Program-made: the position numbers and the translations under genes
The notes under the pieces: generated by a model
What the model was told of the DNA's origin: nothing
The model's input: the letters and a program-made list of their open reading frames with translations, nothing else
The model's database searches: none
Assembly (NCBI GenBank): GCA_030603665.1
Contig: JAUVXJ010000002.1
Location: 248,001-312,000, forward strand
DNA: 64,000 nt
Reading direction: 5' to 3'
Source: Chloroflexota bacterium
Lineage (GTDB): Bacteria; Chloroflexota; Anaerolineae; UBA7937; B3-Chlor
Shown: positions 1 to 64,000 of the stretch, one piece after another
Layout: each line of letters begins with the position of its first letter
How positions within the stretch are numbered: position 1 is the stretch's first letter

Positions 1-638
1 ACCGTGCCGCAGGTTGGCTTTGCTCAACGTGCCTGGAAGAGATTGAATTCATTCGGCCGCCTGTCTGCCCTTTGTGCGGCCGGCCCACCAGGATTTCTCG
101 CCACTGCCCGTCCTGCAAGAATATGCCTCTGAGCATTGACGGAATACGCGCCGTGGGGTATCTTGAGGGAACGCTGCAGACTGCCATCCATCGCTTCAAG
201 TACTCCAATGTCCGTGCCCTGGCCACCCCCCTGGGCAAGCTGGCAATCGAGTACCTCAGCAGCAATCCCCTGCCCATGGACGTTGTGGTCCCTGTGCCTC
301 TTCACCCCCGCCGTCTACGGGAGCGAGGATACAATCAAGCTGCCCTTCTGGCCAAGGAGATCGGAGCCTCGGTAGACCTGCCAGTGATCGATGACGTGCT
401 CCTGCGGGTCAGAAGCACTATGCCGCAGGTGGGGCTGGCCGCTGCCCAGAGACGGGAGAACGTTAGAGGTGCCTTTCAGTGCGCAGACTCCAGCCTGGCC
501 GGGCTCAGGGTACTGCTCGTGGATGATGTTTGCACCACTGGGGCTACCCTGGATGCGTGTAGCGCTGCCCTGCGGGACACGGGAGTCAAGCTCGTGTGGG
601 GCTTGGTCCTGGCACGGGAAAGATGGCACGACCATTGA
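1..638 (+). CDS. comF: ComF family phosphoribosyltransferase, 5' end outside window
   Basis: The reading frame is open from base 3, so the start codon lies upstream of the window. ComF proteins couple an N-terminal zinc ribbon to a type I phosphoribosyltransferase fold and are linked to DNA uptake in competent bacteria; the enzymatic reaction is not established. The N-terminus shows three CxxC pairs (CSTC, CPLC, CPSC) within about the first 40 visible codons. The PRPP-binding loop VDDVCTTGAT lies near bases 518-550. A start at base 72 would delete the first two Cys pairs, so it is rejected. The gene is followed closely by the ribosome hibernation factor gene on the same strand. Confidence 0.9.
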   Translation, partial: RAAGWLCSTCLEEIEFIRPPVCPLCGRPTRISRHCPSCKNMPLSIDGIRAVGYLEGTLQTAIHRFKYSNVRALATPLGKLAIEYLSSNPLPMDVVVPVPLHPRRLRERGYNQAALLAKEIGASVDLPVIDDVLLRVRSTMPQVGLAAAQRRENVRGAFQCADSSLAGLRVLLVDDVCTTGATLDACSAALRDTGVKLVWGLVLARERWHDH

Positions 639-668
639 GACTGAATCTCTCACATGGAGGATCTTAGC

Positions 669-1211
669 ATGGAACTGATCATCACCGGCAAGAACATGGA
701 GATTAGCGACAGGGTACGCGAGTACGTGGAGAAGAAAGCTGGCAGATTGGACCGCTATCTACAGAACATCGACGAGGCGTCACTGGAACTGACCAGGTCA
801 AGTGCCAGGAGCGCCGAGGATCGGCACATAGCGCAGCTCACCGTGCGGGCCAAGGGCACCATTCTTCGCGCTGAGGAGAGAGCTCCTGATGTCTTCACTG
901 CCTTCGACGCGGTGCTGGATAAGATGTACCGGCAGATCATGCGCTACAAGACTAGAAGGCGAGGGCGTGGCCGCGTCCAAGAGGAAGAACTTCTGCCGCC
1001 CGTCGAGGAGTACGAAGAGGAGGCTCCGAGGCAGATAGTGAGAACTAAACGCTTTGTCGTGCTTCCCATGGGCGAGGAAGAGGCCGCCGACCAGATGGAA
1101 CTGTTGGGTCATGCTTTCTTTCTGTTCCTCAATGCCGAAACGGGTGAACTCAACATCATCTACAGGCGCCGCGACGGCAACTACGGCTTGATAGAGCCGG
1201 AGCTGGCATGA
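669..1211 (+). CDS. hpf: Ribosome hibernation promoting factor, long form (HPF/RaiA)
   Basis: The product is a 180-residue protein that binds the 30S decoding region in stationary phase and dimerises 70S ribosomes into inactive 100S particles. The N-terminal S30AE/YfiA domain (about residues 1-100, starting MELIITGKNMEI) is followed by a charged Glu/Arg linker. The C-terminal dimerisation domain (about residues 120-180) carries the hallmark run RRRDGNYGLIEP. Its length and two-domain layout match the long HPF of Gram-positive-type bacteria, not the short enterobacterial form. The start at 669 is chosen because GGAGG lies 8 nt upstream (656-660); an in-frame ATG at 654 overlaps that site. The stop overlaps the next start as ATGA. 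Confidence 0.95.
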   Translation: MELIITGKNMEISDRVREYVEKKAGRLDRYLQNIDEASLELTRSSARSAEDRHIAQLTVRAKGTILRAEERAPDVFTAFDAVLDKMYRQIMRYKTRRRGRGRVQEEELLPPVEEYEEEAPRQIVRTKRFVVLPMGEEEAADQMELLGHAFFLFLNAETGELNIIYRRRDGNYGLIEPELA

Positions 1212-1699
1212 CTGTGCCAGCTACGATTCTCTTCGTCTGCACAGGCAACCTCTGTCGATCTCCCATGGCAGAGGCCATTCTCAAGGCTCGGTTTCGGAGC
1301 GAAGGGAAGCACGCACTCTATCAGGTGCGCTCGGCCGGAGCCTGGACCCAGAACGGCCAAAGCGCCTCGGCTCTCGCCATCCAATCCATGGATGAGCTGG
1401 GGCTCGACATTACCAGTCACCGCTCTCGCTGCCTGACCGCTGAGGACGTAGCGGATGCCAGCCTGGTCAGTGTCATGACTCGAGATCACAAGGAAGCATT
1501 GCTTGCCGAGTTTCCCGAGGCGAGACAAAAGATCCTGCTGCTTAGCGAGCTGGCTGGAGAGACGTATGACATATTCGATCCTTACGGCAGCGACTCGCAG
1601 CAACTCTATCAGGAATGCGCGCGCGAGATTGGTCATCTGCTCGATGAAGGCTATCCTCGCCTTCTGGAACTCGTGGGGAGCGAATCAGAAGAAGGTTGA
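1208..1699 (+). CDS. Low-molecular-weight protein tyrosine phosphatase family
   Basis: This is a 163-residue cytoplasmic phosphatase of the LMW-PTP/arsenate reductase superfamily. The catalytic P-loop C(X)5R is present as CTGNLCRS at residues 10-17, and the general-acid Asp lies in the C-terminal DPYG motif near residue 126. In bacteria these enzymes act on phosphotyrosine proteins, sometimes those of polysaccharide export, or on arginine phosphate. The sequence does not say which substrate applies here. The start codon overlaps the hpf stop codon by 4 nt, so translation is probably coupled. The 3' end overlaps the convergent glycosyltransferase gene by 15 nt. Confidence 0.88.
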   Translation: MTVPATILFVCTGNLCRSPMAEAILKARFRSEGKHALYQVRSAGAWTQNGQSASALAIQSMDELGLDITSHRSRCLTAEDVADASLVSVMTRDHKEALLAEFPEARQKILLLSELAGETYDIFDPYGSDSQQLYQECAREIGHLLDEGYPRLLELVGSESEEG

Positions 1700-2464
1700 G
1701 GGGGTTTGCGCCCTCTGAAGGTTCCAGAGGCGCCAGTATCTCACTAGCTCATAGTAGGCCATAAGAGAACTAAGCAGCAGACCTCGCCACCCGTCCTGGT
1801 ACCCGCGTAGGGTGAGGTATCGCCACCGGAACTGGCGCAGCGGCTGAAGCACGAAGTTCCGCGGCCGAGCGCGCTCGCCGTTCTCGAACAGCATACGTGC
1901 CTCATGGTCAGTGTACCTGTTTTGCTTCTCGCGGAACTCCCACACCGTGCGATAATTGTGGTGGATCAAGGGATTTGACAGGTATCCAGCTTCGCCATCG
2001 ATATCGACCAGCTCGTGGACTGGCCGACGCTTGTCATACGTCGCCCTCTCCCTACGCAGCAAGCGTAGCTGATGGTCGGGATACCATCCCGCATGGCGGA
2101 TCCATTTGCCGAAGATGTAGTTCTTCCGGGGCACCCACCACCCGGCATAAGCATCCTCATCGATAACGAGTTTGATCTCCTCCACCAGTTCCTCCGTGAC
2201 TCGTTCATCGGCATCGACGAAGAGCACCCATTCCTTGCTTGCCATCCGCAACGCGGCGTTCCGCTGGAGAGCATAGTTGTCGAAGCGACGCTGTCGCACC
2301 TCTGCTCCCATTCCCCGTGCGATCTCCACAGTAGAGTCATCGCTGTACGAGTCCAAGACCAGAAGCTCGTCCGCCCATTGCAGCGTGCTCAGGCAGTCTG
2401 CGATGTTCGCTTCTTCGTTCCTGGCTAGAACGACGGCTGATATCTGCGCCATGGATCCTCGCAT
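1685..2464 (-). CDS. Family 2 glycosyltransferase, WaaE/KdtX-like
   Basis: A 259-residue cytoplasmic or peripheral GT-A fold sugar transferase. The N-terminal nucleotide-sugar site reads SAVVLARNEEANI, and the metal-binding acidic motif is FVDADERV near residue 85. The C-terminal region matches the arrangement of WaaE-like enzymes that add a sugar to a surface glycan. Acceptor and sugar are unknown. ATG codons at 2464 and 2452 are both possible; AGGA just before 2452 favours the shorter form. It is the last gene of the run mutL, lipoprotein, glycosyltransferase, glycosyltransferase, with a 42-nt gap to the previous gene. Confidence 0.85.
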   Translation of the reverse strand: MRGSMAQISAVVLARNEEANIADCLSTLQWADELLVLDSYSDDSTVEIARGMGAEVRQRRFDNYALQRNAALRMASKEWVLFVDADERVTEELVEEIKLVIDEDAYAGWWVPRKNYIFGKWIRHAGWYPDHQLRLLRRERATYDKRRPVHELVDIDGEAGYLSNPLIHHNYRTVWEFREKQNRYTDHEARMLFENGERARPRNFVLQPLRQFRWRYLTLRGYQDGWRGLLLSSLMAYYELVRYWRLWNLQRAQTPSTFF

Positions 2465-2506
2465 CTGGCCCGCCGCACAGCTATGTTGGGACTCCTCAAA
2501 GTGGTG

Positions 2507-3442
2507 TCACCAGGACAGAGATCGAATCTCACGATACGCCGTTAGGCGCCTCTCGAGCGAGTCCTGGTCCAGTTGGCCTCTCTTCGCCGCCCAGCGGTCA
2601 CGCAGGCCTCGGCTCAACACCCCCAGGGTCACAAGCCAGTGAGCAGCGCGCCTGAAGCCACTGCCGTAGTGCTTCTCGTAGAGCCGACGCCGGCTCTTGT
2701 GCAGTGCAACATGCATCTCGTCCCGGAACTGCGCCGTGCTCTGTCCCACATAGTGAACGATCTCTGCCTGAGGCCAGCAGACGATCTGCCACCCCGCATT
2801 CTTGATGCGCATACACCAATCGATCTCCTCACAGTACATGAAAAAGTCCTCGTCAAGCAGTCCCACCTCGTCGATGACCTGCCGCCTCACCATTAAGGCA
2901 GCTCCCAGAGGATGATCGATAGGGAAAGGCTCTCCCATCTCGTACAAATGGCGAGGGTAGCGACCGTTGACGCGAGAGTTGCTTAGCCGGTGGTGGAGAG
3001 GAAAGAAGTCCAGGAAGATCATAGCCAGCGAGGGAAACGAGAAGGCAGAATGCTGGAAACTCCCGTCGGGAAAGAGCAGCTTCGGCCCCACGACCCCGAT
3101 GTCGCTACGCCCCTCCAGCAACCGCATCATGCCGTCAAGTGCCCCTTCCCTGACGACCGTGTCCGGATTGAGAAGGATCACGTACCGCCCGCTGCTCTCG
3201 GCTATGGCCTGGTTGCTGCCAGCCGCGAAGCCTCGATTCTCCAAGTTGTCAAACAGACGCACTTGAGGGAAACAGTCGCGCACCATGGCCACGCTGTCGT
3301 CTGTTGATGCGTTGTCAACGACCAGCAGCTCGTACTCCAGCCGAGAACCCAAGGTGGAGATCACAGAGTCCAGGCAACCCCTCAGCAAGTCTCGGGTGTT
3401 GTAGCTGACGGTAATGACAGAGAGGTCCATTCCCTGGCCCAC
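2507..3442 (-). CDS. Family 2 glycosyltransferase, rhamnosyltransferase-like
   Basis: A 311-residue GT-A enzyme of the WbbL/rhamnosyltransferase type. It opens with LSVITVSYNT, has the donor-site acidic motif LLNPDT near residue 95, and continues with the GPKLLFPDGS and YCEEIDWCMR blocks typical of this group (the latter holds the likely catalytic acidic residues). It presumably extends a surface or capsular polysaccharide; the sugar is not determinable. The GTG start at 3442 follows TAGGA. An ATG four codons in is an alternative. It begins 5 nt after the lipoprotein gene ends, indicating co-transcription. Confidence 0.87.
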   Translation of the reverse strand: MGQGMDLSVITVSYNTRDLLRGCLDSVISTLGSRLEYELLVVDNASTDDSVAMVRDCFPQVRLFDNLENRGFAAGSNQAIAESSGRYVILLNPDTVVREGALDGMMRLLEGRSDIGVVGPKLLFPDGSFQHSAFSFPSLAMIFLDFFPLHHRLSNSRVNGRYPRHLYEMGEPFPIDHPLGAALMVRRQVIDEVGLLDEDFFMYCEEIDWCMRIKNAGWQIVCWPQAEIVHYVGQSTAQFRDEMHVALHKSRRRLYEKHYGSGFRRAAHWLVTLGVLSRGLRDRWAAKRGQLDQDSLERRLTAYREIRSLSW

Positions 3443-3447
3443 TGGTC

Positions 3448-4698
3448 CTAGAAGCCGATGGTGATCTCGGTGGGGTTCTGCTTGTCGTTGATAATGCGCA
3501 CTTGCTCATGCACCAGCCCCGCCCAGTAGTAGGGGTTGATCTTGGGTGGTTCGTCGATGATAGTGATGTGACCTACTACTGTCACGCGCCGACCCGGGAG
3601 CAGGTATAGTTGCCTCTGACCGTCGATTATCCTCTCCTCCAGGTCCTCGTCGCTGCCAAGCTGCCAGCGATAGGTGTAGGGGCGCCCGTCGCTATTGCCC
3701 TCGAAGTCCACACCTACGCGGAAAATCCCTGGCTCTTCGTAGAAGCCCAGAGTGTTGTAGTTGTCCCGGCTGGTATAGGTGGTCCCCGATGCCGGTCCCT
3801 TGGTGCGAATCGCTACCCCCCCCACGTTCTCCACAGTGACCGTCAGGTTGAGAGTCCCTCCTAGTGGGACTACCGTCGGAGAGAACTCCACGGTCTGGAT
3901 CTCCGCCAGAGGAAGCCCACCATCCTCGATGGTCAAGGGAGCCTCCTCCACCACCCTGTTTCCAACACGATCAGCGGCCTCGACCACTACCGTGTATTGA
4001 CCATCAGGGGGTGGCGACGCACCCTGGTCAATCCCCCCATCGTAGTCGTACTCCCAAAGACCAGAGTCCAGCTCTACCTTGCTGGGACTCTCTTCCAGAT
4101 CGAACTGCTCTTCGTCCCATCTGGTCTTGGGAAGTCCCACCGGATATCGATCGCCGTGCTCGTCTCTCAGATAGACCTCCACCTCCGCGGGTTCCAGCAG
4201 GCGATAGCTAATGGAGATACGATCGTTGATGCCATCCTGATTAGGGGTGAAGACCTGAGGGAAGACCTTGAAGTCCTCCACCTGGGGTCCTTGGCTGTCT
4301 CCACCTCTGACGGTGAGTCGATCTTGCAAGCTCTCCGTCTCACCAGACTCGCTGTCAGCGGCCTCCACTACCAAGGTGTACTCCCCATCCGGTATGACTT
4401 GCCCCTCGATGACGCCACCGAAGAGAGCCTCGTACTCTCCAGGAGAGCGCCGGTTGCCCTTGCGGAAGAGGTACCTCTGGCCTTCTCCATCAACGAAATA
4501 GATGTAGACTTGTGATGGACGAGAGATCTTGTAGCTGATTCTGGCCACGTCGTCCACCCCATCCGCGTTAGGGGACATGACAGCTGGCTCCACCTCTACA
4601 TCGTACACCAGGGGGTTCCTTCCAGCACAGGCGCCTAGGCCCATGAGTGCTGGCGCCAGGACCGCTATCAAGACAACCCAGATCCTACGGTTTCTCAA
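3448..4698 (-). CDS. Lipoprotein with repeated FlgD/Ig-like domains
   Basis: A 416-residue exported protein. The signal peptide ends in the lipobox LGAC near residue 24, so it is probably lipid-anchored outside the cytoplasmic membrane. Two copies of a FlgD-type Ig module follow, each introduced by a phrase such as SPNADGVDD (about residue 43) or TPNQDGIND (about residue 150) and closing with DGEYTLVVEAAD or DGQYTVVVEAAD. A third beta-rich segment completes the protein. Such modules are usually structural or adhesive. The TTG start is supported by GGAGG 8 nt upstream. It sits 21 nt after mutL and directly before two glycosyltransferases, so a cell-surface role is inferred. Confidence 0.8.
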   Translation of the reverse strand: MRNRRIWVVLIAVLAPALMGLGACAGRNPLVYDVEVEPAVMSPNADGVDDVARISYKISRPSQVYIYFVDGEGQRYLFRKGNRRSPGEYEALFGGVIEGQVIPDGEYTLVVEAADSESGETESLQDRLTVRGGDSQGPQVEDFKVFPQVFTPNQDGINDRISISYRLLEPAEVEVYLRDEHGDRYPVGLPKTRWDEEQFDLEESPSKVELDSGLWEYDYDGGIDQGASPPPDGQYTVVVEAADRVGNRVVEEAPLTIEDGGLPLAEIQTVEFSPTVVPLGGTLNLTVTVENVGGVAIRTKGPASGTTYTSRDNYNTLGFYEEPGIFRVGVDFEGNSDGRPYTYRWQLGSDEDLEERIIDGQRQLYLLPGRRVTVVGHITIIDEPPKINPYYWAGLVHEQVRIINDKQNPTEITIGF

Positions 4699-4719
4699 AG
4701 CCGATACCTCCGCATAATG

Positions 4720-6459
4720 TCACCTCCTACCGAACTCTCGTTCTAGCTGCTCGGCGCTGACGTGAAGCATGGTGGGCCGCCCGTGAGGGCAGGTTCGCGG
4801 CAGGCTTGTCTGCTCCAGTTGCACAATCAACTCTTGCATCTGATCCGTGGTCAGGGTCTCTCCGGCCCTGGTTGCCCCGTGGCAGGCCAGACCGATGATG
4901 ATCTCCTCCTCCCAGGGGCGGACTCCATCGGCTCTCTCAACTTCGTCCACGATGTCCAGGATGGACCGCCCCACGTCCGCGGTCTGGAGAATGGTCGGCA
5001 CCCCGCGAAGCAGATACGTGTCTCCACCGAAAGGCTCGATATCAAAGCCCAGCTCCCGGAGCTTGGTCAGGCGCTCCTCGTTCAGTCCGGCGTGTCTGGG
5101 CCCGGGCTCGATGGTGATCGGCTCCACAAGCGTCTGCGAGGCGACAGAGGCTCTGGCCCTCTCCGCGTGAAAGTGCTCGTACAGCACTCGCTCGTGTGCG
5201 GCGTGCTGGTCGATGAGATACATGCCGGTCGGTCCTTCGGCGATGACATACGTACGTCCAAGTTGCCCCAGCACCCTCAACATGGGGAGCTTGTCCCTGC
5301 CGGAGGGCTCCGCGGTGGATGTCAGCGGTTCGGCCGTTCGCTGCACCTCCAGAGCCAGGTCACCCACGCGCATGCCCGGCCGAGTTCCCGCCTCCACCAG
5401 ACGGCGCTGTCTCGCCTCCACGACGTGCGCCCACCCAAAGCTGGCCGAGTCGCCAGGCACCGGTGCCATGACGGAGAGCGTTTGCCGCACTGCCCGTTGC
5501 ACGGCTGAGTACACCACGCCCGTATCACGAAACCGCACCTCGCTCTTGGCGGGATGGACGTTGACGTCCACGTCCTGGCTCGGCAGCTCCAACTTCAGCA
5601 CCGCAATGGGGTGTCTACCCTTGGGAAGGAGGCCGTGGTACGCCTCCCTTATCGCTTTGCCGATGAGCCGGTCTCGCACGAATCGATGGTTGACCAGCGT
5701 TGTCACGTTACGCGTATCCGATCTATGAAGCGATGGATCGCTGACGAAACCGTGCACTGCTACGGCCGACTCGCTGGCGGCACCGTCCTGGATCTCCAGC
5801 ATCTGCTGGGCGATGTCAAGACCGTAGACCTCGATCAGCACATCGCGGAGGTTGCCGCTGCCCTTCGACTGAAAGACCGTCCGGCCATCGCTGAGCAGGC
5901 TGAACCGCAGCCCCGGATACGCCATCGCGCAGCAAGTGACCGATTCGCTGATATGCCGTGCCTCTGTCTGGACAGAGCGCATGAACTTGAGGCGAGCGGG
6001 AGTGTTGTAAAACAGGTTCTCCACTGTCACGACAGTGCCCTGCGCGCTCCCCTGCGCCTCGTGATGCGCCATTCGCCCACCCTCCAGGCGCAGCAGAGTC
6101 CCCACTTGTTCACCTTTCGCCCGGGTCAGCACCGTCAGGTGAGACACAGCAGCGATGCTAGGCAATGCTTCTCCCCGGAATCCCAGAGTCGAGATGTCGG
6201 ACAGCTCCTCTATGGCCCTCAGCTTACTGGTGGCGTAGCGTTCGAAGGCGAGCTCCACCTCGTCGCCAGGGATCCCGCTTCCGTCATCGATTACCCTGAT
6301 CAGCCTTCGTCCTCCCTGGCGGATCTCTACCGCGATGTCTTGAGCACCGGCGTCGATGGAGTTCTCGACCAATTCCTTCACCACGGAGGCCGGACGCTCG
6401 ACAACCTCTCCCGCCGCGATTCTCGAGGCTACATCGTCGGACAGTTTCTTGATGTTCAT
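4720..6459 (-). CDS. mutL: DNA mismatch repair protein MutL
   Basis: A 579-residue GHKL ATPase that links mismatch recognition by MutS to strand removal. The N-terminal ATPase motifs are complete: ELVENSIDAGA (about 30-40), DDGSGI, RYATSKL and GFRGEALPSI. The C-terminal domain has the endonuclease metal site DQHAAHERVLYE (about 420), plus ACHGATRAG-like and CPHGRPT motifs. It therefore belongs to the nicking MutL class used by bacteria without MutH. It heads a minus-strand run with a lipoprotein and two glycosyltransferases, which is an unusual set of partners. No mutS is in the window. Confidence 0.97.
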   Translation of the reverse strand: MNIKKLSDDVASRIAAGEVVERPASVVKELVENSIDAGAQDIAVEIRQGGRRLIRVIDDGSGIPGDEVELAFERYATSKLRAIEELSDISTLGFRGEALPSIAAVSHLTVLTRAKGEQVGTLLRLEGGRMAHHEAQGSAQGTVVTVENLFYNTPARLKFMRSVQTEARHISESVTCCAMAYPGLRFSLLSDGRTVFQSKGSGNLRDVLIEVYGLDIAQQMLEIQDGAASESAVAVHGFVSDPSLHRSDTRNVTTLVNHRFVRDRLIGKAIREAYHGLLPKGRHPIAVLKLELPSQDVDVNVHPAKSEVRFRDTGVVYSAVQRAVRQTLSVMAPVPGDSASFGWAHVVEARQRRLVEAGTRPGMRVGDLALEVQRTAEPLTSTAEPSGRDKLPMLRVLGQLGRTYVIAEGPTGMYLIDQHAAHERVLYEHFHAERARASVASQTLVEPITIEPGPRHAGLNEERLTKLRELGFDIEPFGGDTYLLRGVPTILQTADVGRSILDIVDEVERADGVRPWEEEIIIGLACHGATRAGETLTTDQMQELIVQLEQTSLPRTCPHGRPTMLHVSAEQLEREFGRR

Positions 6460-6611
6460 GGCTCTAGGGAATCATCCCGGATTATGTCAACGAAATGACC
6501 GCAAGGACGCTTCGCTATTGTACCATAGCGATTGGCGACGCGCCAAGGATGCGGCGGTCTTACGTTGCAGGGGAAGGTACCACAGGCACTCGGCATCCCC
6601 GTGCTGAATTG

Positions 6612-6640
6612 TTGACCCTTACCTGCTCTTCGTGTAGAAT
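6612..6640 (+). promoter_or_regulatory. Sigma-70 type promoter ahead of the relic-HIT-kinase-YqeY run
   Basis: TTGACC at 6612-6617 and TAGAAT at 6635-6640 are separated by exactly 17 nt. The promoter fires toward the degenerate thiolase/dehydrogenase relic and the HIT gene. It probably once served a beta-oxidation gene and now serves the downstream housekeeping genes. Confidence 0.65.
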
Positions 6641-6692
6641 TGCACGGGAAAGACCGCCTCGCAACTCGAGCCCATAGCCAGGAGATGAAGTG

Positions 6693-6901
6693 GTGAACGA
6701 TATCGTCATTGTTGACGGAGTGCGTACTCCAATAGGCAGCCACGGCGGAGGGCTCAGAGACGTAACGCCACAGGAGTCGGCCAAGATCGTCATGGTCGAG
6801 ACGTTCGGGTGACTCGTATTCTGGAGGGTACGAGCGAGATCCAACGCTTCGTCATCGCCTCAGATATGCTCCGAGAGGAGTACGTGCAGCTGGACCCGTA
6901 G
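6693..6901 (+). pseudogene. Fused relic: thiolase N-terminus joined to acyl-CoA dehydrogenase C-terminus
   Basis: From a GTG at 6693, preceded by AGGAGA, 39 codons match the start of acetyl-CoA acetyltransferases (DIVIVDGVRTPIG, then GLRDVTPQE) and stop at 6812. In the +2-shifted frame, from about 6782 to the stop at 6901, the sequence reads as the last residues of an acyl-CoA dehydrogenase (RDVRVTRILEGTSEIQRFVI, ending REEYVQLDP). EGTSEIQR is the family's C-terminal signature. The two pieces overlap around 6782-6812. A deletion that removed about 350 thiolase codons and most of a dehydrogenase gene explains this best. The remnant is not expected to encode a working enzyme. Confidence 0.75.
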
Positions 6902-6955
6902 TCGGGGCACGTGGTGCTACGGCCTGGTTGATACCCCCATGCGGAGGACTGCTGG

Positions 6956-7324
6956 ATGCGATGCATCTTCTGCCGCATAGTCGCTGGTGAAGCTGACGGC
7001 GACATCCTGTTTCAGGATGAGAAGATGACTGCTTTCCGAGATATGCGTCCACAGGCGCCGACTCACGTACTCATCGTCCCTAATTCACACGTGTCGTCGC
7101 TCGCGGAACTTCTGGACACCGACAGTTCGCTGCTGGTCAGGATGTTCTCCCAGGCGCACCACCTGGCCGAAGCCATGGGCGTGGCGGACAAGGGTTACCG
7201 CCTGATCATCAACAATGGCCCGGACGCAGGGCAGGTGGTGGACCACCTACACCTGCATCTACTGGGTGGCAAGCGTATGCCACCAAACCGCATGTCCTTG
7301 CGTTGGAAGGACGAAATGGCCTAG
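6956..7324 (+). CDS. HIT family (HINT-like) nucleotide hydrolase
   Basis: A 122-residue cytosolic protein of the histidine triad superfamily, which hydrolyses purine nucleoside phosphoramidates and related adenylated compounds. The N-terminal zinc-type Cys pair (CIFC) is present, as is the conserved HVLIVPNSH segment. The catalytic triad motif is HLHLHLLGG near residues 100-108. Length and layout are standard for HINT proteins. It shares the strand and probably the transcript with the adenosine-specific kinase and YqeY genes. The promoter at 6612-6640 is the only clear one upstream. Confidence 0.93.
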   Translation: MRCIFCRIVAGEADGDILFQDEKMTAFRDMRPQAPTHVLIVPNSHVSSLAELLDTDSSLLVRMFSQAHHLAEAMGVADKGYRLIINNGPDAGQVVDHLHLHLLGGKRMPPNRMSLRWKDEMA

Positions 7325-7344
7325 CATCCAGGCAGGAGTACGAC

Positions 7345-7827
7345 ATGGAGTTACTGACAGTCAAGATAGACAAACCGGATGACAGCAATGTGATTATTGG
7401 CCAGTCGCATTTTATCAAGACGGTCGAGGATTTGCACGAGGCCCTCGTCAATTCGGTGCCCACCATCAAGTTTGGGCTGGCCTTCTGTGAGGCCTCAGGG
7501 CCTTGTCTCGTGCGGGTCAGTGGCAACGATGATCATCTGATGAAGCTGGCACAGGATAACGCTTTCGCCCTCTCTGCAGGCCACACGTTTATCATACTTG
7601 TGGAAGAAGCATATCCGCTCAACCTGCTGGGAGCCATCAAACACGTCGCCGAGGTCTGCTCGATATTCTGCGCCACGGCAAACCCAGTCCAGGTAGTAGT
7701 TGCTGAAACGGAGCAGGGGCGAGGTGTGCTGGGAGTCATAGATGGCTTCAAGTCCAAGGGCATAGAGAGCAAGGACGATGCAGCCGAGCGCAGGGAGTTC
7801 CTGCGGAAGATCGGCTACAAGCTATAG
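7345..7827 (+). CDS. Adenosine-specific kinase family protein (PF04008-like)
   Basis: A 160-residue protein of the small family whose structurally studied archaeal member binds adenosine and AMP. The sequence starts MELLTVKIDKP and shows the family features GQSHFIKTVEDLHEAL, FGLAFCEASGPCLVR and a C-terminal GVIDGFKSKGIE that probably forms the nucleotide-binding edge. The start at 7345 is chosen because GGCAGGAG lies 6 nt upstream; an in-frame ATG at 7303 falls inside the preceding HIT gene. Physiological function is uncertain, but its position beside a HIT nucleotide hydrolase fits purine nucleotide turnover. Confidence 0.85.
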   Translation: MELLTVKIDKPDDSNVIIGQSHFIKTVEDLHEALVNSVPTIKFGLAFCEASGPCLVRVSGNDDHLMKLAQDNAFALSAGHTFIILVEEAYPLNLLGAIKHVAEVCSIFCATANPVQVVVAETEQGRGVLGVIDGFKSKGIESKDDAAERREFLRKIGYKL

Positions 7828-7880
7828 CGACCCCAAACCACAGGGGAAAGGTGGTTGGCGGACAAGCCAGGGAGCAGACA

Positions 7881-8333
7881 GTGGGACTGAAGAAGAAGCT
7901 GGAGAAAGACCTCAGAGAGGCTCTGAGGAACAAGGACGAACGGCGTAAGGCGACTATACGCCTTGCGCTAGCCGCCATCAAGAACGCGGAGATATCCAAG
8001 GGGAAGGAGCTTGACGAGAGTGAAGTGATCGGCGTGCTCTCCAAGGAAGCCAAGCTGCGTCGCGAATCCGCCGAGCAGTTCGCAGAGGGAGGCCGAGATG
8101 ATCTGGTCGCTCAAGAAGAGGAAGATCTCTCCATCCTCATGGAATACCTTCCTGCCCAGCTGTCGCAAGGGGAGATAGAGGCGCGAGCCCGGGAAGTCAT
8201 CGAAGAAGTTGGAGCCACTGACCTCGCGCAGATGGGTGACGTGATGCGGGTGCTGATGCCGCAGCTGAAGGGCAAGGCCGACGGCCAGGTGGTCAGTGAC
8301 ACGGTCAAAGGAATCCTGAGTAAGACACAATAG
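7881..8333 (+). CDS. GatB/YqeY domain protein
   Basis: A 150-residue soluble protein of the YqeY family, homologous to the tail domain of the amidotransferase subunit GatB. The family binds tRNA-related substrates, but its free-standing members have no proven role. The sequence follows the family pattern: LKKKLEKDLREALRNKDE, then RRKATIRLALAAIKNAEI, then YLPAQLS, and a C-terminal GKADGQVVSDTVK. The GTG at 7881 is preferred because AGGGAG lies 6 nt before it and it gives the usual N-terminus; an in-frame start at 7851 would add ten unlikely residues. A hairpin terminator follows at 8390. Confidence 0.88.
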   Translation: MGLKKKLEKDLREALRNKDERRKATIRLALAAIKNAEISKGKELDESEVIGVLSKEAKLRRESAEQFAEGGRDDLVAQEEEDLSILMEYLPAQLSQGEIEARAREVIEEVGATDLAQMGDVMRVLMPQLKGKADGQVVSDTVKGILSKTQ

Positions 8334-8389
8334 TCATCCCGCCAGCAGGCGACTCACCTGAAGAGGGACCGAGCTACTGACGTCGTCCT

Positions 8390-8409
8390 GGAGCGCTCGT
8401 TGGCGCTCC
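8390..8409 (+). terminator. Hairpin after yqeY
   Basis: GGAGCGC and GCGCTCC pair perfectly around a 6-nt loop, followed by CTTACTT. It separates the HIT-kinase-YqeY run from pgpH. The T-rich tail is weak, so termination efficiency is uncertain. Confidence 0.45.
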
Positions 8410-8443
8410 CTTACTTAGCTAGAGTTGATGGTGCAAGGATAGC

Positions 8444-10633
8444 ATGTCATCAGATTCGAACGACATGCCGCCCGCCTCGGGCGCGCGAATAGAGCGCCTG
8501 ACTGGAAGGAGAACCTTCCGGATCGTCGCATTCTGCATCCTCTTCGCAGCGGTGGTGAGCTTCATCTTGACCTTCCAGTTCCTGCCCCGCCAGCTCACCC
8601 TTGAGGTCGGAGATGTCAGTCCCAGCGACATCCGTGCTCCGAGCAGGATTACGTACGTAAGTGACATCGAGACGGAGACGGCACGGCGAAACGCCGAAAT
8701 GGCCGTGGCCGAGATATACGACTACGACCCCACGGACAGTACAATCGCCCGGGAGCAAATCAGGCACGTAGGTAAGATCTTTGACTACGTAGCGGCCGTT
8801 CGCCACGACTCATATGCCTCGCCAGAAGAAAAGATGGAACTGGTCACAGCCATCTCAGGCGTCGACCTACCCCCGACGGTTATCGCCGACTCCGTGACTC
8901 TGGAAGAGGAACTCTGGGATGAAGTGGTGGCCAAGAGCACGGAGATCCTTGGCGAGGAACTGGACGAGGAGATTCGGAGCGATCAGCTCGCCGCGGTACA
9001 AGACCGTGTGCATGTCTTCGAGCCGGAGCTGTCCGAACAACAAGCGGTGCTTGTCGAGGAGTGGGTAAGGAGCTTCATAGTCCCCAACAGCTTTCCCAAT
9101 CCTCAGGGCACCGAAGAAGCCAGAGCCAGGGCTCGTGAGGCGGTCGAGTCTGTTCTCATGACCCTTGAGGATGGCCAGGTGGTCGTCCGCGAGGGCGAGG
9201 TCACCACCCCCATCGCCAGGGAAGCGCTGGTCAAACTAGGCCTACTCCAGCCACGAGTGGAATGGACAGATATCGCGGCACGAGTCCTATTCACTTCCCT
9301 GCTCACCGTCATCCTCGCTCTCTACCTGACTACTCTGCATCCCACTTTCTGGAACAACTGGCGGGACGTGCTTCTCCTGGGTTTTCTGGCCTCCGCGGCC
9401 ATACTGGCAGCGAAGCTGATGATCCCCGGGCACGTGGTGCTGGGCTACCTGTTTCCTCTAGCCACTGCGTCTATGCTCCTGACAGCCCTGGTTGACCTCG
9501 AAATAGCGATCGTTGTCACAGCCATACTTAGCCCACTCATCGGTCTGATAGCCGGAGGATCTCTGGAATTCGCCGTCTACGCCTTCGCCGGTGGGGTCGT
9601 GTCCTCGCTGCGGCTGTGGCGCATAGAGAAACTCAATGCGTTTCTGTGGGCAGGGGTATACGTGGCATTGAGCAATCTTGGTGTGGTTCTCGTCTTCCGG
9701 GCGCTGGAACAAGACCATGACCTCCTGGGCACCCTGCAGATTGCCGGCGCAAGTGTGGCAAACGCAGTCCTCGCCATGAGCCTCACTCTTGGTGGCTTCT
9801 TTCTGTTCAGCAACCTTCTGAAGATCACTACTTCCCTTCAACTGCTGGAACTGGGGCGACCGACCCACCCTCTCTTGCACGAGCTCCTGCAAAAGGCGCC
9901 AGGAACGTACCACCACAGTCTACTGGTAGGAAACTTGGCGGAGCAGGCCGCGCAGGCTATAGGCGCCAATCCGCTTCTGGCCAGAGTCGGCGCCTACTAC
10001 CACGACATTGGAAAGATGCTGCGACCGTATTTCTTCGCAGAGAACCAGACTGACGGAGAGAATCCGCACGACCGCTTGGATCCTGAGACAAGCGCTCAGA
10101 TCATCACTAGCCACGTGAAAGACGGGCTTCAACTTGCCAGGAAATACGGCTTGCCCAAAGAGATCCAGGACTTCATCCCTCAGCACCACGGGACTGCCAC
10201 GTCAAGTTTCTTCTATCGCCAGGCATGTGAACAAGGCGGTGCGTCAGGCCAGACAGACGAGGAGCGATTCCGATATCCAGGGCCTCGTCCGCGTAGTCGC
10301 GAGGCAGCGATCCTGATGCTGGCTGACGAGGTAGAAGCTGTCTCCCGAGCGAATCGCCCCGGCTCCGTCGAGGAAATCGAGGCACTGGTTGATAAGCGGA
10401 TCCGAAAACGCCTGGATGACGGCCAGCTCGACGACAGCGACTTGACCTTGCAGGACCTACAAGAGGTGAGGGGAACCTTCGTCAACGTCCTCCAGGGTAT
10501 CTTCCATCCACGCATCAAGTACCCCGAAGACACCCTGGAAGAGGAAGGTGAGAGCAGTAACAGTGGAGACCGAGCCAAGCGTCCAGATCCATCCCCAGTT
10601 CGAGGGAAGAGTAGATCCGAAACGTCTGACTGA
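8444..10633 (+). CDS. pgpH: Cyclic-di-AMP phosphodiesterase PgpH (7TM-HD protein)
   Basis: A 729-residue membrane protein. An N-terminal TM helix (about 25-45) leads into an extracytoplasmic 7TMR-HDED domain (about 55-280), a block of about seven TM segments (about 285-470) and a cytoplasmic HD phosphodiesterase domain. The HD domain shows TYHHSLLVGNLAE and GAYYHDIGK, the metal-binding His and His-Asp residues, and IPQHHGT. In Listeria and relatives PgpH degrades c-di-AMP, which controls potassium and osmotic balance. ATG 8444 follows AAGGA. The gene overlaps ybeY at its 3' end, the conserved pgpH-ybeY-dgkA order. Confidence 0.93.
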   Translation: MSSDSNDMPPASGARIERLTGRRTFRIVAFCILFAAVVSFILTFQFLPRQLTLEVGDVSPSDIRAPSRITYVSDIETETARRNAEMAVAEIYDYDPTDSTIAREQIRHVGKIFDYVAAVRHDSYASPEEKMELVTAISGVDLPPTVIADSVTLEEELWDEVVAKSTEILGEELDEEIRSDQLAAVQDRVHVFEPELSEQQAVLVEEWVRSFIVPNSFPNPQGTEEARARAREAVESVLMTLEDGQVVVREGEVTTPIAREALVKLGLLQPRVEWTDIAARVLFTSLLTVILALYLTTLHPTFWNNWRDVLLLGFLASAAILAAKLMIPGHVVLGYLFPLATASMLLTALVDLEIAIVVTAILSPLIGLIAGGSLEFAVYAFAGGVVSSLRLWRIEKLNAFLWAGVYVALSNLGVVLVFRALEQDHDLLGTLQIAGASVANAVLAMSLTLGGFFLFSNLLKITTSLQLLELGRPTHPLLHELLQKAPGTYHHSLLVGNLAEQAAQAIGANPLLARVGAYYHDIGKMLRPYFFAENQTDGENPHDRLDPETSAQIITSHVKDGLQLARKYGLPKEIQDFIPQHHGTATSSFFYRQACEQGGASGQTDEERFRYPGPRPRSREAAILMLADEVEAVSRANRPGSVEEIEALVDKRIRKRLDDGQLDDSDLTLQDLQEVRGTFVNVLQGIFHPRIKYPEDTLEEEGESSNSGDRAKRPDPSPVRGKSRSETSD

Positions 10634-11030
10634 GGTGATCCTGCGGACCCTCAGCCATGAAGGAATCTCTGAGCCCCTGACGGTGGCGCTGCTGATCACG
10701 GATGACCGCAACATCAGGAGATTGAATCTGCACTACCTCGGTGAGGACGCTCCCACAGATGTCCTGGCCTTTGGGATGGGTGAGAGCTCAGACGGATTCG
10801 TGTCACCTCCCGCAATGAACCGTCATCTTGGCGATCTTGTAGTCTCCTATCCTCGCGCCGCCACACAGGCAGCAGAATACGGCCAGTCCGTGGCGGACGA
10901 ACTCGACCGCTTGGTTGTGCATGGGCTCTTACATCTTCTGGGATACGACGACCACGGTCAGCAAAAGCGAGAGAGGATGTGGAGCAGACAGGAAGCCATA
11001 CTTGAGGCGATCCACACAGCGAAAGCATGA
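10548..11030 (+). CDS. ybeY: Endoribonuclease YbeY (rRNA maturation factor)
   Basis: A zinc-dependent endoribonuclease of up to 160 residues that acts in 16S rRNA 3'-end maturation and ribosome quality control. The metal motif HGLLHLLGYDDH near residues 125-136 is intact, and TDVLAFGM is the other family hallmark. The start is ambiguous: GTG 10548 lies well inside pgpH (86-nt overlap), while GTG 10563 has AGGTGAG about 10 nt upstream and may be the real one. The neighbours pgpH and dgkA match the gene order found across many bacteria. Confidence 0.93.
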   Translation: MRAVTVETEPSVQIHPQFEGRVDPKRLTEVILRTLSHEGISEPLTVALLITDDRNIRRLNLHYLGEDAPTDVLAFGMGESSDGFVSPPAMNRHLGDLVVSYPRAATQAAEYGQSVADELDRLVVHGLLHLLGYDDHGQQKRERMWSRQEAILEAIHTAKA

Positions 11031-11100
11031 CCCCACAAAGAAGAACCCCTCCCTTCGTACTTCCTAGACTTCCGCGGGCATGGGCGAGGTAGGATACGGA

Positions 11101-11481
11101 ATGAATACTCAGCGGGGCACCTTGCTGGAGAGTTTCCAGCACGCCTTTGCAGGATCATGGCACGCGTGGAAGACCCAGCGGAACGTACGAATCCACGTAG
11201 CGATAGCCATCGTGGTGGTAATCCTAGGCTTGGCTCTCGAACTACAGCCGGGTCAATGGGCCGTCATTATCCTGACCATCGGATTCGTGATCGTCTCCGA
11301 GTTGTTTAACACAGTCGTCGAATCATTGGTCGATCTGGTAACCGCCGAGAACCATCCACTCGCCAAACAGGCCAAGGACGTTGCAGCTGGTGCGGTGCTG
11401 ACGTCGGCCATTGTGGCCGTTGCTGTGGGACTCCTGGTCTTGGGGCCGCCCCTGCTCACCAGGCTCGGATGGAGACCATGA
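11101..11481 (+). CDS. dgkA: Diacylglycerol/undecaprenol kinase (DgkA family)
   Basis: A small integral membrane kinase of 126 residues with three predicted TM helices. In Gram-positive-type bacteria it phosphorylates undecaprenol to replenish the lipid carrier of cell-wall synthesis; in proteobacteria the substrate is diacylglycerol. The catalytic segment SELFNTVVESLVD (about residues 64-76) contains the family E-x-x-N-T-x-x-E pattern, and KQAKDVAAGAVL follows. ATG 11101 has AGGTAGGA upstream at good spacing, so an in-frame start at 11080 is discarded. It is third in the pgpH-ybeY-dgkA cluster. Confidence 0.92.
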   Translation: MNTQRGTLLESFQHAFAGSWHAWKTQRNVRIHVAIAIVVVILGLALELQPGQWAVIILTIGFVIVSELFNTVVESLVDLVTAENHPLAKQAKDVAAGAVLTSAIVAVAVGLLVLGPPLLTRLGWRP

Positions 11482-11582
11482 TGAACCCAGACTGCTCTTC
11501 GCTGGTCTCCAGTAGTGACGCCCCCATAAGCTTGGAAGCACCTTGAGACTTCAGCACGCAGCAATCCAGGAGGATGGCAAGG

Positions 11583-11909
11583 CTACTGAAACAAGGCGTG
11601 CTGAGGCTTGGCCATCAGTCGCGAGCGCACAAGATAGGCCGCTACCCCACAAATCGGAACGAGAGAACCCACGGTCGCACCGGCGATGAGAACCCAGCGC
11701 CGACGCTCCGGGGGCGCGGCAATCTGCAAGGTAGGCCCGCGGCGCATTATCGCCAGCAAGTTACTGTGAAGCTGCCGTCTGAAAGCCGCCGTCGAGTGCA
11801 TAGGCGGAAAATGCCCGACTATCTCCTCTGCCAACCGCCCCTCCACCTCATCAACCTCCGCGTCACCTCTTGTGTCCATCAAGTATCCCGCGTCAGCTTT
11901 CTTGCTCAT
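11583..11909 (-). CDS. Small single-pass membrane protein, possibly sigma-linked
   Basis: A 108-residue protein of unknown family. An acidic N-terminal half (DEVEGRLAEEIV) is followed by FRRQLHSNLLAIMRR, a proline-arginine stretch and one TM helix (WVLIAGATVGSLVPICGVAAYLV, about residues 73-95). The end is short and basic. Many actinobacterial and Chloroflexota anti-sigma-like proteins look like this, with a helix-rich cytosolic part and one membrane anchor, but no ASD or zinc motif is seen. It follows degV and an ECF sigma gene on the same strand, 57 nt after degV, so a regulatory link is plausible but unproven. Confidence 0.5.
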   Translation of the reverse strand: MSKKADAGYLMDTRGDAEVDEVEGRLAEEIVGHFPPMHSTAAFRRQLHSNLLAIMRRGPTLQIAAPPERRRWVLIAGATVGSLVPICGVAAYLVRSRLMAKPQHALFQ

Positions 11910-11966
11910 CGGCGATCCGTCCTACGTGGTCCGTCGCGATTAACTGGGCAATCGTCTTCGAACCAC

Positions 11967-12812
11967 TCACACCTTATAGAAACACAGCCCGATCATCCCA
12001 GGTCCGAAGTGGACCGTCAGCGATGCGCACAGCTCTACCAAGTAGCTCTCGCTGCAATTGAATCTCTCCTGTGCCCTGGACAGCATCTCCTGTCCCACCT
12101 CAGGCGCTCTGGCGTGGACTACACCCAAGTTCACCGGGGCTGTGGTGCCGACTCTCTCCTCCATCATATCCAGTAGACGATCCAGTGATTTCTTCCGCGT
12201 CCTGACCTTCTCTGCCGTTACGAGAAGCCCATCCTCCAGACTGACAATGGGTTTCATGTTGAGTACGGAGCCCAGGGTGGCCGCCAAGCCTCCGACGCGA
12301 CCGCTCTTTCTCGGATATTCGAGATTCTCCATCACGAATAGAATGTTCATCCGAGACCTTATCTCGTCCAGGCGAGCGATTATCTCCTCGGGCGTCTTGC
12401 CGGCGCGAGCCATTCGGGAGGCCTCCACACATGCCAGCCCCAGTCCGGCGGCGCCAGCCGCACTGTCGTGAGGGTAGACTTTGACCTCGTCTTTCACGTC
12501 TTCGGCAGCCAAACACGCGGATTGATAGGTTCCGCTCAGCTTGGCGGTCACGTGGGTGGAGATGATGGCGTCAGCACCCTCACTCGCCAGACGTCGGTAC
12601 ACTTCCGCAAACAGCCCTGCCGATGGCTGCGAGCTGGTCGGCAGGAGACCGGTCTCCTCTATCTTCCGATAGAAGAGGTCCCAGTCCAAATCGACGCCTT
12701 CCTGGTAGGTTTCCGTCCCGAACTGTATGTTGATGGGCACTATTGTGATGCCATACTCCTCCGCCATCTCCGGCAGTAGATCACACGTGGTGTCAGTCAC
12801 TATCTTGATCAC
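11967..12812 (-). CDS. DegV family fatty acid-binding protein (FakB-like)
   Basis: A 281-residue soluble protein of the DegV/FakB family. FakB proteins hold a fatty acid so that the kinase FakA can phosphorylate it for phospholipid synthesis. The start IVTDTTCDLLPE is the family signature; TSQPSAGLF, ISTHVTAKLSGTY and a C-terminal HFGPGMIGLCF match the ligand-pocket pattern. No fakA is in the window, so the partner must lie elsewhere. It sits between an ECF sigma gene (49 nt upstream) and a small membrane protein gene, all on the minus strand. Confidence 0.92.
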   Translation of the reverse strand: MIKIVTDTTCDLLPEMAEEYGITIVPINIQFGTETYQEGVDLDWDLFYRKIEETGLLPTSSQPSAGLFAEVYRRLASEGADAIISTHVTAKLSGTYQSACLAAEDVKDEVKVYPHDSAAGAAGLGLACVEASRMARAGKTPEEIIARLDEIRSRMNILFVMENLEYPRKSGRVGGLAATLGSVLNMKPIVSLEDGLLVTAEKVRTRKKSLDRLLDMMEERVGTTAPVNLGVVHARAPEVGQEMLSRAQERFNCSESYLVELCASLTVHFGPGMIGLCFYKV

Positions 12813-12860
12813 GACCTCTCCTCCCTTGCATACATGTCATGGTCTCCACAATCCCACACT

Positions 12861-13412
12861 TCAGCCTTCGAACCCACCTCGCTCCAGATCCTTCCTCAGA
12901 GCGGTCAGAGTACGATGATACAAGGCCTTGATCGCCCCCTCGCTGCGACCCATTACCTTGCCTATTTCCCTGTTGCTCATCTCCGTGGAGTACTTCAACA
13001 CCAGTAGCTCCTGCCTGTCCGGAGGAAGCCGCGAGATGGCACCCTTCAGAACCTGAGAGCGCTCGGAAGACTCCACGAACGCCTCAGCTGACTCCCCCTC
13101 CTTGCCCATCATGGCCAAACCGTCCAGGGGAACACCAGCACGTCGCTTGCGGTCCCGATGCCAGTTGGCCACCAAGTTGTGCGCGATGCGATACAACCAA
13201 GCAGAAAAGGGCAATCCTCTGTGGCGATACCGTTTCAGATTGGCAAGGGCTTTGTAGAAGGTCCTGGCAGTCAAATCCTCCGCATCGTACCGGTTGCCGG
13301 TTCGATAGAAGACATACTGGTATATCTTGTCAACGTACTTCTCGTAGAGAACGCCAAAGGCATCTGGGTCCTCCTTGGCCCTCTCCACCAGCTTCTCTTC
13401 AGGTTCGCCCAA
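12861..13412 (-). CDS. ECF sigma factor
   Basis: A 183-residue RNA polymerase sigma factor. Region 2 spans about residues 15-85 (FGVLYEKYVDKIYQYVFYRT, AEDLTARTFYKAL, FSAWLYRIAHNLVANWHR). Region 4 spans about 120-180, with a helix-turn-helix (RLPPDRQELLVLKYSTEMSN followed by REIGKVMGRSEGAIKALYHR). The TTG start is preceded by GGAG. There is no classical zinc-containing anti-sigma next to it; the small membrane protein two genes downstream is the only candidate. It is transcribed after the GT39-like gene and before degV. Confidence 0.92.
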   Translation of the reverse strand: MGEPEEKLVERAKEDPDAFGVLYEKYVDKIYQYVFYRTGNRYDAEDLTARTFYKALANLKRYRHRGLPFSAWLYRIAHNLVANWHRDRKRRAGVPLDGLAMMGKEGESAEAFVESSERSQVLKGAISRLPPDRQELLVLKYSTEMSNREIGKVMGRSEGAIKALYHRTLTALRKDLERGGFEG

Positions 13413-13501
13413 AATGCAGCTCCATCTCGCCGCCGAGCGTCCCTACAAATAGAACCCTCTCCGGCCATTGCAGTTACGATGGCGGATCCGCACGCCACAA
13501 G

Positions 13502-15457
13502 TCACTCGACGACGAAGATCGGAGGAAGCAGAGCACGATCCGCGTCGCGCCCACGGTCTCCCAAAACGGGCAGGCGCTCTAATTCGGGGTACGAATACAA
13601 ACCGACCTCCAGGCCGTATCTCCCAGGAGGCAGGTCGCGAGGTATCGAAATGATGTACTCATCTCTCAAAGGCTCGCCCACGGGCCAAGCCGTAGGCCTG
13701 AAATACTCGTTCAGGGGCACCTTGTCATGACCGGCCACAGCCTGGCTTCCTTCCGCCAGCAGATGGGCAAAGGCGTGATAGTCCTCCTTCGGCTCGCTCA
13801 GGGCTCTCCACTTCAGCGCCAGGTGAATGTCGTCACCAGGATGGAATTGACTGCCATCGATCTCGAAACCGACCAGTTCTACCTGCTTATCGAAATTGGT
13901 CTCTAGCGACTCATACACGAGTGGCGAGAATGTGAAGCGCTCCCCTTCGTACCGCGGGGAGAAGACAAGAACCCTCACTCCAGTCCTCCCAGCGAAAGAC
14001 CTGGCCTCGGTAGCCTGTGCGTAGGTCCAGAGATGGGCCAGGATCAAGTTCTGAGGGTCGGTGATCTGGTTGCCCGACAGCACCAACCATACCCGACCAC
14101 CTGCCCGATCGGCCAGCAGGCTATTCAATTCTTCCACAACCTGATCCTCATCGAGCCACTCTCCGAACTGAGGTATGTCGACCCAGGGAAGACTTCCCCC
14201 ATAGTACGGAAGGAGAGCGGTGGAGATGCCTCCACCACTCATCACTAGCACGTCCCCGCCCCGCTCATTGTCGCCGATGAAGAGCGCCGCTGAGCGGAAG
14301 TCATCCCGCGCGTACTCGGACGAGAAGTAGTAGTTGTCAAGAGCCTGCGCCCAACAGGGTGCTATCCCACCTGCCAGGCAGAGCACGACCACCAGCGCCA
14401 ATGCCCTGCCGACACCTCTATGCCGAACGATGATCGACCAGAGCCAGCCGAAGCCAGCAGCGGCCAGGAGATACCCCGCAGGGGCGGAGATAGCCAGATA
14501 GCGGGCTACATATAGCTCCCGCCACCTCGAGAGTATCAGCATCCCTGCGACGGGGATGGCAAAGTACAGCGCCAACAGTGCAGCGTGCCGCCTCGGTCGC
14601 AACACGAAAAGACCAACGATGGCTCCAATGGCGAGCACGCCCATGCCCAATAGGGCCTGGGCCGGAGTGAGGTTGCCACCGCTTGTGAAATGGTACCACA
14701 AATCCCCCACCACCTGCGTAGGGCTGAGGGGACTTCTCCAGAAACCGTACCTGTCCGCGGATGAGGACAAGACGTAGCCCACAAGAGGCACACAGGCCGC
14801 CAGGGCAGCCACCTGGCAGGCCGCGCCAACGACCAGTGTCTTCCAGTGACGTCTCCGCACTGCCTCAAGCGCCACTGCCACCAGCCCCACAGGGAGGAGA
14901 AAGATGCTGAAGTAGTGCGTGTGCAGGGCTGCTATCGTCGACAGGGTGTACAGAATCCAGCCCCCCACATGGCCCGGATGGCGCAGGGCCCGCAGCAGAA
15001 GGTACACCGAAAGCAGGCTCAAGAAAAGCCACAGCGAGTAGACGCGTGCCTCCTGTGAGTAGTACACGAGAAACGGCGAGAACGTTCCTATCAGTGCAGC
15101 GACCACACCTGTTTCCGGCGCAGCCAGGGTACGACCCAGCAAGTACATCAGCGCCACTACTAGAACGCCGAAGAACACCGAGAAGACCCGCCCTGCAAAT
15201 GGCGTCTGTCCAACCAGACCCGACCAGACGTGAAGCGCGAAGGAATGTAAAGGAAGCCAGCCGACCGGGTTACGTTCAACTATCTGCTGAAAGCTCTGAC
15301 TCGCCAGATGGAGGGCAAAGCCCTCGTCAAACCAGAGACTCTGAGCGTCGAGCCGGTAGATGCGCAGACCGAAGGCAACGGCCAGGACAAGAGAGATGGC
15401 AAAACGATACTGAGCCGTACCCGAAGGCAGACCACAACTCCTCGACCCAGCACTCAT
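13502..15457 (-). CDS. GT-C glycosyltransferase, ArnT/PMT (GT39)-like, with extra C-terminal domain
   Basis: A 651-residue multi-spanning membrane protein. About ten hydrophobic helices fill residues 10-400. The extracytoplasmic loop after the first helix carries the acidic motif SLWFDEGFALH, where GT39-type enzymes place their catalytic Asp. Such enzymes move a sugar from a polyprenyl-phosphate donor to a lipid or protein on the outer face of the membrane. The last 250 residues are soluble and beta-rich (PGDDIHLALKWRAL, then PGRYGLEVGLYSYPELERLP) and may bind acceptor or glycan. Donor and acceptor are unknown. It shares strand with the sigma-degV genes. Confidence 0.8.
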   Translation of the reverse strand: MSAGSRSCGLPSGTAQYRFAISLVLAVAFGLRIYRLDAQSLWFDEGFALHLASQSFQQIVERNPVGWLPLHSFALHVWSGLVGQTPFAGRVFSVFFGVLVVALMYLLGRTLAAPETGVVAALIGTFSPFLVYYSQEARVYSLWLFLSLLSVYLLLRALRHPGHVGGWILYTLSTIAALHTHYFSIFLLPVGLVAVALEAVRRRHWKTLVVGAACQVAALAACVPLVGYVLSSSADRYGFWRSPLSPTQVVGDLWYHFTSGGNLTPAQALLGMGVLAIGAIVGLFVLRPRRHAALLALYFAIPVAGMLILSRWRELYVARYLAISAPAGYLLAAAGFGWLWSIIVRHRGVGRALALVVVLCLAGGIAPCWAQALDNYYFSSEYARDDFRSAALFIGDNERGGDVLVMSGGGISTALLPYYGGSLPWVDIPQFGEWLDEDQVVEELNSLLADRAGGRVWLVLSGNQITDPQNLILAHLWTYAQATEARSFAGRTGVRVLVFSPRYEGERFTFSPLVYESLETNFDKQVELVGFEIDGSQFHPGDDIHLALKWRALSEPKEDYHAFAHLLAEGSQAVAGHDKVPLNEYFRPTAWPVGEPLRDEYIISIPRDLPPGRYGLEVGLYSYPELERLPVLGDRGRDADRALLPPIFVVE

Positions 15458-15623
15458 GAGCCGTCACGTCCGCTGCGCATCCTGTGCCAAGTATACCATG
15501 GCGCGGTGCGCGCAGCAATGCTGACTGCGGCAGTGTAGCTTTCGTCCCTGCGCGCAAATATGGCACCAGGCGGTGACCCAAGCAATCCCGCTGTGTTGAA
15601 GTGTACCTTCAGAGGACAGGTAG

Positions 15624-15632
15624 TGTTATAAT
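15624..15632 (+). promoter_or_regulatory. Extended -10 promoter of fabF
   Basis: TGTTATAAT is a TGn plus perfect TATAAT element, 32 nt before the fabF start. No good -35 hexamer lies at 16-18 nt, which fits an extended -10 promoter. The divergent glycosyltransferase gene starts at 15457. Confidence 0.55.
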
Positions 15633-15663
15633 GGGCAGATTTTGTCACCAAGGGAGGCCTCGA

Positions 15664-16932
15664 ATGGCTACGGGCGACCAATACGACAGACGCGTAGTAA
15701 TCACCGGGCTTGGTGCGATTACTCCGCTGGGCAATGATGTGGATACCTACTGGGACGCTGTGGCAGCTGGCCGTTCGGGTGTGGACTACATCACTCATTT
15801 CGACGCCAGCGAGTTCCCTGCCAAGATCGCTGCGGAAGTCAAGGACTTCGACCCCCTAGACCACATGGACCGACGCGAAGCTAAACGGAGTTCGCGTTTC
15901 ACCCAGTTTGCCAGCGCCGCCGCTGGCATGGCCCTGAGGGCAGCCGAGTTAGATCTGCCCAGAGAGGACCCCACCAGAGTGGGGCTGGAGATCGGAAGCG
16001 CCGTCGGCGGTATGAGCGTCATTGAAGAGCAAGCCTGCATCCTCAAAGAGCAGGGTCCTCGACGCATCCTTCCCACCGTGCTGCCAGCCGTGCTACTCAG
16101 TTCGGCGCCATGCCAGATAGCGATATCGTTGGGCATCAAAGGTCCCGCTTCTGCTCCTGTCGCTGCCTGTGCGACCGGCGTCATCGCCATTGGAGAGGCC
16201 ATGCGTCGGCTGCAACGCGGTGATGTGGATGTGATGATCGCGGGAGCCTCGGAGTCGGCTGAATCTCCTCTGGCCTTCACCGCCCTGGCCCGGCTTGGCG
16301 CCCTATCTCCCAATGACCACGACCCGCAGGGAGCTTCCCGTCCGTTCGATCTTGACAGGGATGGCTTCGTGATGGGCGAGGGTGCAGCAGTCGTGGTGTT
16401 GGAGACCCTTCGGCACGCCCTGGGGCGCGATGCCCGCATCCTCGGCGAGATCATGGGTTATGGCTTCACGGGCGATGCCTATCACCTGACTGCCCCCGAC
16501 CCCGATGGCGACGGAGCGGCGCGATCGATGACCCTGGCCATTCAGGACAGCGGCTTGAGTCCGGACGACGTAGATCACATTTGCAGCCATGGTACCAGCA
16601 CGCCGTTGGGCGATGTGGCGGAGACCAAGGCCATAAAGACGGTCTTCGGCGAAAAGGCCCGCGCCACGCCCATCAACTCCATCAAGTCGATGATCGGTCA
16701 TCTCCTGGGGGGCGCCGGTGCCATCTCGGTAGTCACTGCCGCAAAGGTCATCGAGAAGAACATCATCCCTCCCACCATCAATCTGCGCACGCCGGACCCC
16801 GAGTGCGACCTGGACTACGTTCCCTTGGTCGCCCGCCGTGCCCGCGTAGACACCGTTCTGGTCAACGCTTTCGGCCTCGGTGGACAGAACGGCGCACTGC
16901 TCATGCGAAGATTCGACGAAGGGCTTGCCTGA
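15664..16932 (+). CDS. fabF: 3-oxoacyl-ACP synthase II
   Basis: A 422-residue condensing enzyme of type II fatty acid synthesis that adds malonyl-ACP to acyl-ACP. The Cys-His-His triad is visible: the nucleophile in AACATGVIAIGEA (near residue 170), His in SHGTSTPLGD (near 308) and His in KSMIGHLLGGAGA (near 345). ATG 15664 is selected because AGGGAGG lies 6 nt upstream at 15651-15657; a longer in-frame start at 15601 would overlap the promoter. No acpP, fabD or fabG is adjacent, so it stands alone in its own transcription unit. Confidence 0.96.
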   Translation: MATGDQYDRRVVITGLGAITPLGNDVDTYWDAVAAGRSGVDYITHFDASEFPAKIAAEVKDFDPLDHMDRREAKRSSRFTQFASAAAGMALRAAELDLPREDPTRVGLEIGSAVGGMSVIEEQACILKEQGPRRILPTVLPAVLLSSAPCQIAISLGIKGPASAPVAACATGVIAIGEAMRRLQRGDVDVMIAGASESAESPLAFTALARLGALSPNDHDPQGASRPFDLDRDGFVMGEGAAVVVLETLRHALGRDARILGEIMGYGFTGDAYHLTAPDPDGDGAARSMTLAIQDSGLSPDDVDHICSHGTSTPLGDVAETKAIKTVFGEKARATPINSIKSMIGHLLGGAGAISVVTAAKVIEKNIIPPTINLRTPDPECDLDYVPLVARRARVDTVLVNAFGLGGQNGALLMRRFDEGLA

Positions 16933-16989
16933 GCACCTCTTCTGTGCTACACTCGGCTTAAGTGGGCAAATCGTCACCATGAGGGCACT

Positions 16990-17667
16990 GTGAGAGTCGC
17001 TCTGGCAAGTGCTGCTGTCTTGTCCCTGGTGCTTGCACTAGCTACAGGGATCCTATCAGCGGCGCCAGCACCGCAAGATCAACTGTACCAGATAACCTCC
17101 CCTCGTCCCAACGCAGAGGTCCGCGGCAGCGTGGAGATCGTGGGTTCTGCGCGTCTCGGCCCGGAGTTTCAGTTCTACAAAGTCGAATACGCCGCCTCTG
17201 CCACGCCCGACGCCTGGGTGCCAATTGGTGAACTCCATCTTGAGCAGAAGAGCAACGAGAGGCTGGAGGTCTGGCATACGACGTCGCTACCCGATGGCGC
17301 CTACTATCTGCGCCTCATGGTCGTGAGGCAAGACGGGAACTATGTGGCGACCGAGCCACTGCGCGTCAACGTCGCCAATACTGAACCGGCGCCGACGCCC
17401 ACTCCCGAAGAGTCCCCTACGCCCACCGCCACCGTCGTGATACCCACGCCCACCACGGCCATGGTGGAGCAGCCGACGACAATAGGAGCGACCCCTACCC
17501 CAGTGGTCGAGGCAGAAGCTGCCCCAACGGCCGTACCAGACGAAGGAGCCACAGTCTCCATTCCGAGTCTGGGTGCTTGTGCAAGGCAATTCGTCTTTGG
17601 GGCCTTTGTAGCGGCCGTGCTCTTCATTTTCGCAGCCGTGGTCTTCCTGCTAAGACGTTTCATCTGA
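16990..17667 (+). CDS. Exported beta-domain protein with Pro-Thr linker and C-terminal anchor
   Basis: A 225-residue protein with an N-terminal signal peptide (about residues 1-25), an Ig-like or Big-type beta domain (about 30-130; TSPRPNAEVRGSVEIVGSA, SLPDGAYYLRLMVV), a Thr/Pro-rich linker (about 132-180) and a C-terminal TM helix followed by LLRRFI. It is therefore tethered by its C-terminus with the beta domain outside. Similar small proteins in Chloroflexota carry this layout with no assigned function. The start is GTG at 16990, because the nearby ATG at 16979 stops after four codons. Confidence 0.65.
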   Translation: MRVALASAAVLSLVLALATGILSAAPAPQDQLYQITSPRPNAEVRGSVEIVGSARLGPEFQFYKVEYAASATPDAWVPIGELHLEQKSNERLEVWHTTSLPDGAYYLRLMVVRQDGNYVATEPLRVNVANTEPAPTPTPEESPTPTATVVIPTPTTAMVEQPTTIGATPTPVVEAEAAPTAVPDEGATVSIPSLGACARQFVFGAFVAAVLFIFAAVVFLLRRFI

Positions 17668-17704
17668 TGCGCCAGCTTCGTCATCAGTAGCGCTAGACTT
17701 CTCG

Positions 17705-17728
17705 GGGGCTGGTGATCCAACCAGCCCC
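17705..17728 (+). terminator. GC-rich hairpin upstream of pth
   Basis: GGGGCTGGT and ACCAGCCCC form a perfect 9-bp stem with loop GATCCA. It separates the anchored-protein gene from pth. There is no T-run, so it may act as a Rho-type or pausing structure. Confidence 0.4.
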
Positions 17729-17768
17729 TAGTACTTGATGCAGTGGCGAGCTTGACAGAGAGCCGAAG

Positions 17769-18371
17769 GTGTTGAGAAGGATTCTGCGAAGGTACGACAA
17801 ACGTATATGGGAGGGATCTAGGCTGATCGTGGGTCTAGGGAACCCTGGATCTGAGCGCACCGGGGACCGCCACAATGCTGGCTTCCAGGTCCTCGACAGG
17901 TTGGCGGATCAGCATAAGCTGCCCTTTGACCGCCTGGAGTTCAAGGGGCTCCTGGCTCGAGGCACGATTGGAGGAGAGCCGGTGATTCTGCTCAAGCCAC
18001 TTTCCTACATGAACCTGAGCGGCAGTGTAGTGAAACCTGTACTGAATCGCTACAAGGTAGAGTTGAAGGATGTGCTCATCGTCTGTGACGACCTGGATCT
18101 ACCCCTGGGCAGGATCCGGATCAGAGCCAGTGGAGGGTCCGCCGGGCATCGTGGCATGGAATCCATCATCACTTCGCTGCGAACAGACAGCATTGCACGC
18201 CTGCGCATCGGGATCGGAAGATCAGACGGTGAGCCCCCTGAGGAGTACGTGCTCGAGAGCTTCTCTCCTGAGCAGAGCTTCACCATGAGGGCAGCATATG
18301 AGAAGGCTGTCGCCGCCACCGCGTGCTTCGTCGAAGCCGGCGTAGACGCGGCCATGAACGACTACAACTAG
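17769..18371 (+). CDS. pth: Peptidyl-tRNA hydrolase
   Basis: A 200-residue enzyme that cleaves the ester bond of peptidyl-tRNAs dropped by stalled ribosomes. The family N-terminus LIVGLGNPG begins at residue 19; the catalytic His is in RHNAGF, and KPLSYMNLSG and CDDLDLPLG carry the conserved Asn and Asp. The annotated GTG start gives about 17 extra basic residues before the domain; no better start with a ribosome site is visible. It precedes mfd by 9 nt, the widespread pth-mfd pairing. Confidence 0.95.
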   Translation: MLRRILRRYDKRIWEGSRLIVGLGNPGSERTGDRHNAGFQVLDRLADQHKLPFDRLEFKGLLARGTIGGEPVILLKPLSYMNLSGSVVKPVLNRYKVELKDVLIVCDDLDLPLGRIRIRASGGSAGHRGMESIITSLRTDSIARLRIGIGRSDGEPPEEYVLESFSPEQSFTMRAAYEKAVAATACFVEAGVDAAMNDYN

Positions 18372-18380
18372 AGGTGCGAG

Positions 18381-21899
<3,519 letters not shown>

Positions 21900-22017
21900 A
21901 GCTAACTCGCCGAAGGCATCGTACCCCAGACACAGACGAGAGCAATGACCTGGCTTCCCCAACGGCCAAGGACCGTGAGCAGCCTAGAGCAACGGGGTGG
22001 GTGCTGCTAGTTGCTGG

Positions 22018-22281
22018 CTACCTCGCCTCTCGTGCGGCTCGACTACCCTTCTCAGTGAGCGTCCAGGTGTGGTCGGGTCCGCCGCTCGAACACTGATCTC
22101 CCAACGCACAGGCTCCACACTCCTCTCGGCAGGACCCCGCCGCAGGGCTCAAGTACCCCAACCTGGCCAGGTGTTCGACCATCTGCTGCACGAGCATCTG
22201 GTCTACGCCCAGGCTGCGCGCCAGGTCGCCGTAGCTGATCGCTCCACCCTGCGCCAGTGCCCCTAGCAGCCTCTCGAACAT
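22018..22281 (-). CDS. feoC: FeoC-like transcriptional regulator
   Basis: An 87-residue winged-helix protein (LLGALAQGGAISYGDLARSL, then QQMVEHLARLGYL) followed by a Cys cluster, CREECGACALGDQC, that resembles the iron-sulfur or metal-sensing loop of FeoC. It starts 18 nt after feoB ends on the same strand. In enterobacteria FeoC tunes Feo abundance. The low similarity expected for this family means the name rests on the fold, the Cys pattern and the feo context. Confidence 0.75.
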   Translation of the reverse strand: MFERLLGALAQGGAISYGDLARSLGVDQMLVQQMVEHLARLGYLSPAAGSCREECGACALGDQCSSGGPDHTWTLTEKGSRAAREAR

Positions 22282-22299
22282 GCTCCTCTTTCAGCCCCT

Positions 22300-24291
22300 C
22301 TATGAGACTACGTTCGCGACTTGATAGACGAGAATCCCAATCCCGAAGGAGACCAGCAGCAAGAACAGTACGTTGAAGAGAGTCCACCTCCAAGATTTCG
22401 TCTCGTTGAATATGGAGACCACCGTGGCCACGCAGGGAATAAAGAGCATTTGGACCACCAAGAAACTCAGCGCCGCCGCGGGACTCATGATTGTTGGCAG
22501 GGTTTCGGCCAATCCTGCCTCACTGCCCGCTCCGTATAGCACGCCCAAGGAGGCGATGGCGTTCTCCTTGGCCACGAAGCTGGTGAGCAGCGCCACCATC
22601 ATCTGCCAGCTCAACCCCATTAGCGCGCCAAGAGGGGCCAGCAGCCGCCCCGCGCCGGCCAGGAAGCTAGTCTCTATGTCTCCAGTTGGCAGAGCTGATA
22701 ACCCCCAAAGCACCACCGACACAACGAGGATCACGGTGCCAGCACGCTTGAAGAAGGCCAGTGAGCGCTGCCAGATCAGAATGCCGATGGTCTGCCAGTT
22801 GGGCTTATGGTACAGGGGCAGCTCCATGATGAACGCGGCTCGCTCACCTCCGAAGGCGATCCTGTTGATCACCACGCCGGCCACGGCCAACACCAAGAGG
22901 TTCAGCCCCACCAGGCTCCAGGCGACCAGAGGCGCGGCCGCACCGAAGAAGATGGGGGTGATGAAGGCCAGAACCACCATCCTCGCAGTGCACGGCACCA
23001 GAGGCACCAACATCGTGGTAAGAAGGCGGCCGGCCCGCGAATCGATGACACGTGTGCCCATCACCGCCGGTACGCTGCATCCAAAGCCCAGGAACAGAGG
23101 CAGAAAGCTCTTGCCATGCAGCCCCATGAGGTGCATGAAACGATCCATGACATACCCTGCACGAGACATGTAGCCGACGTCTTCCAGCAACCCCATCATG
23201 GCGAAGAAGATGATCAGGATGGGGATGAAAGTGACCACCATCCCCGCGCCGCCGATTATGCCATCCACGATCAAGCTCGTCAGCCAGCTGGGACCGCCTG
23301 CTAGAGCACTCGCCGCGAGGCGGGCGCTGGCCTCTATCACGTAGGTCTCCAGCAACCCCTGTAGTGGCGCGCCCAGCGAATAGGTCAATAAGAACACCAA
23401 TCCCAGGATCCCTGCCAGTACCAGCAGTCCCCAGAGTGGATGGGTGGCCCAGCGGTCCAGTCTTTCAGTGAGGGTGATCTGTCCCACTCCAGGCCGCACC
23501 AGCGCCGCACGAGTCATGCGCCCCACCCAATCATATCGACCACTGGCTACGGCAAGTACTGCGTCCTCGTGTTCTTTCAGTATCTCATGGACCTGCTCCC
23601 AGGTTTCCTGCGGCAGACGGTCCTCCATCATGCGCATGATCTCGTCGTCTCCCTCGAGGAGCTTGAGGGAGACCCAGTCCGATGGATAAGGCTGCGGCAC
23701 ATGCGCAGCCACCAGATGCTCGAGCTCCTCCAGGACCGCCCTGTGGTCCTCTCTGATCTCCGGTCTCTTGGGTTCGTACGTGGCCTCGTCACGTGTCAGT
23801 TCGTCGACGGCTTCCACCAGCTCACGGATTCCCCGGTTGTTGGTGGCCGTCATCGGCACGACCGGCACACCCAGCGCCGCCTCCAGCACCTCGGGCTCGA
23901 TCTTCAGCCCTTGTTGGTCCGCCACGTCCATCATGTTCACGGCCACGATGACGGGAGTTTGCAGGGACAGCAACTCGGCGACCAGATACAGGTTCCGCTC
24001 CATGGAGGAGGCGTCGATCACCGCTACGACCACGTCGGGCCGCTCTTTGATGATGTGATCCCGGGCGATCACCTCCTCGGCGGAGTTGGCCGTGAGGCTG
24101 TATGTCCCTGGGAGGTCCACGATGTCCACGCTGATACCATTGTGCGAGTAGGTGCCCTCCTTGCGCTCCACCGTCTTCCCTGGCCAGTTCCCCACGTGCT
24201 GGCTGAGGCCGGTCAACAGATTGAAGACCGTCGACTTGCCCACGTTGGGTTGTCCAGCCAGCGCCACCCTGATCCTTCGCCCCTCACTCAT
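22300..24291 (-). CDS. feoB: Ferrous iron transporter FeoB
   Basis: A 663-residue Fe(II) transporter. The N-terminal G domain has G1 GQPNVGKST, G3 DLPGTYSL and G4 NMMD (within residues 1-170). A GDI-like spacer region follows at 170-270, then a polytopic membrane domain with two Gate repeats, including GCSVPAVMGTR and GLSWQMMVALLTSFVAKEN. It lies between feoA and feoC in the order expected for a complete feo operon, 27 nt after the feoA fusion gene. Start codon ATG 24291. Confidence 0.96.
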   Translation of the reverse strand: MSEGRRIRVALAGQPNVGKSTVFNLLTGLSQHVGNWPGKTVERKEGTYSHNGISVDIVDLPGTYSLTANSAEEVIARDHIIKERPDVVVAVIDASSMERNLYLVAELLSLQTPVIVAVNMMDVADQQGLKIEPEVLEAALGVPVVPMTATNNRGIRELVEAVDELTRDEATYEPKRPEIREDHRAVLEELEHLVAAHVPQPYPSDWVSLKLLEGDDEIMRMMEDRLPQETWEQVHEILKEHEDAVLAVASGRYDWVGRMTRAALVRPGVGQITLTERLDRWATHPLWGLLVLAGILGLVFLLTYSLGAPLQGLLETYVIEASARLAASALAGGPSWLTSLIVDGIIGGAGMVVTFIPILIIFFAMMGLLEDVGYMSRAGYVMDRFMHLMGLHGKSFLPLFLGFGCSVPAVMGTRVIDSRAGRLLTTMLVPLVPCTARMVVLAFITPIFFGAAAPLVAWSLVGLNLLVLAVAGVVINRIAFGGERAAFIMELPLYHKPNWQTIGILIWQRSLAFFKRAGTVILVVSVVLWGLSALPTGDIETSFLAGAGRLLAPLGALMGLSWQMMVALLTSFVAKENAIASLGVLYGAGSEAGLAETLPTIMSPAAALSFLVVQMLFIPCVATVVSIFNETKSWRWTLFNVLFLLLVSFGIGILVYQVANVVS

Positions 24292-24318
24292 CGCTCCAAC
24301 CAGCGTCCCTTCGCCTGG

Positions 24319-25014
24319 TCACTCACCACATGCGGTCTGTCTCACCCGGATCCTCGCTGCCTCGCCTCGGCCGAGAGCGATACGCGTGTTCCGGACGCCG
24401 ACGATCACGGGACCGTGACCGTAATTCTGAAGCATCGTTACCTCAGCACCCGGGGTGAAGCCGAGCGCTGAGAGCCGGCTCAGCAACGTATGCCCGGCAT
24501 CGAAGTCGTGAACCACCGCGGTCTCTCCCGTCCCAAGTCCCGCCAGCCGCCCAATTCCAAAGTAAGCCTCGGTCTGCACGTGATCCGGATCGTGCTCCCT
24601 GACTTTCCTGATCATCCAGTCGGCGCGCCCTGTTGTGTCCGCGGGTTCCTGTACGTGAACGATCTCCACACCCCGGTGTCGCTGTTCTAGCCTGCCCACC
24701 ACTTCCGCCACACCGGAGTTCAGCTTCCCAGTGGGCACAACCACCACCCGTTCCGCTCCACGCCGGATCACGGCCTCCACCGCGCTGGCGATCGAAGGCC
24801 GCCGTCCGCCCTCATACCCTACTTCCACGAGATCGTACCCGCCGCCTTTCCTCACCGTGTTCGCCAGTTCCTCGTGCTCCGGTGCCACCGCCCTCCTGGA
24901 GCTGCCCCAACGCAAACGCCAACCCCTCGCCGACCCCCTTCGCCCGCTGTATGCGCCTCCGCTGGCAGCTATGACCACGCCCGTCTTCCTCATTCTCGCT
25001 CGCTTTCCCTGCAC
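24319..25014 (-). CDS. Fusion of CbiX-like chelatase domain with FeoA
   Basis: A protein of up to 231 residues with two parts. Residues about 45-150 match the CbiX/SirB half-domain pattern (PSIASAVEAVIRRGAERVVV, then GVEIVHVQEP), the fold that inserts Co or Fe into tetrapyrroles. Residues about 165-230 are a FeoA SH3-like domain (LSRLSALGFTPGAEVTMLQN, RIALGRGEAARI). The usual N-terminal GHGS metal site of CbiX is not seen, and the first 40 residues are unusually Arg/Gly-rich. GTG 25014 or ATG 24993 may be the start; ATG 24993 has AGGGA 12 nt upstream. It is the first gene of the feo operon. Confidence 0.75.
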   Translation of the reverse strand: MQGKRARMRKTGVVIAASGGAYSGRRGSARGWRLRWGSSRRAVAPEHEELANTVRKGGGYDLVEVGYEGGRRPSIASAVEAVIRRGAERVVVVPTGKLNSGVAEVVGRLEQRHRGVEIVHVQEPADTTGRADWMIRKVREHDPDHVQTEAYFGIGRLAGLGTGETAVVHDFDAGHTLLSRLSALGFTPGAEVTMLQNYGHGPVIVGVRNTRIALGRGEAARIRVRQTACGE

Positions 25015-25041
25015 ATCAAGCCCTTTATTGGTCTTTATTGC

Positions 25042-25092
25042 TAATAGTTCCTATTATTAACACATTATACTCCCATTCTTGCCCTTTGTCAA
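25042..25092 (-). promoter_or_regulatory. feo promoter with palindromic operator
   Basis: Reading leftward, a perfect TTGACA (25087-25092), a 17-nt spacer and a perfect TATAAT (25064-25069) direct transcription into the feoA fusion gene. The perfect 6-bp inverted repeat TAATAG-TTC-CTATTA (25042-25056) covers the expected start point. Its location fits a repressor that blocks transcription when iron is plentiful. The motif is AT-rich like Fur and DtxR boxes but is not the textbook sequence of either. Confidence 0.7.
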
Positions 25093-25212
25093 GCGCCGGA
25101 CCTTGAGAATGCATGGAGGTGCGCGAAGGAGATCGAAGACCTGCGCGTGGACGTCGCCTGAGCCACGATGATGTGCGCATGGCCGCCTCCCCCAACTTCC
25201 GGGAGTCTCTGG

Positions 25213-25241
25213 TTGACAAACCGGCAGCGAGGGTATAAAAT
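25213..25241 (+). promoter_or_regulatory. Promoter of tRNA-Leu
   Basis: TTGACA at 25213-25218 and TAAAAT at 25236-25241 are spaced 17 nt and lie 10 nt before the tRNA 5' end. This is the expected distance for a stable RNA promoter. Confidence 0.7.
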
Positions 25242-25251
25242 ACCACTTAGA

Positions 25252-25337
25252 GCCCCTGTGGCGGAATTGGAATACGCGGCAGGTTGAGGGCCTGTGCCCG
25301 CAAGGGCGTGCTGGTTCGAGTCCAGTCAGGGGCACCA
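25252..25337 (+). tRNA. tRNA-Leu, anticodon GAG
   Basis: The 7-bp acceptor stem GCCCCTG/CAGGGGC is perfect, followed by a discriminator A and an encoded CCA at 25335-25337. The anticodon loop TTGAGGG gives GAG. The variable arm GCCC-GCAA-GGGC is a long class II arm as in tRNA-Leu, and the T arm is CTGG-TTCGAGT-CCAG. The D arm is present but was folded only by eye. Two decayed copies of the 3' half occur at 27037 and 33569. Confidence 0.93.
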
Positions 25338-25345
25338 AGTTCATG

Positions 25346-25370
25346 GAGGGCCACGCCAGGCCCTCTTTCT
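25346..25370 (+). terminator. Intrinsic terminator after tRNA-Leu
   Basis: GAGGGCC and GGCCCTC form a perfect stem with a 6-nt loop, followed by TTTCTC. It starts 8 nt after the tRNA CCA end. Confidence 0.75.
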
Positions 25371-25596
25371 CTTCCAGGATACCGGCCTCACGAAACAGTA
25401 GTACCAAGTCGGGCTTGGCTGCAGCGCAACCAGAACATCCCCAGAAACACCTACAACGAGGGCCGAAAGAGGATCAGCCAGGATTCCTCGGAACAAGTCA
25501 CCAGCCTCCTTGTCCCAGCAAGAGGGCATGGTTGAGAGCAAGTAGGGGCGGCAACACCAACAGTTGTGACGGCTACTAAGAGCCCCTGGAGGAGCA
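25371..25596. other. Intergenic, no gene recognised
   Basis: This stretch between the tRNA terminator and dinB has no ORF with a recognisable product and no clear LexA-type operator. GGAGGA immediately before dinB is its ribosome site. Confidence 0.4.
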
Positions 25597-26778
25597 ATGC
25601 CTAGCACAGGTGTGGCCCCGATGACAAGACGGCACATCCTCCACCTCGACTTTGACGCCTTCTTCGCATCGGTCGAAGAGATCCTCGATCCCTCCCTCAA
25701 AGGCAAGCCGATCATCGTGGGAGCACCCCCGGAGCGGCGTGGTGTAGTGGCCTCCGCCTCCTACTCCGCCCGTGCCTTCGGCGTCCGCTCGGCCATGCCT
25801 ACCGCTCAGGCCCTACGCCTCTGTCCCCAGGCCATCATCCTCCCCCCACGTCACAAGATCTACGGGGAATACTCTGCGCGCATGATGGCCATCCTCTCCG
25901 AGTACACTCCCCTCGTAGAGCCCCTCTCCCTGGACGAAGCCTTCCTCGACGTGACTGGGTGCAAGGCCCGCTGGGGTTCGCCCGAGGAACTGGCTCACCA
26001 GCTCCAGGAGCGGTTAGCGGCGGAACTCGGGCTGACCGCTTCCATCGGCCTGGCGTCCAACAAACTGGTGGCCAAGATCGCCTCGGGCCTGGAGAAACCC
26101 CGCGGTTTCGTGGTCGTACCCCACGGGAGAGAGGCTGAGTTCCTGGCTCCACTGCCGGCGGAGAAGCTGTGGGGGGTAGGTGAGGTCACGGCCGGGAGCC
26201 TGCACGAGATGGGCATCTCTACCATCGGGCAACTTGCCGAGCTTCCTGCGGCCCAACTGGAGGCCCGGTTCGGCCGCCGGGGGCGCGATCTCCACCGACA
26301 GGCCAGGGGCATCGATGATAGCCCTGTCGTGGTCGAACGAGAGGAGAAGTCGCTCAGCCGGGAGACCACATTCGCCCAAGACGTTGGTGACCCCCAGGTA
26401 TTGAGAAAGAAGCTGCTCGTCCTTAGCGAGAGTGTGGCCCGCCAGCTCCGCAGGCGGGGACTGCGCGGGCGGACCGTCAAGCTCAAGCTGCGCTACTCGG
26501 ATTTCAAGACCCTCACCCGCCAGGTGACTATGGGGACTCCAACCGACCTGGAGCAGGTGATCTTTGACCAGGCGGCGAGACTTCTCGACAAAGCCTGGGA
26601 TAGGGCGACACAGGTGCGCCTGATCGGGGTGGGAGTGACCAAGTTTGATACAGAAGAGAGCCAACTGAGCCTGTTCGAGGGAGCGGGCGACGGAAGAATT
26701 GAGAAGCTGAGGCGGCTGAGCCAGTCTGTTGATCGGATCAGGCAGAAGTATGGCGACGAGGCGATACGGCGAGGCTAA
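25597..26778 (+). CDS. dinB: DNA polymerase IV
   Basis: A 393-residue Y-family translesion polymerase. Catalytic acidic residues are in LDFDAFFASVEE (about 14-25) and SLDEAFLDVT (about 108-117), and YSARAFGVRSAMP is the finger motif. The little-finger domain follows, and the C-terminus carries a canonical beta-clamp binding motif QLSLFEG (about residue 360). ATG 25597 has GGAGGA only 3 nt upstream; ATG 25621, directly before the polymerase domain, is an alternative. It lies between the intact tRNA-Leu and its first relic. Confidence 0.95.
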   Translation: MPSTGVAPMTRRHILHLDFDAFFASVEEILDPSLKGKPIIVGAPPERRGVVASASYSARAFGVRSAMPTAQALRLCPQAIILPPRHKIYGEYSARMMAILSEYTPLVEPLSLDEAFLDVTGCKARWGSPEELAHQLQERLAAELGLTASIGLASNKLVAKIASGLEKPRGFVVVPHGREAEFLAPLPAEKLWGVGEVTAGSLHEMGISTIGQLAELPAAQLEARFGRRGRDLHRQARGIDDSPVVVEREEKSLSRETTFAQDVGDPQVLRKKLLVLSESVARQLRRRGLRGRTVKLKLRYSDFKTLTRQVTMGTPTDLEQVIFDQAARLLDKAWDRATQVRLIGVGVTKFDTEESQLSLFEGAGDGRIEKLRRLSQSVDRIRQKYGDEAIRRG

Positions 26779-27036
26779 TCGGCAAGTGCCTCAGCTCGCA
26801 GCGAAAAGCGAGAGATCGAGGCACATCACCCGTTCCAGTTCTATGTCCCCGTACTCTGTCTGCATGCCCAAGCGTGCAGGTGCCATCATCTGACCGGAGC
26901 GGAGCCTGAAGATGGCGTCTGCACCTCCAAGTCACTGACTCTCACACCTCCTTTGCACGCTGCTATTCAATAGCCCTCTCTGTCTCGCGTGCATACCCTG
27001 CAAACAGACGCACTGTCTGTCACCTAACCACCAATT
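26779..27036. other. Intergenic with no recognised gene
   Basis: Between dinB and the tRNA relic there is no supported gene. A 45-codon minus-strand open stretch (about 26797-26931, ending VMCLDLSLFAAS) reads like a protein tail but has no start and no recognised family, so it may be a fragment. Confidence 0.35.
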
Positions 27037-27095
27037 GCAGGAGCGAGAGGGCCCGTGCCCGCGAGGGCATGCTGGTTCAAGGCCAGTCAGGGGCA
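27037..27095 (+). pseudogene. Decayed tRNA-Leu 3' half, copy 1
   Basis: From about 27047 the sequence follows the tRNA-Leu from its anticodon loop through the variable arm, T arm (GCTGGTTC then CCAGTCAGGGGCA) and acceptor 3' strand. The CCA is replaced by TGA. The 5' half is absent, so it cannot fold as a tRNA. A GGAGAGCC hairpin follows, as at the intact gene. Confidence 0.8.
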
Positions 27096-27100
27096 TGAAG

Positions 27101-27128
27101 AAGGAGAGCCCCACAAGGCTCTCCTTCT
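27101..27128 (+). terminator. Hairpin after tRNA relic 1
   Basis: AAGGAGAGCC pairs with GGCTCTCCTT around CCACAA and is followed by CT. Its place and shape match the terminator of the intact tRNA, although the stem sequence differs. Confidence 0.6.
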
Positions 27129-27301
27129 GTCGCGTCAGGCCGGTCTCGAGGGATGGAAGACCGATCAGTATCGGCGACCCCAGTACACGGTTCCTGTCCT
27201 CTGTTTGCCCGCCGCGTGCGCGTCTGTCACCCTCCGTGGATTCCGCCGATCCCAAGCGCACTTGCGACCTGGCACCTTGCCGCCTACAATGGGTCTGAGA
27301 G

Positions 27302-29188
27302 ATGATGAGATTCCATCGCAGATCCCTGTCTTTGGCCTTGGTTCTTGCCCCTCTGTGCATGATGGCATATCAATCCCTTGTTGGCTGCCGCTCGGCAGCA
27401 GTACCTCAGTGGCAGCCAGCGAGTAATGGCATCAAACCCCAGAGCGATATCGTCTTCGTATCCATCAGCCCCCTTGACCCACAAACCCTGTTTCTGGGTA
27501 CATATGAGCCCGGCGGGCTTCACTTCTCAACCGACGGAGGGACGTCCTGGCAAAGATGCAATGGCGGGCTGCCAGAAGTGACGGTGTTGTCCCTGGCCCA
27601 CCACCCTACCGACCCCCTGACACTCCTCGTCGGGACCGTACACGGCGTCTACAAGAGCACCGATGGCGGGAATACCTGGACGCCCGTGCCCGTCCTGCCC
27701 AGAACCTATGTGTACGCGCTGGCTTGGGCGCCCGATGGGGGAGCAATCTACGCCGGGACCGAAGGCCAGGGAGCCTACGTCTCCACCGATGATGGTCTGT
27801 CGTGGGGGCCGACGGGGCCAGAAGGATCGTCGATCCTCTCCCTGGCTGTGGCGCCCAGTGGGACCGTCTACGCTGGGACCGCAGGCCAGGGGATATGGGT
27901 CAGCGATGGTGGTGGATCCCACTGGCGAGCGGTTCCGGAGCTGCATGGTACATTCGTCCCCAATCTGGCTGTGACCGTCGCGAGGACGGTCTGGGGCCTG
28001 GCCGATGGCAAGTTGTACGTCAGCCACGACGATGGTGAAACCTGGCAGCTGGCAGGGCCGGACGGATTCGAGGGGCGCTCCGTGGCCGTCGATACCCTGG
28101 CGGGCGAAGTGATCTACGCCGGCGGCCGGGCTGAGGGAATGGTCATCAGCTTTGATGGGGGTCAAACCTGGGAGATGGTGGAGGATGGGCTGCCGGACAC
28201 CAACTTCACTTGTCTCGCTGTCGATCGTACCGAGCCTCATACCGCCTATCTGGGCACCAAGGGTTCGGGCCTGTTCAAGACGACTGACGGAGGTCGTACC
28301 TGGTTCCCCATCAGCGATGACGTGGGGAGAAGGGTGATCACTGCCCTCGTGCAGGACCCTCAGCGATCCCAGACGCTCTACGCTGGAACCCTGCACGGGG
28401 TCTACAAGTCCCAGGATAGCGGCCAGAGGTGGACGCTGGTCAGCGGTGAATCAGGAGAGCTGTACGTCCAAGCTCTGGCGGTGGACCCTGAGGACCACCA
28501 GACCATCTATGCTGGGACGGATGGAGGGGTCAACGTAAGCCACGACGGCGGTGCCACCTGGGAATGGGCCAGCGAGGACCTGGGAAGCATCACCATCTTC
28601 TGTCTGACCATCGACCCTGAGAATCATGACACGGTCTACGCTGGCAGTTGGGGCAACAACGCCCTACGCACTCTCGACGGAGGAAGTAGTTGGGCGCCCA
28701 TTCATCACGGGCTGGAGACGCTGTCTGTGTATTCCTTTGCCGTCAGTCCCGTGGACCCGCAGGTGCTGTATGCAGGCACGGTTGAGGCTATCTATAAGAG
28801 CACCGACGGAGGGGAATCATGGACGATCCTGCTGAGTTTGCGTGAGAGCATCACCACCTTCGCCCTCCTCATCGATCCCACAGACTCATCGGCGATCTAC
28901 GCTGGCACCACCGATGGGGTCTACTGCAGCGCCGATGGGGGTGAGAGCTGGACGCCAATGCGTGAGGGTATGGAAGAGGTCACCGTCACCACCCTGGCTG
29001 GGGATCCAGAGAACGGCGTTCTCTATGCAGGCACCGAACACCACGGCCTCTTCCTTTGGGACGGCGCCGGCGAGCACTGGACTCGCTGGGGATTCGAGGA
29101 CACCAGTGTCTACGCCATAGTGATCGACGAGGTCACAGGGGATCTATGGGTGGGGACGGAGGAAGGAGTGTTCAGTTGGGAGCCATGA
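27302..29188 (+). CDS. Lipoprotein with 13 BNR/sialidase-type repeats
   Basis: A 628-residue exported protein. The signal peptide ends in lipobox LVGC (Cys29). The rest is a chain of beta-propeller blades, each marked by an Asp-box such as STDGGTSW, STDGGNTW, SFDGGQTW or SADGGESW; thirteen can be counted. The linkers repeat an LYAGT-like strand. The family covers sialidases, photosystem assembly factor Ycf48 and VPS10-like domains, but the catalytic Arg triad of sialidases is not apparent, so binding is more likely than hydrolysis. It is convergent with a glycosidase gene and lies between two tRNA relics. Confidence 0.8.
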   Translation: MMRFHRRSLSLALVLAPLCMMAYQSLVGCRSAAVPQWQPASNGIKPQSDIVFVSISPLDPQTLFLGTYEPGGLHFSTDGGTSWQRCNGGLPEVTVLSLAHHPTDPLTLLVGTVHGVYKSTDGGNTWTPVPVLPRTYVYALAWAPDGGAIYAGTEGQGAYVSTDDGLSWGPTGPEGSSILSLAVAPSGTVYAGTAGQGIWVSDGGGSHWRAVPELHGTFVPNLAVTVARTVWGLADGKLYVSHDDGETWQLAGPDGFEGRSVAVDTLAGEVIYAGGRAEGMVISFDGGQTWEMVEDGLPDTNFTCLAVDRTEPHTAYLGTKGSGLFKTTDGGRTWFPISDDVGRRVITALVQDPQRSQTLYAGTLHGVYKSQDSGQRWTLVSGESGELYVQALAVDPEDHQTIYAGTDGGVNVSHDGGATWEWASEDLGSITIFCLTIDPENHDTVYAGSWGNNALRTLDGGSSWAPIHHGLETLSVYSFAVSPVDPQVLYAGTVEAIYKSTDGGESWTILLSLRESITTFALLIDPTDSSAIYAGTTDGVYCSADGGESWTPMREGMEEVTVTTLAGDPENGVLYAGTEHHGLFLWDGAGEHWTRWGFEDTSVYAIVIDEVTGDLWVGTEEGVFSWEP

Positions 29189-29226
29189 CGCTCGCGGTAG
29201 CCTGAGCTTCGAGGCGACCACCGGCT

Positions 29227-30762
29227 TCACAGAGAGCCAACCTGCACCAGGCGGAGGTTGCGGAACTGGAGGCTCTCGAAGGAGGCGTGGGCGTCCTGGA
29301 AAACGGGCCAACGAGGACTGCCGAGTACCTCGATGACGTTAAGCCCCGGTCGTAGCACGCTGGGAGGTACGTCCAAGAGGGCCACGGTCCAGTTGGAGGC
29401 GAAGTCCACTTTCCCCCGCAAGGGTATGGCCACGGGCTCCAAGGGTTGGCCGTTGATGGTCACCAGATTGCCGCGCTCCTCCACCTGCATGATCTCCATC
29501 ACAAGCTGCCGCCGGTCCTTGCCGGGCTGATCCATGTAGAACTCTCCCTTCCATGAGTGGCAGGGAGCTTCACCGCCATAGATGCGCGCCCAATGGGGGT
29601 GGAAGGTGTCCACGTCACCCAGGCGAACCACCACGTCGGGGGCCAGGACCGCCACGGCACCATCATCGGGCTGGACCGAAACAACCCGTTCAGCCAAACC
29701 CGCCTTGGGCATCAAGATCAGGGCCTCGTAGGCTGGACGAGGCCTGTATGCGTCGTCCACGATGCTATACCGTCGTTTCTCATCGTCGGCCTCCAACCCG
29801 GCGCTCAGGTTCCACACGGTCATTCTCTCCAACCAGGGCCATTCCTCCCTGGCCTTCTGGAAGGCGCCCGTCAGATAGGCGGCCTGCTCGCCCTCCGTGA
29901 CCTGAAGCCAGGCCTGCTCCTCTGTGACGGCCTCCGTGGCCCAGCCCACCTCGGTGGCCCACACCGGCTTGTGACTGTCTCCGTTCCTCAACATGATCTC
30001 CCGCAGGTCTAGCAGACGGGCGAAGTTGAGCCTCTGGTGGGAGTTCTGCGGATCGTCGGGCGCGAAGGCGAAGCCGTAGGGATGGGCGCCCAGGACGTCG
30101 AAGAACTCCCCCGCCCTGGCCTCGTACATGCCCTGAAGGTACAGCCGGTCGTCCAGGGCCGTCTGGTCCACATGGTTGGTGGGAGCCAGGCCGGCGCTGA
30201 TCACCAGCGCCTGAGGGTCACCCTCTTTGACGGCAGGGTGGGCGGCTTGCAACAACTCCACGTACCCTACTGGGTCTGGCGCCCGGCCACCCCATTCCTG
30301 AGCCAGGTTCGGCTCGTTCCAGATAATGTAGGCCTCCACCCGGCCCTGGTATCGCTTCGCCACCCGGGCCACGAAGGCGGCGTAGGCATCTGTATCAATG
30401 GGCAAGGTGTCTGCACCAGGCGACAAAGCCCACTCAGGGGCCTGATCGAGGCGCACCACCAGGCTCAACCCGTAATGCTCGCAGGCCCTGACCACAGAAT
30501 CGGGATACTCCCAGAAGTACTCCCCGGACAGCGGCTCGATCTGGGACCAGTCGAAGAGTTGCACGACGAAGGAGCAGCCCGCCGCGTGGATCATGGACAG
30601 AGCCGTATCGTCGGCCCGTATGGTGTGTATGCCACAGACGGGCCCGTCCTTGACTCCCATGCCGAGGAGCATGCCTCCCAGCAGGGCCATCATCAGAGCT
30701 GGTTTGCCGCAGGCTGTTCGGTAAGACGGCTTCAACTTGATATCGCTCTCCGTGCTGTCCAA
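29227..30762 (-). CDS. Exported clan-A glycoside hydrolase (GH39/GH5-like)
   Basis: A 511-residue protein with an N-terminal hydrophobic segment (ALMMALLGGMLLGMGV, about 22-37) consistent with export. The TIM-barrel domain (about 45-350) has the acid/base Glu in YIIWNEPN (about 150) and the nucleophile Glu in VWATEVGW (about 270). The last 150 residues are beta-rich and may form a carbohydrate-binding or sandwich domain. The target glycan cannot be assigned. The gene is convergent with the BNR lipoprotein gene, 38 nt between stops. Confidence 0.8.
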   Translation of the reverse strand: MDSTESDIKLKPSYRTACGKPALMMALLGGMLLGMGVKDGPVCGIHTIRADDTALSMIHAAGCSFVVQLFDWSQIEPLSGEYFWEYPDSVVRACEHYGLSLVVRLDQAPEWALSPGADTLPIDTDAYAAFVARVAKRYQGRVEAYIIWNEPNLAQEWGGRAPDPVGYVELLQAAHPAVKEGDPQALVISAGLAPTNHVDQTALDDRLYLQGMYEARAGEFFDVLGAHPYGFAFAPDDPQNSHQRLNFARLLDLREIMLRNGDSHKPVWATEVGWATEAVTEEQAWLQVTEGEQAAYLTGAFQKAREEWPWLERMTVWNLSAGLEADDEKRRYSIVDDAYRPRPAYEALILMPKAGLAERVVSVQPDDGAVAVLAPDVVVRLGDVDTFHPHWARIYGGEAPCHSWKGEFYMDQPGKDRRQLVMEIMQVEERGNLVTINGQPLEPVAIPLRGKVDFASNWTVALLDVPPSVLRPGLNVIEVLGSPRWPVFQDAHASFESLQFRNLRLVQVGSL

Positions 30763-31007
30763 GCCTTACGGATTATGCCCTTCTCCCAGTGCCCCTGAAG
30801 GATTCTAGCACCGCCCGGCGAGATTGTCAGTCTGTAGGGCTAGATGAGGGCCATGTGGTGCCCCAGATGAGTCAGGGGTATCTGAGGAAACGGAGGGCCT
30901 TTCTCGGACCTACTCTTCTTGCCTGGTGCCACAGTAGTGCCTCGAGGGATGGACACGCCGCTGCGCTCGCGGTTGTGGTCCACTCATCGGTCGTCGTGTA
31001 ACCCGCC

Positions 31008-31036
31008 GTAACTATTCGCCCTATCATGCGTATTAT
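31008..31036 (+). promoter_or_regulatory. Promoter copy ahead of the truncated ECF gene
   Basis: GTAAC (31008-31012) and TATTAT (31031-31036) are spaced 18 nt. The same elements, with the same spacing and the conserved intermediate TTCGC, precede the intact ECF sigma gene at 32628-32658. Conservation between the copies supports a real promoter, perhaps recognised by the sigma factor itself. Confidence 0.5.
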
Positions 31037-31051
31037 GCACAGCGAGGAGTC

Positions 31052-31138
31052 ATGCTCAGCTTCCAGGGCCTGTACGACTCCTATGCACCTGAGGTCTACC
31101 GCCTTGCCTTCTGGCTCGTGGGCAGCGGCTCCCAGGCG
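31052..31138 (+). pseudogene. Truncated ECF sigma factor twin
   Basis: The first 29 codons (LSFQGLYDSYAPEVYRLAFW and on) are nearly identical to those of the ECF sigma gene at 32674, and the ribosome site and promoter are also duplicated. After about 31138 the similarity ends abruptly in unrelated sequence, so sigma region 2 is incomplete and region 4 is missing. It is a partial duplication, not a functional factor. Confidence 0.8.
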
Positions 31139-31189
31139 CTGACCCCTGGAGTGAACCGCGACCATCTGTTTTCGCCAACTAGCGGGATG

Positions 31190-31654
31190 CTATACCGTAC
31201 CTTCGGCGATGTGTCCTCCAGGGTCTGCCTCGGCCATGGTGCCGGCACCGAGTACGATCGCTATCTGCAGATGTGGTCGCGTAAGTCTCTTCCAGGTCAC
31301 CGGACCATGTTTCACGCCCGCCGGCACATGTATGCCTGAAGTGGTGTCGAACACCAGCGGTTGACCGTCGACGACGAACTCTATCTCGGCACCCAGATCC
31401 TCCGGATTCTCTGGATCGCCCCCGATGTGCAAAACGATCTCCCGACAACCTTCAGGATGCCCATGCTCAAAGATATGGGGGTTTGGCTCCGGCATGTCCC
31501 ATACCCATCCCACCTCAATATACGTGTCGACCCCGGGCACCTGGTCGTTGCTCATCAGGGTCATGGTGGGATACTGCCTGCCCCTTATCTTACCGGCGGA
31601 TACCTCGTACCGGGGTTTCCTGGCCAGGTTCTTCTCCCAATCTCTTGTTGCCAT
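31190..31654 (-). CDS. Cupin-fold protein
   Basis: A 154-residue soluble protein with a likely single cupin domain: HIFEHGHPEGCREIVLHIGG supplies the first metal-type His/Glu motif, and a second motif around GIHVPAGVKHGP supplies the C-terminal His. The residue pattern suggests a small-molecule binding or dioxygenase-like role, but the substrate is unknown. ATG 31654 is preferred because GAAGGA precedes it; an in-frame start at 31717 overlaps the SDR gene. It is 19 nt downstream of the SDR gene, so the two probably act together. Confidence 0.7.
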   Translation of the reverse strand: MATRDWEKNLARKPRYEVSAGKIRGRQYPTMTLMSNDQVPGVDTYIEVGWVWDMPEPNPHIFEHGHPEGCREIVLHIGGDPENPEDLGAEIEFVVDGQPLVFDTTSGIHVPAGVKHGPVTWKRLTRPHLQIAIVLGAGTMAEADPGGHIAEGTV

Positions 31655-31673
31655 TGTCCGAATCCTTCTTCTC

Positions 31674-32480
31674 CTATAGCCCATAAAGCTCCTGCGGGTG
31701 GATGAGATGAAGACCACAACTGACGATCATGTTGTGGCCGGTCATGGCGCTGGAATCATCTGAAGCCAAGAACACCACAGCGCGGGCGATTTCCTCCGGC
31801 TCGGCTATTCTGTTCAGGGAGTTGCTGGCATTCACTTTGCTCCACATATCCTCCGGGGTCATGCCCCGCCTCTTGGCCAGAACCCTGATCATCTCCTCAA
31901 ACCCTGGAGTGCGGGTGGCGCCGGGGCTTATGGTGTTCACCCGGATGTTGTGTTTGCCGGCTTCAATAGCCAGCACCTCTGTGAATCCGATGATGGCCCA
32001 CTTGGAGGCACAGTAGGGGCTTTTCGTGGGGTGCCCGGATACCCCCGCCACGCTGCTGACATTGACGATCACGCCGCTCTTCTGAGGGATCATGACCTTC
32101 ATCGCCTCTCTTGCACAGAGCATCGTCCCGCTGATATTGACATCCAAGGTGTCATACCAGACGTCCAGGTCCATATCCGGGACATCAGCGTTCTTGTCGG
32201 AGTGGGCGGCGGCGTTGTTGATCAGTATGTCTAGCCTGCCAAACTCCTCAACCGTCTCAGCAACCACCCGCTTGATCTGATCGTGGTCGGAGATATCGGT
32301 CTGTATCGCCTTTGCCTTGCCCCCCCTGGAAATGATCTGGTCGGCCACCTCCTCCAGTCTGGCTACGTTGCGGGCGGCCACCACCACCGCGGCTCCTTCG
32401 TCAGCAAAGGCCAGGCTGATGGCCTTTCCTATGCCTGTCCCGCCACCGGTGACGATGGCTACTCTATCCTTCAGTTTCAT
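31674..32480 (-). CDS. SDR family NAD(P)-dependent oxidoreductase
   Basis: A 268-residue classical short-chain dehydrogenase. The cofactor site TGGGTGIG is at residues 11-18, NNAA follows near 88, and the catalytic Ser-Tyr-Lys triad is seen as VSSVAG and YCASK (about 142-164). The final 40 residues, with PGATRTPGFEEM, form the substrate lid. The substrate, an alcohol or ketone, is not readable. It precedes the cupin gene on the same strand and lies between the truncated and intact ECF sigma copies. Confidence 0.9.
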   Translation of the reverse strand: MKLKDRVAIVTGGGTGIGKAISLAFADEGAAVVVAARNVARLEEVADQIISRGGKAKAIQTDISDHDQIKRVVAETVEEFGRLDILINNAAAHSDKNADVPDMDLDVWYDTLDVNISGTMLCAREAMKVMIPQKSGVIVNVSSVAGVSGHPTKSPYCASKWAIIGFTEVLAIEAGKHNIRVNTISPGATRTPGFEEMIRVLAKRRGMTPEDMWSKVNASNSLNRIAEPEEIARAVVFLASDDSSAMTGHNMIVSCGLHLIHPQELYGL

Positions 32481-32627
32481 GACTTCTCTTCTCCTGATGG
32501 GTTATGTGAATCCATAATGGTCTCTTCGCGCTGCAAGACTTGGTGGCGGGGGCTGTGCCCGGGCCAACGGCCCGTCAAGTATAGACTCACGCGGCCCTGG
32601 GGTCAACTTCAATGGATCAGAAACCCC

Positions 32628-32658
32628 TTGTAACTTTTCGCTCTGCTGTGCATATTAT
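32628..32658 (+). promoter_or_regulatory. Promoter of the ECF sigma/anti-sigma pair
   Basis: TTGTAAC (32628-32634) and TATTAT (32653-32658) are separated by 18 nt and followed 15 nt later by the start codon. The same arrangement precedes the truncated twin at 31008. GTAAC resembles the GGAAC/GAAAC -35 elements of ECF factors, which suggests autoregulation. Confidence 0.55.
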
Positions 32659-32673
32659 GTACGGAGGGGAGTC

Positions 32674-33159
32674 ATGCTCGACTTCCAGGGCCTGTACGAA
32701 TCCTACGCACCTGAGGTCTACCGCTTTGCCTTCTGGCTCGCGGGCAGCAGCGCCGAGGCAGAGGACATCACCTCTGAGACTTTCGTCAGGGCCTGGGTGA
32801 ATAGGAGCACCATTCGCACTGAAACCCTCAAGGCATACCTCTTCACCATCGCCCGCAACCTTTTCCTGGAACAACAGAGGAAGGGCAAGCGCCAGGTGGC
32901 GCTGGACGACGTTCACACTGATCCAGCACCTGGGCCGGATGCGGCGGTAGAGTCCCAGCTCGAACTTGACAGAGTGCAACGAGTCCTTCAGACATATCCA
33001 GAGTGCGACCGTACGGCTTTCATTCTGCGCGTTCAGCACGAATTGCCATACGCCGAGATCGCGCGTGTTCTGGGATTATCGTTGTCATCCGCCAAAGTGA
33101 AGGTGCACCGCTTGCGGAAGAAGCTGCTCACGACCCGTCTCCACAGGGAGGTATCTTGA
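32674..33159 (+). CDS. ECF sigma factor
   Basis: A 161-residue sigma factor. Region 2 (about 5-75) reads FQGLYESYAPEVYRFAFWL, EDITSETFVRAW and LKAYLFTIARNLFLEQ. Region 4 (about 100-158) has CDRTAFILRVQHELPYAEIA followed by RVLGLSLSSAKVKVHRLRKK. It is unrelated in detail to the other ECF factor at 12861. GGAGGGGAG lies before ATG 32674. It is followed by its probable anti-sigma gene after 1 nt, the classical arrangement for a signal-responsive pair. No target gene can be named. Confidence 0.93.
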   Translation: MLDFQGLYESYAPEVYRFAFWLAGSSAEAEDITSETFVRAWVNRSTIRTETLKAYLFTIARNLFLEQQRKGKRQVALDDVHTDPAPGPDAAVESQLELDRVQRVLQTYPECDRTAFILRVQHELPYAEIARVLGLSLSSAKVKVHRLRKKLLTTRLHREVS

Positions 33160-33160
33160 C

Positions 33161-33493
33161 ATGAGAGTAACACGAGATGTGATTCAGGACCTGCTGCCTC
33201 TGTACCTGGCCGGTGAAGTGAGTGGGGACACGCGGACCCTCGTTGAAGAATACCTGGACACTGACCCAGAATTCGCCAACGAGGTGCGGGAACTGGCAGA
33301 GACGGATTTACCGGGAGATGTCCCCGTTCCGCTTGCCAAGGAGGATCAAATGGAAGCCTACAAGGAAGCCAGACGGTTGATGGTCCTGCGCACCGCAATC
33401 TTGGCGATTGTCATCGCCACCGGCGTGTTGTGTGTTCTGGGTACGGGTCTAGTGGCTGCGATTTGGTACGGGGCCGTTGGCTTCGTCTCATAG
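33161..33493 (+). CDS. Membrane anti-sigma factor without zinc motif
   Basis: A 110-residue protein. The cytosolic part (about 1-70) starts VTRDVIQDLLPLYLAGEVSG, the same frame as zinc-binding anti-sigma domains (DLLPLYLDGELS-type), and ends before a single TM helix (about 75-100). The His and CxxC residues that bind zinc in ZAS proteins are absent, so a redox switch is unlikely and membrane-proximal regulation is more likely. ATG 33161 follows GGGAGG and lies 1 nt after the sigma stop, so translation is coupled. Confidence 0.8.
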   Translation: MRVTRDVIQDLLPLYLAGEVSGDTRTLVEEYLDTDPEFANEVRELAETDLPGDVPVPLAKEDQMEAYKEARRLMVLRTAILAIVIATGVLCVLGTGLVAAIWYGAVGFVS

Positions 33494-33568
33494 AGCCTTC
33501 AACCCCAACCGCGAGAGCTTCGCGCGCCCAACTACAAGACCGGCAGACACTCTGCTACCCCACAACGC

Positions 33569-33633
33569 GATGCGCCAGGTTGAGGCCGTCTACCCGTGAC
33601 GGCGTGCTGGTTCCAGTCGAGTCAGGGGCACGA
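33569..33633 (+). pseudogene. Decayed tRNA-Leu 3' half, copy 2
   Basis: The sequence from ATGCGCCAGGTTGAGG through GGCGTGCTGGTTC to GTCAGGGGCAC follows the intact tRNA-Leu from the D arm edge to the acceptor end, with substitutions that break the anticodon and T stems. The 5' acceptor strand is missing. A GGAGGGCC hairpin follows at 33638, again matching the tRNA terminator layout. Confidence 0.8.
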
Positions 33634-33637
33634 AGAG

Positions 33638-33662
33638 GGAGGGCCGTGTCGGGCTCTCCTTT
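33638..33662 (+). terminator. Hairpin after tRNA relic 2
   Basis: GGAGGGCC pairs with GGCTCTCC (one G-U wobble) around GTGTCG and is followed by TTT. It is the third member of the tRNA-relic-hairpin series. Confidence 0.6.
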
Positions 33663-33831
33663 CCGTTGCCAGGACAAGGCCGTCTAGCTAGGAATTCAGG
33701 GCTCACGCCGAGGCGGCCGACCTGGCCTGCAAGTTCAGCGCGTTTGCGCGGATGGCGTGCACGCCACCTGACGCGGGCCAAATGCGCACGGGAACGCCAA
33801 GTGTCCACGTATCGGGGACCAACCTCACGCG
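33663..33831. other. Intergenic, no gene recognised
   Basis: Nothing beyond the relic hairpin is recognisable before the convergent minus-strand gene. A plus-strand open frame here overlaps that gene antisense and is not supported. Confidence 0.35.
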
Positions 33832-34323
33832 CTACAGGGAACCATGCGCGGTCCCCTCGCCCTCTGATCGCGAGTATGAGGTGCCGAAGGTCCAGAAGAG
33901 TAGCATCCTGGCGCCATCTGGAGATTCGCCTCTGGATAGCCACGCTATTCTCTCTACCGGCCCGTCGTGAACGAGCTGGGGTCGGCCTATCTCCTCGCAA
34001 CTGTCCACGAAAGCCCTGCGTATCTCTCTCTCGGCAGTTGCCTCGGAAAGATAGGAAAGGGGAGGAAACTCACGAAGTTGCCGGGCTTGCCCGTACCTCC
34101 CGAACGCTAGCAGGCTGCCCTTCAGCCCCAGCCGAAGGAATCCAACCAGCCGGTCCTCCAATGCCACGGGAACCAACCAGTAGGAAGGATCATCGTCCAG
34201 ATTCTTCACCAACATGGGCCGTTCTTTGCTCGCGTCCTCTGCGATGGCACGCGGTAGTCCCAGTTCCCCCCGCACGTTACCGAGGATCTCGTCCGCGACG
34301 TGCTCTATGTTCCCTTGGTCCAC
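33832..34323 (-). CDS. Unknown protein, propeptide/inhibitor-like partner of cysteine peptidase
   Basis: A 163-residue protein with no signal peptide and no recognised named family. Its middle (PSYWLVPVALEDRLVGFLRL) has the rhythm of propeptides and inhibitors of C10/C39-type cysteine peptidases, and a similar segment is found in the N-terminal part of the adjacent peptidase (YDLSGLPLFYDFPVRRGRLY). It begins 67 nt after that peptidase gene on the same strand. An inhibitor or folding-partner role, like that of the streptococcal Spi protein for SpeB, is inferred, not demonstrated. Confidence 0.55.
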   Translation of the reverse strand: MDQGNIEHVADEILGNVRGELGLPRAIAEDASKERPMLVKNLDDDPSYWLVPVALEDRLVGFLRLGLKGSLLAFGRYGQARQLREFPPLSYLSEATAEREIRRAFVDSCEEIGRPQLVHDGPVERIAWLSRGESPDGARMLLFWTFGTSYSRSEGEGTAHGSL

Positions 34324-34390
34324 TCTCTATGCGTATTCCTTCGTCTCGACTCCGCTATGACAGGAGGATGCTCCGGCTACTTCCCGCCAA

Positions 34391-35644
34391 TCAGACGTGA
34401 TTGGTGGTCCTGCGTGCCAAGGTGTACATGCCATAACTGGTGGAGTACGTAGTGGTGTTGAAATTCTCCCAGTAGATCGCCCCAGTGTTCGCCGGCCAGG
34501 GGTCGAAGATGTACAGGTACCGGGTGTTGAAGATCCAGAAACTGAACTGCTTGGTCCCCGCGCATGCCCTTGCGTGCCCGGGAGTACAACTCATGAACGG
34601 CCGTCGCTCCGCGATCTCCTTCTTGCAGGCGGCCCACGTCGCCGTTCCATGGCGGGTGGCGTCGAAGCAATCGCTGGTGAGAACCTCCAGGCCGGGCACA
34701 ATATTGGCAGCTGGAGTGAGTTGATCGTCAGGCACCCCGTAGGCTTGGGCGATCTCGTGTTGCGAGTAGCAGTAGCGCCAATGGCAGAGCATCATCTGGC
34801 CCGCGGCCCTGGCACAGTGCACGTTGTTCTCCTGGGGATGGAGGCAGAAGCACTCGTGGTCCTGGCAGTCGCTCGAGTGGCAACAGAAGTCCAGGACCTT
34901 CTGAGAATACTTCGGTATTAGCTGGAGTTTCTCAAACATCGTGTCAATGACTTGCAGCCGCTCTCTCAGAGGGAGTTGGTACAGGCGTTCTGGATCCAGT
35001 CTCCTCTCCCTTCTGAATACTTCCTCCACATCTCGGCTTGTCTTTGTCCAGATCTCCGGACCCGCTCTCTCCTGTGCCTCAGGGATCTGATCGAGCAGAG
35101 AGTAGGGCACCTGCCCCAGTGCCTCTCCAATCGGTCCAGGCTCCGGCGCAATCTCGGTGAAATCTGCCACATCCATCAACAGGATCCTGCTTCCCCTGCG
35201 TGGGGAAACCAACTCGGCACTTAGCGCCAACTTGGGATAGCTGTAGCAAACAACTCTGATCCTTCTCGGGGAGTATCCTTTGTATTTCTTCCGAACGAGT
35301 TTCCCCAATTCGCCGCGGGCAGCCCCCATGTCCCATCCCAGTGGCGTGACCTGGGTACTGACCACGGGACTGCCAAGTGCCTTGTTGGCCGCCGTGCGCA
35401 CAAAACCTGCGTACAGCCTCCCTCTCCGCACAGGGAAATCGTAGAACAGGGGCAACCCCGACAGATCGTAGATCACCGTCGGTCGCGCGCCGACTCGGCC
35501 ACGCTCCCAGCCTTCAACCCCCCTGGATCGGACGTTGACCACAGCGTAATGATGGAACTGGGCCTGGAGTCTCGCCTTCTCAGCCTCCACGGCGAACTCC
35601 TGCGATCCTAGATGCTCCCTTCTTGCCCTCTCCATGAAACTCAT
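34391..35644 (-). CDS. C39-like/papain-like cysteine peptidase
   Basis: A 417-residue protein. The N-terminal half (about 20-180) looks like a propeptide. The catalytic half (about 270-410) shows a Cys nucleophile in NNVHCARAAGQMM (about 287), the His in PGHARACAG and the Asp in YLYIFDPWP, the order used by C39-like peptidases. A Cys-rich insert (FCCHSSDCQDHECFC) precedes it. There is no ABC transporter domain, so it is not a classical bacteriocin exporter. No signal peptide is clear. The 5' leader carries the degenerate repeat copy C. Confidence 0.72.
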   Translation of the reverse strand: MSFMERARREHLGSQEFAVEAEKARLQAQFHHYAVVNVRSRGVEGWERGRVGARPTVIYDLSGLPLFYDFPVRRGRLYAGFVRTAANKALGSPVVSTQVTPLGWDMGAARGELGKLVRKKYKGYSPRRIRVVCYSYPKLALSAELVSPRRGSRILLMDVADFTEIAPEPGPIGEALGQVPYSLLDQIPEAQERAGPEIWTKTSRDVEEVFRRERRLDPERLYQLPLRERLQVIDTMFEKLQLIPKYSQKVLDFCCHSSDCQDHECFCLHPQENNVHCARAAGQMMLCHWRYCYSQHEIAQAYGVPDDQLTPAANIVPGLEVLTSDCFDATRHGTATWAACKKEIAERRPFMSCTPGHARACAGTKQFSFWIFNTRYLYIFDPWPANTGAIYWENFNTTTYSTSYGMYTLARRTTNHV

Positions 35645-35912
35645 TGTAGTACTCCTCCCTGGTTGATGCTACTGGACAGGTTTCGTCACTAGCCGACGTG
35701 TGTATGGGTACTCAAGGAAGTAGCCTTCACCGATCAAGATCGTGCATTTGAACCTCCTCTCGACAGCTCGCGCCTACACCCAATACGACGATGTGGCGAA
35801 GCCAAGTCGTCTCACACCCACTCTTGCATGGCTCTTGGCCACCCCCTGTCGCCACAACGCCCCCTTCTTCACGCTTCACCTTTCGCGAGCGGAATCGAGT
35901 CTCATCCCGCTT
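35645..35912. other. 5' region of the cysteine peptidase gene
   Basis: This 268-nt stretch on the minus strand is downstream of leader copy C and upstream of the peptidase start. It holds a short reading frame MHDLDR (start near 35748) behind GAGAGGAGG, a possible leader peptide. No other gene is supported. Confidence 0.35.
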
Positions 35913-36010
35913 CGCATCACCTCCTTTGGAAGCAAGTAGGGGTTCGCTGGTTCGCGCCCAGCAAACCCCTGTGCTAGAATAGACGCGCACAAAGGGTGCC
36001 GATCGCGCCT
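35913..36010 (-). repeat. Leader repeat copy C (degenerate), with hairpin
   Basis: On the minus strand this segment contains the block GCGCGATCGGCACCC, then a 12-bp hairpin (35939-35969) and AAAGGAGGTGATGCG (35913-35927). The same order of elements occurs ahead of the metallopeptidase gene at 38842-38940, with compensating base changes in the hairpin. It probably forms part of the mRNA leader of the cysteine peptidase. Confidence 0.6.
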
Positions 36011-36285
36011 CGACTGCAGGCTCGGCATAGAATTCGAGTCGTTCCATCCCTTCTATGAATGGCAACCTCAGATTGAACGATGTTTCCTCCAGAAAGGACG
36101 GTCGTCCCTCCGGCCAGCGTGGCGCGGACTCTCATCACAGCAGCCGGTAGGCCGGCGATAGTGCCGGCCTTCCTTCGCAGCCTCTCCCTCCGTCTGCCGC
36201 TTGCGTCCCATAGTACTCTTGACCTATGCTCTCGGCAGTCCTCCCGGCGATATGGGGTAGGTCTGGCGCAAACTCTGGGGCAGGG
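36011..36285. other. Intergenic between leader copy C and the metallopeptidase gene end
   Basis: The only clear structure is GGCCGGC-GATAGT-GCCGGCC at 36150-36169, a strong hairpin about 120 nt after the metallopeptidase stop. It may end that transcript. No gene is recognised. Confidence 0.4.
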
Positions 36286-38676
36286 CTAGCAGTCGGTGTC
36301 TTCTCGTTCCCCGCAGTCTGGATCGCAAACACCGTCCTCCTGACCGTCGCAGTAGTTGTCTTCTCCGCCTGATGGGCAGTCGCCGGGGCAGTTGGAGTAG
36401 TTCTCACAGGCGTACGGGTCGTCAGGATCAAGACAGGTGCCGCACTCGCCGTCACCGCATTGGCTTATGCAGTCCGGGTCCTTCTCTCCTCCGCAGTCTG
36501 GATCGCAACGCCCATCTCTTGCCCCGTCGCAGGTGCCGTCCGTTCCGCCAGACGGGCAATCGCGCGGGCAGCTCCTGTGGTTCTCGTTTGCGTTGCAGAC
36601 CCCGTTGCCGCACTCACCCTCGCAGTCTGGATCGACCCCCTCCGCGCAGTCGGGGTCGCAGACCCCCTCGCCTCGAGCGATGCATACCTCGTCGCTCGCA
36701 TCGGGCGGGCAGTCCCTGGGACAGCTCAGGTGGGTCTCATTCGCGTCGCAGACCTCGTTACCGTTGCAGAAATCCAGCTCCCCAGAGAAGATGACCTCGC
36801 CTTCGCGTTGCAGCACTAGTTGGTACATCTCCTGACGGTACGGAATGCGATAGTGGAAGGGAAAGCGCTCGTACGTGATGTCGGAGTAGTCCATATCCAG
36901 GTAGAGGGGGCCGTTGTAGTCAAATCGGACGCCGAACGCCTGTCTCCACATCGGCTTGCCCTCTCTGCTGAGCACAGTCAGTTCATAGACCCCGCCCTCC
37001 TGGTAATACCTGGTCGGTCGCCCGTACCCAAGGATGATCCTTCCTTCCTCAACCTTGTCGTCCGGGTGGATCCAGAGCTGCACGTCGATGATCTGGCCGG
37101 ATAGCTCACCGGCGGGCGAATGGCAGTTCAGATCGGGCTCTGTGACAAAGTGCGCCCGGCTGTGCACGTCATAGTCACGCGTGCCCGGCGAGACGTCCTC
37201 CACGTTGGCAAACGACATGACTGCCCGCCCGCCCGCGGTGGTCTTGTTACCCAAGCAGCACACGCCATAGTTCATCGTGGAACAGTCGTAGTCATTCCCG
37301 CCGTAGGCAAAGTTGCAGCACGGACTGCCGGTGCAGTCGTCGGAACCGTCAGGGGGGCAATCGCAAGGGTCAGTAGCGGTGCATTCATCGCACAGGAAAT
37401 TGACATCGCCGGTAGCAGAGCCATCGCTGCTCGTATCACCACAGCCACCCGCGTCACCATCGTTGCACCGGCAATCGGTGGAGCCAGCGTCGTTGCTGCA
37501 GTACTCGTCCTCCAAGCCATAGATGTGACCGATCTCGTGGGCGAGGACGGTATCATACTCCGTCTCGACCCAGACGGTGTCCACCCCGTTGGAGCAACCG
37601 GCGATCGGAGAGCACGGGGTCTGCTCGACCAGACCGACGATGATGTCATAGTCTGCCGTATTGATCCCGAGGCCACTCACAAAGGGGCTGATGGAACCAA
37701 CGCCGCAGTTGGAAGAGCTGCAGGTGAACGTGTCAAAGTCTTGTGTTGCCACGTCTAACTTGGAGATCGAGATTTCCTCCGGGCATGCACTCAAGGGGAT
37801 GGCGTCAGTGAAGAAACTGATCTGGGTGTCGGATTGGCTGTCGAACTCCGCCTGGGTACTTTTCCAGTTCAGCGGCACGAACAGCAGCTTGACGTAGGCT
37901 TCGGATGCAATGACAATGTCACCGTAGCTAGCTGGGAAAGACGAAGGCCAGTTGTATCCAACCGCTTGGCAATCGGTCTCTCCGTCCGGGAACGAGAATC
38001 GGAAGCCCACCGTGTCGCCGGGAGAGAGACTGAAGTCGTGGGCATTGTCAGCCGAGTTCAGTGGATGCCGGTACTCGAAGGTATAGTCGCCAACTCCATC
38101 CGGGACTGAATCGGTGTGCGTGACCGCGCCGACCAGGTCATTGGTTCCTCCTTGGGTATCGTCACTGTAGGACCAACCGTTGACACCGTTGGGGTTGTGC
38201 GTATCCCGGAACACCGTATTGTCGAAGCGGATTGCCAGTCCGTCCTCGCCCACGTCGGTAGCGCCGTTGTTGTTGTTGTCAAAGTAGAAGTTGGCAAAGT
38301 CGTGGTACATCTCCGCCAGATTGGAGTATTCCTCGTTCCTCACCACAGCCGCGAGGTACAGGTACGTGTCGTCGTTCTTGATATAGACCGTACTGTCATG
38401 TGTTTCCGAGCAGTACGCCAGCGTGAAGTCCGCGACGGCGGCGTCAATCCACTCCCCCACAGATATGACCCCATCGATGTCCGGGGTGGTGACTGCCCAG
38501 GCGGACAATGATACGTCAGATGGTGGAGGTGGGGGTGGAGGGGAGGGTGATGGCTCCGGTGCCGGCGGCGCACAGGCCGCGAGCATAATCGCTCCCAGCG
38601 TCAGCAGCCCGAGAACGTGCGACAGGCGACGGGTCGGCGGTTTGCGACTGAAAAACAGTCCCCTTCTCATGTTCAT
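36286..38676 (-). CDS. Cys-rich metallopeptidase-like lipoprotein
   Basis: A 796-residue protein. The signal peptide ends in lipobox LAAC, followed by a proline run. A CBM9/DOMON-like beta domain (about 55-240) starts with DIDGVISVGEWIDAA. A metzincin-type zinc site HEIGHIYGLEDEY (about 405) marks a protease module with a Cys-dense insert after it. After a further beta domain, three copies of a Cys module (such as CGNGVCNANENHRSCPRDC) form the C-terminus, as in some secreted M6-type peptidases. ATG 38676 is chosen for AAGGAGG 8 nt upstream. Substrate unknown; a surface or released protease is likely. Confidence 0.72.
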   Translation of the reverse strand: MNMRRGLFFSRKPPTRRLSHVLGLLTLGAIMLAACAPPAPEPSPSPPPPPPPSDVSLSAWAVTTPDIDGVISVGEWIDAAVADFTLAYCSETHDSTVYIKNDDTYLYLAAVVRNEEYSNLAEMYHDFANFYFDNNNNGATDVGEDGLAIRFDNTVFRDTHNPNGVNGWSYSDDTQGGTNDLVGAVTHTDSVPDGVGDYTFEYRHPLNSADNAHDFSLSPGDTVGFRFSFPDGETDCQAVGYNWPSSFPASYGDIVIASEAYVKLLFVPLNWKSTQAEFDSQSDTQISFFTDAIPLSACPEEISISKLDVATQDFDTFTCSSSNCGVGSISPFVSGLGINTADYDIIVGLVEQTPCSPIAGCSNGVDTVWVETEYDTVLAHEIGHIYGLEDEYCSNDAGSTDCRCNDGDAGGCGDTSSDGSATGDVNFLCDECTATDPCDCPPDGSDDCTGSPCCNFAYGGNDYDCSTMNYGVCCLGNKTTAGGRAVMSFANVEDVSPGTRDYDVHSRAHFVTEPDLNCHSPAGELSGQIIDVQLWIHPDDKVEEGRIILGYGRPTRYYQEGGVYELTVLSREGKPMWRQAFGVRFDYNGPLYLDMDYSDITYERFPFHYRIPYRQEMYQLVLQREGEVIFSGELDFCNGNEVCDANETHLSCPRDCPPDASDEVCIARGEGVCDPDCAEGVDPDCEGECGNGVCNANENHRSCPRDCPSGGTDGTCDGARDGRCDPDCGGEKDPDCISQCGDGECGTCLDPDDPYACENYSNCPGDCPSGGEDNYCDGQEDGVCDPDCGEREDTDC

Positions 38677-38841
38677 GGCAAGTTCCTCCTTTCGTTGATC
38701 AAGACTTAGGCCCACCTTGCGCTGCTACCGAGGGGCCTCAACTCCTCTGTTGCCGGATCTCCGGCACCTCCGCCGATGACGGTGCAAATGCACGCCCCCT
38801 TCCAAATCGTCATACGGCCCCAATCCTAACAGACAACCATA

Positions 38842-38913
38842 CGCATCACCTCCGCCCACAAGGTAGCGGGGCTCGCCAGGTTGCGCCCAGCGAGCCCCTG
38901 TGCTATAACAACA
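38842..38913 (-). repeat. Leader hairpin element of copy A
   Basis: GGAGGTGATGCG (38842-38853) lies about 165 nt before the metallopeptidase start. Upstream of it on the minus strand is a 12-bp hairpin at 38868-38898 that can be aligned base for base with the hairpin of copy C. This is the copy-A half of the conserved hairpin leader. Confidence 0.55.
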
Positions 38914-39089
38914 ACGCGCAGAGGGTGCTGATCGCGCCCCGAGTGCACGGTCTCGGTCGGCTCCACCCGGCCGAGACCACTCTCCGTACTAGTCAGACCG
39001 CAATACCGGCCGCGCCTCCGGCCAGCTTCCCTATCGGCTTCCTGAGAGCCAAGTGACCAGGACACAGCCCTCAGTTCATCGCCGCCGGG
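38914..39089. repeat. 176-bp repeat, copy A
   Basis: It matches 40144-40319 over 176 bp with about ten substitutions and no length change. It contains a perfect-but-one 12-bp inverted repeat (38949-38978, loop CTCCAC) and the GCGCGATCAGCACCC block. It lies upstream of the metallopeptidase gene on the minus strand. Confidence 0.85.
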
Positions 39090-39419
39090 TGCCTGAGCCC
39101 CGCTCCTGAAAACCGCCTGGATCTGCTGGTGCCCTGTGGGCAGCTACAATTGACCATCTCGGAGAGTTGGCATGCCCAACTTGGCCACTTCAGTCAGAGG
39201 CCGTCCTGCCCTTTCAGTGGGGCAGGCTCGACCTGCCCAGTGACTGTCAGCCGCCCCAGGCTAAACTCAAGGCGCTGGCTCTGAGATAGGCGATCAAGTG
39301 TTGACGGCCGACCTTGACCCTGCGGTTGGACGCACACGAACTACGGTGGTCTCACCGACCGCAACACGCGACACACCAAAGTGATCCCGCCTGGATCCTC
39401 CTGGGTCCAGCAACCTCAA
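39090..39419. other. Intergenic between repeat copy A and the 198-residue gene
   Basis: No gene is recognised. A CCTGCCC/GGGCAGG inverted repeat with a 9-nt loop (about 39204-39226) is the only structure; it may end transcription of the minus-strand gene that stops at 39420. Confidence 0.35.
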
Positions 39420-40016
39420 CTACATGATGTAGTAGTAGGTGCCAAGCCACATGAAATAGCCGGTTTCCTGTATCACCCTGAGATTGTGGCGGCGTCTGCT
39501 CACGTCGCTCAAGGCAAGGGCGATCCAATCGTCACCCGCGAAGGAATGCGCACCCGGGGTGGGCTCCCCGTCGAGCGCGAACGAGAGTGTGCCGTCGCCA
39601 AACACGTGCACCAGGACGATCAGATCATTCAGTTCCGGCATGTTGAACCGAACCCGCAACCAGCCAGGGCACCCCATACCGGGGCCGTCCTGACAGCAGA
39701 ACGTGACGCGTGTTGGTCCAGGTCCGCAAACTTCCCCGTAGCGTGTGTACCACGGATCTCCACTGTCGGGTTCGGAATGGCCAATCTCCGTACCCGGGTT
39801 CGAAGAGGATCCTCTCGACTTAGCTCTCTTCTTAAGTTCGGCGATGACCTCTGGCCCGCCTGGCTTGCTGGCGACAATCTCGAAAGCGGCCTTCACATCC
39901 AGCTTAGCCACCCGCACCGGGAGCGCCACGAGATGCCTGATCTCCAAGGACGTTCTGGCCATCAGCTCGTCCAAGTTGATCAGCTGGACTTCCTCAGTCA
40001 GACTCTTTTCAGTCAT
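39420..40016 (-). CDS. Unknown 198-residue protein under a repeated leader
   Basis: No family is recognised. The N-terminal third (about 1-70) is helical and charged (LINLDELMARTSLEIRHLVA, then PEVIAELKKRAKSRG). The rest is a beta-rich region with four Cys residues (CGPG, TFCCQDGPGMGC) and many aromatics, ending TYYYIM. There is no classical signal peptide, so secretion is unclear. ATG 40016 follows AAGGAGAG; an upstream in-frame start at 40079 overlaps the AAGGAGGTGATG motif. It shares its 176-bp upstream repeat with the metallopeptidase gene. Confidence 0.55.
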   Translation of the reverse strand: MTEKSLTEEVQLINLDELMARTSLEIRHLVALPVRVAKLDVKAAFEIVASKPGGPEVIAELKKRAKSRGSSSNPGTEIGHSEPDSGDPWYTRYGEVCGPGPTRVTFCCQDGPGMGCPGWLRVRFNMPELNDLIVLVHVFGDGTLSFALDGEPTPGAHSFAGDDWIALALSDVSRRRHNLRVIQETGYFMWLGTYYYIM

Positions 40017-40143
40017 TTCCTCTCTCCTTCTGTAGCCTGATGCCGAATGGGAACCACGTCTAGTATTCTTGAGCATCACCTCCTTCTGCCGTTTGGCGCG
40101 GCTTCCACGGTTGCGGCCGCTTTAGACCTGTGTTAGAAGAGGT

Positions 40144-40319
40144 ACGCGCAGAGGGTGCTGATCGCGCCCCGAGTGCACGGTCTCGGTCGGCTCCACCCGG
40201 CCGAGACCACTCTCCGTACTAGTCAGACCGCAATACCGGCCACGCCTCCGGCCTGGTTCACTATTGGCTTCCTGAGAGCCAGGTGACTAGGATACAGCCC
40301 TCAGTTCATCGCCGCCGGG
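40144..40319. repeat. 176-bp repeat, copy B
   Basis: Same length as copy A with about ten substitutions, lying 128 nt upstream of the 198-residue gene on the minus strand. The inner hairpin is at 40179-40208. On the promoter-proximal side lies the terminator-like hairpin at 40343. Confidence 0.85.
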
Positions 40320-40342
40320 ATGACAGCCCTGGTGGCAAGAAG

Positions 40343-40380
40343 AGAGCGCACACCGTCAGAACGGGCGGTCTGCGCTCTTT
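40343..40380. terminator. Hairpin between the 40.5-kb promoter and repeat copy B
   Basis: AGAGCGCA and TGCGCTCT pair, with a further ACCG/CGGT pairing inside. T-runs lie on both sides (TTT in plus, TCTTCTT in minus), so it could stop transcription in either direction. In the minus direction it sits about 115 nt after the promoter at 40500-40528. Confidence 0.55.
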
Positions 40381-40477
40381 ACACCTCTCGCGTCCCCCTT
40401 CTCCAGACTGCGCTCGCAAGGCGAAGAGAAGTCGAAGTATGGACTGCGAGCAGCGGAATGTAGTCTTTTGTATTATC

Positions 40478-40741
40478 CTACATCTGTGCTACTATCTCCA
40501 TAATACACCATAATACGCAGCTTGTCAAGTATATAGTGCGGGATATGAAGTTTCGGGGCAGACCCGTTATTGTGCCGCCGAACACCTTCACGCAGGTTTC
40601 CAATCGCGCAACGGGATCTGTCGCATCGGCCTGTTCGCGTCCGCCCGCCCCGGCTGGACCTACACTGCAAATGAGAAGAAGCGCGGCACATGCCACGGCA
40701 CTCGTGACTCGATATCCTGTGCTCTTGCGTGAGCCTAGCAT
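40478..40741 (-). CDS. Small secreted peptide, probably truncated
   Basis: An 87-residue frame with a good ribosome site (GAGGAG, 7 nt before ATG 40741) and a typical signal peptide: basic start LGSRKSTGYR, hydrophobic core VACAALLLICSV and GPAGA cleavage region. The mature part is only about 55 residues and its tail runs through the promoter at 40500-40528, so the original 3' end has probably been lost. No family is recognised. Confidence 0.4.
   Translation of the reverse strand: MLGSRKSTGYRVTSAVACAALLLICSVGPAGAGGREQADATDPVARLETCVKVFGGTITGLPRNFISRTIYLTSCVLWCIMEIVAQM
40500..40528 (-). promoter_or_regulatory. Consensus promoter directed toward repeat copy B
   Basis: On the minus strand TTGACA (40523-40528) and TATTAT (40500-40505) are spaced exactly 17 nt. 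It points into the hairpin at 40343, repeat copy B and the 198-residue gene. Confidence 0.6.
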
Positions 40742-40953
40742 TCTCACGCTCCTCTGCCATGGTGTCGTGCTTGGTTTGGGCGACCTGCGCCATGTGTCTA
40801 CCGTATCTATGCATCAACATCGTGCTAAGCTCGGAGTTTGTCGCGAGCTGGGCCCAGCGGCTTCGATCTCCGCCACACGGGCCCAGCAGTCCCCGATATC
40901 GCACCGTGTCCGCCTGGGCGAAGCCGAGTTGCAGGGTGTTCGATTCCTGCTGG

Positions 40954-41291
40954 TCAGAAATCCTCTCTCTCTTCGGCGATTCTTGCACTTTCCACTCTTT
41001 CCTCTATCTCGGACACGTATTGATTGATCCAGCGTCGTACGTTCTCGTTCTCCTCTTCCTCCAGGAAGTTGAGTAGCTCTTGCTCCTTGTTCTGGAGATG
41101 CAGGCTCTCGGGTCCAACCCAGCCCTCAGCTGAGAAGTTGGCAGTCAGGGTACGACGCACATCCTCTCGTGCTCCATACCGAACCAGGACTTCACGTGCC
41201 CAGCAAATCCTGCCTTCTTCGCGGAAAAGGAGTTTCGGCACAAAGCTGGCAAGGTACCAGGCACGGCGATCAGCAGGGTGGCCATGGATCT
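40954..41291 (-). pseudogene. Truncated gene fragment, helical C-terminus
   Basis: The readable frame starts without a proper start codon just after a stop at about 41292 (HPADRRAWYLASFVPKLLF) and continues to the stop at 40954. A conservative internal GTG start at 41241 would give 95 residues ending ENVRRWINQYVSEIEERVES. The pattern is that of the C-terminal end of larger helical proteins, so the 5' part seems lost. The break coincides with the beginning of the opposite-strand iron-sulfur gene. Confidence 0.5.
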
Positions 41292-41991
41292 AATAACGCG
41301 GCATAACGTGGTTGTGGCCATGGACAACGACACCGTGCGCAGCGTCTCTGCAGAGGCCCTTCCCTTGACTCAACAGGGGACGTCTCACGGACCATGCAAG
41401 GGTGGCAACTTCCCGCAGAAAAGCCTTGCTGTGCTACTGGGCCTTGGGCAGTTCGGCGTCTGCAGAATCGTAATCCGGGATGAAGCCGCGGCCACTGGCG
41501 TGGAGAGATTCGTAGGCCCCTTGAGATCGATTATCATCTTCGACAAGAGCGATTTGAGCACGGACGGAGAAGCTGGTGTATTCTATCCCGGTCAGGCTTG
41601 GCGTGACTTCCTTCTCAGGCTGAGCGATTTCACCGACACTGATCCCCAGATCAACAGATATCGGTCCTGCACCTACGTACCCTCCGATGAACAGGGATGC
41701 ACCGAATGCGTACGAAGCTGCCCCACGGGGGCTCAGGCCATGTCAGTTCCGACCCCAGAAGGGAGATACTCGTCGCAGATTGCGAATCAACAGCACAGAT
41801 TCTGGGAGGGCAAACTGCAGTTTGATTTCGGCCGATGCCTTGACGAGAGATCCCAGATGGCCACTATGTTTCCAGAGTGGTCTTGTGCGCGCTGCCTGAC
41901 AAGCTGCGCGGCCCAAGGCAAGAGACGCGCATCCACTGTGGACGACTACCAGCAGAAGATGCGTGAGCTCAGTTTACACGGAAGTGACTAG
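41278..41991 (+). CDS. 4Fe-4S protein, QueG/reductive dehalogenase-like, likely N-truncated
   Basis: A 237-residue frame. The N-terminal half resembles the substrate-binding region of double-cluster proteins (NFPQKSLAVLLGLGQFGVCR, GPLRSIIIFDKSDL). The ferredoxin motif CTECVRSCPTGA is near residue 140, and a second Cys set (CARCLTSC) follows near 203. Related proteins are usually longer at the N-terminus. No ribosome site precedes GTG 41278 and the frame is open well upstream, so the gene has probably lost its start. The stop is intact. Confidence 0.6.
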   Translation: MAMDLITRHNVVVAMDNDTVRSVSAEALPLTQQGTSHGPCKGGNFPQKSLAVLLGLGQFGVCRIVIRDEAAATGVERFVGPLRSIIIFDKSDLSTDGEAGVFYPGQAWRDFLLRLSDFTDTDPQINRYRSCTYVPSDEQGCTECVRSCPTGAQAMSVPTPEGRYSSQIANQQHRFWEGKLQFDFGRCLDERSQMATMFPEWSCARCLTSCAAQGKRRASTVDDYQQKMRELSLHGSD

Positions 41992-42261
41992 CCTCATTCA
42001 TCAGGCTGTGGCCGGCAGGCTGAGCGTGGCGTCCAGGCGGGACAGTGGCCTTCACCCACCAATCAGTCTCCAGCATCTCCTCTGTAGGCTTCCTCGCCAT
42101 TGACCCCTAGGATCCTCCCCACGATTGGCGTCCAATGCTCCAGTTGGCTACGTGGCCAGCACCATAGTACAATGGGCTTGCCAGAGATCGACGGCTGCGC
42201 AGCATAGCGTGCGGCTCACCAATTGCCGCCGCACTTCGCACAGCATGCAAGGGAGGATCAA
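41992..42261. other. Intergenic before the flavodoxin gene
   Basis: No gene is recognised. GGGAGG just before 42262 is the flavodoxin ribosome site. Confidence 0.35.
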
Positions 42262-42780
42262 ATGGACGCTCAAATCCTGGTGGCCTACGGCACCAAGTAC
42301 GGCGCGACGGCCGAGATCGCCGACAAGATCGGTGAAGTGCTTCGTGAAGCAGGTCTCCCGGACGACGTGCTGCCTGCCGACAAGGTCGGCGATCTGACCC
42401 CGTACCAGGCGGTTGTGCTGGGCAGCGCGGTCTACATGGGAAAGTGGTGCGATGAGGCAGCCAGTTTCCTGGAGGACAACGAGAAAGCGCTGGCCGAGCG
42501 GCCGGTGTGGCTATTCTCCAGCGGGGCCCTGGGCGAGGGAGATCCGGTGGAGTTGATGCAGGGCTGGCGCTTCCCCGAGGCCCAGCAAGAAGTCGCCGAC
42601 CGCATCCAGCCCCGCGATATCGCCTTCTTCCACGGCGCGCTGGACACGAACAAGCTGAGCCTTCCCGAGAAGTTGATCCTCAAAGGTGTCAAGGCGCCGG
42701 TGGGCGACTTCAGGGATTGGGAAACCATCACCACCTGGGCCACGGCCATCGCCGAGCAGCTGAAGAAGGAGATCGCGTAG
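42262..42780 (+). CDS. Flavodoxin domain protein (HemG-like fold)
   Basis: A 172-residue soluble flavoprotein. The FMN phosphate loop is YGTKYGATAEIADKI near the N-terminus, and aromatic-flanking loops occur around LGSAVYMGKW and LFSSGALGEGD. Such proteins act as electron carriers or as HemG-type protoporphyrinogen oxidases, but no heme gene is nearby to support HemG. ATG 42262 is preferred because GGGAGG precedes it; an in-frame start at 42223 lacks one. Confidence 0.85.
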   Translation: MDAQILVAYGTKYGATAEIADKIGEVLREAGLPDDVLPADKVGDLTPYQAVVLGSAVYMGKWCDEAASFLEDNEKALAERPVWLFSSGALGEGDPVELMQGWRFPEAQQEVADRIQPRDIAFFHGALDTNKLSLPEKLILKGVKAPVGDFRDWETITTWATAIAEQLKKEIA

Positions 42781-42938
42781 TCCCCCCAGGTTCTTACTTG
42801 ATCCTGTGCTGAGGGATCCGGCGTAGCCTGGGAGCCTGCCCGCTCTGCGGTGATTCCGACCGGAATCCGGCACGAAGAGGTCCTGGGACGCGCGCTGAGG
42901 ACGAGACGCCGAGCAGGGGTTGGACGGCCAGTAGTTTA

Positions 42939-43772
42939 CTACAGAACGCCACCGTGTTCCTCTACCCTGTCCAGCCACTCACTGACCAGAGCCTGGAATA
43001 GCCCTTCCTGCTCAATGTCCAACAAATGCCCCGCACGATCCAGAGACACGAATGTGCCCCTCGGGTAGTTCTCCACGATCCCCCAGGCATCACGATATCC
43101 GACACCAGAATCTTGTCGCCCTGTGATGATCAGCGCCGGTGCGGCAAATGGCTCCCGAAGCTCATCCACGTCAAATGAGAATGCGTAACGCTCAGGCTTC
43201 CGTCTGATCTTCTCTTGGAACTCCGGGTTCCCCACGCCGCCCGTCAGCGCAGGATCCGACCTTATGCTGTCAAGAAGCCTCCAGCTTTGAACAACGGCCA
43301 TCTGGAACACCTCGGCTTCCACGGGCTGTAGCTCGGACATCAGCGCCGAATCCTCCACCAGCGTAACGTGGGGCGGCAGGGTCCGCTTTGCGTCGTCCGC
43401 GACAACGAGCGGAACATTCAGGAGCAATCCATCCATCGAGCCGGCTTTTCGGTGAACCACTCCCCGCGCCAGGTAGGCACCTGCCGACGTGCCTGCCACT
43501 GCGAATCTCTCACCACCCACGACGTTCTCAATGAACCCCATCACCACGTCCAACATCTGGTCCTGATCAGTGATCCAATCCTCCCCGCTGGTTCTTCCGT
43601 GCCCAGGCAAATCAGGATAGAAACGCTTCCATCCCTGGCGATGCTCGAGTAGAGGCTCCAACGCGCTGACCATGTGATGATGATCTAGGGACCAACCGTG
43701 CAAGGCGATGAGAGGTCGCCCTTGACCGTACGCTTGATAGTACACAGAGATATCCCTTAGTTTGCACTCCAT
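42939..43772 (-). CDS. Alpha/beta hydrolase
   Basis: A 277-residue alpha/beta-hydrolase fold enzyme. The oxyanion segment LHGWSLDHH follows the first strands, the nucleophile Ser is in GTSAGAY (about 97), an acidic residue follows in TGRQD, and the catalytic His is in RAGHLLDIEQEG near residue 250. The substrate, an ester or amide, is unknown. Its start lies 15 nt after the end of a saccharopine dehydrogenase-like shard, so it may have been brought next to it by the rearrangement seen here. Confidence 0.85.
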   Translation of the reverse strand: MECKLRDISVYYQAYGQGRPLIALHGWSLDHHHMVSALEPLLEHRQGWKRFYPDLPGHGRTSGEDWITDQDQMLDVVMGFIENVVGGERFAVAGTSAGAYLARGVVHRKAGSMDGLLLNVPLVVADDAKRTLPPHVTLVEDSALMSELQPVEAEVFQMAVVQSWRLLDSIRSDPALTGGVGNPEFQEKIRRKPERYAFSFDVDELREPFAAPALIITGRQDSGVGYRDAWGIVENYPRGTFVSLDRAGHLLDIEQEGLFQALVSEWLDRVEEHGGVL

Positions 43773-43787
43773 GGTTCGTCTTCCCCC

Positions 43788-43925
43788 TCACCGATTCGCC
43801 TGGGCGGCCTCCAACTGCCCCTCATCGCGGTCGCAGAGCGTGACCCCCGCAAAGTCAGGATCCAACATGGCATTGAAGGCTGCCGCTGGACCCATCAGCC
43901 CGTTGCCAAGAACCAGGATTCTCAT
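43788..43925 (-). pseudogene. N-terminal shard of a saccharopine dehydrogenase-like gene
   Basis: From ATG 43925, 45 codons (MRILVLGNGLMGPAAAFNAM and on) match the N-terminus of the intact enzyme encoded at 49000-50172 with high identity, then end at a stop. The Rossmann start GNGLMG is intact but the rest of the enzyme is missing. Confidence 0.85.
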
Positions 43926-44234
43926 TCACTTACCTCTCTTCATATCCAGTCCGGGCTGAGTGTCCAAGCCGGCTCGCGCCTGCTGGGGACCGTCTACAGA
44001 GAATCGGCTCACTCGTTGCCGCGTGTCGCGTTGGCAGGCACGCGCTGGCAAATGTTGGCGAACTCTGCTACGATCATTGTAGTGCGTTCGCACAGATGCC
44101 GCTAGGGAGGGTCATGAGCGCCGCAAGAGCCATCAATCCTCGTCCTCCTTCTTTCTGGGGAATGCCTCTTTGTTTCATTGTGCGTTCTCTCTGCCTCCAT
44201 CATCGTGTGACAACCCATCTTTCACCGAGGATTC
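43926..44234. other. Intergenic at the left edge of the AT-richer insert
   Basis: The stretch between the shard and the Cys-rich gene holds no recognised gene. Base composition visibly shifts toward AT near 44.15 kb. No repeats or target-site duplications are clear at this edge. Confidence 0.35.
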
Positions 44235-46511
44235 ATGTTCTTGAAAGATCGCTTCAGTACTCAGAAAGAAGGTAATACCGTGAGACAAGACACGGTAGTG
44301 CGATGTCTCTGTCTTTCTTTGGTGTTGTTCATCGTGGGTTCGATTGGTTCTGGGCCCAACTCTGTAGACGCAAATGGAAGTACGAATAGAGCAGCTGCAA
44401 GGCAGATAACGTGTAGTGATAGCGATGGTGGCCTGAACTATGGTGTTAAGGGCTGTGTCAAGGGAAGCCGCTGGATCCGTGGTGTATACAGAACCTACGA
44501 ATACTGTGACAATTGTGCAGGAGGAGACTATCGGGGCTATCTGAAGGAATGGTATTGTGACGGAAACCTACCCACACCCAGATACGAAGAATGCTCAGAC
44601 GGCTGCAAAGATGAATGCAGGGATGGTGTTTGCATCAGGTGTGCCAATGGTGTTGTTTCAACCTGTAGTGCTGATGCCAAAATCGGTTGGGGGAGTTGGT
44701 GTACCTCGATTGACAGGTTGTGCTGTTTTGAGCCCAGTTGTGTGGACCGTAGAGGTGATGACTGCTATCCAGTACACAGTGCCTATAGTCAGAGTGACAC
44801 TTATGTTGACAAGATTGCTTATTGTCTTCCCACACTCAAATGGGTTGATTGTGATGTCGGTCCTTGGAGGTGCAACGACGCGAATGATTGTGCTGGTGCT
44901 GTACGAAACTGCCCTAATGACAACTGTTGGGTTCACTCTGGAGAAGTGAACGTCGGAGAGTATCCGAGCCAGACTGCTGCACAATGTTGCGGGGACGACA
45001 TTAGAGAAGTGTATAGTGGTGGCACAGATGAGACCTATGCTTGCTGCGACGGGAGGGACGGTCATGGCAGAAGGCTTGATGGTCCAGAATGTGTCATAGA
45101 CGGAGTCTGCAGAGACAGGACAGTTGCCACGGAGATCTGCGATGATAATATCGACAATGATTGTGACGGGATTGTCGATGAGATTACGAATGAAATCTGC
45201 TATGACAACGCCGATAACGATTGTGATGGCAGTATAGATGAGATTACAGATGAAATATGCGAAGATGATACTGACAATGATTGCGACGGATTCGTAGATG
45301 AATGGTGTGGAGGATGTGCTGAGTCTGATGATGGTAGAGACTACTACGACAGTGGTACTACCATAGGCTTGTCCATTTCAGGGGTTGAGTACGAAACTAC
45401 GGAGAGAGCCGATTATTGTGTGAACAGCAATACACTTCAGGAGTTCTACTGTGATGGCAACTTTGTGGAAGGAGAAGAAGTTGACTGCCATTACGGATGC
45501 CTAGATGGCGCGTGTACCAAGGGGAAAGTGATTCTCTTGAGTTGGGATGGAACCCAAAGAAACCATCTGGCAGAGCTTCTTGCTGCAGGAAAGCTGCCCA
45601 ATCTCCAAAGACTGATTGATGAAGGCCAAATGAGAGACATGGTCATTTTTACGGAAGACTGTCGTTGTGCCAACGACGGCGACAACTACCATACCCTAAC
45701 GGGCCCAGCACACGCCGCAATGCTGACCGGTTATGGATTTCCTGAAACCATGAATCATGCCAACAGGTCAAAGGGTGTAGGAGGGGCGCCAGGAGAATAT
45801 GAATTCAACGACTGCCCAGAATACTGCCCAGAAGGCAGCCCTGTTGAATGCTTTGGACAGCTAGGACCGAACCCTATCCCCAAGGGCTATACCATCTTTG
45901 AAAGACTGAAAGAATTCGATCCCATTATCAAAACAGCTCTTATTACTGGAAAAGACCATCAGTTCTTCCCGTTCCCGGCTTTCACACATGCTGCACCGGC
46001 TTCATGCCACAGCCAATTCTGTGTGTTTGGTGATGGCAATGCAATCGACACCTGCTATCCGACCACTGACGATTCGGAGTATGTCACACCGAGGCTCTTG
46101 GCGTTCATCGAAGAGAACCAGCACTCTCCCTTCTTCCTTTTTGGCCACTATGGGGGACCTGACGTAGAGGGACATATCTACGGGGAGAATTCGCCAGAAT
46201 ACACCAATTCCATCATTAGCGATGATGTGGGAACAGGAGAAATTGTCCGAAAACTGAAGGATCTGGGCATCTACGAAGACACAATCATCATGGTGACCAC
46301 AGACCACGGGTTTGTCGAAAACCGATATGGTCACCATTCGTGTCAGTCATCGACGAAGAATGTCTGGATTGTGAGCAACAGAAGAAGGGTGATTGATAAC
46401 CAAGATGCTATCGCCAAACAGACTTCGATCGTTCCAACAATCTTCGACATTTTTGGCATTGACAAAGATGTCAGTCCTCCTTTTGCTGGGCAATCCTTGT
46501 TAGTTCCATAG
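44235..46511 (+). CDS. Cys-rich exported protein with alkaline-phosphatase-fold domain
   Basis: A protein of up to 758 residues with a signal peptide (CLSLVLFIVGSIG), a Cys-rich N-terminal half containing two SDSDGG/YCDGN-type modules (about 55-130 and 350-430), three 20-residue MopE-like repeats (DNIDNDCDGIVDE type, about 300-357) and a C-terminal domain of the type I phosphodiesterase/alkaline phosphatase superfamily (LLSWDGTQRNHLAELLAAGK near 440, TTDHGFVENRYGHH near 690). GTG 44280, preceded by AGAAGG, is an alternative start. The gene is visibly AT-richer than its surroundings and suggests transfer. Confidence 0.75.
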   Translation: MFLKDRFSTQKEGNTVRQDTVVRCLCLSLVLFIVGSIGSGPNSVDANGSTNRAAARQITCSDSDGGLNYGVKGCVKGSRWIRGVYRTYEYCDNCAGGDYRGYLKEWYCDGNLPTPRYEECSDGCKDECRDGVCIRCANGVVSTCSADAKIGWGSWCTSIDRLCCFEPSCVDRRGDDCYPVHSAYSQSDTYVDKIAYCLPTLKWVDCDVGPWRCNDANDCAGAVRNCPNDNCWVHSGEVNVGEYPSQTAAQCCGDDIREVYSGGTDETYACCDGRDGHGRRLDGPECVIDGVCRDRTVATEICDDNIDNDCDGIVDEITNEICYDNADNDCDGSIDEITDEICEDDTDNDCDGFVDEWCGGCAESDDGRDYYDSGTTIGLSISGVEYETTERADYCVNSNTLQEFYCDGNFVEGEEVDCHYGCLDGACTKGKVILLSWDGTQRNHLAELLAAGKLPNLQRLIDEGQMRDMVIFTEDCRCANDGDNYHTLTGPAHAAMLTGYGFPETMNHANRSKGVGGAPGEYEFNDCPEYCPEGSPVECFGQLGPNPIPKGYTIFERLKEFDPIIKTALITGKDHQFFPFPAFTHAAPASCHSQFCVFGDGNAIDTCYPTTDDSEYVTPRLLAFIEENQHSPFFLFGHYGGPDVEGHIYGENSPEYTNSIISDDVGTGEIVRKLKDLGIYEDTIIMVTTDHGFVENRYGHHSCQSSTKNVWIVSNRRRVIDNQDAIAKQTSIVPTIFDIFGIDKDVSPPFAGQSLLVP
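45132..45302 (+). repeat. Three tandem 60-bp units coding DNDCDG repeats
   Basis: Units start at 45132, 45192 and 45252 (the last shortened) and encode EICxDNxDNDCDGxxDE. The Asp-dense loops resemble calcium or copper-binding MopE-type repeats. Confidence 0.8.
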
Positions 46512-46671
46512 TGTGTTCTTGGTGCTTCCCTCATAGTCTGATAGGACATATCCTACAGAAGATCGGTAAGTCCATTACGTGAAAGACTGTTTCAAGAAAC
46601 AGCAACACGGTGGCACTATGATAGAAGACTTGAGAATGCTGTTTGGTGCTCTGCAATACTGGGTTTGATCA
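46512..46671. other. Intergenic in the AT-richer insert
   Basis: No gene is recognised; base composition is AT-richer than outside. Confidence 0.35.
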
Positions 46672-46990
46672 GTGTTGCTGGGATCTTCTCTAGCCGAGAC
46701 TTCCAGAGGTGCTAAGGTTCCTGAGGGGGAAAGCGATGTTGAGCTTGGTGTTTCATCATCTCCACAAGCGGCTCAAAGCCATGTCGGAGAAGATTTGAGT
46801 GGAAAAATGACTTGCACCGATACTGATGACGAGCACCAAGTACTAGATGCCCAGCTATGTCGGTGGCCGCTGTTGGATTGAACGAAGAGACACAGCCCAC
46901 GAATACTTCGACGAATGTACGAAATGGGATGAACACAAAGGTGACTCAGAGCACTGGTATTGTCATGGGAACACACCTGCAGGCCCGTTC
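46672..46990 (+). pseudogene. Frameshifted second Cys module, truncated
   Basis: The frame from 46672 reaches TCTDTDDEHQ at about 46810 and then stops at 46880. A shift near 46855 restores the module (GGRCWIERRDTAHEYFDECT, then HWYCHGNTP) found in the intact Cys-rich gene. The coding sequence ends near 46990, where it meets the saccharopine dehydrogenase-like shards. It is a broken neighbour of the 44235 gene. Confidence 0.65.
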
Positions 46991-47490
46991 GCCTTGCCGG
47001 AGTGTGACCCGGGGATAGAGCACCGCGTCAACGACGTCCTTGGGCGCCACCCACACTCCACCGACCTCCAACCGCTCTTCGCTGAGCAGCCCCAGATCCT
47101 TGAGCACCGTCACCTTGGCCGCGTCTAACCGTCAATCCAGATCGCTCACACTGGTGGGCGGCGATGGTGCTCCCCTGAACCAGTTGTACCGACTGATCGC
47201 CCCACCTTTACCCCGTCCTTCCTGATAGGGAGCTAGCACTCGCCAGTCGATGACTAGGACCGGGCCACTGATGACCTGCCCTGGCGTGAGCATACCTTCT
47301 GACTCGATCTCGCCTCTCGCGATCAAACGGGCCACGATGGCCCCGGTGAAGGCCGTTGTCCGGGCCATGGATGTGAAGCCCACCACGTCGTCGTAACGAT
47401 CCACCATTTCCATCTTGAGGCGGCAGGGAGCGCTTTCCTACTTCCCTATCGCCTCCACGCGAAAGAGGGTCAGATCCCGCTTCCGAAACG
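46985..47490 (-). pseudogene. Two C-terminal shards of saccharopine dehydrogenase-like genes
   Basis: From 47490 down to about 47235, the frame reads TLFRVEAIGK, then a stop, then MEMVDRYDDVVGFTSMARTT up to QVISGPVL, matching the C-terminus of the intact enzyme. From about 47127 to 46985 the segment AAKVTVLKDLGLLSEERLEV matches the part that should come before it. The order is reversed, so at least two copies were broken and recombined. Neither shard has a start codon in context. Confidence 0.8.
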
Positions 47491-47495
47491 ACATG

Positions 47496-48884
47496 CTAGA
47501 CTGGCATGGTCGCGCCACGCGGTACGATAGTGCCGCTGCCAGGCTGGCCAACAATCTCGCGATCACGGAAGACGACTTCGCCCCGGCGCAGCGTAACATC
47601 AGGCCAGCCGGTCACCTGCCACCCATCGAACGGCGAGTAGTCGCAGTTGGATTTCAGCATGGAGCCCTCGATCGTGAGCGTGAGATCTGGGTCGAAAACT
47701 ACCAAGTCTGCGTCGCTGCCAACGGCAATCGTGCCCTTGCGTGGATAGAGGCCAAAAAGCTTGGCGGCGTTCGTGGAGGTCACCTGGACAAGGCGGCCTA
47801 GCGTGATGCGACCGGACCGCACTCCTTCCGAGTAGAGCATCGGCAGCATAGTATCCAGGTCCGCAACTCCCGGTCGCAGGTTGGCAATATCAAGGCCCGG
47901 ATCGAGCTTGGCAGCCAATGACCAGGGAAAATGGTCAGTACAGACGGTATGCACGACGCCCTGACGAATGCCAGCCCACAGGCTGTCGACATCCTGCTGC
48001 TCGCGCAGCGGCGGCATCCCTACGTACTTTGCCCCATCTTCGTCCTCAAAACGCTCGCGAGTGAGGTGCAGGTAAAGCGGCCGTGTTTCGACATAGACTG
48101 GTAGACCACGGGACTGGGCCTCGGCGCATACGGCTAAGGCGCGCGCCGATGATAAGTGAACGATGTATACAGGCGCACCTGTTGCCTCAGAAAAGGCCAC
48201 CGCCCTTTCCGTAGCCACGACCTCCGAGATCACAGGGCGACTCTCTGCATAATAGCGGAGCGAGGACTTGCCCTCCGCCACCAGCCGTGCTGTCGCGTCG
48301 TCAATCAGGGCAAGGTCCTCGCAATGGATCAGCGTTATCACCCCGCTGTCACCGGCACGCCGCATGGCCTCAACATAGCCGCCAACCTGAGAGTCGAAAC
48401 TCGGGAAGACTGTGAACACCTTGATGCTGTTGCAGCCCACGTCGAGCAACTTAGGGATTTCGTCCAGCACCTGCGGGGTAACGTGCTCAAGCACCGGGTG
48501 CAAGAAGAGGTCGGCGATGGTCTCCTGACGGGCCTTGGCCGCTTCGCGCTCCATCCCGGCCAACGGTGTTTCGCCCGATGCTAGAAAAGTCATGTTGCCA
48601 AGCGTCGTGATACCACCCGATAGCGCGGCAGCGGAGCCGCTGACAAAGCCATCCACCCACTTGGGATCATCGTCTTCTGCTTCTGGGGGGCCCGTCAGGT
48701 GTACATGCGCATCTATGCCACCCGGCAGAACAAACTTGCCCGTTGCGTCAATCTCCAGGTGTCCAGCAAGTACACCCCCAATCTGGGCTATGATACCATT
48801 CGAGATTCCGATATCAGCACAGCCGATCGAGCCAGCAGCGCTCACAATCTCGCCGTGACGAATCACCACGTCCAACATAGCCAT
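47496..48884 (-). CDS. Hydantoinase/dihydropyrimidinase family amidohydrolase
   Basis: A 462-residue amidohydrolase that opens cyclic amides such as hydantoins, dihydropyrimidines or allantoin. Metal ligands are visible in DAHVHLTG (about 60), the carboxylated Lys in NSIKVFTV (about 153), His in TLIHCED and VHLSSA, and Asp in CTDHFPW. The D-form signature fits D-hydantoinase, but the exact substrate is unknown. It follows the saccharopine dehydrogenase-like gene by 115 nt and ends next to the shards at 46985-47490. Confidence 0.88.
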   Translation of the reverse strand: MAMLDVVIRHGEIVSAAGSIGCADIGISNGIIAQIGGVLAGHLEIDATGKFVLPGGIDAHVHLTGPPEAEDDDPKWVDGFVSGSAAALSGGITTLGNMTFLASGETPLAGMEREAAKARQETIADLFLHPVLEHVTPQVLDEIPKLLDVGCNSIKVFTVFPSFDSQVGGYVEAMRRAGDSGVITLIHCEDLALIDDATARLVAEGKSSLRYYAESRPVISEVVATERAVAFSEATGAPVYIVHLSSARALAVCAEAQSRGLPVYVETRPLYLHLTRERFEDEDGAKYVGMPPLREQQDVDSLWAGIRQGVVHTVCTDHFPWSLAAKLDPGLDIANLRPGVADLDTMLPMLYSEGVRSGRITLGRLVQVTSTNAAKLFGLYPRKGTIAVGSDADLVVFDPDLTLTIEGSMLKSNCDYSPFDGWQVTGWPDVTLRRGEVVFRDREIVGQPGSGTIVPRGATMPV

Positions 48885-48999
48885 GTGACACTCCTTCGGA
48901 AGATTCTCATTTCATGTTGGCGCACCCGGAATTGGATACGCCTACTGATTGTGGATGGAGCTGGCGCTCCCCTGCTGCATCGGTGGCGGCCTAACGGCC

Positions 49000-50172
49000 T
49001 CAAGCATCAAGCGTGTCCGTCGTCTCCTCGAAGCGAACGTCGACCGCGGCCAACTCCTCAAGCAATCTATCGAGCAGCGGACCGGTGATCACTTGCTCGG
49101 GCGTCAACAAACCCTTGGCCCCGATCTCACCTTTCGCGATCATGCGTGCGATGATGGCCCCGGTGAAGGCCGTGGTGCGGGCCATGGAGGTGAAACCCAG
49201 CGTCTCGTCGTACCGATCCACCATCTCCATCTTCAGGCGGACGGGAGTCCCGTCCTTCCTGCCCATGGCCTCCACGCGGAAGAGGGTCATCTCCCGCTCT
49301 CCCTCCTCCAGCCTGACGCGGGGATACAGCGCGGCATCGACCAGTCGTTTGGGTGCCACCTTGACGCCGTCCACCTCGACCGGCTCCTCGCTGAGCAGCC
49401 CCAACTCCTTGAGCACCGTTACCTTGGCGGCGTAGCCCGGCCACCGAATCGTCTTCTGCGTGCCTGCCTTCAAGCCCTTCAAAGCCGCCAGGTCCATCAG
49501 CCAGGGCATGAAGCCCTCGTGCCAGGCCTCGCACTCGCCGACACCTACGAAGGACACCGCTTCCACCCCGGAGTAGCGAGGCACCAACTTCAGTTCGCCG
49601 TTCTCCACAACGTGGGCATCCGCCTCCCTCACGGGCAGATGCCGTCCGCCGAAGACAATCTTGTAGCCCAGGGGTGGGGTGGGGTTCTCCGGAATGCCGC
49701 CGCACTTGATGTGTAGCTCGTCCACCTCGTCCAGCTTCTCCACCAGGTATCGAGCCATGATCTCCGTCAAGCCCGGCTCCACGCCACATCCCAGGATCAC
49801 CAGCCCTCTTGCCGTTTCCACCTCTTGCCTAAGCCCGGGAAGCTCCACTTCCGAAGGGCGGGCAAGGTCCACTATAGATCTGCCGGCTGCCACTGCCGCC
49901 CTGATGGCCAACGCAACAGCGTCCCTCGGCAGAGCGCCCACAATGCTATCGAAATCCGCCATCAACCTGGTCGCTGCGCTCTGATCGTCCAAGTCGAGGG
50001 CTACGGTGCAGAGCTTTTCACCGCCCTGCATGCCGCGCAGTTTGGCCTGCGCAGCGTCCAAATGCCCGTGATCGATGTCGCAGAGCGCCACCCGTGATAC
50101 ATCGGGATCCGACATGGCGTTGAACGCCGCCGCCGGCCCCATCAGCCCGCTACCCAGGATCAGGATTCTCAT
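49000..50172 (-). CDS. Saccharopine dehydrogenase-like oxidoreductase
   Basis: A 390-residue NAD(P)-dependent enzyme. The Rossmann motif is GSGLMG at residues 7-12, followed by an ALCDIDH acidic end that favours NAD over NADP. The C-terminal domain contains TSMARTTAFTGAI and LLTPEQVITGPL. Relatives act on amino-acid adducts such as saccharopine or on opine-like compounds, and the actual substrate cannot be stated. Shards of closely related copies lie at 43788 and 46985, showing past amplification. It belongs to the lower end of the hydantoin/peptide cluster. Confidence 0.85.
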   Translation of the reverse strand: MRILILGSGLMGPAAAFNAMSDPDVSRVALCDIDHGHLDAAQAKLRGMQGGEKLCTVALDLDDQSAATRLMADFDSIVGALPRDAVALAIRAAVAAGRSIVDLARPSEVELPGLRQEVETARGLVILGCGVEPGLTEIMARYLVEKLDEVDELHIKCGGIPENPTPPLGYKIVFGGRHLPVREADAHVVENGELKLVPRYSGVEAVSFVGVGECEAWHEGFMPWLMDLAALKGLKAGTQKTIRWPGYAAKVTVLKELGLLSEEPVEVDGVKVAPKRLVDAALYPRVRLEEGEREMTLFRVEAMGRKDGTPVRLKMEMVDRYDETLGFTSMARTTAFTGAIIARMIAKGEIGAKGLLTPEQVITGPLLDRLLEELAAVDVRFEETTDTLDA

Positions 50173-50282
50173 TCAGATGTCCTTCTTCATCACCAAATCG
50201 CCCAGGCACGATGGGAAAGCACCTACAGGCAAGCGGGTGTGCGTCACATAGAGCTTACCCCTCAGCGAAAAGCGACGCTCAC

Positions 50283-51329
50283 TCAGATCCGCCATTCCCC
50301 ACCCTGGATCACCAGCCTGCCATCCAGCAGCAGGTCAGGTTGAGGGATCACAAAATCCTCGTGCAGGTCCGCAACGACGGTGCCTCCCATGTGGGAGCTG
50401 TCTCCGATGGCCAAGTGCACCGTGCCCTTGATCTTCTCCGCCTCCAACACGTTGTCCGGCTGCTTCGCGTTGGGGTTGGTGCCGATGCCCAGCTCAGCCA
50501 GGTTGCGGCGGGCTCGATGCGTGTCGTCGTCCACACCAAGTTGCAGCAGCTCCCTGAACTCATCCCCTACTTTGCCTCCCCCTTCCAGCGCAGTCACCAG
50601 ACCTCCTTCGAACTGGAAGACCATGTCCTCGATGAGATTGGGATACCAGCCCGCCTGGGCAACGATCACACCCTCGGCAGTGCCCTCCAGCGGCGCGGCA
50701 TAGGCCTCCCCCGCCGGTAGATTGCTCCAGGCAGCCCTCTCCGCGCACAGCCCGGTATCCACATCCCCCTCTCGACCGGCTAGGCTGAAGGTTATGTCTG
50801 TTCCGCCCGGCGAGCGCACCGTGGCCCTCTCCGTCGCGGTGACCAGTTGGGCCAGCTTCTCCGTGTCCTCCGCCACCTGACCGTAGTCCACCGACATGGG
50901 CCCACCCGGGTGGAACATGCGGGCCTCGAACCCCGGCATGCTGGCGATGCGGGTTCCTGCGTTGGTGGCCTCGGCCCTGGCGTTGGTATGAGAGAGGGAA
51001 TAGTTGACAATGGCGATGAGCACGTCGGCCTCTCGCATCTTCTCCGTGAGAGCCTCTCCAGGCTCCTTCCCATGTTGACCCACCGACGGATAAGGATAGA
51101 ACTCGACAATGCAGTCGGGATAGGCCTCCCGGGCGATCTCTGCCACCATCCTGGCCAACATGGAGCGCTCCAGCTGGTCCATCAGGTTGGAAGGGTCTTT
51201 GTCAGGCCAATGTTCCAGGGTGGGAGGGTCGGCCACCACCAGCAGCCTCTCTCCCTCCTTCAGTCCCATGTTGACTCCCAACATGCTGAGCACGCCCTCT
51301 TCGATGAGCTTTCTCTCCGGCCAACCCAT
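50283..51329 (-). CDS. M29-like aminopeptidase
   Basis: A 348-residue protein related to thermophilic metallo-aminopeptidases of family M29. The metal-site blocks are NLPAGEAYAAP (about 213) and ELGIGTNPNA followed by GTVHLAIGDSSHMGG (about 282-312). This family removes N-terminal residues from peptides. It lies after the intrinsic terminator that follows the EthD gene, so it may be independently transcribed, 110 nt before the dehydrogenase gene. A second, more distant paralogue is at 62430. Confidence 0.82.
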   Translation of the reverse strand: MGWPERKLIEEGVLSMLGVNMGLKEGERLLVVADPPTLEHWPDKDPSNLMDQLERSMLARMVAEIAREAYPDCIVEFYPYPSVGQHGKEPGEALTEKMREADVLIAIVNYSLSHTNARAEATNAGTRIASMPGFEARMFHPGGPMSVDYGQVAEDTEKLAQLVTATERATVRSPGGTDITFSLAGREGDVDTGLCAERAAWSNLPAGEAYAAPLEGTAEGVIVAQAGWYPNLIEDMVFQFEGGLVTALEGGGKVGDEFRELLQLGVDDDTHRARRNLAELGIGTNPNAKQPDNVLEAEKIKGTVHLAIGDSSHMGGTVVADLHEDFVIPQPDLLLDGRLVIQGGEWRI

Positions 51330-51390
51330 AAGAACCTCCTAATACTTGCATCGTGCGGCTATGCCGCCGACAAAACAGTTTCACGCCACG

Positions 51391-51416
51391 AAAAGCGGGC
51401 GCCCGCCGGCGCCCGC
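51391..51416 (-). terminator. Intrinsic terminator of the hyu-dpp transcript
   Basis: GCGGGCGCC and GGCGCCCGC form a perfect 9-bp stem with a 4-nt loop and are followed by TTTT on the minus strand. It lies between the EthD gene and the second aminopeptidase gene, so the long transcript probably ends here. Confidence 0.8.
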
Positions 51417-51606
51417 GCCTACTATCCTGCTTAGCACGCACCCTTCGGCAGATAGACCAAAGGGGCACGTCCCCGTCCTCGGCCCACAAGCGGGCTGTCT
51501 CGCCAAAGACGAAGCGATTTCAGCCTCCGCGAAGACCATCCTGCCCCGGATCGGCGAGCGTGTTCCTCCGCCGACCATGGTTCCGGCAGACACATGGCGC
51601 ACGGAC

Positions 51607-51930
51607 CTACTCGCTGGATTCCGATATCACCTCCTCGGAGATGAGGAATATCGGATCGGCGATGCGCTCCAGCGATTTCGCCAGCCCAGCCTGATAGTCG
51701 GGATCGAAGAAAGCCTTCTCAAAGGTCTCCATGTCGGGAAAGTAGGCTTCGGTCATGTATCGGTAAGGGGTATCGTCCATCTTCCAGGCGCGCCTGATAG
51801 CGTAGAAATCGCTCTTGATCACGCCCGGTATGGCCATGTTGCTCTCTTGATGGGTAGTAGTGCGCCACTCGATGAATTCATCATGATCGGCGCCGGGCGG
51901 TAGGTTGTAGACTACAGTCAGCTTAATCAT
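51607..51930 (-). CDS. EthD/dimeric ferredoxin-like domain protein
   Basis: A 107-residue soluble protein of the EthD fold (MIKLTVVYNLPPGADHDEFI, ending FLISEEVI). EthD proteins assist monooxygenases or bind small aromatic compounds, and several are found in catabolic clusters. It begins 11 nt after hyuB and is followed by the terminator at 51391, so it is the last gene of that transcript. Its exact role is unknown. Confidence 0.8.
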   Translation of the reverse strand: MIKLTVVYNLPPGADHDEFIEWRTTTHQESNMAIPGVIKSDFYAIRRAWKMDDTPYRYMTEAYFPDMETFEKAFFDPDYQAGLAKSLERIADPIFLISEEVISESSE

Positions 51931-51941
51931 CGTGCTCGCCC

Positions 51942-53618
51942 CTATGTGCTCGCGCTGCGCTTGTCTAGACCATAGTACTTGTTCGCCTGCTCTTCCGTGA
52001 TGTAGCCGTCCTTCAGGTCTTGTTTAACCAGCTCCAGGGGGCGCTCCATAGGGTCGCCCCAGCCAGCCCCTGTACCGGTCATCACCTGGATCACGTCGTC
52101 CGTGTTCAAGGTCAAGCCGCTTACGACCGAGTAGCGCTCAGTCTCACCGTTGGCTCGCACGATGAGCACGTGGTTGGGCGAGCCCAGCTGCCCCCCCTTC
52201 AGGGGCCACGGTGGAACTTTGCAGCGGGTGTAGGCCACCGTCAGCCAGGCGTTGTCCGACTTGATGCGATAGTCAATCCGCACACCCTTGCCGCCCCGAT
52301 GGAATCCAGCTCCGCCGTCCTCGTCGTGGAAACTGAGAAAGTCGACCGTCACTCCGTAGCGCGCCTCGGCCACCTCGGCCGGGCAGTTGTAGGTCTCCCC
52401 ATGCAGACCGGAGAACTGGCCAGGGTTGCCGTCAGAGGTCGGCGACCCGCCCCAGCCGCCCAGCTCAGGCTCGATCACCGCGTACGCCCGGCCAGTGTCA
52501 GGATGAGTGCCTCCAAAAAGCGTGCCGCATACTGAAGCGAACCCACCAGCGGGCAGCAAGTCCGGCATCTGTTCGGCCAGGCATCGCCAGATCAGATCGT
52601 GCAGTCTGATGGTGATCTCATAGTAGATGCCCTGGGCCGCCGGGTGGATGGGATCGAAGACGCTTCCGTGACGCGTCAGGACTTTCAGGGGACGGAAGGT
52701 GCCACCGTTGCTCAACCTGTCCGGCGAGACGATCCCTTTGAAGGCGATCTGGCAGGCCACAACGGCTTCGTCCCTACTCATGTTGAAGGGGCCCGGATCC
52801 TGATCTGGATTGTCCCGAAGATCGACGATGAACTCGTCGTCTGTGATCTCCACCGTCACCACATAGTCCGGCCCCTGGTCTTGTTCTTCCACCAGGTGGT
52901 ACTTGCCCTTGGGCAGGCGCCCGAGCGCGGCCAGGGTGACCTGCTCGCCATAGTCCAGGTACTCTTCGACGGCGTGCAGGAAAACATCCTTCCCGTACTT
53001 GTTCACTATCTCCAGCACCCTGCGTTCGCCCACCCGCACCGAAGCCACTCCAGCCCACAGATCGCCCGTCAGGAAGTCGGGCATGCGACAGTTGGAGGTG
53101 AGGATGTCGAACACGGACTGGATGGGCTCGCCGCGGGAAATGAGCTTGACCGCAGACAGGATCATCCCCTCCTGGAAGATCTCCGTCGCGTCGGTGGACA
53201 TGCTGCCGGGCACCATGCCGCCCACGTCGTTCCAGTGGGCGATGTTGGCGGTCCAGGCCACGAGATCTTGGCCCGAAAAGACCGGCATGACCAGTATCAC
53301 GTCGTTCAGATGCGTCACCCCGCCGGTGTAGGGGTCATTGGTGATGAAGATGTCGCCCGGCTCGATGTCCCCTGGCTGGCTGAACTTCTCTATCACCCGC
53401 TTGACGGTCTTGTCCAGCACTCCAACAAAGGCCGGGATGCCGGCCCCCGAACCGGCCAGCTCGCCGTCCTTGTCGGTGATCCCGGTGCCCATGTCGAGCA
53501 CTTCGTAGATGATGGCGCTCATGGCCGTGCGGCGGAGGGCACCGAACATCTCGTCAGCAGCCGCCTGTAGCGAGTTCTGGATGATCTCAACGGTTATTGG
53601 ATCGTAGCTCTCATTCAT
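51942..53618 (-). CDS. hyuB: Hydantoinase/oxoprolinase subunit B
   Basis: A 558-residue subunit of the ATP-dependent hydantoinase/oxoprolinase family. The N-terminus follows the family pattern (DPITVEIIQNSLQAAADEMF), with IFITNDPYTGGVTHLNDV near 95 and a glycine-rich GGWGGSPTSDG around 395. HyuB acts with HyuA to hydrolyse or open cyclic amides; relatives include 5-oxoprolinase and N-methylhydantoinase. The substrate here is not fixed. It is 11 nt after hyuA and 11 nt before the EthD gene. Confidence 0.93.
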   Translation of the reverse strand: MNESYDPITVEIIQNSLQAAADEMFGALRRTAMSAIIYEVLDMGTGITDKDGELAGSGAGIPAFVGVLDKTVKRVIEKFSQPGDIEPGDIFITNDPYTGGVTHLNDVILVMPVFSGQDLVAWTANIAHWNDVGGMVPGSMSTDATEIFQEGMILSAVKLISRGEPIQSVFDILTSNCRMPDFLTGDLWAGVASVRVGERRVLEIVNKYGKDVFLHAVEEYLDYGEQVTLAALGRLPKGKYHLVEEQDQGPDYVVTVEITDDEFIVDLRDNPDQDPGPFNMSRDEAVVACQIAFKGIVSPDRLSNGGTFRPLKVLTRHGSVFDPIHPAAQGIYYEITIRLHDLIWRCLAEQMPDLLPAGGFASVCGTLFGGTHPDTGRAYAVIEPELGGWGGSPTSDGNPGQFSGLHGETYNCPAEVAEARYGVTVDFLSFHDEDGGAGFHRGGKGVRIDYRIKSDNAWLTVAYTRCKVPPWPLKGGQLGSPNHVLIVRANGETERYSVVSGLTLNTDDVIQVMTGTGAGWGDPMERPLELVKQDLKDGYITEEQANKYYGLDKRSAST

Positions 53619-53629
53619 GGAACTCCTCC

Positions 53630-55681
53630 TCAGTCGGCGGTACGGATCTGATAGTTGCCATAGCCGTCAACAAGACACGGCAGGTCGGGCGGAATCACGG
53701 TCGTGGCGCCGGATTCCTCGATGATGGCGGGACCGACGAAACTCATGCCTGGTTCCAAGGTATCGCCATCGTAGATCGTCGCCTGATGGATGCCGGCCTC
53801 GACGTAATCCACTTCGCGATATCCTTTGACCGCATCGTCGAGCTTGCGGCCCGTCGTCGGCAGCTTCTCTGGCTTGAGCTTGTCTACCTCGGCCATAGCC
53901 ACCAGATGATAAGCGACCACTTCGACCGGTGCGTCCAGCCGGTAGGTGTATTCGCGTTCATAGTCAGTGACGAATCGCTGGCGGATGGCCTCGAGCCGCT
54001 CTGCCGTGATCTCCCCGTCGGGCAGAACGATCTCCACAGAGTGCTCCTGGTTCTGATAGCGGCACCGGGCGTAGCGCAGGAAATGCACGCGCGCGGGATC
54101 GATGTCCTCGGCGAAGTACTCCTCCAGGGCCTTTTCCTCCAGTTGTTTAAGCTCCCGGTCCAGCTGTTCAGCCGCCCCCGACTCCGACAGGTCAACTATC
54201 TGAGTCTGCAGGTAGTCCCGCCGCAGGTCGCTGAGCAACATGCCCCAGGCGGAGAACACGCTGGATTGCTTGGGGATCACCACCTTCTTGATGCTCAGCT
54301 CCTTGGCCAGGGCGCAAGCGTGCATCCCACCTCCGCCGCCAAAGGCGAGCAGCGCGAAATCGCGTGGGTCATGGCCGCGATTGACTGAGATCAGCTTGAT
54401 GGCGTTGACCATGTTGTTGTTGGCGATGCGGACGATGCCGCGCGCAGCTTCCTGGCGGGTGGTATCGAGGGTCGCGGCCAGCTTATCCAGCGCGTTGGCC
54501 ACCTCATCCATGTCCGCCTCTATGGTGCCGCCACAGAAGTAGTGGGGGTTGATGCAGCCCAGCGCCAGGTTAGCGTCGGTGGTGGTCGCTTCGGTGCCGC
54601 CCAAGCCATACGCTACCGGGCCGGGCACGGCTCCGGCGCTCTGAGGACCAACATGTAGCCTCTGGAAGTCATCGACCCAGGCGATCGACCCGCCGCCGTT
54701 GCCGATTTCCACCAGGTCAACTACCGGTACCATCACCGGATAGCCGGCCGAGGTTTCGCGGCGTTCGATCACGTAGTTGCTGTTGAGCCTGACATGGCCA
54801 CCCGTGATCAGTCCGCATTTGGCCGTGGTTCCGCCGATGTCGATGGCGATGGCATCCGGCTCTCCGATCAGCCGGCCCAGCGCCGCACCGCCCCAGATCC
54901 CGCTGGCAGGACCTGACTCGACCATGGTGATGGGGATCTGACGCGCGCTCTTGACCGTGTCTACGCCGCAGTTGGATTGCATGATGTACGGCGTGCAGCG
55001 CATGCCGGCATCGTAGAGGGCGCTGGTTAGACGGTCCAGGTAGCGGTGGGCGATCGGTTGGACGTACGCGGATAACACGACAGTGTTAGTGCGCTCATAC
55101 TCGCGCCACTCCCGCGTTATCTGGTGCGAGGCCACCACGGAGACCTCCGGCCAAAGCTCCTTCACCTGGGCCAGCACCGCCTCTTCATGAGCCGGATTAG
55201 CATAGGAATTGATGAAGCTGATGGCGATGGCTTCAACTCCCTCGGCCCGGAAATCGTCCAGGATGGCGGGCAGTGCGGAAAGGTCCAGGGGCGTGGCCTC
55301 GATCCCCTTGTAGTTGATGCGCCCCCTGACTTCGCGGCGCAGATAGCGGGGTACAAAGGGCTCCGGCTTGCGATATTCCAGGTTGAAGAAGTCGGGTCGA
55401 GTGCCGCGGCCGATCTCTATGATGTCGCGGAAACCCTCAGACGTGAGCAGCCCGACCTTGGCGCCCTTTCTCTCGGTGATCGCATTGATGACGATGGTCG
55501 TCCCGTGCACGAAGGACGCGAACTCACTCGGCTCTATTTCAGCGGCCGAGATGACCTCCATCACGCCTTCTTCGTATTGCGCAGGGGTCGTGTGACTCTT
55601 GCCCGTGACGACATCACCGTCCGGGCTCACGAACACAAGGTCCGTGAAGGTACCTCCTATGTCCGTAGCAACTCTCAGCAT
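53630..55681 (-). CDS. hyuA: Hydantoinase/oxoprolinase subunit A
   Basis: A 683-residue ATP-binding subunit. The N-terminal nucleotide site is TDIGGTFTDLVFVSPDG (residues 6-22) and a second phosphate motif is AIDIGGTTAKCGLI near 280, as expected for this actin-like fold. It pairs with HyuB for ATP-driven ring opening. Start codon ATG 55681. The 3' end is 11 nt before hyuB. Confidence 0.94.
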   Translation of the reverse strand: MLRVATDIGGTFTDLVFVSPDGDVVTGKSHTTPAQYEEGVMEVISAAEIEPSEFASFVHGTTIVINAITERKGAKVGLLTSEGFRDIIEIGRGTRPDFFNLEYRKPEPFVPRYLRREVRGRINYKGIEATPLDLSALPAILDDFRAEGVEAIAISFINSYANPAHEEAVLAQVKELWPEVSVVASHQITREWREYERTNTVVLSAYVQPIAHRYLDRLTSALYDAGMRCTPYIMQSNCGVDTVKSARQIPITMVESGPASGIWGGAALGRLIGEPDAIAIDIGGTTAKCGLITGGHVRLNSNYVIERRETSAGYPVMVPVVDLVEIGNGGGSIAWVDDFQRLHVGPQSAGAVPGPVAYGLGGTEATTTDANLALGCINPHYFCGGTIEADMDEVANALDKLAATLDTTRQEAARGIVRIANNNMVNAIKLISVNRGHDPRDFALLAFGGGGGMHACALAKELSIKKVVIPKQSSVFSAWGMLLSDLRRDYLQTQIVDLSESGAAEQLDRELKQLEEKALEEYFAEDIDPARVHFLRYARCRYQNQEHSVEIVLPDGEITAERLEAIRQRFVTDYEREYTYRLDAPVEVVAYHLVAMAEVDKLKPEKLPTTGRKLDDAVKGYREVDYVEAGIHQATIYDGDTLEPGMSFVGPAIIEESGATTVIPPDLPCLVDGYGNYQIRTAD

Positions 55682-55764
55682 TTTGACACCCTCTACCGTG
55701 ATATCTATGGCTAACCTGCTAATGCAGCCTTGCCGACCTTACGAAGATGTTCCTCGAAAGAGCC

Positions 55765-56556
55765 TCAGTCGCCCCGCAACCAAGACCTCATATCCCCAAA
55801 ATCGTACTGCTCATCCAGTTGCCAGGGGGTGAACTCCTCCGGAGGCGGTGATTCGTAGCCCCCTATCTTGCTGTGAGTCCAACCCAGTCGGCTGTTGAGT
55901 TCGGCCGCGAATTCTGCAGTCTTGAGGGAGGCGATCATGGAATCGATGACGGGCACACCCAGTTCCTGCTGCAGCTGCTCGTAGAAGCCATAGGTGGCCG
56001 TGCAGCCCAGAACAATCACCTCGGCCCCGTCGCACTCCACGGCCTCTCTAGCAACTCCCCTGAAGCGGCGGGCCGTTTCCTCCTCATCTTGATGAAACTC
56101 AAGTACACCTAGATCCACCGACTTGAAGGAGGCCAGCCTCTCCTTCATGCCGTAGCTGACCACGTTTTCCATCATCTCTGGGATCCACTTCCTGCGGCCC
56201 ACGATGACAGAGAACTTGTCTCCCAGAGTGGAGGCGAGATGGGTGGATGCTTCACAAGGGGCGATGACCGGCATTCGCTCCGCTACCTCCCGGCCCGCCT
56301 GCAACCCCACGTCGTAGAAACAGCCGATGATTGCGGCGTCGAAACCCTCCCTCTCTGCCTCCTTGACGAGGTGCAAGATATCCACCAACACCAGGGCTTC
56401 GTAGTACCGGTATTCCAGATGCTCCGGGCCCCGAGGCAGCATAATCATCCTGAGCTCGGTCTCCTCCCGCTTGTGGCGGGTCAGGAACTCCAGCCCCTCT
56501 TCCACCACCCCCTTGCCCACGGGATCGATGTACAGAATCTTGCGCTTGGTAGCCAT
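55765..56556 (-). CDS. Asp/Glu/hydantoin racemase
   Basis: A 263-residue cofactor-independent racemase. The two catalytic Cys residues are in IIGCFYDVGL (about 78) and VLGCTATYG (about 191), the classical pair of this family. In hydantoin degraders the enzyme interconverts D- and L-5-substituted hydantoins. ATG 56556 is chosen because the homologous sequence starts there (ATKRKILYIDPVGKGV); a much longer frame to 56910 runs into the transporter gene and is unlikely. It lies 83 nt upstream of hyuA. Confidence 0.88.
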   Translation of the reverse strand: MATKRKILYIDPVGKGVVEEGLEFLTRHKREETELRMIMLPRGPEHLEYRYYEALVLVDILHLVKEAEREGFDAAIIGCFYDVGLQAGREVAERMPVIAPCEASTHLASTLGDKFSVIVGRRKWIPEMMENVVSYGMKERLASFKSVDLGVLEFHQDEEETARRFRGVAREAVECDGAEVIVLGCTATYGFYEQLQQELGVPVIDSMIASLKTAEFAAELNSRLGWTHSKIGGYESPPPEEFTPWQLDEQYDFGDMRSWLRGD

Positions 56557-56608
56557 CTCTTGTTTGACTCCTTCCCCGTCGAGGCCACTCTGCCCAGCAA
56601 TCCCCGTC

Positions 56609-57583
56609 CTAGCGGGAGATGTGGCACCGCACCGTGTGTCCTGGCTCCACCTCGACCATCGCAGGATCCTCACTGGAGCAGATATCCTTGCTCTGGGGAC
56701 AGCGGGGATGGAAACTGCACCCGCTGGGCACGTTAATCGGGCTGGGTATCTCACCGAGGGAGGCGATCTTCTTGGGCTTGAGCGCCTCCTCCTCATCTGA
56801 GACCACTGGGATGGAAGAAAGAAGCATCTGAGTATACGGATGATACGGATTGCGGAAGAACTCGGCCGCATCGGCGATCTCGCAGATCTTGCCCAGATAC
56901 ATGATGGCAACCCGGGAAGCGACGTTTCTCATCAGACTCAGGTCGTGGGTGATGAACAGGTATGAGAGGTGGAACTCCTTCTGAAGTCGAAGGAGAAGGT
57001 TGATGATCTTGGCTTGGATAGACACGTCCAAGGCCGACGTCGGCTCGTCCAGGATCACGAACGATGGGCTGGTGGCTAAGGCCCGGGCGATGGCCACCAT
57101 CTGCTTCTCACCGCCCCCCAACATCTGCGGGTATTTGTGCATGTAGTCCGCAGGGAGCTCGACCATCTGCAGGAGCTCCAGGATCCTGGTCTGGAGATCC
57201 CCATTCGATCCGTATAGACGCAGCGGGAAACCTACGATGTCTTTGATGGTCCTCCTGGGATTGAGCGAAGAACCAGGGTCCTGGAAGACGATCTGAATCT
57301 CCTTCCTCAGGTCTGCCCTCCGCTTTCCGCCTCTCCCATACAGACTCTGTCCCTGGAAGGCTATGTCGCCCGCCGTTGGCTTGTACATCCCCACGACGGT
57401 ATAGGCCACGGTGCTCTTGCCCGAACCCGACTCGCCAACCAGGCCGAAGGTCTCCCCTTCCCGCACGGCAAAGGAGACGCCATCGACCGCCTTCACGGTG
57501 ATCGGCTCTCGTGCAACGATGCCGCGATATCCGACGATGAAATGCTTCTTCAGGTCACTAACGGTTAGCAGATCGGCGCTCAT
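56609..57583 (-). CDS. dppF: Oligopeptide/dipeptide ABC transporter ATP-binding protein (OppF/DppF)
   Basis: A 324-residue ABC ATPase. Walker A is GESGSGKST near 50, the signature is [15 protein letters not shown] near 162, and Walker B is [12 protein letters not shown]. The C-terminal extension [16 protein letters not shown] is the Cys motif of OppF/DppF ATPases. It powers the permease pair DppBC together with DppD. It is 5 nt after dppD and 52 nt before the racemase gene. Confidence 0.94.
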
Positions 57584-57588
57584 GCTCT

Positions 57589-58587
57589 CTAAGTTCCCTC
57601 TTCTTCCTGCGAATACAGAAAGCAGGCTACCTCATGGTCTTCGCTCACCTTCACAAACCTAGGCTTGTCTGTCCTGCACACCGGCATGGCCCGTTCGCAG
57701 CGGGGATGGAAACGACAGCCGACCGGCGGATTGAGGTAGTCGGGGATCCGCCCCGGGATCCCATCTGCTATACCCCCGCCGGTCAGTTTCGGGACTGCAG
57801 CCATCAGACCGACGGTGTAGGGGTGGAGAGGTCGCGAGAACAACTCCTTCGTAGGGGCCATCTCCACCATATTGCCCGCATACATCACGTAGACCCGATC
57901 CGCTATTTCTCTCACCACCCCCAGAGTGTGCGTGATGAGGATGACGGAGGTATTGATCTCTTCGGCCAACCTTCGAAGCAGTCGCAGAATCTGATCTTGG
58001 ATGCTGACATCCAGGGAGGTGCCTGGCTCGTCAGCTATGATCAGTTCCCGGTCGCCGGCCACCGCCATGGCGATACAGACGCGTTGCCGCATGCCGCCGC
58101 TCAGCTGGAATGGGTAGTTCTTCAACAGGCGTTCCGGGTCGGGCAGGGCCACCTCCTTCAGGGCCTCCACCGCCCGCTGGCGGATCTCCTTGCCAGACAA
58201 CCTCTTGTCCCCCGACGCGGAGTACTTGACCGCCGCCTCCAGTTGCTTGCCAATGGTGAACACTGGGTTGAGGGCTGCCGTCGGGTCCTGGAAGATCATG
58301 GCCATCCCCTCGCCCCGCACCTGCCCCAGCTCCCTCGACGTCATTTGCAGGATGTCGCGCCCCTTGAAGAGGATCTCGCCGCCCGTGACCCGCGCTGGCG
58401 GCATAGGCAAGACACGCAGAACGGCCTTCATGGTGGTCGTCTTGCCGCAGCCAGTCTCCCCGACCAAACCTACCTTCTCGCCGCTGCGCACCGTGAAATC
58501 AACGCCATCCAGGACCTTGAGGGTGCCTCCAAAGACGTCAAATACAACATGAAGGTCCCTGATGTCCAGCAGGCGGTCATTCTCCAT
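57589..58587 (-). CDS. dppD: Oligopeptide/dipeptide ABC transporter ATP-binding protein (OppD/DppD)
   Basis: A 332-residue ABC ATPase. Walker A is [10 protein letters not shown], the signature is [13 protein letters not shown] and Walker B is [12 protein letters not shown]. The C-terminus carries [20 protein letters not shown] 58587 is chosen because GGAGG lies 7 nt upstream and it gives the family N-terminus [12 protein letters not shown]; a longer frame reaches 58761 inside dppC. It begins 1 nt after the dppC stop. Confidence 0.93.
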
Positions 58588-58588
58588 C

Positions 58589-59473
58589 CTATACCTCCTC
58601 AGCACCCAGCATGTCCCGCAGGCCGTCGCCCAACAGATTGAACCCCAAGACGACCAGGACAATCGCCAGGGCGGGGAAGACCGCAATCCACCATTGGTCC
58701 GGCAGGTACTTGGAGCCATCGGCAACCATGGTCCCCAAGCCAGGTCGCGGTGGTTGCACACCCAGCCCGACGAAACTCAGCGAGGAACCGATGAGGATGA
58801 CCCATCCCATGTCCAAACTCATCTTGGTGAAGATGGGCGAAATGCAATTGGGGAGGATCTCCCGGAAAAGGATATGAAACCTGCTGGCCCCGATGGTCTC
58901 AGCCGAGGCCACGAAGAACTCATGCCGCAGGGTAGACGCCAACCCGTACACGAGGCGACAGTACCAGGGCCACCACATCAGCGATACGGCCAGCATGGCG
59001 TTGAACAGGTTGGGGGTAAGCACGGAAGCGATGGCCAGGGCCAGGACTAGGGGCGGCACAGCCAGGAAGATATCCGTAGTGCGCATGATAACCGTGTCTA
59101 CCCAGGTTCCCTGATAGTAGCCCGCCACCAGGCCCAGGATCACCCCTGGGGGCACAACGAGACTGAGAACGACCACGCCCATCATCAATGAGAAACGGAA
59201 GCCGAAGAAGATTCGGCTCATGATGTCTCGACCGACCACATCGGTCCCGAAGGGATAGGTCCTGCACGGTGGGCGGCTGGCGTTCTCGAAATCGACGAAA
59301 GCGCTGGCGTGCTGGGGGTAAGGAGCCACCACGGGGGCAAAGACAGCCAGGAAGACCACCAGGGAGACGGTGAACAGTCCGATGAGGGACAGACGATTTC
59401 GCGAGAATTTGTACCAGCTACGCCGGAGGTTCTCGCTCCTTTGGGCGGAGCCCAGGACCTTGGCTGATACCAT
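58589..59473 (-). CDS. dppC: Oligopeptide/dipeptide ABC transporter permease (DppC)
   Basis: A 294-residue inner-membrane permease with about six TM helices. The N-terminal FSRNRLSLIGLFTVSLVVFL is the classical start of OppC/DppC, and the EAA loop is present around ASAETIGASRFHILFREILP. ATG 59473 lies 4 nt after the dppB stop; an in-frame start at 59545 inside dppB is less likely. Confidence 0.92.
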   Translation of the reverse strand: MVSAKVLGSAQRSENLRRSWYKFSRNRLSLIGLFTVSLVVFLAVFAPVVAPYPQHASAFVDFENASRPPCRTYPFGTDVVGRDIMSRIFFGFRFSLMMGVVVLSLVVPPGVILGLVAGYYQGTWVDTVIMRTTDIFLAVPPLVLALAIASVLTPNLFNAMLAVSLMWWPWYCRLVYGLASTLRHEFFVASAETIGASRFHILFREILPNCISPIFTKMSLDMGWVILIGSSLSFVGLGVQPPRPGLGTMVADGSKYLPDQWWIAVFPALAIVLVVLGFNLLGDGLRDMLGAEEV

Positions 59474-59477
59474 CCTG

Positions 59478-60506
59478 CTATTCGCTCCTTCCAGCTCCCA
59501 GTTGGATCCGAGGATCCAGCCTGGCCACGACGATGTCAACCGCAATGTTGGTAATGATGAACACCACTCCCAGGACCAGGATGACAGCGGAAATGGCGTT
59601 CAGGTCTTTGCGCAGCATGGCATTGATGCCGTACCGAGACAGCCCGGGCCAGACGAAGATCAATTCTACCAGGAAAGCGTTGCCCAGAGTGGCTGCAAAG
59701 TCAAGGCCCAGGATGGAGACGGTTGGGATGAGGGAGGGTTTGAGCAGGAAGCTTCGCATGATCACGCTGCCTGGGATGCCCAGGGAACGTTCTGCCGCGA
59801 TATAGTCCTTGGTCAAGTTGTCGGACATCGTTGAGCGCGTGATCCGCGCCTCTTGGCTCATCCCTCCGAGCGCCAAGGCGACTCCCGGAAGGATCAAGTG
59901 CCACAGCGCGTCGAAGAAAGCGCGAAAATCACCAGCCAGCAGAGAGTCCACGGTGAGGAGACCGGTGATCAGGGGCGGCTTGGATATGTCAGCGCTAAGC
60001 CTGCCCATGGTAGGCATCCAGTCCAAGGCCATGCCGAAAAGCAGCAGGAAGAGGATGGCGAAGACGAAAGACGGGGTCACTACTCCCAAGTAGGAGACAA
60101 TCCGGACCACGTTATCCACCCACTTGTCCTTCTGCCAAGCGGAGACAGCCCCCAGGATGATGCCCCCCGCCCCATTGATGATCCCTGCGAAGAGGGCAAG
60201 TTCGAGCGTGGCTGGGAAGAACTCCCTGATGTCGTCAGCCACCGGACGACGCGTAACCAGGGAGATGCCGAAATCACCCCGCATGGCATCCCGCAGCCAG
60301 TATACGTACTGGACATACAGGGGGTCATTGAGGTGCATCTGCTCGCGCAGGTTGTCCACTACCCATTGGGGCGCCCTGGCGCCCACGGCCATCCGCGCCG
60401 GGTCGCCGGGCATGATGCGGGCGATGATGAAGATCAGTATGGACAAACCCAACAACACAAAAACGGAGTGGACGGCTCGACGACCAAGGAAGGAAGCGAA
60501 ACCCAT
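59478..60506 (-). CDS. dppB: Oligopeptide/dipeptide ABC transporter permease (DppB)
   Basis: A 342-residue inner-membrane permease. The N-terminal RRAVHSVFVLLGLSILIF and the region IARIMPGDPARMAVG are typical of OppB/DppB, and the EAA loop reads YIAAERSLGIPGSVIMRSFL. It forms the translocation channel with DppC. A 16-bp hairpin separates it from the binding-protein gene upstream. Confidence 0.93.
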   Translation of the reverse strand: MGFASFLGRRAVHSVFVLLGLSILIFIIARIMPGDPARMAVGARAPQWVVDNLREQMHLNDPLYVQYVYWLRDAMRGDFGISLVTRRPVADDIREFFPATLELALFAGIINGAGGIILGAVSAWQKDKWVDNVVRIVSYLGVVTPSFVFAILFLLLFGMALDWMPTMGRLSADISKPPLITGLLTVDSLLAGDFRAFFDALWHLILPGVALALGGMSQEARITRSTMSDNLTKDYIAAERSLGIPGSVIMRSFLLKPSLIPTVSILGLDFAATLGNAFLVELIFVWPGLSRYGINAMLRKDLNAISAVILVLGVVFIITNIAVDIVVARLDPRIQLGAGRSE

Positions 60507-60535
60507 CTCGTCCTCGCTGATTCGAGTCCAACTGA

Positions 60536-60570
60536 AGCCCCTGAGAGACCTCAGAGGTCTCTCAGGGGCT
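60536..60570 (-). terminator. 16-bp hairpin between the binding protein and permease genes
   Basis: AGCCCCTGAGAGACCT and its exact complement flank a 3-nt loop. There is no T-run, so it probably works as a partial terminator or as an mRNA-stabilising structure, which in such operons gives more binding protein than permease. Confidence 0.55.
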
Positions 60571-60593
60571 CGATACTAGCGCACCTGCAACAC

Positions 60594-62357
60594 CTACGGC
60601 CCCATGATCCCGATTGCGGGCGCGAACATGGTGTAGCCCATCACGGGGATGACCTCTCCGCGCGCGGGAGGCCAGTCGACGTATGACTGGACGGCGTGCT
60701 TCTGGACTTGGTCGTACAGGAAGAGCGACGGGCAGAGCTCGACTATGTCTTCCTGCAACTTCCGGTACTCGGCGTACCTCTCGTCCTCATCCACGGTCGC
60801 CAAGGCATCATCGATCCTCTGATCCAACGCCCCGTCCAAAAGCCACTCGTTCTGCGACCACGTGGGGGCCGCATCGGAATGGTACCGCACCTTCAGCAGG
60901 GATCCTGCCTCCGGGAAGTCGGCCGAGACGTAGATGGTCACGATGTGCGGGCTGCTCTCCTGACTGGCCATCTCCTCCACCACGGACATCCAAGGCGTAC
61001 CAACGATCACGACGTTGATGCCGATCTCCGCCATGTTGGCCTGGAAGAGAAGTGCCCACTTCTCCTCCGCTGGCACCTCGGTAATCCAGTGGACCTCAAT
61101 GGGGTACTGAGCGAGCTGGTCAGCATACATGGACTGAGCCAACGCGTCCCGAGCCTTGTCCAGATCCCGCTCGAAGACGAAGACATCCGGGTTGTGACCG
61201 GCACAGATCGCCGGGACCGGTCCCACCGATTGTGTGGTGCCCGCCCACTCCAGACCGACGGCAACATCGTAGTCGAAGGCGTAAGCCACGGCCCGACGGA
61301 AGTTGACGTCGTCCAAGGGTGGCTTCCTGGTATTCATCATGTAGTAGAATTCGGTGAGGACTGGGAAGGCCACGATGTCGATCCCCTCGATATCGTCGAG
61401 CGCCTCCAGCGCCTCAACGGTCTGCCACTGGTCGGTGATCTCCATCTCCTGCCGCGACATCATGGTCCGGACGGTGGCTGCCTCGGTCGTGGCGATGAAT
61501 CTCACCTCGTCGGGTGCGTTCTCGTCGAACTCTCCGAACCAGCCATCATACTTCTCCATCAGGAGATACTCTTCCAGAGGGAACTCCTTGACCATGTAGG
61601 GCCCTGAACCCGCGTCGTTCGTCAGCAGGTACTCCTTGCCCCAGTCGCCCTTGTCTCCGTAGGGTCCCGGGGTGACGACGTTCGCCATCACATCTTCCTC
61701 GTCCAGGATGTAGAGTCGGATCAGGCTGATGAGGAAGAGACCGCTGGGCTGGGCAAGCTTGAACTCGACGGTGTAGTCGTCGACGGCCTCAGCGCTATCC
61801 ACGGTACCCAGGAACACGTAGGCTAGCCCCTCGCCGATCGTCAGCAAGCGGTTCATGCTGAAGGCAACATCGCTGGCCATCAGTTCGCTGCCATTATGGA
61901 ACTTGACACCTTTCTTGAGATTGAAGGTCCAGGTCAGACCGTCAGCTGAGACGTCCCAACTCTCCGCCACGTGGGCATCAACCCCACCCTCGGTATTGGG
62001 GAAGACGAGAGAGTCGTACAGGTTGACCAGGGATGAGGTGCTGGAGAAATCGGACCCCACCGCAGGGTCGATGTAGGTAGGCCAGGCAAAAGTGGCCCTG
62101 AACACCCTCTTCTCTGGTGGTGGTGGCGGCGTGGTGGCCGTGGGTTCGGGCGGTGGCGAGGTAGCCGTGGCCTCCGGGGGTGGCGGAGCGGCCGTAGCCT
62201 CTGGGGGTGGCGGCGTAGCTGTGGCCTCAGGCGGCGGCGGAGGCGTGGTGGGCTCAGGCGGCGGTGGAGTCTCGGCAGGAGCCCCGCAACCGGCTAGCAC
62301 CATAGCCACTACAATCAGAAGACTCAAGGTGATCCACAAGCATCGTTTGGTAGACAT
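60594..62357 (-). CDS. dppA: Peptide-binding lipoprotein of the Dpp transporter (SBP_bac_5)
   Basis: A 587-residue family 5 solute-binding protein. The signal peptide ends in lipobox LAGC, followed by a long Pro/Glu/Thr repeat region (about 30-85) that acts as a spacer from the membrane. The binding domain (about 90-585) has the expected layout (AESWDVSADGLTWTFNLKKG, then AYAFDYDVAVGLEW). The ligand, a peptide or other solute, is not known. It is the first transporter gene after the M29-like gene at 62430. Confidence 0.92.
   Translation of the reverse strand: MSTKRCLWITLSLLIVVAMVLAGCGAPAETPPPPEPTTPPPPPEATATPPPPEATAAPPPPEATATSPPPEPTATTPPPPPEKRVFRATFAWPTYIDPAVGSDFSSTSSLVNLYDSLVFPNTEGGVDAHVAESWDVSADGLTWTFNLKKGVKFHNGSELMASDVAFSMNRLLTIGEGLAYVFLGTVDSAEAVDDYTVEFKLAQPSGLFLISLIRLYILDEEDVMANVVTPGPYGDKGDWGKEYLLTNDAGSGPYMVKEFPLEEYLLMEKYDGWFGEFDENAPDEVRFIATTEAATVRTMMSRQEMEITDQWQTVEALEALDDIEGIDIVAFPVLTEFYYMMNTRKPPLDDVNFRRAVAYAFDYDVAVGLEWAGTTQSVGPVPAICAGHNPDVFVFERDLDKARDALAQSMYADQLAQYPIEVHWITEVPAEEKWALLFQANMAEIGINVVIVGTPWMSVVEEMASQESSPHIVTIYVSADFPEAGSLLKVRYHSDAAPTWSQNEWLLDGALDQRIDDALATVDEDERYAEYRKLQEDIVELCPSLFLYDQVQKHAVQSYVDWPPARGEVIPVMGYTMFAPAIGIMGP
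62110..62280 (-). repeat. Low-complexity Pro/Glu/Thr coding repeat
   Basis: Short repeated units coding PPPPEAT-like blocks within dppA. They form the linker behind the lipid anchor, and their number probably varies between strains. Confidence 0.8.
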
Positions 62358-62429
62358 CTCTCCTCCTTTAGCTCCGTGCTTCGTGACTAGGTGGCCGAAA
62401 AACCTGTCTCCGCTATCACCTCCTTTCTT

Positions 62430-63479
62430 TCAATACCCTGAAACGCCCATCTCTTTGCACAACTCAACCAACCGGGGATGCACATACATCCCCTCATTCT
62501 CCAACTGCACCTCGTCCGCCCAGACTGACGGACTGGTCACGATGCCATCAGTGTGGCTGGCTGCCCCCGCCCGCGTTCGGCCTATGCCGAACTGCATGCA
62601 GCCGAAAAGCCTCTCGTCCTCCAGGATTCGTCCCGTCAGGCAGGTCACCCCGGGGTTGAAACCGTAGCAGGAGTGATCGACAAGGTACATCATAGAGTCG
62701 TCGAAGCTATCCAGCCATCGCTGAAAGGTCCTCGCCTCCGCTCCTCCGTCGATCCCCACGACACGACCCTTCTCGATAGCAATGCTGACTGGGTTTGACA
62801 ACAGCCCCAGCTCCGCGGGTGGCCAGATGGCCCCGTCGAAGACCAGGGTGCCATTGAACGTGTCGGCGAGCTCCTCAAACCAGGATTGGCCAGCCAGCAT
62901 CTGAGAGTAGCCCCCGCCCTCTCCCGCGCCCATCTGAGTGAAGGTGGGCGGCGCCTGGGGATCGGGCTGCACGATCAGGTCGGTTCCCGCTGGGCTCGTG
63001 ATGTGTATCTCCTTGGCCTGGTGGGAGAGCTCATAGAGAGCATTGGCCATCTCGTCCAGGAGAGGGTAGTTCACCTTGCCAATGGTCCGTACCATCATGG
63101 CCACGTCCATGCCCGACAGACAGAAGTACCGACAGCCGGCGGCGATGGCCTCCCGCTGGGCATTGCTGTAGAGGATGTAGGTCACGGCGAACTCTATCCA
63201 GACATCCGCTCCGATCAAGGCTCGCGCCACTGGCGGTGGTGGGTCCTGGCACGGGTTGGGCAGGGTCTCGTACCAAATGATGGTGGGCGTGGCGCCAGCG
63301 GCATATGCCGCCTGTGCCGTAGCCCGCACGACACGCTCATCGCTGGAGGTATCGGCGGTGATCACCACCTGCTCACCCGGCTGCACGGGCATTGCCTCCT
63401 CCACCAGCTTCCGCGCCGCCGCAGCTAGCTCTAGCGACAAGTACTCTGCTCCGGTCTCCGTTCCCACGGCCGGTGCCAT
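62430..63479 (-). CDS. M29-like aminopeptidase, second copy
   Basis: A 349-residue protein distantly related to the one at 50283. Blocks resembling the family's metal region are DLIVQPDPQAPPTFTQMGAG, VFDGAIWPPAELG and a C-terminal FGCMQFGIGRTRAGAASHTD. The order and spacing differ from the canonical M29 pattern, so catalysis is probable but not certain. ATG 63479 has AAGGAG upstream; an in-frame GTG at 63500 would overlap the regulator gene. It follows the XRE-cupin regulator directly. Confidence 0.75.
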   Translation of the reverse strand: MAPAVGTETGAEYLSLELAAAARKLVEEAMPVQPGEQVVITADTSSDERVVRATAQAAYAAGATPTIIWYETLPNPCQDPPPPVARALIGADVWIEFAVTYILYSNAQREAIAAGCRYFCLSGMDVAMMVRTIGKVNYPLLDEMANALYELSHQAKEIHITSPAGTDLIVQPDPQAPPTFTQMGAGEGGGYSQMLAGQSWFEELADTFNGTLVFDGAIWPPAELGLLSNPVSIAIEKGRVVGIDGGAEARTFQRWLDSFDDSMMYLVDHSCYGFNPGVTCLTGRILEDERLFGCMQFGIGRTRAGAASHTDGIVTSPSVWADEVQLENEGMYVHPRLVELCKEMGVSGY

Positions 63480-63483
63480 ATCT

Positions 63484-64000
63484 TCAGTCTCCTTCTTCAC
63501 CTAACATAGAGTGGACAATAGAGGGAGAGAAAGCCCAGATCAGGGTGCATTCTCTGCCCGATGCGTTGCGCCATGTATGGGGCTGGCCACCCTGGTAGTG
63601 GATGCTATCACCCTCCCTTAGGGTGAAAACCTCCTCCCCCACGCCAACCTCCAGCTGGGCCTCCAAGATGAAGGCAAACTCCTCCCCAGAATGGGGACCG
63701 GCATCGATCTCCATATCTGGCCAGCAGATCACCCTATACGGCTCGAACATGCCCTTGACCGCTTCCGACGACAGGATCTCGAACGTGATCTTCGTGCTCC
63801 CATCGCCGAACTCGTCACCTCGCCCCTTTCTCACCACCTCCCAGACCGGAGCGGGATGCTCGAAGAAGGACCTCATTTCCACTCCCAAGGCCTCCGCGAC
63901 GGATGATAGAGCGGCAAGAGACGGCTTTGCCTTGTTCCGTTCGATCTGAGAGAGATAGCTGGCCGATAGACCCACCATGTCGCCCAATTGGGCCAGCGTG
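63484..64000 (-). CDS. XRE-cupin transcriptional regulator, 5' end outside window
   Basis: The frame continues beyond the right edge. The visible part has the end of an HTH domain (TLAQLGDMVGLSASYLSQIE) followed by a cupin sensor domain (about 60-165; PHSGEEFAFILEAQLEVGVG, YQGGQPHTWRNASG). Such regulators control nearby catabolic operons in response to a small ligand. It is the first gene of the minus-strand cluster, 4 nt upstream of the M29-like gene. Confidence 0.88.
   Translation of the reverse strand, partial: TLAQLGDMVGLSASYLSQIERNKAKPSLAALSSVAEALGVEMRSFFEHPAPVWEVVRKGRGDEFGDGSTKITFEILSSEAVKGMFEPYRVICWPDMEIDAGPHSGEEFAFILEAQLEVGVGEEVFTLREGDSIHYQGGQPHTWRNASGRECTLIWAFSPSIVHSMLGEEGD

Follow-up and report, generated by a model that had tools for sequence, protein, structure and literature searches.

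The window analysed here, 64,000 nucleotides at contig positions 248001-312000 of a Chloroflexota bacterium, contains a segment of about 2.9 kb (44142 to about 46990; 48% GC) that, taken as a whole, is best explained as a horizontally acquired piece of a tandem gene array, carrying one intact gene for a putative secreted two-metal phosphoesterase, a reading to which we give a probability of roughly 0.7. The foreign origin itself is likely because the composition of the segment departs from its surroundings, the cysteine-rich (Cys) module that it encodes is absent in relatives of the host and the best match of its enzyme domain lies in another phylum. The segment appears ordinary in kind, a likely case of horizontal gene transfer with one uncatalogued domain and not a system of a new type. 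Its interest is as a single instance in which a modular surface enzyme has probably passed between phyla, and it points to a small six-Cys domain that recurs on Patescibacterial surface-type proteins. The features of the segment and its flanks are as follows.

43786 to 43948, reverse strand: left-flank shard with residues 1-46 of saccharopine dehydrogenase (alignment to the intact copy)
44142 to 44210, forward strand: gene 0, decayed last ~12 codons and downstream spacer of a lost upstream copy (alignment)
44235 to 46511, forward strand: gene 1, the intact, likely foreign gene (open reading frame; GC 0.48, GC3 0.48; Pfam)
44412 to 44633, forward strand: Cys module 1 of gene 1, residues 60-133 (alignment with Patescibacterial modules)
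45132 to 45311, forward strand: three tandem MopE-type DNDCDG repeats (PF11617) of 60 nt each (Pfam, repeat analysis)
45315 to 45515, forward strand: Cys module 2, residues 361-427 (all-beta AlphaFold2 model, pLDDT 95.9)
45528 to 46508, forward strand: predicted NPP-type domain of the alkaline phosphatase superfamily, residues 432-758 (Pfam, catalytic residues, AlphaFold2, Foldseek, PDB profile search)
46500 to 46990, forward strand: gene 2, frameshifted 5' part of the next copy (three-frame translation; alignment to 44169-44635)
46984 to 47124, reverse strand: right-junction shard with residues 247-293 of saccharopine dehydrogenase (the strict gapped alignment starts at 47005)
47256 to 47481, reverse strand: saccharopine dehydrogenase shard, residues 290-366 (alignment to the intact copy)
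49000 to 50172, reverse strand: intact saccharopine-dehydrogenase-like gene, the reference for the shards (open reading frame, Pfam)

The surroundings form a catabolic cluster that encodes hydantoinase A/B, an M29-like peptidase, a dihydropyrimidinase, the saccharopine-dehydrogenase-like enzyme and a peptide transporter. Against this setting the segment stands out, as the first-pass annotation had noticed in calling the gene at 44235 AT-richer than its neighbours: the GC content of 44235-46984 is 0.482, compared with a mean of 0.601 elsewhere (z -8.7; 553 other stretches of equal size, standard deviation 0.0136 or about 1.4%, minimum 0.575), and the GC3 of the intact gene is 0.48, compared with 0.65-0.81 in the recognizable genes of the window. 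A composition equal to that of the flanks had been named beforehand as evidence against a foreign insert; the flanks proved to differ.

Gene 1 is accompanied by remnants of further copies on both sides. Downstream, the frameshifted partner previously noted at 46672 turned out to be a truncated tandem copy of gene 1, with 46500-46966 aligning with 44169-44635 at a score of 121 (shuffle mean 39, maximum 67). Read in shifting frames, gene 2 gives this second copy's signal peptide and Cys module 1, before a dehydrogenase shard cuts it off after about 115 codons. The left-hand remnant, gene 0, is new, the right-hand one alone having been noticed in the first reading: 44142-44210 aligns to 46474-46541, the 3' end of gene 1 and its spacer, with a score of 51, whereas 1000 shuffles did not exceed 28 and 180 other stretches of the window did not exceed 27. 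From these two alignments it follows that the left edge of the segment lies within the final codons of one copy and its right edge within a later one, with one whole copy in between. The segment therefore looks like part of a tandem gene array, with a unit length of about 2332 bp.

The dehydrogenase shards had been taken to flank the insert in a rearranged zone, and they are indeed real and present on both sides, the three of them sharing about 70% identity with the intact gene at 49000-50172. Along the minus strand their order is permuted (C-terminal, middle, insert, N-terminal), and for this reason the idea that a single insertion split one saccharopine dehydrogenase gene can be rejected as too simple. 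The simplest reading is that the landing zone is a decayed tandem duplication of dehydrogenase genes with later deletions. The shards at 46984-47124 and 47256-47481 are contiguous in the parent gene, where they meet at codon ~290, and are swapped here, as if a small circle had opened at that codon or tandem copies had been cut back. A comparison with the same-family genome G002 yielded no syntenic empty site, the hydantoinase block at 47494-48951 being all that is shared with it. This block is 86% identical in G002 (L116, 14394-15851) and looks mobile as well, because its context there is wholly different.

The product of gene 1 comprises 758 residues if translation starts at ATG 44235, or 743 from GTG 44280; the latter is the likely start codon, and inspection places an AGAAGG seven bases upstream of it. 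A hydrophobic N-terminus, signal-peptide-like by inspection, is followed by Cys module 1, more Cys-rich sequence, the MopE repeats, Cys module 2 and the phosphatase domain, and 43 of the 52 cysteines fall in the N-terminal 431 residues. The mosaic of Cys modules, MopE-like DNDCDG repeats and an alkaline-phosphatase fold described in the first-pass annotation was thus borne out, with two modules, three repeats and a PF01663 match. The DNDCDG repeats are common to gene 1 and the MopE-type repeat proteins, but in gene 1 they form a small linker part and score just below the Pfam cut-off (PF11617, 26.1 bits over two stretches; cut-off 27).

Given its profile match, two-metal residue set and predicted fold, the C-terminal domain is assigned as an NPP-type phosphoesterase of the alkaline phosphatase superfamily. 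It matches PF01663 with 48.3 bits (cut-off 23), and PF00884 also matched. The positions of the metal ligands and the nucleophile (D438, T487, D643, H647, D690, H691 and H700) are all occupied as expected and are invariant in 36 relatives. The AlphaFold2 model of the domain (pLDDT 86, pTM 0.90) gave 458 Foldseek matches at E <= 0.001, including sulfatases, phosphonate monoester hydrolases and ENPP1, and a sequence profile run against the PDB placed ENPP4 best (2.7e-20), with bacterial NPP also among the best. With the type I phosphodiesterases (bacterial NPP, 2gsn; human ENPP4, 4lqy) the domain shares a predicted core fold, the D/T/D/H/D/H/H two-metal site and the Thr nucleophile; it differs in being short and only distantly matched in sequence, and the protein adds two Cys modules and MopE repeats. 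A type I sulfatase (PF00884) was ruled out, as the C/S-x-P-x-R formylglycine signature is missing and the nucleophile position is T487 in HTLTGPAHAAMLTG. The product is probably a secreted metal-dependent phosphoesterase, as its predicted fold and residues suggest.

Among 79 loci, the closest relative of the phosphatase domain is a Candidatus Aminicenantes protein (JAFGMO010000065.1, L011) with 54% identity; the remainder show about 26-35% where the aligned lengths are comparable, and the higher values tabulated for some of them refer to short C-terminal segments. The best hit thus falls in another phylum; best hits within the same class had been set in advance as counting against a foreign gene. 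The Aminicenantes protein shares a signal-like N-terminus with the gene 1 product, but it has no Cys or MopE modules, ends in a different C-terminal extension and is encoded by a single gene. In the tree the two proteins pair with support 98/50; their clade of four members (100/97) further includes a LysM-fused paralogue of the host genome and a B3_Chlor protein. The paralogue (P0001, contig C6) belongs to the same phosphatase subfamily; it carries three LysM domains in place of Cys modules. Relatives are rare: matches to any part of the gene 1 protein, counted at different thresholds, occurred in 2 of 100 genomes closely related to the host and 2 of 400 from its phylum (both counts including the host genome), 1 of 142 Aminicenantia and 4 of 333 Patescibacteria, a patchy spread that suits repeated transfer. 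Two side observations concern this subfamily. On contig C6 (L007, 475-3180) two adjoining genes have triple LysM N-termini, one of them being the native-GC phosphatase fusion, and a different Cys-rich C-terminal tail is present on related phosphatases, one from a Chloroflexota and one from a deltaproteobacterium (L061, 6067-7125; L069, 5581-7083).

The Cys module has another distribution. A profile search matched 7 of 333 Patescibacteria, none of 332 other Chloroflexota and, in a search run without a positive control, none of 142 Aminicenantia; one further match fell in the class of genome G937. The difference between Patescibacteria and other Chloroflexota gives a Fisher p of 0.015 (0.03 minus the member used in the query), with a profile of three rows, one of them Patescibacterial, that biases it towards Patescibacteria. 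Aligning 13 modules from 8 proteins revealed a conserved Cys pattern, C-x-D-S-D...C...YC...C...C..C, in which the gene 1 modules fit the six-Cys module of Patescibacterial surface-type proteins (L106, L118, L120, L121, L122, L129). In those proteins it is joined, by inspection, to SLH-like, prepilin-like or other surface-type sequence and not to a phosphatase. Five of them (L120, L118, L122, L121, L129) carry up to three copies each. Pfam holds no model for the module, the PDB no sequence relative, and a literature search found nothing on it. AlphaFold2 predicts a small beta domain for the 67-residue module (pLDDT 95.9), with which Foldseek, weak on 67 residues, returned nothing better than E 0.5 from the PDB and a viral library. 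We regard it as an uncatalogued domain.

The mosaic had earlier been described as of DPANN or CPR type. The Patescibacterial counts uphold this for the Cys module; the phosphatase domain is not specially CPR-like, and DPANN sequences were absent from the 79 loci compared above. Judged by sequence comparison, the affinity is split, CPR for the Cys module and Aminicenantes for the enzyme, and searches of Chloroflexota, Aminicenantia and Patescibacteria found no donor with the full Cys-MopE-phosphatase architecture. Carriage by a phage or plasmid was discarded, with no phage or viral contig match; plasmid records gave a weak match in Vibrio alone (33% over 15% of the gene 1 protein).

Could the segment instead be native, a gene of the host's own Chloroflexota family whose composition drifted and to which Cys modules were added? 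The same phosphatase subfamily does occur in the family, in the LysM-fused protein on contig C6 and the B3_Chlor protein, and an AU test did not reject forcing the window protein together with these two (p 0.27). Both, however, have a GC content like that of their own contigs (0.62 and 0.55), their domains are less similar to that of gene 1 (32% by BLASTP, versus 54% for Aminicenantes), and the Cys module was found in none of the other Chloroflexota sampled, so that we give this account little credence. We judge it similarly improbable that DNA of another organism was misjoined into the contig during assembly or binning. The genome (4.19 Mb in 32 contigs; 91% complete, 3.1% contamination) is a metagenome-like bin, and the right junction lies in duplicated, permuted shards, where assemblers err; yet the segment sits well inside a contig of 452,908 bases and is bordered on each side by native-like sequence. 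Shards of one and the same gene family adjoin it directly on the right and at a distance of about 200 bp on the left, and the decay of both outer array copies is what long residence would produce. This same decay bears on the state of gene 1, which might be a dying passenger without function like its two broken neighbours and was found intact in one genome only; its 758-codon open frame and full complement of catalytic residues make this rather unlikely.

Under horizontal acquisition, the Chloroflexota bacterium would have received a fragment of a tandem array of secreted-protein genes, of which one copy survives, flanked by the 3' remnant of one neighbour and the 5' remnant of the next, in a region that appears to be a decayed, rearranged duplication of saccharopine dehydrogenase genes. 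The intact protein would most likely be exported via its signal peptide. Its Cys modules, predicted to be small beta domains and presumably stabilized by disulfides, would together with the Ca-type repeats probably serve as a stalk or binding region outside the cell that presents the C-terminal two-metal enzyme, which may hydrolyse extracellular phosphodiesters or phosphomonoesters by way of Thr487.

A more specific proposal, which we regard as a long shot, is that CPR surface proteins bind hosts or surfaces by means of the Cys module, a disulfide-rich beta domain so far undescribed, and that the Chloroflexota bacterium captured a phosphoesterase-armed tandem array, possibly from an epibiont. 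If true, this would be a gene transfer from episymbiont to host, and the module, if it mediates attachment, would offer a handle on the contact between CPR bacteria and their hosts.

Elsewhere in the window, the open reading frame at 41278-41991 had no Pfam match below 1e-5; it contains ferredoxin-like CxxCxxxCP and CxxC motifs and is perhaps a damaged iron-sulfur protein gene.
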